Positions 1-38,180 of a stretch of 38,180 nt of DNA are shown here, piece after piece. Numbering within the stretch: the stretch's first letter is position 1; every line of letters begins with the position of its first letter. Made by a program: the position numbers and the translations under genes. Below the pieces are notes generated by a model that did not search any database, was not told where the DNA came from, and worked only from the letters and a program-made list of their open reading frames with translations. Origin of the DNA: a bacterium (GTDB lineage: Bacteria > Elusimicrobiota > Elusimicrobia > Elusimicrobiales > UBA9959); contig JAJZPF010000028.1 of NCBI GenBank assembly GCA_021811315.1, positions 1-38,180 of the forward strand, in the 5' to 3' direction.

Positions 1-14
1 GAATTTTTGTCATA

Positions 15-50
15 TAACACTATATATAATAATATAGTGTTACTTGTCAA
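15..50 (-). promoter_or_regulatory. Leftward promoter overlapped by a perfect AT-rich palindrome
   Basis: On the minus strand a -35 box TTGACA (complement of 45-50) is followed, 17-18 nt further, by an AT-rich -10 region (ATATAT/TATATA at 21-27). The spacer and -10 are covered by a perfect inverted repeat with 11-bp arms (TAACACTATAT at 15-25 and its complement at 32-42, 6-nt spacer). A palindrome placed there would suit a repressor operator for a gene lying left of the window. The arms recall NrdR-box half sites, but the spacing is too wide for a standard 16-bp NrdR box. The regulated gene is not visible. Confidence 0.5.
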
Positions 51-157
51 GCAAAAAAACGGGAATCCGGTAAAACATCCCGAATTCCTGAATTTATACA
101 GCTAAAAATCTACTTTCGATTTTCCTGCTGAGACTACGGGACTTATGACCGGGATGA

Positions 158-194
158 GCAAGAGGCCGGGACTTTGGGAGTTCCGGCCTCTTGC
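158..194 (-). terminator. Hairpin downstream of the Wzc-like gene
   Basis: Perfect 12-bp stem (GCAAGAGGCCGG at 158-169 with its complement at 183-194, 13-nt loop), 17 nt past the stop of the Wzc-like gene. There is no T-run after it in the leftward direction, so it may end transcription with help or only protect the 3' end of the mRNA. Confidence 0.5.
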
Positions 195-210
195 AGGGAT
201 CAGGGAAGAC

Positions 211-2013
211 CTATTTTTCTGAGACTGCGGTTGAGACTTCTTCGGGTTTTGGGTCGGATTTTTTGCGGTGGTGTTTTTTTTCGCCTTCGGCGCCGTCTGC
301 GTCGGGGCCGTAGTTGTAGTTGTATTGGTAGTAGCCGTAATAAGAATAGGACAGGCCGCCGAATTTGGACATGTTCACTACGGCGCCCAGGACTTTGATG
401 CCGGAGGCGGCGAAGCGTTTTATGGCCGTTTTGATGAGCGGGACGCGGGTCTTGCCGAAGGCCGCGACGAAGATGCAGTTATTTATATACTTGCCCCAGA
501 GCAGGGCGTCGCTGATTGGGAACATCGGCGGGCAGTCCACTATCACGCGGTCGTAGTTAGACTGGGCCCAAGTGAGGAAGGCTGAAAGCCGCGGTGTATT
601 AAGCAGCTCGGCCGGGTTAGGCGGGCGCGGGCCGCAGGTGAGGATAGAAAGATTTTTTACGTCGGTGGGCTGAATAAGCGGCTGGATATCTTCTGTATTG
701 CGGCCGCCGCCGAGGAAGTCGCTCAGGCCTTTGGCGTTAGAGACACGGAAGACCTTGTGCATATTTGAGCGGCGCAGGTCGCCGTCCACGATTAGCACCT
801 TCTCCCCCGCCTGGGCGATAGCTACGGCCAGATTGCCCGCCACGTAGCTTTTGCCTTCGCCCTGGACCGAACTGCTTACGATAACGGATTTGCTCTTGCT
901 GCCCACTTCCGCGAAGTCTACCATGGTGCGGAGGTTACGGATAGATTCGCTTATCAGCGAATGTTCCTGGAGGATTAGATGGTTATAGGAGGTCTGCTCT
1001 TTGACCTGGCGGGTCAGGGGCACGATGCCGAGGAAGGGCAGCCCAAGCTTGTTTTCCACGTCTTCCTGGGTGCGCACGGTCTGGTCGATAAATTCCACCA
1101 GCACGGCGGCGAAAAGGCCGAGTACCATGCCGCCGATCAAAGCCAGGAGCATATTGAAGGTCTTACGCGGCTTGATGGGCTGCAAGGGCGGCATAGCGGC
1201 GTCGATAAGGCGTATATTATTGCCCATCAACTGGCCAGAAAGATCTATTTTAAGGCTCTGGATAACCTTGTCGGTTTCTTCTTTTATCTGGCCCTGCACC
1301 GCCGCCAGATTAGCCGTTAAAGCAAGAACCTGGGGGTGCTTGGGGGTATAGCGGCCGGAGGCTTCAGCAACCTGCGACTGCAGTTTAGCGGACTCGCGCT
1401 TGAGGTCCATTATCAGGGTATTGTTTACCACCGCCGGGAGGCTTTCATAGATCGCGCGGGACTGGTTCCCGGCCCTGTCGGCCTGCAGCGCGTTAAGCAC
1501 GTCTTTTGAAATGAAAAGCTGGTTGCTCAGGTTCTGCTCTATAAAGACTTTCGCCACTTCATTTGCGATGTTTGCGGCGAGGACCGGGTCGTAAGAATCC
1601 ACTTTTATATAGACCAGGCGGCTGCGCGGGACCGGGGCGATAACGACGGGCTTTATAAGGTTGCGGTAGCCGTAGACGCCGGCGAATTCGGGGAGCTTCT
1701 CGAGGTTGAGGCGCTCGTAAACCGTTTTCAGAAGGGCTTCGCTTTTGAGCAGTTTATACTGGGTCTGGTAATAATCGTCATTTCCGCGCTCGACGGTGGG
1801 CCCGCCCTGGTAGATCACATTATTGCCGCGCTCTTTTTCTATGACCAGCAGCGCCTGCGATTGGAAGACCGGGCGGGTATTGAAAGTAACAAGGGCGACG
1901 ACTATTACGACGGAGACAAAAACAGAAAGCGCCACCCACCGGCGGCGCAGTATCAGCTCGAGATAATAGCTGATGTCGAATTCAAGTTCATTATCGTTAT
2001 TGTTATCGTTCAT
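211..2013 (-). CDS. wzc: Polysaccharide co-polymerase with BY-type tyrosine kinase domain (Wzc family)
   Basis: A 600-residue inner-membrane protein that controls the length and export of exopolysaccharide. Residues 10-310 form a Wzz-type co-polymerase region with a membrane segment near 27-44 and a second near 287-307. The cytoplasmic kinase domain has Walker A GEGKS (385-389), Walker A' VLIVDGD (406-412) and Walker B IVDCPP (491-496). The tail at 555-568 holds eight tyrosines within 14 residues, the usual autophosphorylation cluster, followed by a charged end. It lies 37 nt after the export lipoprotein gene and on the same strand, so the two are probably one transcript. The LMW phosphatase at 4659 is the expected partner for dephosphorylation. 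Family length and motif order are normal. Confidence 0.93.
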   Translation of the reverse strand: MNDNNNDNELEFDISYYLELILRRRWVALSVFVSVVIVVALVTFNTRPVFQSQALLVIEKERGNNVIYQGGPTVERGNDDYYQTQYKLLKSEALLKTVYERLNLEKLPEFAGVYGYRNLIKPVVIAPVPRSRLVYIKVDSYDPVLAANIANEVAKVFIEQNLSNQLFISKDVLNALQADRAGNQSRAIYESLPAVVNNTLIMDLKRESAKLQSQVAEASGRYTPKHPQVLALTANLAAVQGQIKEETDKVIQSLKIDLSGQLMGNNIRLIDAAMPPLQPIKPRKTFNMLLALIGGMVLGLFAAVLVEFIDQTVRTQEDVENKLGLPFLGIVPLTRQVKEQTSYNHLILQEHSLISESIRNLRTMVDFAEVGSKSKSVIVSSSVQGEGKSYVAGNLAVAIAQAGEKVLIVDGDLRRSNMHKVFRVSNAKGLSDFLGGGRNTEDIQPLIQPTDVKNLSILTCGPRPPNPAELLNTPRLSAFLTWAQSNYDRVIVDCPPMFPISDALLWGKYINNCIFVAAFGKTRVPLIKTAIKRFAASGIKVLGAVVNMSKFGGLSYSYYGYYQYNYNYGPDADGAEGEKKHHRKKSDPKPEEVSTAVSEK

Positions 2014-2050
2014 GTAATATCCATTGCTGGGCGGCTAGACAGCCGGATTT

Positions 2051-2764
2051 TTAAAAAAAGCTTTGGGGGACGTAGACGGTGTCGTTGGGTTCAAGGGGGA
2101 GGTCGGCGCTTTTGTCGCCCTGTTTGGTGATGCGGTTGACTTCCACCTGGATGGTCTGGCTGGTGCTGCCGGCGCCGCGCAGGATCTTGGTTCGGTCGGG
2201 TGCGGCCAGGTCGGTGAAGCCGCCGGCGAGGGTGATGGCCTCGAGAACGGTAAGGTGGCGCTCGGCGGGGATCTGGATAGAGCCGGGCTTTTTGACTTCG
2301 CCCAGGACGTAGATCTGCTTATTGCCGTATTCTTTGATGAGGACGGTGACCTGGGGCTTTACGAGGAATTCGGAGAGCTTCTCGGCGAGGAGGGCCTCGG
2401 CTTCAGGCACTGAAAGGCCCGCAAGTTCCAGACTGCCGGCCAGCGGGAAAGTTATGGTCCCGTTGCCGCTTATGCGGGCGGTGCGGTTCATGTCGGCTTC
2501 TTTAAAAATTGTCACTTCTATCAGGTCGCCGGGCTGGATCTTGTAGTTAAGCTGGCCCTGGCTTTTGAGGTCGAGAGCGTTCTGGATGAGGCGCTGCTCT
2601 AAAGAGGCTTGCTGCTGCGGGGTTTCGGGCTTTTCGGCGGCCAGGGCTTCGGGGGCTACGGGCGAGACCGAAGGGTTGGCGGCGCGCTGATACGCGGCGG
2701 GGCGCTGAGTGGCGCAGCCGGCGAATAATACTATAGAAAGAAAGAAGAATACCCCTGATTTCAT
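2051..2764 (-). CDS. Short polysaccharide export (OPX) lipoprotein with PES and SLBB domains
   Basis: The protein is a Wza/GfcE-type export component, 237 residues from the chosen start. A lipoprotein signal ends in LFAGC with the lipidated Cys at 17. The export domain (about 72-148, beginning near YKIQPGDLIEV) is followed by one SLBB domain (about 150-235), and the chain stops right there. It therefore lacks the C-terminal helix that lets Wza cross the outer membrane, so a separate barrel (see 5152-6309) probably does that. I chose ATG 2764 over ATG 2773 because the upstream ATG overlaps a TATAAT box and the shorter form gives a normal signal peptide. Same strand as the Wzc-like kinase, 37 nt apart. 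Confidence 0.88.
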   Translation of the reverse strand: MKSGVFFFLSIVLFAGCATQRPAAYQRAANPSVSPVAPEALAAEKPETPQQQASLEQRLIQNALDLKSQGQLNYKIQPGDLIEVTIFKEADMNRTARISGNGTITFPLAGSLELAGLSVPEAEALLAEKLSEFLVKPQVTVLIKEYGNKQIYVLGEVKKPGSIQIPAERHLTVLEAITLAGGFTDLAAPDRTKILRGAGSTSQTIQVEVNRITKQGDKSADLPLEPNDTVYVPQSFF

Positions 2765-2771
2765 AAAGAAC

Positions 2772-2780
2772 ATTATAGCA
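2772..2780 (-). promoter_or_regulatory. Extended -10 promoter of the OPX gene
   Basis: The minus strand reads TGCTATAAT, a full extended -10 motif. ATG 2764 begins 7 nt after the box, so the transcript probably starts at or 1 nt before the start codon (leaderless). No good -35 is visible 16-18 nt upstream, which is acceptable for an extended -10 promoter. Confidence 0.6.
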
Positions 2781-2790
2781 AAAACATAAA

Positions 2791-2825
2791 TGAGAATCGG
2801 GAATCTAAAATCGAAAGTCGAGAAT
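2791..2825. repeat. Degenerate heptanucleotide repeat (five units)
   Basis: Five consecutive 7-nt units related to TCGGGAR fill the spacer between the membrane polymerase gene and the OPX gene. Similar heptads occur at 16357-16384 and 20326-20353. Confidence 0.5.
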
Positions 2826-2839
2826 CAAGGAATGCGGAT

Positions 2840-4594
2840 TTATGGGCGAGAAGAATTATTAGTGGGAGCGGCAGGACGCGGCGGGGCTTTCTTGGGGGAT
2901 TTGAGGGTCAGGGGGCGGTTGTAGCAGTTGGCCAGCTGGAGGCGGAGGTTGTGGTCCAGGAGGTTCAGCCCGGAGTTCAGCGGGGCTTGGCGGAGGTAGG
3001 GCCAGGCTATCTCGTTTGCAGTGGAGAAAAGGCGGCAGGGGGCTGCTTTATCCTTCAGGGCCCGGTTGTAGTATTCGGCGGCCAGGCGGAAAGCGGTTTG
3101 GGGGCCGGGCTGCCATTTCAGGGTCTCGGCGCGCAGTTTTATTTTTTCATCGGAGCCTGCGGTTTTAGAGAGCTGGTCGTACTGCCAGGCTAGGAACTGC
3201 GGGATTGCGGCGGCCGTGAGCAGGGCGGCAAGGACGAAAGCGGCGTAGGAGTATTTTTTAGGGGGCGGCGGCGAGTGGACCTCCTCCTCTTCCTCATGCG
3301 GCGAGAGGCCGCGGCCGTGAACGGCGGGCTTTGAGGCCAGCGCCCCGAGCAGGGCGTAGAAAGCCAAAGCGTTCGCCGGCATTTGCGAACCGAAATCCAC
3401 GAAGCTGTGCCCCATTGCGACCAGGACGGCGCCCAGCGCTCCGCCGTAAACGGCTTTTACGGTAAACGACCGGCAGCGCAGCCAGGCCCGGTAAAAGCCG
3501 TAAAGCGCGGCGGCGAGGCCTGAGAGGTAAAGAAGCCCGCCGACGAGGCCCGCTTGCAGAAAGAGCTCTATCCAATCGCTGTGGACGTGCTTCACGATAT
3601 CGCCTGTTACAAAATCCGGGCGCTTGTAAAAAGGGAAAGCGTGTTCTACGGCCCCAAGGCCCGTGCCGAAGACAGGGAAGTCCTTGAACATGGCAAGGCT
3701 GCTTTTATACATCGAGAACCGCGCGGTTACGGAGCCGTCGAATTGGTCGCCTACCAGGCCGAGCAGGGTCCGGTATTTCGTAAGGAGCAGGATGTAGCCG
3801 GCCAGCAGGAGGAGCAGCGCGGCCCAGGCGGAGAACTTGCCGGTCTTGCTTTTCAGAAAGCCGGCCGTGACGAAGCCCATGAAAGAAGCGGCGCAGACGA
3901 AAAAGTGCAGCCCCCCCCTCGACCCGGTCTTTACTATGCCGGCCACTACGGCGACTATCATTATGAATTTAAGGAACTGGACGGCGAGCAGGTCGAAAAG
4001 CCTGGTGTGGCTCTGGTGGGCGGACAGGCTTTTAAACCCGCCGAAGAACAGGCCGAGGCCCGCCATCCCGGCCATTGCAAGGAAGAAAGCTCCGTGGTCG
4101 CGGTTCACGAAAGGGCCGAAAGCCTGGTTGGAGACGCGGCGGAAGCCGTAAACCACGGTGGTATCCCCGGTCTTCTGCAGCATCCCCATCAGCGCCACGA
4201 ACACGCCCATGCCGAAGATAGTCCAAAGAAGGCGCTGTAATTGCGCCGGGGTCTTGATCGCTTTGGACGCGCAATACATCACCGCCCCGTAGAAAAGCCA
4301 GAGAAGCACGGCGTTGAGCGTAGACAGCCGCCAGGCGGTGAATATAAGAGGGGTTGGGCTGTTCACTGGCGCCTGCCTTAGGGCCTGCAACAGCCCTATC
4401 AGGGCCACTCCAAGCACGGCGGGGAGCAAGGTCTTATAAAGCGGGTTCTCGTGGCTGTCCCCCCCTTTTGCGTAAAGCCTGGCCGCGCCTATAAAAAATA
4501 CCGCGTAAAGCGGTACATAGGCCCAGGGCTCCACCGCGGCAAAAGCAAGCGGCGCGAAAACCAGTGAAATAAGCAATAAAATCTCCATCAGCAT
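2840..4594 (-). CDS. O-antigen ligase/polymerase-like membrane protein (Wzy_C family)
   Basis: A 584-residue polytopic inner-membrane protein with about 11-12 hydrophobic segments, the first at residues 3-20. A large periplasmic loop holds the family-like stretch GTGLGAVEHAFPF followed by HSDWIELFLQAGLVGG, typical of the Wzy_C (O-antigen ligase) domain that joins or polymerises undecaprenyl-linked sugars. The C-terminal 130 residues are a soluble tail after a final membrane segment. It is transcribed leftward ahead of the OPX and kinase genes, which suggests it is the polymerase for the same polysaccharide. The start at 4594 has no Shine-Dalgarno; a TAAAAT box ends 4 nt upstream. ATG 4588 is a possible alternative. 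Polymerase versus ligase cannot be told from the sequence. Confidence 0.8.
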   Translation of the reverse strand: MLMEILLLISLVFAPLAFAAVEPWAYVPLYAVFFIGAARLYAKGGDSHENPLYKTLLPAVLGVALIGLLQALRQAPVNSPTPLIFTAWRLSTLNAVLLWLFYGAVMYCASKAIKTPAQLQRLLWTIFGMGVFVALMGMLQKTGDTTVVYGFRRVSNQAFGPFVNRDHGAFFLAMAGMAGLGLFFGGFKSLSAHQSHTRLFDLLAVQFLKFIMIVAVVAGIVKTGSRGGLHFFVCAASFMGFVTAGFLKSKTGKFSAWAALLLLLAGYILLLTKYRTLLGLVGDQFDGSVTARFSMYKSSLAMFKDFPVFGTGLGAVEHAFPFYKRPDFVTGDIVKHVHSDWIELFLQAGLVGGLLYLSGLAAALYGFYRAWLRCRSFTVKAVYGGALGAVLVAMGHSFVDFGSQMPANALAFYALLGALASKPAVHGRGLSPHEEEEEVHSPPPPKKYSYAAFVLAALLTAAAIPQFLAWQYDQLSKTAGSDEKIKLRAETLKWQPGPQTAFRLAAEYYNRALKDKAAPCRLFSTANEIAWPYLRQAPLNSGLNLLDHNLRLQLANCYNRPLTLKSPKKAPPRPAAPTNNSSRP

Positions 4595-4597
4595 TTC

Positions 4598-4653
4598 AAT
4601 TTTACCTTATTCCCCCCTGTCGAGGCGAAGCCTCAGCAGAATAAGGTAAAATT
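4598..4653. repeat. Nested inverted repeat between divergent genes, with a REP-type palindrome at its centre
   Basis: Perfect 15-bp arms (AATTTTACCTTATTC at 4598-4612 and its complement at 4639-4653) enclose a REP-type palindrome with core GAGGCGAAGCCTC (4622-4634). Each arm carries a TAAAAT box, one 4 nt before the leftward ATG 4594 and one 6 nt before the rightward ATG 4659. The element is therefore both a large cruciform-capable repeat and a candidate two-way promoter. Confidence 0.7.
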
Positions 4654-4658
4654 TATGC

Positions 4659-5087
4659 ATGAAAGTACTTTTTATTTGTACCGGGAATATGTGCCGGAGC
4701 CCGGCGGCGGAGAAGCTTCTTGCGCTTTACGGCGGGGCGGCGGGGTTCGAGGCCAGGTCGCGCGGCACGGCGGCGCAGCCTTATTGCAAGATGCCGCGGC
4801 AGATAACTGAATTTTTAGCGCGCCAGGGCGTGACCAGCCTTGAGCATAAGCCGGCCCTTGCTGGCGAGGCTGACATCGACTGGGCCGACCTGATCCTTGT
4901 TATGGAAGGCGTTCACCGGGATATTCTTGCGGATAAATTCCCCCAGAGTATGCGCAAAACGCAGTTATTCCTTGATTACTGCGGCGCCGGCGGGGATCTG
5001 AGAGACCCGATGGGGAAATCGGATAAGGTCTTTGAAGAAGTGCTTAGTCAGATAGACGACTGCGTTAAGAAAATTATTTCCAAATAA
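4659..5087 (+). CDS. Low-molecular-weight protein tyrosine phosphatase (Wzb/Etp-like)
   Basis: A 142-residue cytoplasmic phosphatase. The P-loop CTGNMCRSP gives the catalytic Cys7 and Arg13 (C-x5-R), and the general-acid Asp lies in RDPMGKS near residue 113. Length is normal for the family. It is divergent from the polysaccharide genes and is the likely partner that removes phosphate from the Tyr-rich tail of the BY-kinase at 211-2013; this pairing is standard for Wzc/Wzb systems but is inferred here from proximity. A TAAAAT box 6 nt before the ATG, with no Shine-Dalgarno, suggests a leaderless message. The gene ends in a two-way terminator shared with the barrel gene. Confidence 0.92.
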   Translation: MKVLFICTGNMCRSPAAEKLLALYGGAAGFEARSRGTAAQPYCKMPRQITEFLARQGVTSLEHKPALAGEADIDWADLILVMEGVHRDILADKFPQSMRKTQLFLDYCGAGGDLRDPMGKSDKVFEEVLSQIDDCVKKIISK

Positions 5088-5103
5088 TTTTACAGGTAAA
5101 AGA

Positions 5104-5133
5104 AAAAGGCCGCTGATTTCTCAGCGGCCTTTT
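5104..5133. terminator. Bidirectional rho-independent terminator
   Basis: A 13-bp stem (5104-5116 with 5121-5133, loop TTTC) has A-run and T-run flanks. It lies between the convergent phosphatase and beta-barrel genes and can serve both. Confidence 0.9.
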
Positions 5134-5151
5134 CTTTAGGGCGGGTATTAC

Positions 5152-6309
5152 TTAGAATGTCGCCTTTATGCCGAGTGAGAAAACTTTGTCGTTGTACTCA
5201 TTGGCTTTCTCGTTGGAGTTGCGGTTCTTGTAGGTGAAACCGGCGTCAGTCGTCAGCCATTTCTGGATGTTATAGACGGCGGTAATTCCCACGCTGGTGT
5301 TCTCGTCCAAGCGCTTGGGGCTGGTGAGGGTGGTCTTCTCGGGGTAGGCAACGCCTTCGTAGCCGAGATTGAGGCCGAGCTTCACTTTGTTGATCTGGCG
5401 GGTCGCGCCTACATTCAGCATGGTGCTGGTGTAGAAGCGGCTGTTGACGTAGGAAGACTCGATGTTGGCGCGCTTACCGTAGATGGTGACGTCGGTCCGT
5501 TCCATTGCCTTCCAGATGGCTTGGGCGCTGTAGCCCATGGTGGTGATGTCGTTCTTGGCGGTGCTTTTGTCGTTCTTATAGTTACGGGCCTGCATACCAA
5601 CGGACACGGTGCCTTCCACCTTGGGGGCAATATTGCCGACCAGGCCGAGGTCCATGTTATTGTAGGTAGCGTCGTTAACGTTGCTGTTCTCGTAATTAAG
5701 GGCGCCGTAGCGGTAGGAGGCTACCACTTTGGTTTTGGGCTGCCACTGGTAGGTCAGGTCAACGCCGGCCTGGTTCTCGGCGCGGTCCAGCATGGCGAAG
5801 CTGCCGGCGAGGTAGTTGTTATAGACATTCTGCAGGGCGATGGCGAAACCGAACTTGCCGCGGAGGGGCGCGTTGTACTTAACGGCGGCGGTGTTCTCTA
5901 TGCGCGCGGCGCGGGCGGTAGTTTCGGAGTTGGCCTGGTCGGTGGTCTGTTTGTAGTTGTCGTTCACGGCAACGGTCATTTCCTTGGGCAGCTTGGCCGT
6001 GGCGGAGAAGTTCGCGTTGTGGTGAGTGGCGTTATTGATGTTCGAAGCGCGTGAGTAGTTCAGTATCTCCATCGAGTAGCCGCCGGCAAGGTCGAGGCGG
6101 GAACCGATCTTCTCTACCAGGCCGAAGCCCAGGGCTGAACGGTTGATGGACGAACCTTTGACATTGGCCTTGGTGAGGTAGATATTGCTGTCGTAAGATT
6201 CCTGGGAGCTGATGAAAGGGTTGACTTCCATATTCCCGATCTTCAGGTTCTGCTGCGCGTTAGCGGCGGCAGGTATTAAGAGAACGGCTGCGATTAAAAG
6301 GTTCTTCAT
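5152..6309 (-). CDS. Outer-membrane beta-barrel protein, BBP2-like, probably for polysaccharide export
   Basis: A 385-residue secreted protein with a signal peptide cut after about residue 18 (AANA-QQ). The mature part is a run of alternating short amphipathic strands with Asn/Tyr-rich turns and it ends in phenylalanine (KATF), as barrels do. The early stretch ESYDSNIYLT resembles the BBP2 (putative beta-barrel porin 2) signature, a family often found with exopolysaccharide genes. Since the OPX protein nearby lacks an outer-membrane helix, this barrel may be the exit channel, as proposed for split export systems in myxobacteria. A Shine-Dalgarno AAGGAG lies 11 nt before ATG 6309. It follows the FecR-like gene by 32 nt, likely one operon. 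Family call by strand pattern and signature only. Confidence 0.72.
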   Translation of the reverse strand: MKNLLIAAVLLIPAAANAQQNLKIGNMEVNPFISSQESYDSNIYLTKANVKGSSINRSALGFGLVEKIGSRLDLAGGYSMEILNYSRASNINNATHHNANFSATAKLPKEMTVAVNDNYKQTTDQANSETTARAARIENTAAVKYNAPLRGKFGFAIALQNVYNNYLAGSFAMLDRAENQAGVDLTYQWQPKTKVVASYRYGALNYENSNVNDATYNNMDLGLVGNIAPKVEGTVSVGMQARNYKNDKSTAKNDITTMGYSAQAIWKAMERTDVTIYGKRANIESSYVNSRFYTSTMLNVGATRQINKVKLGLNLGYEGVAYPEKTTLTSPKRLDENTSVGITAVYNIQKWLTTDAGFTYKNRNSNEKANEYNDKVFSLGIKATF

Positions 6310-6341
6310 TTATTTATAGTCTCCTTATATATATGCTCGGC

Positions 6342-7007
6342 TTAGTGCATGCAATCGGGGCTGGAGGAGCTTACTCCGCAGACAGCCTGCACGATTTCAA
6401 TAGTGGGGATAACGGTAGTGGCCGGGGGCACGATTACTAGGGGCTCGACAACCACGGGCTTCATCATGGGCATGACGGGAGCGGCGATCATCGGCATGGC
6501 GGACACGGTCATGGTCTGGCCGGCCTGCACGGTCTGCGTTCCGCCGCCAGAAGCGTCGGTCATGACGGAATTGCCTTTTTCCATGGAGATCATCACCTTG
6601 TCGTTGGCGTTGATCATCTTTACTTCGCTGTTGGCGGTCAGGATGACGTTCTGGCCGGATTCGGTCTTTACGGCAACCGGGGTACCGGCGCCTAAAGCCA
6701 CGTTCACCTGGCCGGCATTGGAGGCAACTGAGAAGTTTGAACCGGTCGCGCCGGAAATCTTTTTGCCGCCGGCTTCGATCTCGATGGTTCCGTCGACAAC
6801 CGCGAAAGTCACCTTATTGTCGGTGATCTCGGGGATGGCGTCGCCGGGCTTAAGGGTCATTACGACCACGCCGTCTTTCATTATGTTGACGGTTCCGGTT
6901 ATCTTGGTGATCTTTATGGTTTTAGCGGCCTGGCCGGGGGCCTGGGCGAACACATTGGCGCTAAACGCGAATACGGCGGATATGGCTAACAGTTGGAACA
7001 ATTTCAT
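6342..7007 (-). CDS. Secreted FecR-like domain protein
   Basis: A 221-residue secreted protein. The signal peptide ends near AFSANVFA-QA (about residue 22). Residues 28-150 are a FecR-type all-beta region with phrases such as GTVNIMKDG, LKPGDAIPE and GSNFSVASNAGQVNVALGAGT, probably a periplasmic or surface domain. The last 70 residues are Met/Pro/Val-rich and end with two cysteines (CGVSSSSPDC) that could form a disulfide. I chose ATG 7007 over GTG 7010: AGGAGG (7013-7018) is 5 nt from the ATG but only 2 nt from the GTG. It has its own strong promoter and probably drives the barrel gene too. No regulatory or sigma-factor gene is adjacent, so the classical FecR role is unlikely; exact function unknown. 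Confidence 0.7.
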   Translation of the reverse strand: MKLFQLLAISAVFAFSANVFAQAPGQAAKTIKITKITGTVNIMKDGVVVMTLKPGDAIPEITDNKVTFAVVDGTIEIEAGGKKISGATGSNFSVASNAGQVNVALGAGTPVAVKTESGQNVILTANSEVKMINANDKVMISMEKGNSVMTDASGGGTQTVQAGQTMTVSAMPMIAAPVMPMMKPVVVEPLVIVPPATTVIPTIEIVQAVCGVSSSSPDCMH

Positions 7008-7041
7008 CACTACCTCCTAAACCTCAGTTTGGAACAAGAAT

Positions 7042-7070
7042 ATAGTAGCAGAGTAGTTTTCGCTTGTCAA
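7042..7070 (-). promoter_or_regulatory. Sigma-70 promoter of the FecR-like/barrel operon
   Basis: On the minus strand TTGACA (7065-7070) and TACTAT (7042-7047) are separated by exactly 17 nt. Transcription would start near 7035 and give a leader of about 28 nt containing the AGGAGG ribosome site. Confidence 0.85.
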
Positions 7071-7095
7071 GATTTTTTTATGATTATACCGCTAG

Positions 7096-7123
7096 TTGAA
7101 ACTTTTGCGGTATTTGGTAGAAT
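7096..7123 (+). promoter_or_regulatory. Promoter giving a leaderless message for the TIM-barrel protein
   Basis: TTGAAA (7096-7101) and TAGAAT (7118-7123) are 16 nt apart. The ATG at 7130 begins 6 nt after the -10, so the expected transcription start is the A of the start codon. It is back to back with the FecR-like promoter. Confidence 0.7.
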
Positions 7124-7129
7124 TGAACT

Positions 7130-8149
7130 ATGAAAACGATCATACTGTTTTTAGGTTTGGCGGCCCTTTTCCCTTTCGCTGCGGCGGCCGGGGATTTTCC
7201 CCTTGGGTTTTACGGGATCGCCGGGCCGAAGGAACTTGGCGTTTTGAAAGAAGCGGGGTTCAACTGCTTCCACACTTATACGCAGGACCCGGAGCGGCTT
7301 GCGGCTCTTGCGGCGGAAGCGAAGAAGCTCGACCTTAAGATGGTCGCTTACCCGGACAGGGTCATTGGTTCTACTTTCGAGAAAGAAGCGAAGCGCTGGC
7401 CGGTCCTGGCCTGGTATCTTTACGATGAGCCTGAAGTGCGGAAGTTCCCCCTGGCTTCGCTTGAACAAATGGACAAGCGGGTGAAGGATTGGTCCTCGGC
7501 GGCGAAAACTGTTTTTGTGATGGGCGAGGGCGTGGCCGCTTTCAATTACGGCGGCGTGGCCGATATGCTGATGGTGGACTGGTACCCGGTACCGCATCTG
7601 CGGCTCGAGTCCGTCGGCGAGCAGATCGCTATGGCGAAGGCCGGCGCGGCGATCAAGGACCCTTCGCGGCAGGACAAGCCGGTCTGGGCTGTGCTCCAGG
7701 CTTTCGACTGGATAGGCTACCCGCAGAAGAGGCAGCCCCCCGTTGGCGGCTTTCCCACTTTCGAGCAGGTCCGCTTCATGACCTATCTCGCTATCGCGCG
7801 CGGCGCCGAGGGTATTTTCTACTTCACCTATACCGGTTCCGACGGCGTTCCGCTCCCCAACCGCCCCGAGCGCTGGGGCATCTACCAGCGGATCGCCGCC
7901 GAGCTTAACTCGCTTATGCCGGCGCTGAAAAAAGGCAAGCCCGGCGTCCTGCCGGCCGGCCTTGACGCGAACCTGGCCTACCGGGCCATCAAGCAGGGCG
8001 GCAAGAACTACATCATATTGCTGAACGCTTCGGAGGCCCCTCTCCCCCTCAACCCCGAAGTCCTCTCCCCCTACCGCCCCCTCTTCGAACAAAACCGCGC
8101 CCTCCCCCCCGCCCTAGCCCCCCACAAAGTCCTGGTCCTGGAAAAATAA
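7130..8149 (+). CDS. Secreted glycoside hydrolase-like TIM-barrel protein
   Basis: The protein has 339 residues with a signal peptide cut near residue 20 (AAAA-GD). Features that recall clan-A glycosidase-like barrels are the strand/acid motif WYLYDEPE (about 88-95), MVDWYPVP (about 145-152) and the late strand GAEGIFYFTYTG (about 224-235), followed by a small beta domain at the C-terminus (NYIILLNASEAP). The YDEPE acid pair is a plausible catalytic site. The substrate is unknown; its position beside the exopolysaccharide genes makes a glycan a fair guess. It is monocistronic: own leaderless promoter upstream and terminator at 8196. No exact family could be named. Confidence 0.62.
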   Translation: MKTIILFLGLAALFPFAAAAGDFPLGFYGIAGPKELGVLKEAGFNCFHTYTQDPERLAALAAEAKKLDLKMVAYPDRVIGSTFEKEAKRWPVLAWYLYDEPEVRKFPLASLEQMDKRVKDWSSAAKTVFVMGEGVAAFNYGGVADMLMVDWYPVPHLRLESVGEQIAMAKAGAAIKDPSRQDKPVWAVLQAFDWIGYPQKRQPPVGGFPTFEQVRFMTYLAIARGAEGIFYFTYTGSDGVPLPNRPERWGIYQRIAAELNSLMPALKKGKPGVLPAGLDANLAYRAIKQGGKNYIILLNASEAPLPLNPEVLSPYRPLFEQNRALPPALAPHKVLVLEK

Positions 8150-8152
8150 CCT

Positions 8153-8173
8153 TGTCGAGGCGAAGCCTCGACA
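8153..8173. repeat. REP-type palindrome, copy 2
   Basis: Perfect palindrome with 9-bp arms around GAA; core GAGGCGAAGCCTC. It lies just after the stop of the TIM-barrel gene. It belongs to the set at 4618-4638, 8586-8610, 9279-9299, 10156-10186 and 10215-10229. Confidence 0.85.
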
Positions 8174-8195
8174 GAGTCCTCACATTCAGCGAACA

Positions 8196-8224
8196 AAAGA
8201 ACCCGGCTAAACGCCGGGTTCTTT
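8196..8224 (+). terminator. Rho-independent terminator of the TIM-barrel gene
   Basis: A 12-bp perfect stem (AAAGAACCCGGC at 8196-8207 with 8213-8224, loop TAAAC) is followed by GTTT. The A-rich start could let it work both ways. Confidence 0.88.
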
Positions 8225-8235
8225 GTTTGGCTGCC

Positions 8236-8264
8236 TTGGCAGGCAGTAGCTTATGTGCTACTAT
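8236..8264 (+). promoter_or_regulatory. Promoter of the HigA-like gene
   Basis: TTGGCA (8236-8241) and TACTAT (8259-8264) are 17 nt apart. The TACTAT box is the same hexamer used by the FecR-like operon. The start codon at 8294 is about 23 nt past the expected transcription start. Confidence 0.7.
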
Positions 8265-8293
8265 GCAAGCACAGATTATCAATTAGGTATAAG

Positions 8294-8584
8294 ATGAAAT
8301 CAACCGAAAGCTACCACAAGGATTTACTAAAACGTCTTGCCGATCCCAAATACGCCATGGGATACCTCAACGCCTGTCTTGAGGACGAGCACGAGGGCGT
8401 CTTCCTGCTCGCGCTGCACGATGTGGCGCAGGTACACGGCGGCCTGGCGCAGATAGCCAGGAAGACCAAACTCAACCGCGAGCATCTATTCCGAATGCTC
8501 TCGAAGAAGGGCAACCCGCAGCTTCACAACCTGCGCCTCATAGCCGGAGCCATGGGCTATAAATTCACCCTCCGCAAAGCTTAA
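8294..8584 (+). CDS. Orphan HigA-type antitoxin (COG3636-like addiction module antidote)
   Basis: A 96-residue DNA-binding protein. The central part YLNACLEDEHEGVFLLALHDV and the following helix-turn-helix (about 55-80, LAQIARKTKLNREHLFRMLS, then GNPQLHNLRLIAGAMG) match the COG3636 antidote family that normally sits just after a RelE/HigB-like toxin gene. No toxin gene is found upstream: that side holds only a terminator and this gene's own promoter. The start is ATG 8294 (an in-frame ATG further up lies inside the promoter). The stop codon overlaps that of the convergent RAYT gene in the shared tetranucleotide TTAA. Probably a solitary regulator or the remnant of a toxin-antitoxin pair. Confidence 0.82.
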   Translation: MKSTESYHKDLLKRLADPKYAMGYLNACLEDEHEGVFLLALHDVAQVHGGLAQIARKTKLNREHLFRMLSKKGNPQLHNLRLIAGAMGYKFTLRKA

Positions 8585-9267
8585 TCCTGGTGAGGCGAAG
8601 CCTCAGCAGGTAATTCCCTTTTATTTTTTAGATATTTGGTCATGCTGGCGAAGAAACCGCCGTCCCGCATAAAGGACTCTTCAAGCAACTTCCTATTCGT
8701 AATCGCGGGAAAATTGTCCCTGCCTGCATAGTCCTGAAAACTGCTCCACTTATATTCCCTCAAAAATTCCATTTCAAGATCCACGGACGGAAAAGGCGGC
8801 ATGAGTTTGAGAGGATTTGCGTGTATGTAAAAAGGGATTCCTTCAAAATGACCCTCCCCTTTGATCCTGACGCACTTGAACACCCCCTGAAAAAGCACAC
8901 CTGTACGTTGGTACTTTTTATTAAAGAACATCGTGTAGGCAGTGCCCAGCTTCTGCATAAAGGCTGCAAGTCCACCCTTGCTCCGCTGCATTAATAGAAG
9001 GTGGAAGTGGTTAGGCATAAGCGCAAATGCCAGGATATCCACTAGTTTTTGACCGCCATTTTCAGTTCGACGCGAACCCTCTGAGCATGCCGGGCGCGGA
9101 TGGGCAAAGAAGTAGCCTGAATGCAGAACAGCCGCAGCACAGTTCATTCTTTCCAGATCATACACGAAACGACCTTTATCACAATCGTCGGCAAACACTT
9201 CACGCTTATCCGCTCCCCTGTTATAGATGTGATAGATCTCCCCCTCCGCAAATATAATCTTTCGCAT
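8581..9267 (-). CDS. RAYT: REP-associated tyrosine (Y1/IS200-like) transposase
   Basis: A 228-residue single-strand nuclease of the Y1 family. Visible are HIYNRG (13-18), the HUH metal site MPNHFHLLL (His87, His89) and the nucleophile Tyr147 in YIHANP, then the family phrase YKWSSFQDYAG (172-182). All catalytic residues are present. A stretch around 57-72 (PRPACSEGSRRTENGG) looks like an in-frame insertion relative to usual RAYTs. The start is ATG 9267, preceded by GAGGAGGGG; an upstream in-frame ATG is less likely. The gene is bracketed by palindromes of the GAGGC-GAA-GCCTC type, one of which encodes the last residues (LPAEASPHQ). RAYTs are known to act on such palindromes. Confidence 0.92.
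   Translation of the reverse strand: MRKIIFAEGEIYHIYNRGADKREVFADDCDKGRFVYDLERMNCAAAVLHSGYFFAHPRPACSEGSRRTENGGQKLVDILAFALMPNHFHLLLMQRSKGGLAAFMQKLGTAYTMFFNKKYQRTGVLFQGVFKCVRIKGEGHFEGIPFYIHANPLKLMPPFPSVDLEMEFLREYKWSSFQDYAGRDNFPAITNRKLLEESFMRDGGFFASMTKYLKNKRELPAEASPHQD
8586..8610. repeat. REP-type palindrome, copy 3, inside the 3' end of the RAYT gene
   Basis: Palindrome CCTGG-TGAGGC-GAA-GCCTCA-GCAGG, with one mismatch. It encodes the C-terminus of the RAYT. Confidence 0.85.
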
Positions 9268-9278
9268 ACCCCCTCCTC

Positions 9279-9299
9279 TGTTGAGGCTTCGCCTCGACA
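9279..9299. repeat. REP-type palindrome, copy 4, upstream of the RAYT start
   Basis: Arms of 9 bp around TTC with one wobble mismatch, in the opposite orientation to copy 3. It lies 12 nt upstream of the RAYT start codon, so the gene is flanked on both sides. Confidence 0.85.
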
Positions 9300-9353
9300 C
9301 ATATACCATAGCAGACGAACCCGACAAGGGCGTGTCGACTTGGGAATAAAAAT

Positions 9354-9388
9354 GAACAGGGGACTTTTCCTTGAAAAGTACCCTGTTC
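9354..9388. terminator. Two-way terminator hairpin between RAYT region and zeta module
   Basis: The arm GAACAGGG (9354-9361) pairs with 9381-9388, and ACTTTTC (9363-9369) with 9373-9379. A T-run follows on the plus strand (9391-9396) and on the minus strand (complement of 9347-9351). It serves the leftward zeta module. Confidence 0.75.
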
Positions 9389-9400
9389 TCTTTTTTGAAA

Positions 9401-9550
9401 TTAGAGGGATTTTGGGGAGACGTTTACTGCTTTGCCGTTTTTCCAGATGGCCAGGGGGCGTCCTGTTTTTTTATGGTCGGCCACTACTTTCCGCACGGCG
9501 ACTTTCATGGCTATTTCCGCTTTGTCCTGCATGGAAAGTCTTTTTTTCAT
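9401..9550 (-). CDS. 49-residue partner of the zeta-type kinase (candidate antitoxin)
   Basis: A short basic protein: it begins MKKRLSMQDKAEIAMKV, continues through VVADHKKTGRPLAIWKNG and ends VSPKSL. Its ATG overlaps the stop of the zeta-type gene (ATGA), so translation is coupled, and a terminator follows. From memory, small proteins with this HKKTGRPLAIW pattern accompany COG4185 zeta-like genes; this could not be checked. A helical N-terminal half and a short beta hairpin near the C-terminus are plausible. The likely role is to neutralise or assist the kinase. Confidence 0.75.
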   Translation of the reverse strand: MKKRLSMQDKAEIAMKVAVRKVVADHKKTGRPLAIWKNGKAVNVSPKSL

Positions 9551-10128
9551 AGGTTCACGGACTCCATTATCATCCTATATATTTGTTGGTTTTCGACAGT
9601 AAGGCTACTGCCCGCGCCCTTGGCCGCCAATACGGGCTTTTCGCCGGAATTATCAAAAAGCATCCAGGTGTCGGCCTGCCCGGAGTAGGCTTTAAAGAAA
9701 TTATATATTGAGCGGGGAAAACGGCGCCTGACGTCGTTAGTAAGCACGTCATGGCCACCTTCGGCAACTCTATTTTTTACCCGCAGAAGGGAAAGGCCCA
9801 CCCCGGGAACCCATAAAAAAAATAAGTGTATTTTATAGCCCGCCGCTTTTAAGCGCCGGAACATATTGATATGACCGCGGCCGGACAAGGTGGTTTCAAA
9901 GCCGAAATCCTCACCGCTTTTTGTGAACTCGCGTATGCTAGTCAGTACCAGTTTTCCAGCTTTAAGCGCCACAATACCAGGAGCAAAAGGAGACAAGCCG
10001 CTGGCGATGAGGTCGGCATTTACGAAGTGGTTGCATTTAGCGTAATTGGGCAGGAACTCTCTGGCAAAAGTGGTTTTGCCAGAGCCGTTAGGACCGGCTA
10101 CCACATATACATTGGAAACTTTACCCAT
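9547..10128 (-). CDS. Zeta-toxin-like kinase (COG4185 predicted ABC-type ATPase)
   Basis: A 193-residue P-loop kinase. It has Walker A GPNGSGKTT (12-20), NADLI (37-41), FETTLSGRG (77-85), RVAEGGHDV (120-128), RRRFPRSIYNF (135-145) and FDNSG (158-162), the motif order of zeta-like kinases of the COG4185 group. Zeta toxins phosphorylate UDP-N-acetylglucosamine, but it is not known whether this subgroup does. ATG 10128 is preferred over TTG 10131. It sits 7 nt after a TGCTATAAT box, so the message is probably leaderless. The 49-residue gene downstream overlaps by 4 nt. REP-type palindromes lie just upstream. Confidence 0.85.
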   Translation of the reverse strand: MGKVSNVYVVAGPNGSGKTTFAREFLPNYAKCNHFVNADLIASGLSPFAPGIVALKAGKLVLTSIREFTKSGEDFGFETTLSGRGHINMFRRLKAAGYKIHLFFLWVPGVGLSLLRVKNRVAEGGHDVLTNDVRRRFPRSIYNFFKAYSGQADTWMLFDNSGEKPVLAAKGAGSSLTVENQQIYRMIMESVNL

Positions 10129-10135
10129 CAACTTA

Positions 10136-10144
10136 ATTATAGCA
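10136..10144 (-). promoter_or_regulatory. Extended -10 promoter of the zeta module
   Basis: The minus strand reads TGCTATAAT, identical to the OPX promoter; ATG 10128 begins 7 nt later. The message should be leaderless or carry a 1-nt leader. Confidence 0.65.
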
Positions 10145-10155
10145 GTTTGAAATAA

Positions 10156-10186
10156 TACCCTGTCGAGGCTTCGCCTCGACAGGGTA
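10156..10186. repeat. REP-type palindrome, copy 5 (longest)
   Basis: Perfect 14-bp arms (TACCCTGTCGAGGC and its complement) around TTC. It lies upstream of the zeta module promoter. Confidence 0.9.
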
Positions 10187-10214
10187 CTATGGCTCGGGGT
10201 GGGTTCCCCCTTGG

Positions 10215-10229
10215 TGAGGCGAAGCCTCA
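10215..10229. repeat. REP-type palindrome, copy 6, overlapping the thrS stop codon
   Basis: TGAGGC-GAA-GCCTCA. The last three bases (10227-10229) are the complement of the thrS stop TGA, so the element ends the gene. Confidence 0.85.
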
Positions 10230-11987
10230 GCTGTAGGAACTTGCCAGCGCGCGGGTGTCGGCTTCGGTTTTGGCTTTGGCGATGAACTCGTCGAGGGAGA
10301 CGCCGAAGACGGACTTGTTGCCGCGGAGGCGCAGGGTGACGTTCCCGGCCTCTTTTTCTTTCAGGCCCACTACCACCAGGTAGGGGAACTTGTGCATTGC
10401 GGAATCGCGGACCTTGGCGTTGATGGTGTTATTGCTCAGGTCGGACGCGACGCGCAGGCCGGCGGCTTTCAGCTTGGCTTCGACTTCGCGGGCGTAGCCT
10501 TCGGCTTCCTCGGTGATATTGAGTACTTTCACCTGGACCGGGGCCAGCCACATCGGGAAGTTCCCGGCGTAATGCTCGATCATGATGCCGAAAAAGCGCT
10601 CGAGCGAGCCGAGCAGGGCGCGGTGGATCATGTACGGCTGGTGCTTAGCCCCGTCGGAGCCGGTGTATTCCATGCCGAAGCGCTCGGGCAGATTGAAGTC
10701 GAACTGGATGGTGCTCATCTGCCACTCGCGGCCGATCGCGTCTTTCACCTTCAGGTCGATCTTGGGGCCGTAGAAAGCGCCGCCGCCCTCGTCGACCTCG
10801 ACCGGTATGCCCGCCTTCTCGGCGGCCGCGCGCAGGCTCTTCTGCGCCTCTTCCCAGCGCGCGGGCTCGCCCACGGCGCCCTCGGGGCGGGTGGCGAGGT
10901 AGGCTTTGATCTCGGTGAAGCCGAAAGTTTTCCAGATGTTCAGGCTGAAGCGCAGGACTTCGATCGTCTCGGCTTCCATCTGCTCGGGCGTGCAGATGAT
11001 ATGCGCGTCGTCCTGGGTAAAGCCGCGCACGCGCATCAGGCCGTGCAGTACGCCGGCCTTTTCGAAGCGGTACACGGAGCCGAGCTCGGCCCAGCGCAGG
11101 GGCAGGTCGCGGTAGGAACGCGCCGTGCTCTGGTAGATCTGGATGTGGAAAGGGCAGTTCATCGGCTTGGCGTAATAGTTGATGCCGTCGATGTCCATCG
11201 GCGCGTACATCGAGTCTTTGTAGAACTCGAGATGGCCGGAGGTCAGCCAGAGGTTCTCGCGGCCGATATGCGGGGTGTTCACCAGGCCGTAGCCGCCCTT
11301 GAAATGCTCGTCCTTCCAGTAGGTCTCGATCTCGTGGCGCATCCGCGCGCCGTTGGGATGCCAAAGCACCAGGCCGGGGCCGATAAGCTCGTTGATGCTG
11401 AAAAGATCGAGCTGCTTGCCCAGTTTGCGGTGGTCGCGCTTCGCGGCTTCTTCCTGCTGCTTCAGATAAGCGTTAAGCTCGTCCTGCGTTTCGAAGGCCA
11501 CGGCGTAGATTCGCTGCAGCATCGGGTTCTTCTCGCTGCCGCGCCAGTAAGCGCCGGCCACGTGGGTGAGCTTGTAAGCTTTCAGCTTGCCGGTATGCTC
11601 GACGTGGGGGCCTTTGCAGAGGTCCTCGAAGGGGCCGTTCTTGTAGATGCTGATGACGGAGCCCTCGGGCAGGTCATTGATGAGCTCGACTTTGTATTTC
11701 TCACCCTTCTCGGCGAAATGTTTGAGGGCTTCGGCGCGCGGGAGCTCCGTGCGTTCGAATTTCTGAGCCTGGCCGAGGATATGCTTCATTTTCTTTTCGA
11801 TGAGGGGCAGGTCCTCGGGGGTGAAATGGTGCTCGAGGTCGAAATCGTAGTAGAAGCCGTTCTCGATGGCGGGGCCGATGCCGAATTTAACGCCGGGGAA
11901 CAGTTCCGCGACGGCCTGGGCCATGACGTGGGCCAGGGAGTGGCGCATTTTGTGGACGAGTGATTCTTCTTTGTTTTCTTCTGACAT
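10227..11987 (-). CDS. thrS: Threonyl-tRNA synthetase lacking the TGS domain
   Basis: This class II synthetase (586 residues) charges tRNA-Thr. It begins directly with the editing domain: RHSLAH holds the editing His pair (16 and 20), with DLCKGPH further on. The catalytic core shows MNCPFHIQIY, DDAHIIC and MIHRALLGS, giving the three zinc ligands Cys, His, His, then motif 3 (GSLERFFGIMIEHYAG). The anticodon domain runs from about APVQVKVLN to the end. The usual 60-residue N-terminal TGS domain is absent: ATG 11987 has AAGGAG just upstream, and the short in-frame extension does not encode one. tRNA-Val lies upstream on the same strand. The stop codon is provided by a REP-type palindrome. Confidence 0.95.
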   Translation of the reverse strand: MSEENKEESLVHKMRHSLAHVMAQAVAELFPGVKFGIGPAIENGFYYDFDLEHHFTPEDLPLIEKKMKHILGQAQKFERTELPRAEALKHFAEKGEKYKVELINDLPEGSVISIYKNGPFEDLCKGPHVEHTGKLKAYKLTHVAGAYWRGSEKNPMLQRIYAVAFETQDELNAYLKQQEEAAKRDHRKLGKQLDLFSINELIGPGLVLWHPNGARMRHEIETYWKDEHFKGGYGLVNTPHIGRENLWLTSGHLEFYKDSMYAPMDIDGINYYAKPMNCPFHIQIYQSTARSYRDLPLRWAELGSVYRFEKAGVLHGLMRVRGFTQDDAHIICTPEQMEAETIEVLRFSLNIWKTFGFTEIKAYLATRPEGAVGEPARWEEAQKSLRAAAEKAGIPVEVDEGGGAFYGPKIDLKVKDAIGREWQMSTIQFDFNLPERFGMEYTGSDGAKHQPYMIHRALLGSLERFFGIMIEHYAGNFPMWLAPVQVKVLNITEEAEGYAREVEAKLKAAGLRVASDLSNNTINAKVRDSAMHKFPYLVVVGLKEKEAGNVTLRLRGNKSVFGVSLDEFIAKAKTEADTRALASSYS

Positions 11988-12004
11988 AGTCTCCTTAATT
12001 GTAA

Positions 12005-12038
12005 AGCCCGCCAGTACCCGAGCGGGTTCCAACGGGCT
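12005..12038 (-). terminator. Hairpin between tRNA-Val and thrS
   Basis: An outer stem AGCCCG/CGGGCT (12005-12010 with 12033-12038) encloses an inner stem ACCCG/CGGGT (12016-12020 with 12023-12027), followed leftward by TTTAC. It could partly end the tRNA transcript or protect the thrS leader. The T-run is short, so it may be leaky and allow tRNA-Val/thrS read-through. Confidence 0.45.
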
Positions 12039-12055
12039 CTCTGATACTTAAAATC

Positions 12056-12130
12056 TGGTGCCCAGTACAGGGATCGAACCTGTGACCTTTCCCATGTCAA
12101 GGGAACGCGCTACCGCTGCGCCAACTGGGC
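12056..12130 (-). tRNA. tRNA-Val (GAC)
   Basis: A full cloverleaf: acceptor GCCCAGT/ACTGGGC, T-arm GGTTCGATCCC, anticodon stem TTCCC/GGGAA with loop TTGACAT, giving anticodon GAC (Val). The CCA end is encoded (12056-12058). Confidence 0.96.
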
Positions 12131-12148
12131 CTCTGAAACGACAAGCCT

Positions 12149-12157
12149 ATTATATCA
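12149..12157 (-). promoter_or_regulatory. Extended -10 promoter of tRNA-Val
   Basis: The minus strand reads TGATATAAT; the tRNA begins 18 nt after it. Its TG overlaps the T-run of the terminator at 12163-12203. Confidence 0.55.
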
Positions 12158-12162
12158 AAAAA

Positions 12163-12203
12163 GGGGACAGGCTACTTTATTTTCAATAAAGTAGCCTGTC
12201 CCC
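12163..12203 (-). terminator. Original terminator of the queF gene string, now cut off by the IS
   Basis: A perfect 19-bp stem (12163-12181 with 12185-12203) around TTC is followed on the minus strand by six T (12157-12162). Before the IS at 12218-13733 inserted, it lay just after queF. Confidence 0.85.
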
Positions 12204-12217
12204 ATTCTTTATTTTTT

Positions 12218-13733
12218 AATAGTGTCCCATAGTCGTACACGGCATCATGCAACCACAAAAGCGATGGTGGCGTCTTTAACGGCACACCGGCCTTTCAAAT
12301 CCAGCAGTTTCGCCCAGTACTGTAGCCAGCGCTTCGGATCGTAAATCCTTGTCATCAGCACCCTAGCCACTGCAAGCACTCCCTTGTCCTTCCACGACGC
12401 GCCTATCTTCTTGATGCGCCGCCCCATCTCGCGCATTACCCTTTCCAGCAGGCTTATCGCCTTCGGCGGCATGTACCCCATCTCAAGCCACTTCTCAACC
12501 ACGGTGAAAGTGTGGTCCCCGGCGTTGCGCAGGTAGCTGGCCGCCGCGTGGTAGCCTTTATTCTTGAAACTGCGCGCCAGCGCGTCCATCGACTGCCGGC
12601 TTTCCAGAAGCTGCCCTTCGATCTGCTCCCGCATCTCCTTGGGAATACTCCGGTATTCTCCCTCGGGTAAATCAATTTTAATTATCCCGGACAGCTTGTC
12701 TATATACGGCTTCCGCTGCGGCTTGCGCAGCCCGTCCTCCCATAGCGCAAAACCCAGTTGATGCGGTATGTGCCACTGGCACCTCTGGATATCCTGCGCC
12801 AGATTGCCAAGGACTTCCTGCCCCTTTTCACCGTCTATCGCCACCACCGGCGGCAGGATGCCTTCCGGCTTGGCTTCCAGCATCTGCTTGTCTATCTGCT
12901 CCCAACTTTCGTCCGCCCATACGCCAAGCGGCACCAGCCGCCTCGGCGAGCCCGTAACGCCCATCATAAGGCGCAACTGGCCGCGCGTGCCCTCGGCGCT
13001 GCCCTGGCGCTTGTATCCCGTACCGTCGGCCATAAGCCCCTGCAGCGATTCCCAGGTCTTCGCCCGGAAAGCGCCTTCCTGCAGGCTGTCCCAGTCGCCG
13101 CCCGCCATCCACCGTTGCCCGCTGCTTCGTGGCACTTCCACCTGCGCCAGCGCGACCATCCGCCCGCCGCCTTTGCGGTAACTCAGGTCGGTCATAGTTT
13201 CCGCCGTCATCCGCATCAGTTCAACCGTCGGCCGGACCCGCGGCTCTATCTTAAGCAGCGGCCCCAGCACGCGAAAGCGCTTGCCGCAGACTGCACATAT
13301 CACCTGCCGCGTTTCCACCGACAAAGGCCCCAATTCTGTTCTCAGCTTGCGCGGCTCGCGCTTGCCGCCGCTGCGGTAAGCGCATCCCAGGCACATCTGC
13401 CCCTTGGAGCCACGCGCTTCGTGCGGCAGCCAGTTCCCGTCGCCATGCCCTGAACACAACAACTCTATGATCCTTTTCTGATAGGCGTTGATAACGCCTT
13501 CAGCCGCCTTCGCGGTCGCCTCACGGCCCCACTTGCCGACGGCGTGAAGAATCTCGTTGATATTTACTTCGCCATCTTGTAGACTAACCACAAGCTCAAG
13601 TCGTACTTTGATTTCCATTTTGGTCCACCTTTCCTTGCAGGGTTTGGTGGACCCAATTTTATCAACTTAGGAGCGCGGTCGCCGCAGATACGCCCCCAGA
13701 AACAGCTGTCATGTACGACTATGGGACACTATT
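12218..13733 (-). mobile_element. Complete insertion sequence, 1516 bp, with perfect ends and target duplication
   Basis: Perfect 22-bp terminal inverted repeats (12218-12239 and 13712-13733) flank one transposase gene. Direct repeats TATTTTTT of 8 bp lie immediately outside (12210-12217 and 13734-13741). Perfect ends, perfect duplication and an intact gene point to a recent insertion. It sits at the last base of the queF stop codon. An 8-bp duplication and this transposase type suggest an ISH6/ISLre2-like family; the exact family is uncertain. Confidence 0.95.
12245..13618 (-). CDS. IS transposase (DDE type, ISLre2/ISH6/UPF0236-like)
   Basis: A 457-residue transposase filling the IS. A cysteine pair region (CLGCAYRSGG and CAVCGKRF, about 75-110) may bind zinc. 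The catalytic part probably includes MADGT (Asp about 193), VVAIDGEKG (Asp about 260) and a late Glu in the helical region before GRRIKKIGASWKDKG, a phrase similar to UPF0236/ISLre2 transposases; the exact DDE triad cannot be fixed by eye. The phrase RCQWHIPHQLGFALWEDG is also transposase-like. The gene is uninterrupted, starting 94 nt inside the right-hand inverted repeat. Its base composition is close to that of the host. Confidence 0.85.
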   Translation of the reverse strand: MEIKVRLELVVSLQDGEVNINEILHAVGKWGREATAKAAEGVINAYQKRIIELLCSGHGDGNWLPHEARGSKGQMCLGCAYRSGGKREPRKLRTELGPLSVETRQVICAVCGKRFRVLGPLLKIEPRVRPTVELMRMTAETMTDLSYRKGGGRMVALAQVEVPRSSGQRWMAGGDWDSLQEGAFRAKTWESLQGLMADGTGYKRQGSAEGTRGQLRLMMGVTGSPRRLVPLGVWADESWEQIDKQMLEAKPEGILPPVVAIDGEKGQEVLGNLAQDIQRCQWHIPHQLGFALWEDGLRKPQRKPYIDKLSGIIKIDLPEGEYRSIPKEMREQIEGQLLESRQSMDALARSFKNKGYHAAASYLRNAGDHTFTVVEKWLEMGYMPPKAISLLERVMREMGRRIKKIGASWKDKGVLAVARVLMTRIYDPKRWLQYWAKLLDLKGRCAVKDATIAFVVA

Positions 13734-14140
13734 TATTTTTTGGCTTTGTATTCGGCTATTATCACGGAGCTCAGGCCGCCGCGGGGGGTGAAGTCGGCGG
13801 TGACGGTGCAGGAGCGGGGTTTTATCGCTTTTATCACGTCGTCGAGGACGCGGTTGGCGATGTTCTCCATGAAGATGCCGCAGTTGCGGTACTGGAGGAA
13901 GTAATATTTGAGCGACTTGAGCTCGAGGCAGAGCTTGCCGGGGACGTATTCGATGGTGACGGTCCCGAAGTCGGGCAGGCCGGTCTTGGGGCAGACGGAG
14001 GTGAACTCCGGGTGCTCGATCACTATGGTGTAGTCGCGCTTGTACTGGTTCTCCCAGGACTCTATCTCGGGCAGCTTGATGCTTCTGACGCTCTGCGCCT
14101 GGCCCTGGGTATAACCGAACTTCGTCGAGGTGTTTTTCAT
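13733..14140 (-). CDS. queF: NADPH-dependent 7-cyano-7-deazaguanine reductase (preQ0 reductase, type I)
   Basis: A 135-residue cytoplasmic enzyme that reduces preQ0 to preQ1 in queuosine synthesis. The catalytic Cys50 lies in SVCPKTGLPDFG with the partner Asp57, and the QueF motif ELKSLKYY is at 73-80. Length fits the short (unimodular) type. A Shine-Dalgarno AAGGAG precedes ATG 14140, 9 nt after copA. The stop codon TAA is made by two bases of the IS target duplication plus the first base of the IS; the uninterrupted site would also have given TAA, so the protein is unchanged. The original terminator is now 1.5 kb away beyond the IS. Confidence 0.94.
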   Translation of the reverse strand: MKNTSTKFGYTQGQAQSVRSIKLPEIESWENQYKRDYTIVIEHPEFTSVCPKTGLPDFGTVTIEYVPGKLCLELKSLKYYFLQYRNCGIFMENIANRVLDDVIKAIKPRSCTVTADFTPRGGLSSVIIAEYKAKK

Positions 14141-14149
14141 ATTAGCTCC

Positions 14150-16348
14150 TTAAATTTTCGCGCGCTTCAGCCGCAGGGAATTCATTACTACCGAGACCGA
14201 GCTGAGCGCCATCGCGGCGCCGGCGGCCGACGGCGGGATGACCACGCCCCACTTAGGATAGAAAACCCCGGCGGCCATGGGGATAAGAACGATATTGTAG
14301 GCGAAGGCCCAGGCCAGGTTCTGGTTGATGGTCCGCTTTATCCTCTTCGAGATCTTCACCGCGGTTATCACGGAGCGCAGGTCGTTGTTCATCAGGGTGA
14401 TGTCGCTCGAGTGCACGGCCACGTCGGTGCCGGAGCGCATGGCCATGCCGAGGTCGGCCTCGGAAAGGGCGGGCGCGTCGTTGAAGCCGTCGCCCACCAT
14501 AGCGGTGCGCTTGCCCAGGGCTTTGTAGCGCATCACCAGGCGGCGCTTCTCCTCGGGGAAGATCTCGGCGTGGAAAGTCTTTATCCCGATCGCGGCGGCC
14601 GCGTGGGCCACCACGGCCTGCCGGTCGCCGGAAGCCATCACGGGCTCGATGCCCATCGCTTCGAGTTCCCTGATTATTTCGGCGGCCTCGGGGCGCAGGA
14701 CGTCGGCCAGGCGGCCGTAGCCCATGAACTTCCCGTCGAGCGCGGCGAGGAGCACGGAATCGGACGAAGCGGTGATCTCGGCGCGGACGGCGGGCGGGAC
14801 CGGCAGGGGCAGTTCGTCGAACCATTTAAGGCTGCCCACCACCATTTCCCCCCCGGCCGCGTGGGCGCGCACGCCTTTCCCCGGCACGGCTTCGAAAGCG
14901 GTCAGGGCGAGCGGCTTTACTTTGGCTTCCCTGGCCTGGCGGCGCACGGCCTCGGCGAAAGGATGCTCGGATTTTTCCTCCGCGGAGGAAAGGAGCTGCA
15001 GGAGCTTTTTCTCGGTAGTCTCGAAAGGGTGAAGGCTTTCCAGGCGCATCCGGCCCTCGGTCACGGTGCCGGTCTTGTCGAAGATCACCACGTCCACGCC
15101 GGAAGCGCGCTCCAGGACGTCGGCGTTGCGGATAAGTATCCCGGCGGAAGCCGCGCGGCCGAAGCCGACGGCGACGGCCATCGGCACGGCCAGGCCCATC
15201 GCGCAGGGGCAGGCCACGGCCAGCACCGCGGCGAAGATCCCGGCGGCCCGGGCCAGGTCGTAATAATGGAACCAGAAACCCGCGGCCGTGGCGGCTATCA
15301 GGAACACCGCGGGCACGAACCAGGCGGAGATCCTGTCCACCATGTGCTGCACGGCGCTCTTCTCGGCCTGGCTTTCCTCGACGGCGGTAATGATCTTCAT
15401 CAGGACGGTGTCTTCGCCCACGCCCTCGGCGGTGAATTCGAGCGCGCCGGTCTTGTTGATGGTCCCGGCGTAGACGCGCGCGCCGGCTTCTTTCTCCACC
15501 GGGACCACTTCGCCGGTAAGGAGGCTTTCGTCCATGGCGGAGGCCCCGCCGGTTACCCGGCCGTCGACGGGCACCTGCTCGCCGGGGCGCAGCAGCACCA
15601 GGTCGCCGGGCACGATCTCGGCCACGGGCACGGTCTGCTCCTTGCCGTCCCTGAGGCGCCGGGCGAACTTGGGCGCTATCTTGAAAAGCTTGGCCACGGC
15701 CTCGCCGGCCTTGTTCTTGGAGCGGGCCTCGAGCCAGCGGCCGAGGTTTATAAAGGTCACGAGCATGCCCACTTCGTGCCACTGGGCGTGGTAATGCATC
15801 CCGGTGCCGGGGAAGATAGTCACGATAACGCCGTAGAAATAGGTGACGCTGGTGCTGAGCGAGACCAGCGAGTTCATGTCCGCCGTATGGGCCTTCAGGG
15901 CGCGCAGGAAGCCCTGGTGGAAATGCTTGCCGGCGAACCACCAGGCCAGCCCGGCGACGGTCATCATTGCGTAGGGGTTTATCGGCAGGACCAGGTCCAG
16001 GAGCAGGAAGCTGGTGAACAGCAGGCCGAGCAGGAAGCGCTTCAGGAAGACGTTCTTTTCCCGCTCGAGCTCTTTCAGGGCGGTGTTCTCCGCCGAGCCG
16101 GCCGACTCGGAGAAGGCGAGGGCCTTGTAGCCGAGCTCTTCTATCCTGCCGGAGATGCCCTTCGCGTCGGCGAGGGCCGGGTCGTAGGAAAGGAAAGCCG
16201 TCCGGGAGGGCAGGTTCACGGACACGCCGGCCACGCCGGGCAGGGAATTAAGGCCGTTCTCCAGCCGGGCCACGCAGGAGGCGCAATGCACGCCCTCGAG
16301 CGGGATGACCGCGCGCTTGAATTTCTTGTCCGGTACGGCTTTATCCAT
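14150..16348 (-). CDS. copA: Copper-exporting P1B-type ATPase
   Basis: A 732-residue inner-membrane pump that exports Cu(I). One N-terminal HMA domain carries GVHCASC (Cys22 and Cys25). The core has the TGE actuator loop (278-280), the metal-path CPC motif (380-382), the phosphorylated Asp in DKTGT (424-428), a SEHP motif and GDGFNDAP. About eight membrane segments are spread in the usual P1B pattern. CPC plus CxxC suits copper or silver rather than zinc. A His-rich stretch between segments (GTGMHYHAQWHE) is present. It sits 9 nt before queF and 33 nt after the peptidase gene; the latter spacer is a heptad repeat. No copper regulator or chaperone gene is nearby. Confidence 0.94.
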   Translation of the reverse strand: MDKAVPDKKFKRAVIPLEGVHCASCVARLENGLNSLPGVAGVSVNLPSRTAFLSYDPALADAKGISGRIEELGYKALAFSESAGSAENTALKELEREKNVFLKRFLLGLLFTSFLLLDLVLPINPYAMMTVAGLAWWFAGKHFHQGFLRALKAHTADMNSLVSLSTSVTYFYGVIVTIFPGTGMHYHAQWHEVGMLVTFINLGRWLEARSKNKAGEAVAKLFKIAPKFARRLRDGKEQTVPVAEIVPGDLVLLRPGEQVPVDGRVTGGASAMDESLLTGEVVPVEKEAGARVYAGTINKTGALEFTAEGVGEDTVLMKIITAVEESQAEKSAVQHMVDRISAWFVPAVFLIAATAAGFWFHYYDLARAAGIFAAVLAVACPCAMGLAVPMAVAVGFGRAASAGILIRNADVLERASGVDVVIFDKTGTVTEGRMRLESLHPFETTEKKLLQLLSSAEEKSEHPFAEAVRRQAREAKVKPLALTAFEAVPGKGVRAHAAGGEMVVGSLKWFDELPLPVPPAVRAEITASSDSVLLAALDGKFMGYGRLADVLRPEAAEIIRELEAMGIEPVMASGDRQAVVAHAAAAIGIKTFHAEIFPEEKRRLVMRYKALGKRTAMVGDGFNDAPALSEADLGMAMRSGTDVAVHSSDITLMNNDLRSVITAVKISKRIKRTINQNLAWAFAYNIVLIPMAAGVFYPKWGVVIPPSAAGAAMALSSVSVVMNSLRLKRAKI

Positions 16349-16356
16349 ATAATAAA

Positions 16357-16384
16357 TCGAGAGTCGGGAGTCGGGGGTCGACTA
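16357..16384. repeat. Heptanucleotide repeat (four units)
   Basis: Four 7-nt units TCGAGAG, TCGGGAG, TCGGGGG and TCGACTA fill the copA-peptidase spacer and reach into the peptidase stop codon. Confidence 0.65.
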
Positions 16385-17197
16385 TCGCTGCACTTCGAGC
16401 TTCCAGGCTTTTTCCAGTTCGGGCAGGGACTTCCACAGGCCGGAATAGGTGTCTTCGAGCGCTTTGTCCACGGTGGCGCCGTCGCGCAGCTTCCCGAGGA
16501 AGATGGAGAAGCTGAACGAGCCGCCCTGCTTTATGAGGAAGCCCGCCACCGAGCCGGCCTGGGCGTACCAGCGGTCCACGCTGCGCTGGCTTTCGTTCTG
16601 CGGGACCAGGTTTATCATCTGGGAGAAAGGGATGGGATTGGGCGCCACGCCGGAGCGCACGCTGTCCGCGTAAAAAGCGGCCGAGGCCTGGTTGGAGCGG
16701 CTTTCCTCGTAGACCGCCACGCCCTCGTTAAGCCAGCGCAGCGAGCCGGACTGGGAGAGGCCCATGAATTCGTTGAAGACAAGGTGCGTCATCTCGTGGC
16801 CGATAGTGGCCTTCAGGCCCTCCCCCTCGTACAGCAGGAGGGCGTTGCCGTAAGCGGCGCCGCCCGACCAGCCCGGCTGGCCGGTCTTGGCGTGGTACTC
16901 GTCGGCGTCGCGGTAGATCGTCACATTGTAGGGCCGGGCGGGCACGAAGGAATAAAGGCCCAGGTCCTGCATGATGCGGGTATAGTTCTCCTCGAGGAGC
17001 CCGGCGTTAAGCAGGGCGGAGGAGGAAGTGTAGGCTTTCACGGCGAAATGCGCGGTCTCCTCGGTCTTGTAGCCGGGGTCCAGGCCCTGGTAAGGCGCCT
17101 CCACCGGCTGGGCGATGGCGGCGGCCGGCGAGCCATCCACGGGGATATCCACGCAGGCGCAGCAGGACAGCAGGAGCAAAGCGAGAAGTGTTTTCAT
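16382..17197 (-). CDS. Peptidase MA-like zinc metallopeptidase, lipoprotein
   Basis: A 271-residue exported protein. A short signal ends in LLLLSC, with Cys12 the likely lipidated residue. The zinc site is HEMTH (134-138) with the third ligand Glu158 in WLNEGVAVY, the gluzincin arrangement of the peptidase MA family. The region before it (NVTIYRDADEYH) and the C-terminal helices (GSFSFSIFLGKLRDG, DKALEDTYSG) also fit that family. It probably acts in the periplasm on an unknown substrate. It follows the glycosyltransferase fusion gene by 20 nt and is in the same leftward string. Confidence 0.82.
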   Translation of the reverse strand: MKTLLALLLLSCCACVDIPVDGSPAAAIAQPVEAPYQGLDPGYKTEETAHFAVKAYTSSSALLNAGLLEENYTRIMQDLGLYSFVPARPYNVTIYRDADEYHAKTGQPGWSGGAAYGNALLLYEGEGLKATIGHEMTHLVFNEFMGLSQSGSLRWLNEGVAVYEESRSNQASAAFYADSVRSGVAPNPIPFSQMINLVPQNESQRSVDRWYAQAGSVAGFLIKQGGSFSFSIFLGKLRDGATVDKALEDTYSGLWKSLPELEKAWKLEVQR

Positions 17198-17217
17198 AGT
17201 CTGTGGGCGCGGCTTTC

Positions 17218-19347
17218 CTAGTAGAGCTCGATCATTTTTTTGGTTATGCGCAGGCCGGAGACCCTGATGCCGTACGGGTTATCCGAGAAATCCAGCCTGA
17301 AAGTGAAGAGCTGCAGCAGGTAAGGGGACAGCGTGATAGGGCCGAGGACGAAGAACAGCGGCTTCGCTTCCAGCACCGCGCCGTCCTTGATGGACAATTC
17401 GAAATCGGCGTGCAGCCTGCGCCCGCGGGCCAGGGCGGAAACGTCGAGATTCCCGTCGAGGGTTATCTTCAGGTCCGTGAGGAAGGGGTAGCGCTCCGCG
17501 AGGTAGCGCTCCACCGCGTATTCGGTGATCTTGGCCGAGGTCACTTTTACGCCGCCGACGCCGGCGGGCACGAAAGGGTTCAGCGAGGCGCTCGCGGCGG
17601 AGAGGCCGCTGATGTCCAGCGTAAGGCCGTAGATATCCCCGCCCAGGAGCAGGGCCGCCGGGGCGAAAAGGTTCGCCGAGGCGTAAACGCCGGTGGCCTG
17701 GTCGAAGCCGGAAAGCTGCAGGGTGGCGTCCTCGATGCCGAGCGGGCCAAGAGTAAGGTTCCTTACCTCGTGCGTCCCGTTCCCGAGGAACATCTCGGCG
17801 GAAGGGTTCTTGACGTAGACTTCGGCCCTGGAGGTGTCGTTCAGCTCCAGGTCGGCTTTTTTATCGAAGACGACGGGGAACCAGGTTCTGTTCTTCAGGG
17901 CGGAGAAGGAAGCCTCCGTCGCCGAGGGCTTCTCGCCGAAGCGCGGGGTCTTATGGATAAGGACGAAAGCGCAGGCGGGGCAGGCGGGGTTGTCTGCGAA
18001 TTTGACCTGGAGCGGCGACTTGGCGGCGGCGAAGCGCAGGGCCCCGGAGTTAAGGTTCTCGTCGCCGTAGATCCCGGCGAGGCCGCCTTTGAGCGGGGCA
18101 TTGTTCTCGAGGAGGGCGAGGAGCTCGGCGGAGCGGAAGTCGCCGGCGGGCGGCGGCGGCAGGCCGGCGAGCGGGTATTTGCCGCCGAAGGGGCGCACCA
18201 GCCCGGACTGGTTCACCGCGCCCAGGGTCAGCACAAGTACCAGCAGGTACTTGCGGGCCTGGTGGGGCGTCATCACCGGCACGGCGATGGCCAGCGGCAG
18301 GAGCGCCGGGTAAAGCAGCTGCGGGTGGCTGCCGCGCACCACCCAGGTCAGAAGCAGGTAGGGCGCCCAGAACCAGGCGGCCACCACTTTCTTTTTTTCA
18401 TAGGGCATGAAGACCGAGTAATACATCCAGGTCAGCCCGGCGGCGCCGAGGAGGAAAAGCGGGAGCCCGGCGGCGGACACGCCCAATTTTAAATAATGCC
18501 AGAAGCCGTTATAGTCCCCCCACAGCGGGACCAGGCCGGCGGCCACGGCGGCTATGGCGAACAGATACCAGGGCAGGTTCAGGATCACTCCCGGGAACAT
18601 GCCTTTGAACAGCTCGTCGCGGCTCGACGGGTTGGCGAAGCCCTCTATGATGAAAGGCGCGAGCGGCAGGGCGTAGAGCCAGAAGAACCTGTGCGAGAAA
18701 AAGCCGAGGCCGAGGCAGACCGCGAAAGCGAAAGACCACTGGGGATGCTCGAACTCGTCGGAGCGGATATAGCAGGCGTAAACCGCGGCCGCCAGCGCCA
18801 TCAGCGCCATCTCCGGGGCCGGGCGGCGCGCCGTCTCGAGCACGAAAGGGAAAGCGAGGGCGAAAGCGGCGCCGAACCAGCCGGCCATATTGGGGCGGCT
18901 TCTGCGGACGGCCAGGAAGATCGCGAGCGCGAGCACCAGCATGTAAAAAGAATTCACGACGATGAGCGCCAAATTGAGGTCGCTGGTCAGGTAGTTCAGC
19001 ACCGGCACGTAGGACAGGTAATAAAGCGGCGGGTTTAGCGTAAGATCGGAGAACTCTGGCTTGAGGAGCGCCCAGAAGCCCTGGCTTTTCAAATAGGCCG
19101 CGTAGCGCAGCACGCCGCCGAAACTTTCCGCGTCGGCCTGGTTGAAGAAGTAGCCGCGCCTGAAGGCCCACTGGGCCAGGAGCAGGGCGTGGAAAAGCCA
19201 GATAGCGCCCAGGACGAGCAGCCCCGTGGAAAGTTTCTCCCTCCCGGGCCGCACCAGTTCCTTCTCGAAGAGGAGGCTTTCGAAAGTCATCCTGGTAGCC
19301 AGGAATTTTTTCCGCCAGGGCGAGAGGTTGTCGGTGTCTTCTGACAT
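17218..19347 (-). CDS. Membrane glycosyltransferase (GT39/PMT-like) fused to a C-terminal LmeA/DUF2993-like domain
   Basis: This 709-residue protein starts with a cytoplasmic segment (1-40), then about ten membrane spans (about 42-380). The first periplasmic loop holds NQADAESFGG and LNPPLYYLSY, typical of GT39/ArnT-like enzymes that use polyprenyl-phosphate sugars. A soluble periplasmic part follows, with a CPAC pair. The last 220 residues are all-beta, contain repeated GxLDVS-like strands and end with PYGIRVSGLRITKKMIELY, resembling the LmeA/DUF2993 lipid-binding family. The domain calls are by eye; the C-terminal one is the less certain. It lies between the TPR lipoprotein and the peptidase, 14 and 20 nt apart. 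A single-chain link of sugar transfer and lipid binding would be unusual. Confidence 0.68.
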   Translation of the reverse strand: MSEDTDNLSPWRKKFLATRMTFESLLFEKELVRPGREKLSTGLLVLGAIWLFHALLLAQWAFRRGYFFNQADAESFGGVLRYAAYLKSQGFWALLKPEFSDLTLNPPLYYLSYVPVLNYLTSDLNLALIVVNSFYMLVLALAIFLAVRRSRPNMAGWFGAAFALAFPFVLETARRPAPEMALMALAAAVYACYIRSDEFEHPQWSFAFAVCLGLGFFSHRFFWLYALPLAPFIIEGFANPSSRDELFKGMFPGVILNLPWYLFAIAAVAAGLVPLWGDYNGFWHYLKLGVSAAGLPLFLLGAAGLTWMYYSVFMPYEKKKVVAAWFWAPYLLLTWVVRGSHPQLLYPALLPLAIAVPVMTPHQARKYLLVLVLTLGAVNQSGLVRPFGGKYPLAGLPPPPAGDFRSAELLALLENNAPLKGGLAGIYGDENLNSGALRFAAAKSPLQVKFADNPACPACAFVLIHKTPRFGEKPSATEASFSALKNRTWFPVVFDKKADLELNDTSRAEVYVKNPSAEMFLGNGTHEVRNLTLGPLGIEDATLQLSGFDQATGVYASANLFAPAALLLGGDIYGLTLDISGLSAASASLNPFVPAGVGGVKVTSAKITEYAVERYLAERYPFLTDLKITLDGNLDVSALARGRRLHADFELSIKDGAVLEAKPLFFVLGPITLSPYLLQLFTFRLDFSDNPYGIRVSGLRITKKMIELY

Positions 19348-19361
19348 TTATCGGGGCTCCG

Positions 19362-20309
19362 TTATTTCCGCTTCTTCCTCGCCGGCGCGGCGGGCTTCTC
19401 GAGCGCGTTCAGTTTGGCCTGGTAAAGCGAGGCGGACTTCGGGGAAAGTCCGGCGGCCAGCCTGTACTGCGCCGCCGCGTTCCCCTTGTCCTTCAGCGCC
19501 GCGTAGATATCGCCCATCAGCCCGCGGAGCTGGTAGGAGTCGGGTTTAACCGCCGCGGCTTTCGACGCGGCCCGGAGCGCGCCTTCGAGGTCCCCGGCTT
19601 TATAAAGAGCGAAGCCCAGCCAGTAGGCGTAGACCGGGTCTTCGGGTTTAAGCCCGGCGGCTTTGGAGAATTCCTGCGCGGCGCCGGGATAGTCCTGCAT
19701 ATAATACAGCGCCTTGCCGCGCTCGAAAATAGCCAGGGCCGCGGCGGGATTGAGGGCCAGGAGCGCGTCCAGGTCCGCCAGCTCGGCGGGCAAATTGCGG
19801 GCTTTGCGCGCGCAGAGGGCGCGGTGGTAATAAGCCATCTGGAATTTATCGTTGAGCTCCAGCGCCCGGGTGAGGTCGGCGGTGGCGCCGGCGCAGTCCC
19901 CCAGCTTGTAGAACGAGAGGCCGCGGTTGAGCAGCGCGAAGGAATAATCCGGCTTCACGCCCAGCGCCTCGGTGAAAAGGGCCACGGCCTCGCGGTAGTT
20001 CTCCCCGTCCATCAGGAGCGCGCCGAGGTTATTGTAGGCGGGCAGGAAAGAGGCGTTAAACTCTATTGCTTTGCGGTAATCGATGCCGGCTTTCTGCCTG
20101 TCGCCCTGCCGCTCGAAGGCCAGGCCGCGCGAAGTGAGGGCCTCGGGGTAATTCCTCCGGAGGAGCAGCGCCCTGCTGTAGTTCTCGAGGGCCTCGGTAT
20201 CCTTCCCGGCGGCGAAAAGGTAATTCCCCCGCTCGAAGTAGAACTCCGGCGACCTGTTGCACCCGGCCAGCCCGGCGGCCAGCAGCGTGATTAAAAGTAT
20301 TTTCTTCAT
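19362..20309 (-). CDS. TPR-repeat lipoprotein
   Basis: The lipoprotein signal ends in LLAAGLAGC with Cys17 lipidated (315 residues in all). The rest is made of about eight tetratricopeptide repeats, for example EFYFERGNYLFAAGKDTEAL, YPEALTSRGLAFERQGD and YSFALLNRGLSFYKLGD, then a basic Ala/Pro/Lys tail (APARKKRK). TPR proteins bind other proteins; the partner here is unknown, but neighbouring envelope genes suggest the periplasmic face. Its ATG overlaps the stop of lspA by 4 nt (ATGA), which fits translational coupling with the enzyme that matures lipoproteins. Confidence 0.85.
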   Translation of the reverse strand: MKKILLITLLAAGLAGCNRSPEFYFERGNYLFAAGKDTEALENYSRALLLRRNYPEALTSRGLAFERQGDRQKAGIDYRKAIEFNASFLPAYNNLGALLMDGENYREAVALFTEALGVKPDYSFALLNRGLSFYKLGDCAGATADLTRALELNDKFQMAYYHRALCARKARNLPAELADLDALLALNPAAALAIFERGKALYYMQDYPGAAQEFSKAAGLKPEDPVYAYWLGFALYKAGDLEGALRAASKAAAVKPDSYQLRGLMGDIYAALKDKGNAAAQYRLAAGLSPKSASLYQAKLNALEKPAAPARKKRK

Positions 20310-20797
20310 AATTTCCCCGCTCCCTGATTCCCGACCCCCGGCTCCCGACTCTTCTCCCCGGCTTTCTCGTCCTTCATCCCCAGCGCCAGCAGCACCGCCC
20401 CGACCGTAATAGCGCTGTCGGCGACGTTGAACACGGCCGGAAAAAAAGAGAAGTCGAAATAATCGATCACGAAGCCGTAGGCGATACGGTCATAGATGTT
20501 CCCGAGCGCGCCGCCCAGGACCAGCGCCAGCCCGAGCGCGGCGGCCGGGCCCTGCGCCTGTATCCGCCGCCGCAGGTAGAGAAGCACGGCCACCAGCGCC
20601 GCGCTGAAAGCCAGGAAGAACAAATTGCTGTCCTTGAACATCCCGAAAGCCACGCCGGTGTTCTGGGCGTAGGTCAGGCGGAAGAAGGACAGGACTTCCA
20701 CGGACCTGTAAAAGACCGTCTTCAGCACCCAGGCCTTCGAGGCCCGGTCGAGCAGGAACACGGCGAGTATGATGGCCGGTACGGCTAGTTTCCTCAT
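20306..20797 (-). CDS. lspA: Lipoprotein signal peptidase (signal peptidase II)
   Basis: A 163-residue inner-membrane aspartyl protease that cuts prolipoproteins. Four membrane segments; conserved parts are YAQNTGVAFG, GNIYDRI (Asp) and FNVADSAI (Asp), the two catalytic aspartates. I chose ATG 20797, which overlaps the ileS stop by 4 nt; the longer frame upstream lies wholly within ileS. The last 16 residues (SREPGVGNQGAGKL region) are encoded by a heptad-repeat element (20326-20353) and are probably not part of the fold. ileS-lspA is a common gene pair in bacteria. Confidence 0.94.
   Translation of the reverse strand: MRKLAVPAIILAVFLLDRASKAWVLKTVFYRSVEVLSFFRLTYAQNTGVAFGMFKDSNLFFLAFSAALVAVLLYLRRRIQAQGPAAALGLALVLGGALGNIYDRIAYGFVIDYFDFSFFPAVFNVADSAITVGAVLLALGMKDEKAGEKSREPGVGNQGAGKL
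20326..20353. repeat. Heptanucleotide repeat inside the 3' end of lspA
   Basis: Four degenerate 7-nt units (complements of TCGGGAR) lie within the coding end of lspA and supply the last residues of the protein. Same family as 2791-2825 and 16357-16384. Confidence 0.55.
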
Positions 20798-23616
20798 CCT
20801 TTGGGCGCGTCCTCCATGGCTTTGGCGCAGCGGCCGCAGACCCCGGCGTGGGCCTGATTTGAGCCGACGTCGCGGCGCCACTGCCAGCAGCGGGGGCACT
20901 TGGCCCCTTCGGCCTTGCTCACTTTCACTTCAAGCTCCGGGGCGGCGGCGTCGAGCTCGACGGCGGCCTCGGAGACGATGGCCACCTGCGGCCAGAGGTG
21001 CCGCGTGGTTTCGAGGAAAGCCTTGGTTTCGGGATTCGAGGTGCGCAGGATTATCCGGGCCTCCAGCGAGGAGCCGACGGCGCCGGTCTTGCGGACTTCC
21101 TCTATCGCCTTGGTGACGGTCTCGCGCATGGCCATGATCTTCGTCCAGCGCTCGAGCAGGGCCTGGTCGGCCCAGGAGGCCGGGAACACGGGATAATCGG
21201 CCAGGAAGACGCTCTCTTCCAGCGCCGGGTCGATCTCGGCCCGGGCGGTCTTCCAGGCTTCCTCGGCGGTGAAGGAGAGCACCGGGGCGCTCATCTTGAG
21301 CATCGCGGTGAGGATGTCGTGCAGCACGGTCTGCGCCGAGCGGCGCTCGGGCGCGTCGGGGCTGAAGGTGTAGAGCCGGTCCTTGAGCGAGTCGAGGTAG
21401 AAGGCCGAGAGGTCGAGGATGCAGAAGTCGGCCACGGCCCTGATAGCCGGGCGGAACTGGTAGTTCTCGTAATGGTTCCGCACCGAGGCGACGGTGACGG
21501 CCAGGCGGGCGCGGATATAGCGGTCCGTCTCTACCAGTTTGTCGTCGGGGACCCGGTGTTTGGCCGGGTTGAAGTCGCTGAGGTTGCCCAGCAGGAAGCG
21601 CACCGTATTGCGGATCTTGCGGTAGGTGTCGATGGTCCCGGAGAGGATCTTCTCGGAGATGCGGATATCGTCGCCGTAGTCGCAAAGCGCGGTCCAGAGG
21701 CGCAGGATCTCGGCGCCGTATTTCTGGATGACTTCCTGCGGGGCCAGGACGTTGCCGGTGGATTTGTGCATCGCGCGGCCCTGTTCGTCGAGGACCATGC
21801 CGTGGGTGAGCACGGCTTTGTAGGGCGGGTGGCCGTTCAGGGCCACCGACGGGATGAGCGAGGTCTGGAACCAGCCGCGGTGCTGGTCGGAGCCTTCCAG
21901 GTACAGGTCGGCCGGGAAGAACTCGCCGGCGCCCAGCATGCCGCCCTTCAGGACGGCGTACCAGGAGACGCCCGAGTCCAGCCAGACGTCCATGATGTCT
22001 TTCTCTTTGGAGAATTTCGTCCCGCCGCAGGAGCATTTCTGCCCGGGCTCCATCAGTTTCTCGACGGGCTCGGAGAACCAGAAATCGCTGCCTTCGGCGC
22101 GGACGCGGTCTTCCATCTTTTTGAGGAAAACGTAATCTTCCTGCACCTTGCCGCATTCTTTGCAGTAGACGGCCAAAATGGGCGTGCCCCAGTAGCGCTG
22201 GCGCGAGAGGCACCAGTCGGGGCGGGTCTTGAGCATGCCGGTCATGCGGCCGTGGCTGGCTTCGGGGATCCAGTTCACGCCGTCGGCTTCTTTCATCAGC
22301 TTCCCGCGCAGGCCGTCGCGGTCTATGGTCAGGAACCACTGCTCGGTGGCGCGGAAGATGACGGGCTGCTTGCAGCGCCAGCAGTGCGGGTAGCTGTGCT
22401 CGATCTTCTTCAGGGCCAGCAGCAGGCCGTCGGCCTTCAGGGTCTCGACCACTTTGTCGTTGGACTCGAAGACTTTCATGCCCTCGAAGATCCCGGCGTC
22501 GGCGTTGAATTTCCCGTCCTCTTTGACGGGGCAGAAAATGTCCAGGCCGTGCTTCTTGCCGGCGTGGAAGTCTTCCTCGCCGTGGCCGGGGGCGATGTGC
22601 ACGATGCCGGTGCCGGTGGACATGTCGACGAAATCGGTGGAGATGACCGGGCGCGTGAAGCGGCGGGCCTCCGGGAGATGCGGCTCCAGGCAGTGGTGGT
22701 ACTTCAGGCCCACGAGCTTTTCGCCGGGGATAAGGTCGCCCTTCACGGCTTCCAGGCCGGTGGCGGCCAGGAAAGCGTCGGCGAGCTTGTCGGCGACGAT
22801 GAGGTACTGCCCGCCGGTCTCGAGCACGCGGTAGTCCTCCGTCTTCGCCACGGCGGCGGCCATATTTGAGGGCAGCGTCCAGGGCGTGGTGGTCCAGATG
22901 ACGATTGAAGCGCGGTTCTTCGCCACGGCGGCGAGGCCGTCGGGCAAAGTATCCAGCGGGAATCGGACGTAGATGGACGGGGAGGTCTTGTCTTTGTACT
23001 CCACTTCGGCGTCGGCGAGGGCCGTTTCGCACGAAACGCACCAGTAGATGGTCTTCTTGTCGCGGTGGATATGGCCCTGCTCCAGGAGCTCACGGAAAGC
23101 CTTTATCACCGTGGCCTCGTACTCGTTGGTCATGGTGATATAGGGCTTGTCCCAGGCGCCCATTACGCCCAGGCGCTTGAACTCCGTGCGCTGCAGGTCG
23201 AGGAAGCGGGCGGCGAATTCGCGCGCGCTGCGGCGGAAAGCTGGGATGTCGTCGATGTGGCGCTTGCCCATCTTCATCTCTTTCAGGAGGGCCTGCTCGA
23301 TAGGGAGGCCGTGGCAGTCCCAGCCGGGGACGTAAGGGGAATAGAAGCCCAGCATGGAGCGGGACTTCACGATGATGTCCTTGAGGATCTTGTTGAAAGC
23401 GTGGCCGATGTGGATGTGGCCGTTGGCGTAGGGCGGGCCGTCGTGCAGGACGTAGGGCTTGGCGCCGCGGCGCTTTTCGAGCATCTTGCCGTAAAGGTCC
23501 AGTTTCTCCCAGGCTTCCAGGATGCCGGGCTCTTTCTGGGTGAGGTCCCCCCTCATGGAGAAAGAGGTCGTGGGCAGGAAAACCGTTTTCGAATAATCTG
23601 TGTTTTGAGTGGTCAT
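20794..23616 (-). CDS. ileS: Isoleucyl-tRNA synthetase
   Basis: A 940-residue class I synthetase. The HIGH motif is HIGH (69-72) in PPYANGHIHIGH. The KMSKS loop reads AMHKSTGN, a variant in which Met-His replaces the usual Met-Ser. The editing domain (about 180-400) has TTPWTLPSNMA and GTGIVHIAPGHGEED. The C-terminal zinc site has two cysteine pairs (CPRC and CGRC). Length is normal. A Shine-Dalgarno AAAGGA lies 10 nt before ATG 23616, and a GTATAAT promoter with an upstream T-run starts the long leftward gene string ileS-lspA-TPR-glycosyltransferase-peptidase-copA-queF. Confidence 0.97.
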   Translation of the reverse strand: MTTQNTDYSKTVFLPTTSFSMRGDLTQKEPGILEAWEKLDLYGKMLEKRRGAKPYVLHDGPPYANGHIHIGHAFNKILKDIIVKSRSMLGFYSPYVPGWDCHGLPIEQALLKEMKMGKRHIDDIPAFRRSAREFAARFLDLQRTEFKRLGVMGAWDKPYITMTNEYEATVIKAFRELLEQGHIHRDKKTIYWCVSCETALADAEVEYKDKTSPSIYVRFPLDTLPDGLAAVAKNRASIVIWTTTPWTLPSNMAAAVAKTEDYRVLETGGQYLIVADKLADAFLAATGLEAVKGDLIPGEKLVGLKYHHCLEPHLPEARRFTRPVISTDFVDMSTGTGIVHIAPGHGEEDFHAGKKHGLDIFCPVKEDGKFNADAGIFEGMKVFESNDKVVETLKADGLLLALKKIEHSYPHCWRCKQPVIFRATEQWFLTIDRDGLRGKLMKEADGVNWIPEASHGRMTGMLKTRPDWCLSRQRYWGTPILAVYCKECGKVQEDYVFLKKMEDRVRAEGSDFWFSEPVEKLMEPGQKCSCGGTKFSKEKDIMDVWLDSGVSWYAVLKGGMLGAGEFFPADLYLEGSDQHRGWFQTSLIPSVALNGHPPYKAVLTHGMVLDEQGRAMHKSTGNVLAPQEVIQKYGAEILRLWTALCDYGDDIRISEKILSGTIDTYRKIRNTVRFLLGNLSDFNPAKHRVPDDKLVETDRYIRARLAVTVASVRNHYENYQFRPAIRAVADFCILDLSAFYLDSLKDRLYTFSPDAPERRSAQTVLHDILTAMLKMSAPVLSFTAEEAWKTARAEIDPALEESVFLADYPVFPASWADQALLERWTKIMAMRETVTKAIEEVRKTGAVGSSLEARIILRTSNPETKAFLETTRHLWPQVAIVSEAAVELDAAAPELEVKVSKAEGAKCPRCWQWRRDVGSNQAHAGVCGRCAKAMEDAPKG

Positions 23617-23646
23617 TTGCGAAGTCCTTTATAATTACAAGTATAA

Positions 23647-23659
23647 ATTATACAAAAAA
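23647..23659 (-). promoter_or_regulatory. Promoter of the ileS gene string
   Basis: The minus strand reads TTTTTTGTATAAT. Transcription should begin near 23640, leaving about 24 nt with the AAAGGA ribosome site. The T-run plus G before the -10 box recurs in other promoters of this window. Confidence 0.65.
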
Positions 23660-23681
23660 CCGCGCCCGCCCGCCGCCCATG

Positions 23682-23690
23682 TGCTACAAT
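23682..23690 (+). promoter_or_regulatory. Extended -10 promoter of the Y1-like gene
   Basis: TGCTACAAT ends 6 nt before ATG 23697, so transcription should start at the start codon (leaderless). The -10 hexamer lies back to back with the ileS promoter. Confidence 0.6.
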
Positions 23691-23696
23691 TATGTC

Positions 23697-24284
23697 ATGA
23701 CAGGAACAAATATGTTTTTCGAGAACGCCCACTGCCTGGTGACCGACCACGGCTGCACTTTAGCCGACGACAAAGAGCGCCTGGAATACCTGCGCCTGCT
23801 TGAAAAGACGAAAAAAGATTTCGGGCTCCTGATGCCGGCCTACGCCCTGCTGCCGGGCCGCGCGCTCGTTTATTTCGTCACCCCCGGCGCCGACCTGCAC
23901 TCCGTGATGGGCGGGTTCGGCAAGGACAAGACCCTGCCGGGCTACGCCGCCGGCCGCTGCAAGTACAAGCTGGTCCAGCCCGAAAAATACGCCGCCGCCC
24001 TGGCCCGCTTCATCCACCAGGCCCCGGTGAAGGAAAAGCTGGCGGCCGAACCCGCGGACTACCGCTGGTCCAGCGCGGGCCAGTACCTGGGCCTGGCCGA
24101 AGGCCCCGCCGACAAAGCGGCCGTCCTCGGGACCTTCGCCGCGGAAGCGGGCGAGGCGCTCGCGAAATATTCGGCTTTCATGGCCGAGCCGGTGCCGGGC
24201 AAACTGTGGCGCCCCTTCGACAAGAACCGGGACGCCGTGCTGGGCGACCGCGAGTTCACGGCGGCCCATTCCCCCCACAATTAA
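23697..24284 (+). CDS. Y1 (IS200/RAYT-like) transposase homologue that has lost its catalytic residues
   Basis: A 195-residue intact frame that follows the RAYT fold order: CLVTDHG (13-19) for the HVTNRG strand, DDKERLEYLRLLEKTKKDFG, AYALLPGRALVYF (48-60) where AYxLMPNHxHLL is expected, TPGADLHSVM, RFIHQAPVKEKLAAEPADYRWSSAGQYLG (in several parts over 104-132). Both HUH histidines are gone (Arg55 and Leu57 stand there) and the nucleophile Tyr is Phe105. The middle DNA-contacting stretch is shortened. The gene has normal host composition, its own promoter and no stop codons, which argues for a retained non-catalytic role, perhaps DNA or RNA binding. In-frame ATG 23679 is part of the -10 region and was rejected as start. 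Confidence 0.78.
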   Translation: MTGTNMFFENAHCLVTDHGCTLADDKERLEYLRLLEKTKKDFGLLMPAYALLPGRALVYFVTPGADLHSVMGGFGKDKTLPGYAAGRCKYKLVQPEKYAAALARFIHQAPVKEKLAAEPADYRWSSAGQYLGLAEGPADKAAVLGTFAAEAGEALAKYSAFMAEPVPGKLWRPFDKNRDAVLGDREFTAAHSPHN

Positions 24285-24294
24285 TAAAATTTTA

Positions 24295-24300
24295 TATACT
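24295..24300 (+). promoter_or_regulatory. Possible -10 box before the small membrane protein
   Basis: TATACT at 24295-24300 lies 31 nt before ATG 24332 in an AT-rich spacer, with no clear -35. GGAGG (24319-24323) is the ribosome site, 8 nt from the ATG. Confidence 0.35.
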
Positions 24301-24331
24301 CTTATCAAACGCGGGCGCGGAGGTTAATTTT

Positions 24332-24586
24332 ATGGATACTACACTACTCACTGTTTGCGTGGTCGTGGTGACGCTGGCTTTCGTGGCGCTGGTCGTGCAG
24401 GCCGTGCTTACGCTGCAGCAGCTGCGCCATACGGCCAAGGCCGTGGAATACCTGGCCCTGAACGCCGACGGCAAGCTGACGGCGCTCGACCCCGTCATCG
24501 GGGCGGTAAAATCCGTCTCCGGCGCGGTCTCGAGCGGCTGGTTCAAGCTCGCGCAGACCGTCTACGGGCTCTTCTCGAGGGACTAA
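24332..24586 (+). CDS. Small single-span membrane protein (DUF948-like)
   Basis: An 84-residue protein with one N-terminal membrane span (about 4-29, VCVVVVTLAFVALVVQAVL), then an amphipathic helical region (LQQLRHTAKAVEYLAL) and a weakly hydrophobic tail. It resembles short DUF948-type proteins; the match is loose. Start ATG 24332 is fixed by GGAGG 8 nt upstream. The stop codon is directly followed by the ATG of the cyclic-nucleotide-binding gene, so the two are translated together. Function unknown. Confidence 0.68.
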   Translation: MDTTLLTVCVVVVTLAFVALVVQAVLTLQQLRHTAKAVEYLALNADGKLTALDPVIGAVKSVSGAVSSGWFKLAQTVYGLFSRD

Positions 24587-25078
24587 ATGCGCCTGCTCAA
24601 TATCCTGAACCGCATCTACGACGAGGAGATCCTCGCCAAGCTGTCCTTCCTGAAGAACATCAAGCTTTTCGACGGGATAAAGAAGCGGCAGCTGATCCAC
24701 GTGCTGGAGAGCCTGCAGGAGCGCACCTACCTCAAGGGCGAGACCCTCTTCGCCCAGGGCGACATCGGCCGGGCGCTCTTCATCGTCTTCGACGGCAATA
24801 TCGCCCTCTCCCGCCTGGACCCGGTCACGCAGAAAAGCTCGGTGATAGCCCAGGTGCACCCGGGCGAGTTCTTCGGCGAGATGGCCCTGCTGGAGGAAAT
24901 GCCCCGCACCGCCACCGCGCACGCCACCGAGGACACCAAGGTGTTCATGCTCTTCAAGATAAAGCTGGAGTCGCTGCTTTTCGCGCGCCCGACGATAGGC
25001 GTGGTCATAGCGGCGCAGCTGGCCAAGATCCTCTCCGCCCGCCTCCGGGCCATCATCGAGAAGCCGCTGGAGGGATAA
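24587..25078 (+). CDS. Cyclic nucleotide-binding domain protein without DNA-binding domain
   Basis: The 163 residues form a single CRP-type beta-roll (about 22-145). The phosphate-binding cassette is complete: GEFFGEMALLEEMPRTATA (93-111), with the Glu and Arg that hold the cyclic nucleotide. No helix-turn-helix follows, so it is not a CRP-type regulator; it may sense a nucleotide and act on a partner protein. It starts right after the small membrane protein and ends 6 nt before the AI-2E family transporter, so a membrane-linked signalling role with its neighbours is plausible. Confidence 0.88.
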   Translation: MRLLNILNRIYDEEILAKLSFLKNIKLFDGIKKRQLIHVLESLQERTYLKGETLFAQGDIGRALFIVFDGNIALSRLDPVTQKSSVIAQVHPGEFFGEMALLEEMPRTATAHATEDTKVFMLFKIKLESLLFARPTIGVVIAAQLAKILSARLRAIIEKPLEG

Positions 25079-25084
25079 GAGCCC

Positions 25085-26161
25085 GTGCAGACAGAAAACC
25101 AGAACAAAGTGAGCTACGCGCAGTTCCTCCTCCCGGTCTCCATAGGCCTGGCGGCGGTCTACTTCGTCGTCCTGGCGAAAGCCGCGGTCTTCCCCTTCAT
25201 CCTGAGCGCGGCGCTGGCCTATATCCTCAGCCCGGTCATAAAATACTTCGAAGTGCGCGGCATAAAGCGCACCTACGCGGTGGCCGGGCTCTATATCGGC
25301 GCCGGCGCGATGATCTTCATAATCGTCTACCTGCTCATGAGCCTGCTCTCCGTGGAGCTCGAATCGCTGAAGCAGGACTGGCCGTCCTACGCCGGGCGCA
25401 TCCAGGCCTTCACGATGAAGATGAACGCCAAGCTGGTGAAGGACTACCCTTTCCTGTCCTCGCTGCGCCTGGAGCAGAAGCTGGACCACCTGCTCGAGCT
25501 GGTGCCGCAGCTCATCCTTTCCATCCTGCCGATGATGACGCTGCTCTTCATCGTGCCTTTCATCACTTTCTTCATGCTGGTGGGCGGCGCGGGCATTTTG
25601 GACTACCTGGTGGACCACCTGCCGGCGCGCCACGCCGAGATCATCCACCACATCGCCTCGCGCATCGACGGGTCGCTCGGCAACTACCTGCGCGGCATCC
25701 TGACCGAGGCTTTCGTCATTTTCCTGATCACTTTCACCGGGCTGCTCCTGATGAACCTCAACTACGCGGCCGTGATAGCGATAACCATCGGCCTCTCGAG
25801 CCTGGTACCCTACCTGGGCGCCATCGTCGGGGCGGTGCTCTCCTCCATCGTGGCCTACCTGCAGTTCGGGGCCCTGCTCCCGATCCTCAAGCTCCTCGCT
25901 TTTTTCACCGGCATCCGGTTCTTCGACGACTGGTTCCTCCAGCCCTATATCATGAAGAAAGCCGTGGACCTCAACCCCGCGATCATCCTGCTGGCCCTGA
26001 TGGCCGGCGCGGAGATCGGCGGGATCTGGGGCGTGATCTTCTCGATCCCGGTCACCTGCATCATCAAGGAGATCATGCAGATCGCCATCGAGCTGCAGGA
26101 GACCGAGTTCCGCTGGAAGCCCAAGCCGGAGCCGACCCGCATCAGCATCCCCTATACCTGA
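25085..26161 (+). CDS. AI-2E family transporter (PerM/UPF0118)
   Basis: A 358-residue membrane protein with about seven to eight spans: the pair at 15-55, a long cytoplasmic or periplasmic coil (about 90-145), and the conserved second half with GSLGNYLRGIL, GLSSLVPYLGAIVGAV and a final ALMAGAEIGGIWGVIFSIP. This is the PerM-type fold; members export or move different small solutes, and no substrate can be assigned. The start is GTG 25085, 6 nt after the upstream stop, with GGAGGG ahead of it. Terminator at 26178. Confidence 0.88.
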   Translation: MQTENQNKVSYAQFLLPVSIGLAAVYFVVLAKAAVFPFILSAALAYILSPVIKYFEVRGIKRTYAVAGLYIGAGAMIFIIVYLLMSLLSVELESLKQDWPSYAGRIQAFTMKMNAKLVKDYPFLSSLRLEQKLDHLLELVPQLILSILPMMTLLFIVPFITFFMLVGGAGILDYLVDHLPARHAEIIHHIASRIDGSLGNYLRGILTEAFVIFLITFTGLLLMNLNYAAVIAITIGLSSLVPYLGAIVGAVLSSIVAYLQFGALLPILKLLAFFTGIRFFDDWFLQPYIMKKAVDLNPAIILLALMAGAEIGGIWGVIFSIPVTCIIKEIMQIAIELQETEFRWKPKPEPTRISIPYT

Positions 26162-26177
26162 GCCCCCCGGGCCAAAT

Positions 26178-26207
26178 AAAAAGAGGCGCTTCAAGGCGCC
26201 TCTTTTT
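26178..26207. terminator. Bidirectional rho-independent terminator
   Basis: A 12-bp stem (AAAAAGAGGCGC at 26178-26189 with 26196-26207, loop TTCAAG) with a T7 run, between the convergent transporter and response-regulator genes. Confidence 0.92.
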
Positions 26208-26224
26208 TTGTCAGGAAGTAAACT

Positions 26225-26602
26225 TTATTTTTTCAGCGCGAGGGCGATCTGCGCCCGCAACTCGTCGACAGGGCAGGGCTTCTGCAGGAAGCCTTTGACG
26301 TTGGTCTCCTGCTTGAAGATCTGTTCGGTGGAAGGGTCGAAATGGCTGGCCGTCATGACCAGGATAGGGATCCCCTTGACCTCGTCGTCGGCGAGGAGCA
26401 TCCGCATCAGCTCCAGGCCGGAAACGCGGGGCATCATCACGTCCATCAGGATGATGTCGGGCTTGACCAGGCGGGCCTGGTCGAAGCCGTCCTTGCCGTC
26501 GGTGGCGGTGTGGACCTCGTAATCGTCCGTGCCCAGCGCCATCTGCGCCAGCTGCAGGAAGTTCAGGTTGTCGTCCACCACCAGCACGCGTATTTTAGCC
26601 AT
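26225..26602 (-). CDS. Single-domain response regulator (CheY-like receiver)
   Basis: A 125-residue receiver domain with the acidic pair Asp10-Asp11, phospho-acceptor Asp54 (LMDVMMP), Thr84 (VMTAS) and Lys108 (LQKP). There is no output domain, so it acts by protein contact like CheY or Spo0F. No histidine kinase is in the window. ATG 26602 is the true start; a longer open frame runs back through tRNA-Leu and is an artefact. It lies 27 nt after tRNA-Leu on the same strand, so it may share its transcript. Confidence 0.93.
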   Translation of the reverse strand: MAKIRVLVVDDNLNFLQLAQMALGTDDYEVHTATDGKDGFDQARLVKPDIILMDVMMPRVSGLELMRMLLADDEVKGIPILVMTASHFDPSTEQIFKQETNVKGFLQKPCPVDELRAQIALALKK

Positions 26603-26629
26603 ATTAATGTATACCTGATAAAAGCCGGA

Positions 26630-26713
26630 TGGGCAAGGAGGGAATCGAACCCTCATGATCGTGAGATCGCAGGTTTTTGAGACCTGTGCGTCTACCAATT
26701 CCGCCACTTGCCC
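26630..26713 (-). tRNA. tRNA-Leu (CAA)
   Basis: An 84-nt class II tRNA: acceptor GGGCAAG/CTTGCCC, long variable arm, T-arm GGTTCGATTCC, anticodon stem CAGGT/ACCTG with loop CTCAAAA, giving CAA (Leu, codon UUG). CCA is not encoded. Confidence 0.95.
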
Positions 26714-26721
26714 GCACCGCT

Positions 26722-26733
26722 ATTCTACAAAAT
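26722..26733 (-). promoter_or_regulatory. Promoter of tRNA-Leu
   Basis: The minus strand reads ATTTTGTAGAAT; the tRNA starts 8 nt after the -10 box. The same 12 nt occur before the membrane protein at 32065-32928. Confidence 0.6.
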
Positions 26734-26734
26734 T

Positions 26735-27445
26735 TTACTTCGCGGCCGCGGCCGGCCGGAAGCCGAGCAGCTCGTCCAGGCGGACGGGTTTCAGGCCTTT
26801 CTTTTTCGCCTCCTGCAGGACGGCCTCGGTGATGCGCAGGTTCTTCTCCTTCACCTTCCCCCCGCCGTCGTGCATCAGGAGGATAGCGCCGGGCTTCACG
26901 GCCTTCAGGTATTCCGCCGTCATCTTCTCCTCGGAGAGCTTGGTCCAGTCGCTGCCGTAGGTCCAGTTGACGATAGCGTAGCCCAGGCTGCCGGCGACCT
27001 TGCGCACCCAGGGCTTGTCGTAGCCGTTGGGCATGCGCAGCACCGTAGTACGGACGCCCGAGGCTTTTTCTATGGCCGCCCCGGCCCTTTCCAGCTCCTT
27101 CTTAAGTATCGCCTCGTGGTCCGGGGACTTCCCTGTTTTCGGCCAGAACATATGGGTGTCGGTGTGATTGCAGACCAGATGCCCGGCCTCCGCCACTTTT
27201 TTTACCCTGTCCGGGTGCTGGCGGACATAGGTCCCGACCATGAAGAAAGAAGCTTTGACCCCGTGCTTCTCCAGCAGTTTCAGGAGGTCCTCGGTGATAT
27301 AGCCCGGCCCGTCGTCGTAGGTGAGGGCGAATTCGGCTTTTTTACGGTCGCCCTCGGCGTAGAACTTGCCCGCGTAAGGGGCGGCGGCCATGGCGGCGGC
27401 GGCAAGGGAAACAAGGGCGAGGCACAGGATGAGGTTTTTTTTCAT
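26735..27445 (-). CDS. Secreted polysaccharide deacetylase (NodB domain)
   Basis: A 236-residue secreted enzyme with signal peptide (about 1-20, AAAAMA). The NodB domain shows motif 1 TYDDGPG (Asp44, Asp45), motif 2 HTDTH (His94, His98), motif 3 LRMPNGYD and a late MHDGG, all the metal and catalytic residues of CE4 deacetylases. It should remove acetyl groups from an N-acetylated glycan such as peptidoglycan or the exopolysaccharide. It starts 3 nt after the stop of the ABC permease gene on the same strand. Confidence 0.93.
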   Translation of the reverse strand: MKKNLILCLALVSLAAAAMAAAPYAGKFYAEGDRKKAEFALTYDDGPGYITEDLLKLLEKHGVKASFFMVGTYVRQHPDRVKKVAEAGHLVCNHTDTHMFWPKTGKSPDHEAILKKELERAGAAIEKASGVRTTVLRMPNGYDKPWVRKVAGSLGYAIVNWTYGSDWTKLSEEKMTAEYLKAVKPGAILLMHDGGGKVKEKNLRITEAVLQEAKKKGLKPVRLDELLGFRPAAAAK

Positions 27446-27448
27446 AGA

Positions 27449-29116
27449 TCAGATCTCGTGGCGTTCGAGGTTGCGCAGGCCGATCTTCCACGGCACGTAG
27501 AGGGCGGTGAAGTTAAGCACCAGGAACACCGCGGCGCAGAGGGCCACCGCGCGCAGATCCCAGGCGTGGGCGCGGCCGAGCCGCTCCGCGAAGTGCATCT
27601 GCACCGGCCAGGCCTCCACCCCCACCAGCAGGGAGAGGTAGCCCATAGCGCAGGCCATGTAGAGGAAGCCGCCGTAGGAGGATTCGAGCTGGTGGATATT
27701 CTCGACGTTAAAATCGGGGAAGATCGCGCCGAAGCCGATGCCCATCACCGTGATCGCCACCGCGGCCACGCCGATGGTGAAGGTGGACAGGACGGAGATG
27801 AACAGGTCGGCGTGGAGCAGATAGTTGGAGACGGTGATCAGGATCAGGCCTATCAGCACGGCCGGGACCAGCGAGACGGTGAGCTTCTCCCGCAGGACGG
27901 AGGCCGTGGTCACCGGCGAGGATTTGAGCAGCCAGAAGCTGTTCCCCTCCAGGCTGACCGCCGGGAAGGTGAAGCGCAGGCCGATAGCGGCCATCACGAA
28001 GCCGGCCACCCCGACGTTGAGGAAAGAGACCATGCTCTTGAGGTCCGGCGTGTCGAGCGGGAGCTGGCGGATGCTGAAAAGGTAGACCGCGATCAGCGCG
28101 CCTATCAGGATGATCTGCGACCAGTAGCGCGCGTCGCGCGCGAGCATCAGGCGGTCCTTCCAGTAAAGCGTCAGGTAGGAGCGCAGGCCGGGGAACCGGG
28201 AGGCCAGGCGCTGCTCCGGCAGCGGGGCCCTGGTCCCTTTGAACCTGGGCGAGCTCTGGGCGCCGCTGAAGCCGCGCATATAGACCCGGCCCGAGAGGAA
28301 ATAGATGAACAAGTAGAGGGCGGCGGCCGCCGCGGTCAGCACGCCGGCGCTGGCGGCGAAAGCGGCCCAGTGCCCGGCGGAGTAGGCCACCATCGCCTTG
28401 GTCACCCACCAGGAGGGCATATACGGGGCGGTGGGCGACTGGAGGTACTGGATATACTGCGCCACGACCTGCAGCGAATCCGGGCGCAGGAGCTGCTCCG
28501 GCTTAGAGAAGCGGAAGATGACGTAGACGAAGGCTACCGAGACGCTGCCCAGGAGCCAGGTGATGTCGCGGGTCTTGGAAGAAGGGAAAGCGTACATCAC
28601 CACCATGCTGAAGAAGATGCCGAAAGCGCCGGCCAGCATGACGAAAGGGACCATCAGGAAAAGGTAGGCGAAGTAAAAGCCGGCGCCCAGCGCTTTTACG
28701 CGGCCCAGGGCTATGATATAGGGCAGGATGGCCAGGACCAGCGTCCACGACGAGTAGAACACCGTCTCCAGCGCTTTGTCCAGGAAGATGAAGCGCAGGT
28801 CGAGCGGGGTCGAGAACAGGAACTTGAGGTCGAAGGAATAATAAAGCGTGCTCATCGAGATGATGATGGAGGAGACGATGACCATCGAGAAGGTCATCAG
28901 GAGCACCATGGAGGTGAGCTTCCAGGACAGCATGGGGCCGATGAGCTGCACGCCCTCCAGGTAGGTGAGCAGGCGCCAGAACCCGCTGTAAAGCGCGGCG
29001 AGCATGAGCAGGCCGACGGCGGCGAACAGCAGGTTCTTCACCAAATGCCAGCCCCGCAGCGCGCGCAGGGTGTTGACGAAGGTGGTGGCTTTCCTTTGGA
29101 TGAGGATATTGAGCAT
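27449..29116 (-). CDS. ABC exporter membrane subunit (large ABC-2-like permease)
   Basis: A 555-residue protein with about twelve membrane spans and no ATPase motifs. The pattern (repeated hydrophobic blocks, a central soluble loop around SSPRFKGTRAPLPEQR, and NSFWLLKSSPVT) fits the putative ABC-exporter permease group that works with a CcmA/BcrA-type ATPase. The ATPase gene lies directly upstream, 27 nt apart, on the same strand. The transported substrate is unknown. Confidence 0.78.
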   Translation of the reverse strand: MLNILIQRKATTFVNTLRALRGWHLVKNLLFAAVGLLMLAALYSGFWRLLTYLEGVQLIGPMLSWKLTSMVLLMTFSMVIVSSIIISMSTLYYSFDLKFLFSTPLDLRFIFLDKALETVFYSSWTLVLAILPYIIALGRVKALGAGFYFAYLFLMVPFVMLAGAFGIFFSMVVMYAFPSSKTRDITWLLGSVSVAFVYVIFRFSKPEQLLRPDSLQVVAQYIQYLQSPTAPYMPSWWVTKAMVAYSAGHWAAFAASAGVLTAAAAALYLFIYFLSGRVYMRGFSGAQSSPRFKGTRAPLPEQRLASRFPGLRSYLTLYWKDRLMLARDARYWSQIILIGALIAVYLFSIRQLPLDTPDLKSMVSFLNVGVAGFVMAAIGLRFTFPAVSLEGNSFWLLKSSPVTTASVLREKLTVSLVPAVLIGLILITVSNYLLHADLFISVLSTFTIGVAAVAITVMGIGFGAIFPDFNVENIHQLESSYGGFLYMACAMGYLSLLVGVEAWPVQMHFAERLGRAHAWDLRAVALCAAVFLVLNFTALYVPWKIGLRNLERHEI

Positions 29117-29143
29117 GGTGAAGGCGCCCGCGGCGCCCGGCGG

Positions 29144-29869
29144 CTACTCCGTTAATTCCAGGAAAACGTCTTCCAGGGAGCGCGGGCCGAGCGCGCCGGA
29201 AGCCAGCTTTTTCACTTCCGCCACGGTGCCCCTGGCCACCAGGCGGCCGCGGTAGATTATCCCGACGGTATGGCAGAGCTTCTCGGCCATGTCCAGGATA
29301 TGGGTGCACATGAAGACGGCGGCGCCCTCGCGGGCGATATCGGACAGGAGGCCCTTGAAGCGGCGGATGCTCTTCGGGTCCAGGCCCACGGTGGGCTCGT
29401 CGAAGAGCACGGCCTTCGGGCGGCGCAGCAGCACGCTCGCGATCAGGAGCTTCTGCTTCATCCCGTGCGAATAGCTCTCGAGCAGCTCGCCCGAGGCGGC
29501 GCCCAGCTCGAACAGTTCGAGCAGCTCGGGGATGCGCTTTTTCTGGTCGGAAGCGGGCAGGGAATAAAGGTCGCCGATGAAGCGCATGAACTCCCAGCCG
29601 GTCAGCTTGGGATAGACGAAAGGCTCGTCGGGGATATAGGCCATGGCGCGCTTGGCGGCCAGCGGGTCGACGGCCAGGTCGAAGCCGGCCACGCTCACGC
29701 TCCCCGAGGTGGGCCGCATGATCCCGGACAGGATCTTCACGGTGGTGGTCTTCCCCGCGCCGTTGGGCCCGAGGAAACCGAAGATCTCCCCCGGCTCGAC
29801 GCGCAAATTCAGCCCGTCCACGGCCCTGAAAGACCCGAAATTCTTGGTAAGGTTCTTAATTTCTATCAT
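29144..29869 (-). CDS. ABC exporter ATPase subunit
   Basis: A 241-residue ATPase: Walker A GPNGAGKTTT (34-43), Q-loop region YIPDEPFVYP, signature SYSHGMKQK in place of LSGGQ, Walker B AVLFDEPTVGLD, and the switch His in CTHILD. The ABC-2 exporter type (CcmA-like) often has this altered signature. It pairs with the permease at 27449-29116. Its start codon follows the T-run of the preceding gene's terminator by 6 nt, so it needs its own promoter or read-through. Confidence 0.94.
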   Translation of the reverse strand: MIEIKNLTKNFGSFRAVDGLNLRVEPGEIFGFLGPNGAGKTTTVKILSGIMRPTSGSVSVAGFDLAVDPLAAKRAMAYIPDEPFVYPKLTGWEFMRFIGDLYSLPASDQKKRIPELLELFELGAASGELLESYSHGMKQKLLIASVLLRRPKAVLFDEPTVGLDPKSIRRFKGLLSDIAREGAAVFMCTHILDMAEKLCHTVGIIYRGRLVARGTVAEVKKLASGALGPRSLEDVFLELTE

Positions 29870-29875
29870 CGCGGT

Positions 29876-29910
29876 AAAAAAAGCGCCGACCGGCTTTGCC
29901 TGGTCGGCGC
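29876..29910 (-). terminator. Rho-independent terminator after the PpiD-like gene
   Basis: A 9-bp stem GCGCCGACC/GGTCGGCGC (29883-29891 with 29902-29910) is followed leftward by seven T (29876-29882). Confidence 0.9.
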
Positions 29911-29929
29911 GTCGAAACGGCTGAGGGCT

Positions 29930-30625
29930 TCAGCGGCCCTGTTCGCGCAGTTCCAGGTAGCTCTTCACTTCCTGCTGGTTGGTGAGCTGGCGCAGGAGGT
30001 AGTTGGCCACGTTGGCGAACTTTTCCTGGGCGAGGTCGGAGGCGTACTTGGCGCGGTCTTTCTCGAAATTCTTCAGGTCCTTGTTCTTGCTCAGGTAAAA
30101 GGCCTTCGTCTCTTCGGGCGTGACCTTCACGGCGGTGTAGAGGAACTGCTTGAACTTGGTGGCGAGGCGGGCTTTCTTGCGCCACGCTTCGTAGTCGGCG
30201 GGCGACATGGTGAACTCTTTATAGATCGTCTGGTAATAAGCGCGCGGGCTGAAAGCGCCGTTCTCCTGGAACTGCGGGGTGTTCTGCACTTCCACCGCCA
30301 CCTCGAAGTCGGGCACGAGCATGCCCATCTTGGTGCCCTGCTGGCTGAGCAGCTCCTCGATGACCATCTCGCGGAACACTTCCTGCTTGACGCTCTTGGA
30401 AAGGATCTCGTTGACCTCGGTGCCCGAGTCTTTCACGCTTGACATCACCCGGTTGACCTGGGTGAGGAAGCGCTGGTACGGGATCTTTTCGCCGCCCACT
30501 TCGGCCACCGCGTCCATCGAGGAGCTGGTGAACACCTGCCCGCTGACGAAGAAGATGGAGCCGACGAAGACGACCACCACTATCGTGAAGATCAGCCGCT
30601 TGTGATGGGAGAAAAAAGAGATCAT
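29930..30625 (-). CDS. PpiD/SurA_N-like membrane-anchored chaperone without PPIase domain
   Basis: A 231-residue protein with one N-terminal anchor (about 10-30, LIFTIVVVVFVGSIFFVSG) and a SurA_N-type helical domain (about 38-190: VAEVGGEKIPYQRFLTQVNRV, REMVIEELLSQQGTKMG, FSPRAYYQTIYKEF, VTPEETKAFYL). PpiD has this order followed by a parvulin domain, which is missing here. It probably holds unfolded exported proteins in the periplasm. Its start overlaps the bactofilin stop by 4 nt (ATGA), and a terminator follows. Confidence 0.8.
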   Translation of the reverse strand: MISFFSHHKRLIFTIVVVVFVGSIFFVSGQVFTSSSMDAVAEVGGEKIPYQRFLTQVNRVMSSVKDSGTEVNEILSKSVKQEVFREMVIEELLSQQGTKMGMLVPDFEVAVEVQNTPQFQENGAFSPRAYYQTIYKEFTMSPADYEAWRKKARLATKFKQFLYTAVKVTPEETKAFYLSKNKDLKNFEKDRAKYASDLAQEKFANVANYLLRQLTNQQEVKSYLELREQGR

Positions 30626-31050
30626 TGTTGTTTAGCCTCGGTTTTGTTGGTTTTTGCCTGCTGCTGGGGCTGCCGCTCCGCGTTCTTAGGCGCATTGCCG
30701 TCCATGGAACAGTTGCCGTTGAAGAACGCGCCTTCCTCGAGCATGATGCGCGGCGCGCGCATGTCGCCGTTGAGATGGGAGCCGGAGAGCGCCTCGATAT
30801 GGTCGAGCGCGGTGATATTGCCGGCCACTTCGCCGCAGATATAGCAGATCTCGCAGGAGATATCGCCTTTCACCTTGCCGGACTTGCCCACGGTCACGAT
30901 CTTCGCGTCGACGACGGAGCCGTCCACCCGCCCGTCGATGCGCAGCGAGCCCTTGGCCGTCAGCGTGCCCTGGAAATAGGCTTCGGTGCCGATGACCGTG
31001 TCCCCGTTCTTGGTCTCGAAACTTATATTGGTATTTTTAAAAAGCGCCAT
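30622..31050 (-). CDS. Bactofilin (polymer-forming cytoskeletal protein)
   Basis: A 142-residue protein with the right-handed beta-helix of bactofilins (about 18-115: GTLTAKGSLRIDGRVDGSV, TVGKSGKVKGDI, GEVAGNITALDHIEALSGSHLNGDM) and a Gln/Lys-rich disordered tail. Two cysteines (CEICYIC) lie on one rung. It starts 15 nt after the M23 peptidase gene. Bactofilin/M23 peptidase pairs shape the cell wall in other bacteria (for example CcmA with Csd peptidases), so a similar role is likely. GGGGGG precedes the ATG as ribosome site. Confidence 0.93.
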   Translation of the reverse strand: MALFKNTNISFETKNGDTVIGTEAYFQGTLTAKGSLRIDGRVDGSVVDAKIVTVGKSGKVKGDISCEICYICGEVAGNITALDHIEALSGSHLNGDMRAPRIMLEEGAFFNGNCSMDGNAPKNAERQPQQQAKTNKTEAKQQ

Positions 31051-31065
31051 AGTATTCCCCCCGTG

Positions 31066-32046
31066 CTACAGTCCGCCGAACATCCCGTCGAAGATCCCGG
31101 CGATATTGCCGGCGTGCTTTCCGCCCACCTGAAGGAATTTCATCGGGTCGCGCGGCAGGCCGCCGGTCCAGACCTCGTAATGCAGGTGGTTGCCGGTGGA
31201 AGTCCCGGTGGAGCCCATGCGGCCTATCTGCTGGCCGCGCTTGACCACCGTGCCTTCCTTGGCCAGCACCTCGCTCATATGCCCGTAAAGCGTGGAATAG
31301 CCGAAACCGTGGTCGACCACGGCGCACATCCCGTAGCCCTGCGCCCAGCCCGAGTGCCTTACGACCCCGTCGGCCGCGGCGTAAATGGGCGTGCCCGCCT
31401 CGTTGGCGATGTCGATGCCGGTATGGTAGTCGCTGGCCAGCCGCAGCGGGGCGATGCGGTAGCCGAAAGGCGAAGTGACGCGGCCCTCGGTGGGCCAGAT
31501 GGACGGGGTGGCGCGCGCGCCGTTATGGCGGTCGGCGAGGTAAAGCGTTATCTCGGAATAGCTGGAGAGGCGCCTGCGGGACTCTTCCTGCATCTTCTGT
31601 ATGGAGTTATTAAGGGTGGTCTCTTTTATCTCGGAGGCCTTGGCGCCGAGCAGCTTGCGGAAATCCTTCAGGTCCGATTCCTGCGGGCCGCCGACCCCCT
31701 GCTCCCGCTCGAGCGCGTTCGGGTCCATGCCCAGAACTTTGCGCAGCTGGTTGTCCGTGCGCTTGGTCATCTCCAGGTAGGCCATGCCCTGGTCGACCTG
31801 CTCGGAAACGTAGGCCATCTTGGTGCGGAGGATCTTATTGTCCGCCTTTGTGACGTAATAATCGAAATGGCGGCCCGCTATATAGCCGGCCCAGATGGTC
31901 ATGCTGGTCCAGGCCAGGCCGAAAACAAGCAGCAAAGACACCGGCAGGTTGAACCGCAGGGAAGGCATGCCGTTATGGGGAATGATGAAGACGCTGACCG
32001 GCTTGGCGATGTTTTTAAGGAAACGCAGGATGACTTTCAACCACAT
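31066..32046 (-). CDS. M23 (LytM) family peptidoglycan endopeptidase, membrane anchored
   Basis: A 326-residue protein: one membrane span (about 32-54), a coiled-coil region (about 60-165) and a C-terminal M23 domain. The zinc ligands are in HTGID (His and Asp) and HLHYEV (last His), with GHMS between. The active residues are complete, so it should be a working endopeptidase rather than an activator such as EnvC. It is directly upstream of the bactofilin gene on the same strand. A TATAAT box lies 17 nt before ATG 32046. Confidence 0.94.
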   Translation of the reverse strand: MWLKVILRFLKNIAKPVSVFIIPHNGMPSLRFNLPVSLLLVFGLAWTSMTIWAGYIAGRHFDYYVTKADNKILRTKMAYVSEQVDQGMAYLEMTKRTDNQLRKVLGMDPNALEREQGVGGPQESDLKDFRKLLGAKASEIKETTLNNSIQKMQEESRRRLSSYSEITLYLADRHNGARATPSIWPTEGRVTSPFGYRIAPLRLASDYHTGIDIANEAGTPIYAAADGVVRHSGWAQGYGMCAVVDHGFGYSTLYGHMSEVLAKEGTVVKRGQQIGRMGSTGTSTGNHLHYEVWTGGLPRDPMKFLQVGGKHAGNIAGIFDGMFGGL

Positions 32047-32064
32047 TTACATATGATAACTATA

Positions 32065-32928
32065 TTATAGCCCGCTGTCAACCCGGGGCGGGGCCTTTTT
32101 GGAGGAGTCAGGGGCCGCTTTTGGCGTCCCGCTTATGACGGAAGGGTCGAAGGTCATTTCGCCGTCCCCGTCCGCGTCCGAGGGCCGGGAATCTACGGAA
32201 GGCTGGCCCATGGGGACGGAGACAGCTCCCCCCTGCGGCGCGCCCCCGGGCATCCCCGGGAGCATGGGCATGCCCCCGGGCATGTTCCTCATGAGGGGCT
32301 GCATCTCGGGATCGTTCATGAATTCCATCATCAGGCTCAGGAATTCCGGGCGGGCGGCGTATTTCAGCATGAGTTTATCCATGCCTTTGGCGCCCTGGAT
32401 CAGGCCTATCACTTTAAGCGGGTTATTGTCCTTTGAAGCGGCTAAAGCCGCGGCCATGTCCGGATTTTTCTTCATGTCGGCGAGAAAAGCTTTGACTATG
32501 GGCCTGTCGGCGTACTTGTTCATTGCCCTCAGGATCTGCCCGCTCTCGTCCGGATTCATGATGCCGACCGATCGCTCGCCCGGCAGCCCCCCCGCGAAAA
32601 GGCCCAGCCCGGAGCCGGAAGCGGAAGTAGAAGCGTAGACGCGCTGCGCCATCGGGATGGTCCTGTTCTCGGACTGGTAGCCGGGGGCCGGCGGAGGAAA
32701 GCCCTGGAAGACGTCCTCCAAAGCGTCCCTCGCGTTGGAGATCTTGTGGTAAATATAGAAGCCGCCGCCGGCGATGATCAGGAACATCGAGACGAGGACC
32801 GCGGCCACGATCTTGAGCGTCTTGTTCCGGCCGCGCACGCGCGCCAGCTCGGCGCGGAGCTCGACTTCCCGCGGGTCGGGCTCCGGGGCGTTCTCGGGCG
32901 GTACAGGAGCGTTGTTCGTCTCGGTCAT
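32065..32928 (-). CDS. Unknown membrane protein with Met/Pro/Gly-rich segment
   Basis: A 287-residue protein not recognised as a known family. The N-terminal 35 residues are acidic then basic (cytoplasmic), one membrane span follows (about 41-63, VAAVLVSMFLIIAGGGFYIY), and the rest is probably periplasmic. The segment PEFLSLMMEFMNDPEMQPLMRNMPGGMPMLPGMPGG (split over about 190-225) resembles the Met-rich repeats of STI1-type chaperone regions, which bind hydrophobic peptides; this is only a resemblance. The tail has an Asp-rich DADGDGEMTFD stretch. It precedes the M23 and bactofilin genes on the same strand (18 nt), so it may belong to the same envelope function. Confidence 0.7.
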   Translation of the reverse strand: MTETNNAPVPPENAPEPDPREVELRAELARVRGRNKTLKIVAAVLVSMFLIIAGGGFYIYHKISNARDALEDVFQGFPPPAPGYQSENRTIPMAQRVYASTSASGSGLGLFAGGLPGERSVGIMNPDESGQILRAMNKYADRPIVKAFLADMKKNPDMAAALAASKDNNPLKVIGLIQGAKGMDKLMLKYAARPEFLSLMMEFMNDPEMQPLMRNMPGGMPMLPGMPGGAPQGGAVSVPMGQPSVDSRPSDADGDGEMTFDPSVISGTPKAAPDSSKKAPPRVDSGL

Positions 32929-32985
32929 ATTTTCCCCGCTGGCAAATTTATCTTTACATCCGACGGCCGCAATTGGTAAACTGTA

Positions 32986-32997
32986 ATTCTACAAAAT
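32986..32997 (-). promoter_or_regulatory. Promoter of the 32928-leftward gene string
   Basis: The minus strand reads ATTTTGTAGAAT, identical to the tRNA-Leu promoter. It lies 57 nt before the start at 32928. Confidence 0.55.
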
Positions 32998-33023
32998 AAA
33001 AGCAGGCTTTTTAGCCCGCTTTT
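32998..33023. terminator. Terminator-like hairpin between divergent transcripts
   Basis: A stem AAAAGC-x-GGC/GCC-x-GCTTTT with one mismatch, ending in a T-run. It lies upstream of both tRNA-Glu and the leftward genes, so its role is unclear. Confidence 0.4.
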
Positions 33024-33043
33024 TACAAGTAATCGGTCCATGC

Positions 33044-33119
33044 GCCCCCTTCGTCTAGCGGTTAGGACGCTGCCCTTTCAAGGCAGAGATCACGGGTTCG
33101 AATCCCGTAGGGGGCGCCA
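33044..33119 (+). tRNA. tRNA-Glu (TTC)
   Basis: Acceptor GCCCCCT/AGGGGGC, T-arm GGGTTCGAATCCC, anticodon stem CTGCC/GGCAG with loop CTTTCAA, giving TTC (Glu). CCA is encoded at 33117-33119. Confidence 0.97.
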
Positions 33120-33123
33120 ATTT
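33113..33123. repeat. 11-bp direct repeat at the tRNA-Glu 3' end (candidate att core, left copy)
   Basis: GGCGCCAATTT here recurs in the same orientation at 37973-37983. The two copies bracket the AT-richer gene group. A tRNA 3' end is a common integration target, but no integrase gene lies between the copies. Confidence 0.4.
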
Positions 33124-33168
33124 ATGCCCATTAGTGGCCCGATGAAGAAGGCTTCTTCGGAACAGAAC

Positions 33169-33198
33169 AAAACCGCGTCGTCAAAGGCGCGGTTTTTT
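33169..33198 (+). terminator. Terminator after tRNA-Glu
   Basis: A stem AAAACCGCG/CGCGGTTTT (33169-33177 with 33188-33196) followed by T. Confidence 0.85.
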
Positions 33199-33273
33199 AT
33201 CTCCCGGCAATTGCCGACAATTTGCCGTAAATTGGCGATAAACTCATCTCTCTCCGGGTTGCGAAGGGTTTAG

Positions 33274-33328
33274 GGTCAGGTCTTTACTTTTGAATTTTTA
33301 CACCCAGTTCAAGAATCAAGACCTGATC
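33274..33328 (-). repeat. Inverted repeat after the HEAT-repeat gene
   Basis: 11-bp arms GGTCAGGTCTT and AAGACCTGATC (one wobble mismatch), with a smaller inner complementarity (TTTTGAA with TTCAAGA). It is placed like a terminator 1 nt past the HEAT-repeat stop but lacks a T-run, and resembles the other long hairpins at 9354 and 12163 in style. Confidence 0.5.
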
Positions 33329-33329
33329 T

Positions 33330-34607
33330 CTATTTCTCACCTATTCCCCCCATAGTTTTGTAATCACTATAGTCACTGCTTGACTTTATAATCACTGCGG
33401 AATGTTTTTGAAGGATTACGCGAGCATCCGGTGTACCGATTTGTTTCAGAGCAGTCCGCAGCTCTTTAATATTTCTGGCACGAAACATCCGACTGCCTTT
33501 ATCCGAACTCTCCTCATATCCTTTAACTTCCGCATCTAACTTCGCACCAAGAAAATCCACCAGACCTGGGGTTTGCGTTTTGAGGCGGGCCAATCCTATC
33601 GCAGCCGACTCTTTGACATAATCCGCTGACGCTTTGTGAAACAAGCGAACAAGCAACTCCGCTAATCCAGGGCCATCGATAGGATAATTACGAACAGCAT
33701 CCGCTATGCCATATTCATGCTTGTAATCGTCAATTGAGACTACTTCCATGATAGCCGCGACGTCGCCAATGCCCCCCAAGGCTTTTATCGCGGCTCGCGT
33801 TTCTCCCCATCTTCCGCCACCGCTTTTAATAAAGCGTTTTAAATCGGGAACAGCAGCTTTCGCTTCAGGGCCTATACGCTCCAAGGTGATTAACGCTCCC
33901 ATAACTAAATCCTGTTTTGGATCGTCCAGAAGCTTAATCAATAGCGGGACCGCCGGAGCAGCAGACCGCCCGAGCCTTCCCAATGCAAACACCGCGTCTA
34001 CCGGATGTTCACGGGATTCCAATGCTTGCATTAAGCGGGGCACATCATCCTGTGACACATTTCGGAATTTAGGCCCCAATAGCATGACCTGTCTGTTGAA
34101 AATGGCGAATGAAACCCCGAAAACCACAATGAACACTACAGATGGAACCCATATCTTTCTGCTAAAAGAACGCTTCTCATTCTGAGCCTCAGGGCTTTCC
34201 TCACCTCGGGTCCAATTGCAGCGGTATAACCACGCCGTAAAACACGCCCCGACAATAATCGAGATACCGAACGACAGCCCGATTATCCCCCTGGCATTGG
34301 GGAGGGCGTATCCCGCCCCAGCAGCCAAAGCTAAAAGAGCCACCAATCTGCGATTGCTTGGCGCGATCAAAGCCGCCCCTAAAATAATAAAAATCGCCCC
34401 AATAGACGGAGCGACAAAGAGCAGTACCCGACTAGAGTAAAGAAACCAGGGAGCCGTACACACCCCTGACACCATCTGGTCAGCAGGGCATAAATTATTC
34501 CCCACTACATAAAAACCAAGTCCCAACAGCATTGGAACCAAGTACCCTGCCGCCGCAAGTGGAACACAGAGCCACCTTATCACTGAAATGATTCGCGCTT
34601 TTTTCAT
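33330..34607 (-). CDS. Membrane protein with C-terminal HEAT repeats
   Basis: A 425-residue protein. The first 185 residues hold five to six membrane spans (for example 12-35, 60-82, 86-102, 108-127, 155-173). The cytoplasmic part (about 190-400) is a HEAT-type repeat solenoid: VPRLMQALESREHPVDAV, AVPLLIKLLDDPKQDLVMGA, AVPDLKRFIKSGGGRWGETR, each ending in a GALG- or RIG-type turn. It is probably a protein-protein scaffold at the membrane. AGGAG 10 nt before ATG 34607. It is last in the AT-richer string and follows the metallophosphoesterase gene by 59 nt. No enzyme motif seen; function unknown. Confidence 0.72.
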   Translation of the reverse strand: MKKARIISVIRWLCVPLAAAGYLVPMLLGLGFYVVGNNLCPADQMVSGVCTAPWFLYSSRVLLFVAPSIGAIFIILGAALIAPSNRRLVALLALAAGAGYALPNARGIIGLSFGISIIVGACFTAWLYRCNWTRGEESPEAQNEKRSFSRKIWVPSVVFIVVFGVSFAIFNRQVMLLGPKFRNVSQDDVPRLMQALESREHPVDAVFALGRLGRSAAPAVPLLIKLLDDPKQDLVMGALITLERIGPEAKAAVPDLKRFIKSGGGRWGETRAAIKALGGIGDVAAIMEVVSIDDYKHEYGIADAVRNYPIDGPGLAELLVRLFHKASADYVKESAAIGLARLKTQTPGLVDFLGAKLDAEVKGYEESSDKGSRMFRARNIKELRTALKQIGTPDARVILQKHSAVIIKSSSDYSDYKTMGGIGEK

Positions 34608-34666
34608 ATATGCATTACTCCTGAAAAGGGACCATACTGGGATGACACTTTTTCATTTCCAGACTG

Positions 34667-35800
34667 CTATCGAGGTTTCAATTCCAGCAAAAGCACTTGC
34701 GGCCTACAGAAGGTGCGCACGCGCGGCGCGACATGCCCCTCCATGCCCAAACCTCGCGAAACCACTACTGAAAGCCCTTCAACCTGTTGGATACCACCGG
34801 CGGCTATCTTTCGACTAACACCGCTCAAGGTTAGAATGGGCCCACCCCACGGCGGGCACATCTGCCCGCCGTGCGTGTGCCCAGAGAACAAAGCCGTGAC
34901 AGAGAGTCCCTTTGCTGTAGCCATGGTATCCGGCACGTGACTCAATAACAGAGTGACATCCACCCTGCCTAACTTTTCCAAGAGCGATACCAGCAAGGAC
35001 CTGTCCGCAAAATTATCCAATCCCAAGCCTACCACGCCCACGGAATTTCCCTCAACCTTGATTTTCCGGAAATCACCGTCTAAAACCGTGAACCCGGTAT
35101 CCTTGTAGAACTCGCTGAGGTTCAAGTGCATGTCGATATTGCCACTTACCGCGAACGAGCCGCTACGGCTTTTGAACCCACGCAGATACACCTGTATTTC
35201 GGATTCAATTGAGGGGTGGTTGATCAGATCTCCAGTGAAGAAAATGAGGTCAGGCGCGAAATCGTTCACCGAACGCTGCGCTTCCAGGTGCATAGCGCGG
35301 AGGTCATCGGTCTGCAAATCAGAGATATGCGCTATCTTTATAGGCACTTTCAAGCCCTTCACGGCGATAGATGCGCGCTGGACCTCTAAATTATTGGGTT
35401 CATAAACCTCGCCATAGAACTTGAACACCAACAACAACAATGCCGGCAGCAGCAACACAGCTTTCTTCAGACGAATGGCGAAGAATACAAGCAATAACGG
35501 GATTGCCACGGTGAAGAGCGTCCAGAAGGTGCGTACGATCAACGAAAAGCCTACGATGCCCCCTACGAAGGCTCCGGCCAGCACCCAAAGCAGGACAGCA
35601 CCGATCAATCCACGTCTGCAGGCTGCCACCAAGCCTGAATCCGGCCACCTTCTGCGATGTATGAAGGCCAGCGCATAAAAAGTGAATGTTATGGCAAGGT
35701 CCAACCCAAGATTGACCGGCCCGAACGCATTCCAGTAAAAACTCATACTTTTCATCCTAACTACGCTGAGTGGATACTGTTTCCCAAAACCCCGATTCAT
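34667..35800 (-). CDS. Membrane-anchored metallophosphoesterase (YkuE-like) with altered metal-site residues
   Basis: A 377-residue protein: four membrane spans in the first 130 residues, then a calcineurin-type domain. Motifs: SDLQ (161-163, where DxH is usual), TGDLINH (189-195), SGNID (219-223, where GNHD is usual), SHVPD (287-291) and SGHTHGG (306-312). Two of the usual histidines, the first metal ligand and the catalytic GNHD His, are thus replaced by Gln163 and Ile222. Either activity is changed or the domain only binds. The start at 35800 has no clear ribosome site; ATG 35755 is an alternative. It lies 20 nt after the Abi_C gene. Confidence 0.85.
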   Translation of the reverse strand: MNRGFGKQYPLSVVRMKSMSFYWNAFGPVNLGLDLAITFTFYALAFIHRRRWPDSGLVAACRRGLIGAVLLWVLAGAFVGGIVGFSLIVRTFWTLFTVAIPLLLVFFAIRLKKAVLLLPALLLLVFKFYGEVYEPNNLEVQRASIAVKGLKVPIKIAHISDLQTDDLRAMHLEAQRSVNDFAPDLIFFTGDLINHPSIESEIQVYLRGFKSRSGSFAVSGNIDMHLNLSEFYKDTGFTVLDGDFRKIKVEGNSVGVVGLGLDNFADRSLLVSLLEKLGRVDVTLLLSHVPDTMATAKGLSVTALFSGHTHGGQMCPPWGGPILTLSGVSRKIAAGGIQQVEGLSVVVSRGLGMEGHVAPRVRTFCRPQVLLLELKPR

Positions 35801-35820
35801 TTTATGGACTTATCGAGATT

Positions 35821-36594
35821 TTATGTAGCCTTTCTTTTTTCTATATATGTCAAGTAAAGGTAGTCGGAAAAAGCTTTTGCAACAGTAACAGTTAAGACTG
35901 AGTGTCTTTCACTGATTTTATACTTAACCTTCCGAGATTTACCATGTGCGTCACCTAGCAGATTCCTGATGCTGGCAACCCCATTTATTATTGAAAAGCA
36001 CCCTGACAAAACCTCTTTGAAGGGCTTTTCCTCATAGATACTTGGAATCATTGAGAGGATTTTGGAGACTTTCTTGTATAACTCTGGGAGGTCGTCGTTT
36101 TGCTTGTATGCGAGATCCTCTTCGTCGAGGATATACTTACATATACTCTCTACAAGAGTTCTAGCGCTAGTGATGGCGCCATCGTAGTCACCGGTATTAT
36201 TCTTTTCGTCACATTTCGCTATCTGCTCACGGATATATTCAAAATCAATAGTGTCAATCTTAGCCGCGGGGCGGTTGCTGGTCGGGAGTGGGGCATTGGG
36301 GTTCACAAAGAAGTCTATCCCGGTTATTTCTATGGAATTATCCTTAACGGGATAAGGAACATGAAATGCCTTGACTATTATCCTTTTGTCTTCGGGCGAG
36401 AGGGCTTCAAGTAGTTCCTGTTTTTCTAAGGATGAGTATATCTCTACAGTAGTGCATTGTGAGTATGCTCGGCTACCATAAGTATTACTGATATTTAGGG
36501 AATAAACAGCTCCCCGTAAAAGCTTGGCCAAATCTATTCTTTTACGGTGTTTTAAGACACCGAGGATATCGTCAATTGGGCTTAATTCGTCCAT
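35821..36594 (-). CDS. Abortive infection protein with Abi_C-type C-terminal domain
   Basis: A 257-residue protein. The N-terminal half (1-115) is unassigned. The C-terminal half matches the Abi_C pattern closely by eye: CDEKNNTGDYDGAITSARTL (128-147), ESICKYILDEEDLAYK, DLPELYKKVSKIL, LSGCFSIINGVASIRN and LLGDAHGKSRK. The stretch RNLLGDAH gives an R-N-x5-H motif (Arg210, His217), compatible with HEPN-type RNases. I chose ATG 36594 because AGGAG stands 9 nt upstream; GTG 36639 would overlap the upstream stop by 4 nt and add 15 residues. It is likely to act in phage defence by stopping growth, as family members do, though the partner and trigger are unknown. Confidence 0.8.
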   Translation of the reverse strand: MDELSPIDDILGVLKHRKRIDLAKLLRGAVYSLNISNTYGSRAYSQCTTVEIYSSLEKQELLEALSPEDKRIIVKAFHVPYPVKDNSIEITGIDFFVNPNAPLPTSNRPAAKIDTIDFEYIREQIAKCDEKNNTGDYDGAITSARTLVESICKYILDEEDLAYKQNDDLPELYKKVSKILSMIPSIYEEKPFKEVLSGCFSIINGVASIRNLLGDAHGKSRKVKYKISERHSVLTVTVAKAFSDYLYLTYIEKRKAT

Positions 36595-36635
36595 AAACCT
36601 ACTCCTACCGTTTTGGGAAATTACTATTTCCGCAA

Positions 36636-37244
36636 TCACGCAGGTCGTTTTTCATGACTCGTAACGTATATACGGCCAGATTTCACATAATGCTGTTCAA
36701 ATTTATCTCGCAGGCCCGAATTGGAGGCAAGCAGCACTTTATATTTCTCAATTGCGGCAAAAAAGAAGCGCTTTAGCCCCCATAGCGTAACACGATGTTC
36801 TCCATTTCTAACGCTATACCAATGAACGTTCGCGACTTCGGTAGTAAAAACGGTATTACTAAGAATGCCTAAATCCAAGGAATACGAGTGATGCAAAGCA
36901 TTCCTAAACTCCCAAGCGAACTTTGCCTCCGCATATGAAACCCCACATACCTCTTGCAGAAATCTCTTAAAGATCACGCCTGGCCGGCCGGAATCATTGT
37001 AGAATTTCGCCATCATATCGATACCGGTCAAAATTCCCATTGCCGCTAGATATGGGGCCTTATGTTTATCATTCCCATCCGGACCAAAACTATTTTCTTT
37101 GAGATACAGGTGCTCCAAGTCCCGCCGCAGCAAATGGAGCACAGGTCTTTCGCCTGAGGAAACCAATTCCTGCGGCAATTCAGAAACGGGGCATGGTGGT
37201 AAAAAGAATTTTTCAATTGAGTTCATAAACAAGTGGTGAATCAT
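36636..37244 (-). CDS. HEPN-like protein, uncharacterised
   Basis: A 202-residue all-helical protein. No named family was recognised. The phrase WEFRNALHHSYSL (111-123) contains R-N-x3-H (Arg114, His119), the active-site signature of HEPN RNases; the helix before it (AAMGILTGIDMMAKFYND, KRFLQEVCGVSYAEAKFA) fits the HEPN bundle. I chose ATG 37244, preceded by AAAGGGG, over TTG 37259, which would sit at the transcription start. It is first in the AT-richer string and ends just before, or overlapping, the Abi_C gene. A toxin-like RNase or its partner is the most likely role. Confidence 0.7.
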   Translation of the reverse strand: MIHHLFMNSIEKFFLPPCPVSELPQELVSSGERPVLHLLRRDLEHLYLKENSFGPDGNDKHKAPYLAAMGILTGIDMMAKFYNDSGRPGVIFKRFLQEVCGVSYAEAKFAWEFRNALHHSYSLDLGILSNTVFTTEVANVHWYSVRNGEHRVTLWGLKRFFFAAIEKYKVLLASNSGLRDKFEQHYVKSGRIYVTSHEKRPA

Positions 37245-37266
37245 TGCCCCTTTACCCAACTTGATT

Positions 37267-37278
37267 ATTCTACAAAAC
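37267..37278 (-). promoter_or_regulatory. Promoter of the HEPN/Abi_C gene string
   Basis: The minus strand reads GGTTTTGTAGAAT, sharing TTTTGTAGAAT with the promoters at 26722 and 32986. Transcription should start near 37260. Confidence 0.6.
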
Positions 37279-37352
37279 CTGTGTCAGATATTTCGGTATT
37301 CTCCCGGGTGGGTCATTACGCCGTATCATGAATGGGCGGGGACAGGTGAGGC

Positions 37353-37407
37353 GGGCCAGGCCGGGGGCGGCGGCGCTCCCGTGCGCAAGACGCTACCGGC
37401 CTGGCCC
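37353..37407. repeat. Inverted repeat A
   Basis: Perfect 12-bp arms GGGCCAGGCCGG (37353-37364) and its complement (37396-37407), 31-nt loop. Confidence 0.75.
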
Positions 37408-37559
37408 TCCCCTACCTTATTTCCCCGCAGTTTCCCCTCGGTGGCTGCAAAGCAGTAACAGAAAAGACCAGCGCGGCGGCCGCAGCAGCAGACGCCAGGC
37501 TGGTGTTTTGTAAATACGGCGGCCACCGGATAATTCATGAGATGGATAACAGGAACAGG

Positions 37560-37604
37560 CCCGCGCCGCTGGTGGCCTCAGCAGAGGCCACAGGCGAGCG
37601 CGGG
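37560..37604. repeat. Inverted repeat B (two-tier hairpin)
   Basis: An outer stem CCCGCGC/GCGCGGG (37560-37566 with 37598-37604) and a perfect inner stem GTGGCCTC-AGCA-GAGGCCAC (37572-37591). Confidence 0.8.
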
Positions 37605-37728
37605 CAGAGTCTGTAACGATATTGGTTCAACTCTTTGCAGTGGGCGCGGGAAATAATTTTCTGCGTTGTACGGACGCCGAAGGCGGACGGGAGCGGCCGG
37701 GTAAGGCCTGTTTGGGGCCGGCCGGCCG

Positions 37729-37776
37729 CGCATCGGAGGTGTTGATAAGATGCAGAACACCTTTGGAGCCGATGCG
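37729..37776. repeat. Inverted repeat C (two-tier hairpin)
   Basis: CGCATCGG (37729-37736) pairs with 37769-37776 and AGGTGTT (37737-37743) with 37756-37762. Confidence 0.8.
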
Positions 37777-37972
37777 AAGGCGCGTAGTGCCGAGCCCGGC
37801 GAACCCGCTACTTAGCGGCGAAGCATGGGCGGCCGCGCGGCGTGGCCGACCGTGCGGCATCTCGCGGATAAGATCGGCCTACCTTTTCGATCCCAGGACG
37901 GGCGCTGAAGCGGTACTTATAATGTTTCCTCGGGATGTTGCGCAAAGTAGTCTCGAACGATGTCTAAATGAC

Positions 37973-37983
37973 GGCGCCAATTT
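37973..37983. repeat. 11-bp direct repeat, right copy (candidate att site)
   Basis: GGCGCCAATTT, identical to the tRNA-Glu 3' end at 33113-33123 and in the same orientation. It lies beyond the four AT-richer genes. Confidence 0.4.
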
Positions 37984-38044
37984 TTTGAAACGCGGAAATC
38001 CGGCCCGCAGAAGCCCGGCCTCCCGTAAGGCCCGATCAATAAGG

Positions 38045-38180
38045 CTTTTTCGGAATCGGGTAGGAGGCGGGTGATTAGTTCACCCGCCGTCCTCACCACA
38101 CCACCGTACGTACCGTTCGGTATACGGCGGTTCATCAGAACTAATAGGCCGAGGAAAGCCGCCTGCTTAAGCTAGGGAAT
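38045..38180 (-). mobile_element. 3' end of a group II intron (domains V and VI), cut by the window edge
   Basis: Reading leftward, a domain V-like hairpin (about 38098-38133) begins GAACCGCCGTATACC, has a GAAC loop and a GT bulge and ends ACGTACGGTGGTGTG, with a CGC triad as in group IIC introns. It is followed by a domain VI-like stem GGCGGGTGA/TCACCCGCC (38066-38088) and the phrase CTCCTACCCGATT, which recalls IIC intron 3' ends. The rest of the intron, with any reverse transcriptase gene, would lie right of the window. An open frame across this region is a by-product. Confidence 0.7.

Follow-up and report, generated by a model that had tools for sequence, protein, structure and literature searches.

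The locus described here raises the question whether four neighbouring genes, read in one direction and ending beside a tRNA gene, are the parts of one new defence system or variable cargo brought together at a site of mobile DNA. The original prediction favoured a single system, in which an HEPN-like protein, an Abi_C abortive-infection protein, a membrane metallophosphoesterase and a membrane HEAT-repeat protein would act together.

The gene string and its base composition

The window, i.e., the whole stretch of 38,180 nt that was analyzed, is the entire contig C16 of a draft genome (2.67 Mb, 48 contigs, 63% complete). Between the tRNA-Glu (TTC) gene (33044–33119, plus strand) and the contig end at 38180, four consecutive open reading frames (ORFs) are present on the minus strand, as had been described. 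From upstream to downstream these are gene A (37259–36636), gene B (36639–35821), gene C (35800–34667) and gene D (34607–33330). The GC content of the region 33120–37259 is 47.5%, compared to 60.0% for positions 1–33043, and the values for the individual genes A to D are 44.6, 41.3, 52.5 and 49.4%, respectively. At third codon positions, GC contents of 45, 43, 63 and 48% were obtained for A to D, compared to two flank genes that reach 82 and 85%. The AT-richness ascribed to the string is real, and gene C is nearer to the host composition than genes A and B.

The four genes had also been thought to be separated by short spacers and to share an upstream promoter-like motif. The spacers are short by the ORF bounds, with an overlap of 4 nt between A and B, but become looser with better starts: a gap of 41 nt results when gene B starts at ATG 36594, the likely start with AGGAG 7 nt before it, and the gap between B and C is 74 nt when gene C starts at ATG 35746. 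A consensus scan of 33000–38180 found no sigma-70-like site upstream of gene A. Only two such sites were detected in this region versus a mean of 5.7 in shuffled sequences, and the sole one on the minus strand is located inside gene B, so that the proposed promoter is unsupported by the scan.

Gene B and gene A

Judged from its sequence, gene B is an AbiJ-type Abi_C protein. The Abi_C domain predicted for the second gene was identified at the C-terminus (Pfam PF14355, E = 2.5e-15; 56.8 bits versus a cut-off of 24), and the protein matches AbiJ of PADLOC with E = 2.2e-27. The predicted R-N-x(n)-H motif is present as RNLLGDAH, corresponding to R225 to H232 from the ORF start and R210 to H217 from ATG 36594; N226 and H232 are found in 13 of 13 aligned proteins and R225 in 12 of them. 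Matches of gene B to the NCBIfam model STM4504_CBY0614 (E = 5e-4, far under the cut-off) and of its profile to a designed helical bundle (E = 0.004, weak) were set aside. AbiJ-type proteins are HEPN RNases that are off until infection and then cut RNA, which halts the growth of cell and phage. By this knowledge of the family, the product of gene B would be an RNase held inactive, with infection as the trigger that releases it, and would stop growth before phage release.

Passages of the 2013 HEPN survey (PMC3710099) place AbiJ in the HEPN superfamily, link at least 16 HEPN clades to restriction-modification (RM) systems and describe AbiJ proteins as occurring alone or inside RM operons, the latter more often when N-terminal domains are lacking. 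The predicted product of gene B fits this background firmly. Like the AbiJ family (PF14355), it has a C-terminal Abi_C domain with R-N-x5-H, and the family occurs alone or in RM operons in the phylum loci fetched here as it does in those passages; unlike the family, its N-terminal part has no Pfam match and no hsd genes are present in the window.

Of the 340 phylum genomes, 14 gave an Abi_C match, which exceeded the cut-off in 11 of them, the genome of the window included. Neighbourhoods of 11 of the 13 other matching genomes were collected (10 above the cut-off), G219 and G260, both below the cut-off, being left out; one of the loci (L107) ends at its own Abi_C gene. Genes of the hsd type surround Abi_C in four of these 11 loci (L089, L105, L106, L111), and ten hsd queries at E 1e-8 gave no match in the other seven, nor in six plasmid Abi_C loci. 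In one plasmid locus a helicase and a DNA methyltransferase adjoin the Abi_C gene, and in another a methylase is found ∼3 kb away. Relatives of gene B were identified in 97 of 72,556 plasmid records and 5 of 50,697 phage records, and nothing was found in viral contigs.

Gene A encodes a small unnamed protein of 207 amino acids from a TTG start, 202 from ATG 37244 or 196 from ATG 37226. It contains the other predicted R-N-x(n)-H motif as RNALHH (R119 to H124 from the TTG start, R114 to H119 from ATG 37244), and it is by this motif only that the protein is HEPN-like. No family match was obtained in Pfam, NCBIfam or PHROGs, and no HEPN family match in these collections, in PADLOC or in PDB sequences. 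The best PADLOC match, Mvol_0529-fam (E = 0.048), was insignificant and was set aside, as were the weak matches of one of the three A proteins to Herpes_UL49_2 (E = 0.13) and of the gene A profile to Thf1 (E = 0.84). Comparison of this profile with the Abi_C family set was negative (hhalign, 0.1%).

Among 340 Elusimicrobiota genomes, gene A was identified in three, namely in that of the window, in G027 (66% identity) and in G005 (51% identity). Searching genome contigs with the single gene A sequence gave nothing, while a pattern-based scan with the A alignment gave the same two relatives; plasmids, phages and viral contigs yielded no match. In both genomes the relative is the last gene of a type I RM set, with the order hsdM-hsdS-hsdR-A in G027 and hsdR-Fic-hsdM-hsdS-(461 aa)-A in G005, the 461-residue protein being without a Pfam match. 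Gene A encodes a small protein of a kind whose genes come last in type I RM sets. No hsd genes were seen beside gene A in the window, where the contig ends 0.9 kb upstream.

It is a serious alternative, at somewhat lower than even chances, that A is a small non-HEPN protein with some other accessory role in type I RM loci and that its R-N-x3-H arose by chance. The missing HEPN profile match agrees with this, and R[NHDQ]x3-5H arises in 22% of gene A shuffles (the loose form Rx4-6H in 86%); in addition, many other columns of the alignment are equally invariant among the three A proteins. On the other side, the R, the N and both H of RNALHH are invariant in all three proteins at the identities given above, A has no hydrophobic segment, and an RM neighbourhood is described as a common HEPN context in passages of the survey (PMC3710099). 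The HEPN-likeness proposed for gene A received no profile support and depends on a weak motif; the odds on a HEPN fold are put at roughly even. The protein would fit the RM-linked HEPN background by its neighbourhood only. A may be a small protein that assists or guards type I RM and, if HEPN, might serve as a second-line RNase, a role modelled on the proposal for PrrC-type proteins. As with PrrC and PrrI, presented as HEPN satellites of RM systems in the same survey passages (PMC3710099), the two relatives of A close type I RM gene sets; unlike PrrC, A is a small candidate HEPN protein without an ABC ATPase, and no RM genes are seen in the window.

Genes C and D and the co-occurrence of the four genes

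Gene C encodes the membrane metallophosphoesterase with altered metal site that had been predicted. It matches PF00149 (calcineurin-like phosphoesterase, E = 1.3e-9), has four hydrophobic segments and carries D-L-Q and G-N-I-D at places where metallophosphoesterases usually have D-x-H and G-N-H. Orthologs of 59–67% were identified in three other genomes of 61 (G025, G013, G015); they begin at the position equal to ATG 35746, which makes this the likely start. All three also carry D-L-Q and G-N-V-D, and D-L-H and G-N-F-D are found in a more distant relative (31%) in G028. Since the changes at the metal site are common to the three orthologs elsewhere, they are not a mark of the string, and the idea that they are special to it was rejected. 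Gene C resembles YaeI/LpxG-like metallophosphoesterases in matching their NCBIfam models (E = 3.2e-22 and 8e-22, far under the cut-offs), but differs from them in its D-L-Q and G-N-I-D and in an extra hydrophobic N-terminus.

Gene D, predicted to be a membrane HEAT protein, indeed has four hydrophobic segments followed by HEAT repeats (HEAT_2, E = 6.1e-13). No ortholog was found in 61 related genomes, the matches listed all being confined to the HEAT part, with none starting before residue 176. In G015, a HEAT-repeat protein that matches D via its repeats is encoded ∼5 kb from the gene C ortholog on the same strand.

The searches for gene A and for Abi_C covered 340 phylum genomes, and those for the B protein, for C, for D and for the flank gene covered 61. 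As a unit, the four-gene string did not recur in any genome examined, and A and B were found together in the genome of the window only. In the loci L038–L057 and L086–L119, no A-like protein was identified near Abi_C genes (best non-relative E = 0.26), and neither C nor D was found beside relatives of A or B. None of the genes A, B and D lies directly beside the gene C orthologs of G025, G013 and G015. The combination was not met in the literature surveyed, which was not queried by the four names together.

Because the genes did not recur together in the genomes examined, an outcome that the original prediction had itself named as a refutation, the proposal of one new defence system made of a HEPN pair, a membrane phosphoesterase and a HEAT scaffold was rejected, and it is now considered very improbable. 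Its location in a defence hotspot (see below), the common strand, the short to moderate spacers and the AT-richness of all four genes are in its favour. They are outweighed by the distribution of A and Abi_C (3 and 14 of 340 genomes, both only here), the gene C orthologs without A, B or D, the missing ortholog of D in 61 genomes, the metal site shared with orthologs elsewhere, the GC content of C and D, which is unlike that of A and B, and the scan that found no promoter upstream of A. Genes C and D probably are separate, unrelated membrane proteins, and they are read as passengers because they do not recur with A or B in the searched set.

A smaller unit is also conceivable, in which A and B, without RM, form a two-gene defence unit of paired HEPN-type proteins, one an RNase and the other its partner or inhibitor. 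The two genes are adjacent, with the overlap or gap described above depending on the start of B, they are the most AT-rich of the four, and R-N-x(n)-H is present in both. No other genome examined has both genes, no A-like protein was detected in the Abi_C neighbourhoods, and the profile comparison between A and the Abi_C family was negative; such a unit is considered unlikely.

The tRNA-Glu site

On the other side of tRNA-Glu lies a conserved flank gene (32065–32928, minus strand) with a match in 33 of 61 genomes, its own included, three of the matches being weak. Of the 29 flank loci in other genomes, 19 were fetched, and in all 19 tRNA-Glu (TTC) adjoins the flank gene in the same arrangement. 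The 3′ end of the tRNA gene faces the string, and the cargo beyond it varies among the related loci. Locus L039, from G005, contains the type I RM genes with Fic and gene A, so that gene A is found at the tRNA-Glu site in two genomes. AbiEi/AbiEii is present in three loci, in L042 according to Pfam and in L044 and L051 as judged by similarity to relatives that were scanned; L044 also has a Schlafen-type gene and L051 a Fic gene, the latter again assigned by such similarity. Fic was identified in L045, and Abi_2 and others in L057. Six loci (L050, L052–L056; one scanned by Pfam) carry a serine recombinase. In every one of the six, the recombinase ORF was found to terminate 30 bp within the tRNA gene, which is the expected arrangement for an element that targets this gene. 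In L040 and L046 no such gene was recognized when the ORFs of >12 kb were read rather than profile-scanned, L049 holds one unscanned ORF, and in L041, L043, L047 and L048 no more than 0.6 kb of contig is left; the unscanned fragment in L043 may be a recombinase end.

The site is a hotspot of mobile DNA and defence genes, and with the AbiJ-type gene B the defence reading of the neighbourhood was upheld. Integration hotspots at tRNA genes with defence cargo are a known kind. The site resembles them in its conserved tRNA-Glu, the variable cargo past the 3′ end and the recombinase ORFs ending inside the tRNA gene in six relatives, but differs in that neither a recombinase nor a second copy of the tRNA end (up to three mismatches) was seen in the window. 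The far flank lies outside the contig, and an RM system may therefore be present past the contig end. The assembly stops at the probable 3′ end of a group II intron (38055–38132, minus strand; RF00029, 38.2 bits versus a gathering score of 40, E = 5e-5), and 38054–38180 is identical to the end of contig C14. Between this end and gene A lies a dispersed non-coding repeat (37304–37979), copies of which were found in C30 (81%), C48 (93% over 314 nt) and C47 (73%) of the same genome and in G009 (88%).

A search for the far flank of the site with G019 sequence gave no match in the genome of the window; an empty answer is uninformative for such a query.

The best explanation, to which a probability of about 65% is given, is that the genes of the string form variable cargo past the 3′ end of tRNA-Glu at this hotspot, composed of an AbiJ-type gene, a small RM-satellite gene and passengers, and not a four-part machine. 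It is directly supported by the hotspot, by the family of B, by the RM neighbourhood of both A relatives and by the non-recurrence of the string in the searched set. Several points count against it: seven of the 11 Abi_C loci are without hsd genes and none are seen in the window, no more than two relatives of A are known, the contig stops short of the far flank, and the window shows no recombinase and no second tRNA end. The four AT-rich genes run in the same direction as in one operon, and the HEAT-repeat protein near the gene C ortholog of G015 on the same strand is counted here as well.

A concrete hotspot of defence genes and mobile DNA, marked by tRNA-Glu and its conserved flank, has been identified in a little-studied bacterial phylum, together with a small unnamed gene family, A, the known relatives of which neighbour type I RM genes. 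In a bold and rather improbable reading, A would be the founding member of a new Elusimicrobiota family of HEPN satellites of type I RM; here it would have parted from RM and joined an AbiJ-type protein in a compact RNase defence unit of two proteins at the tRNA-Glu hotspot. Recurrence lends no support to the proposed four-gene system, and the fold and role of A are the remaining point of interest. If A is a HEPN RNase, it would be a compact model for the proposed guarding of RM systems by such proteins.

Type I RM loci of related genomes

In the type I RM gene set of G005, a related Elusimicrobiota genome, a 461-residue protein without any Pfam match (L039:7033-8418) is encoded between hsdS and the relative of A, one of the genes of the proposed four-gene system. 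In the type I RM locus of G015, another related genome, the Abi_C gene sits between hsdS and hsdR, and hsdR is split over two consecutive ORFs (L089:9877-12986). This locus also holds a partial copy of the non-coding dispersed repeat found upstream of A at 37304-37979.

The dispersed repeat and the tRNA-Glu gene

Numerous copies of this repeat are spread across the window's own genome, and it is also carried by the related genome G009. On contig C47 of the window's draft genome, two inverted copies flank a small AT-rich gene group, and this arrangement is adjoined by a serine recombinase. In six related loci (L050 and L052-L056), a serine recombinase ORF was observed past the tRNA-Glu gene, each terminating 30 bp within the tRNA gene; their C-terminal residues are identical, and each contig ends 0.2-0.4 kb ahead of the recombinase start. 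In the window, an imperfect inverted repeat with 19-nt arms (84%) is located between D, the system gene nearest tRNA-Glu, and the tRNA gene (33276-33326).

Base composition, a riboswitch and the contig end

The window's second AT-richer stretch (8001-10000; GC 0.485-0.513) coincides with a shift in GC skew. Elsewhere in this genome, on contig C35, a 2dG-II purine riboswitch aptamer exceeds the gathering score (L135:2203-2273). A sub-threshold Rfam match marks 38054-38180 as a probable group II intron 3' end. Contig C14 terminates in exactly the same sequence as these final 127 bases of the window, so that both contigs seem to break off within the same repeat.
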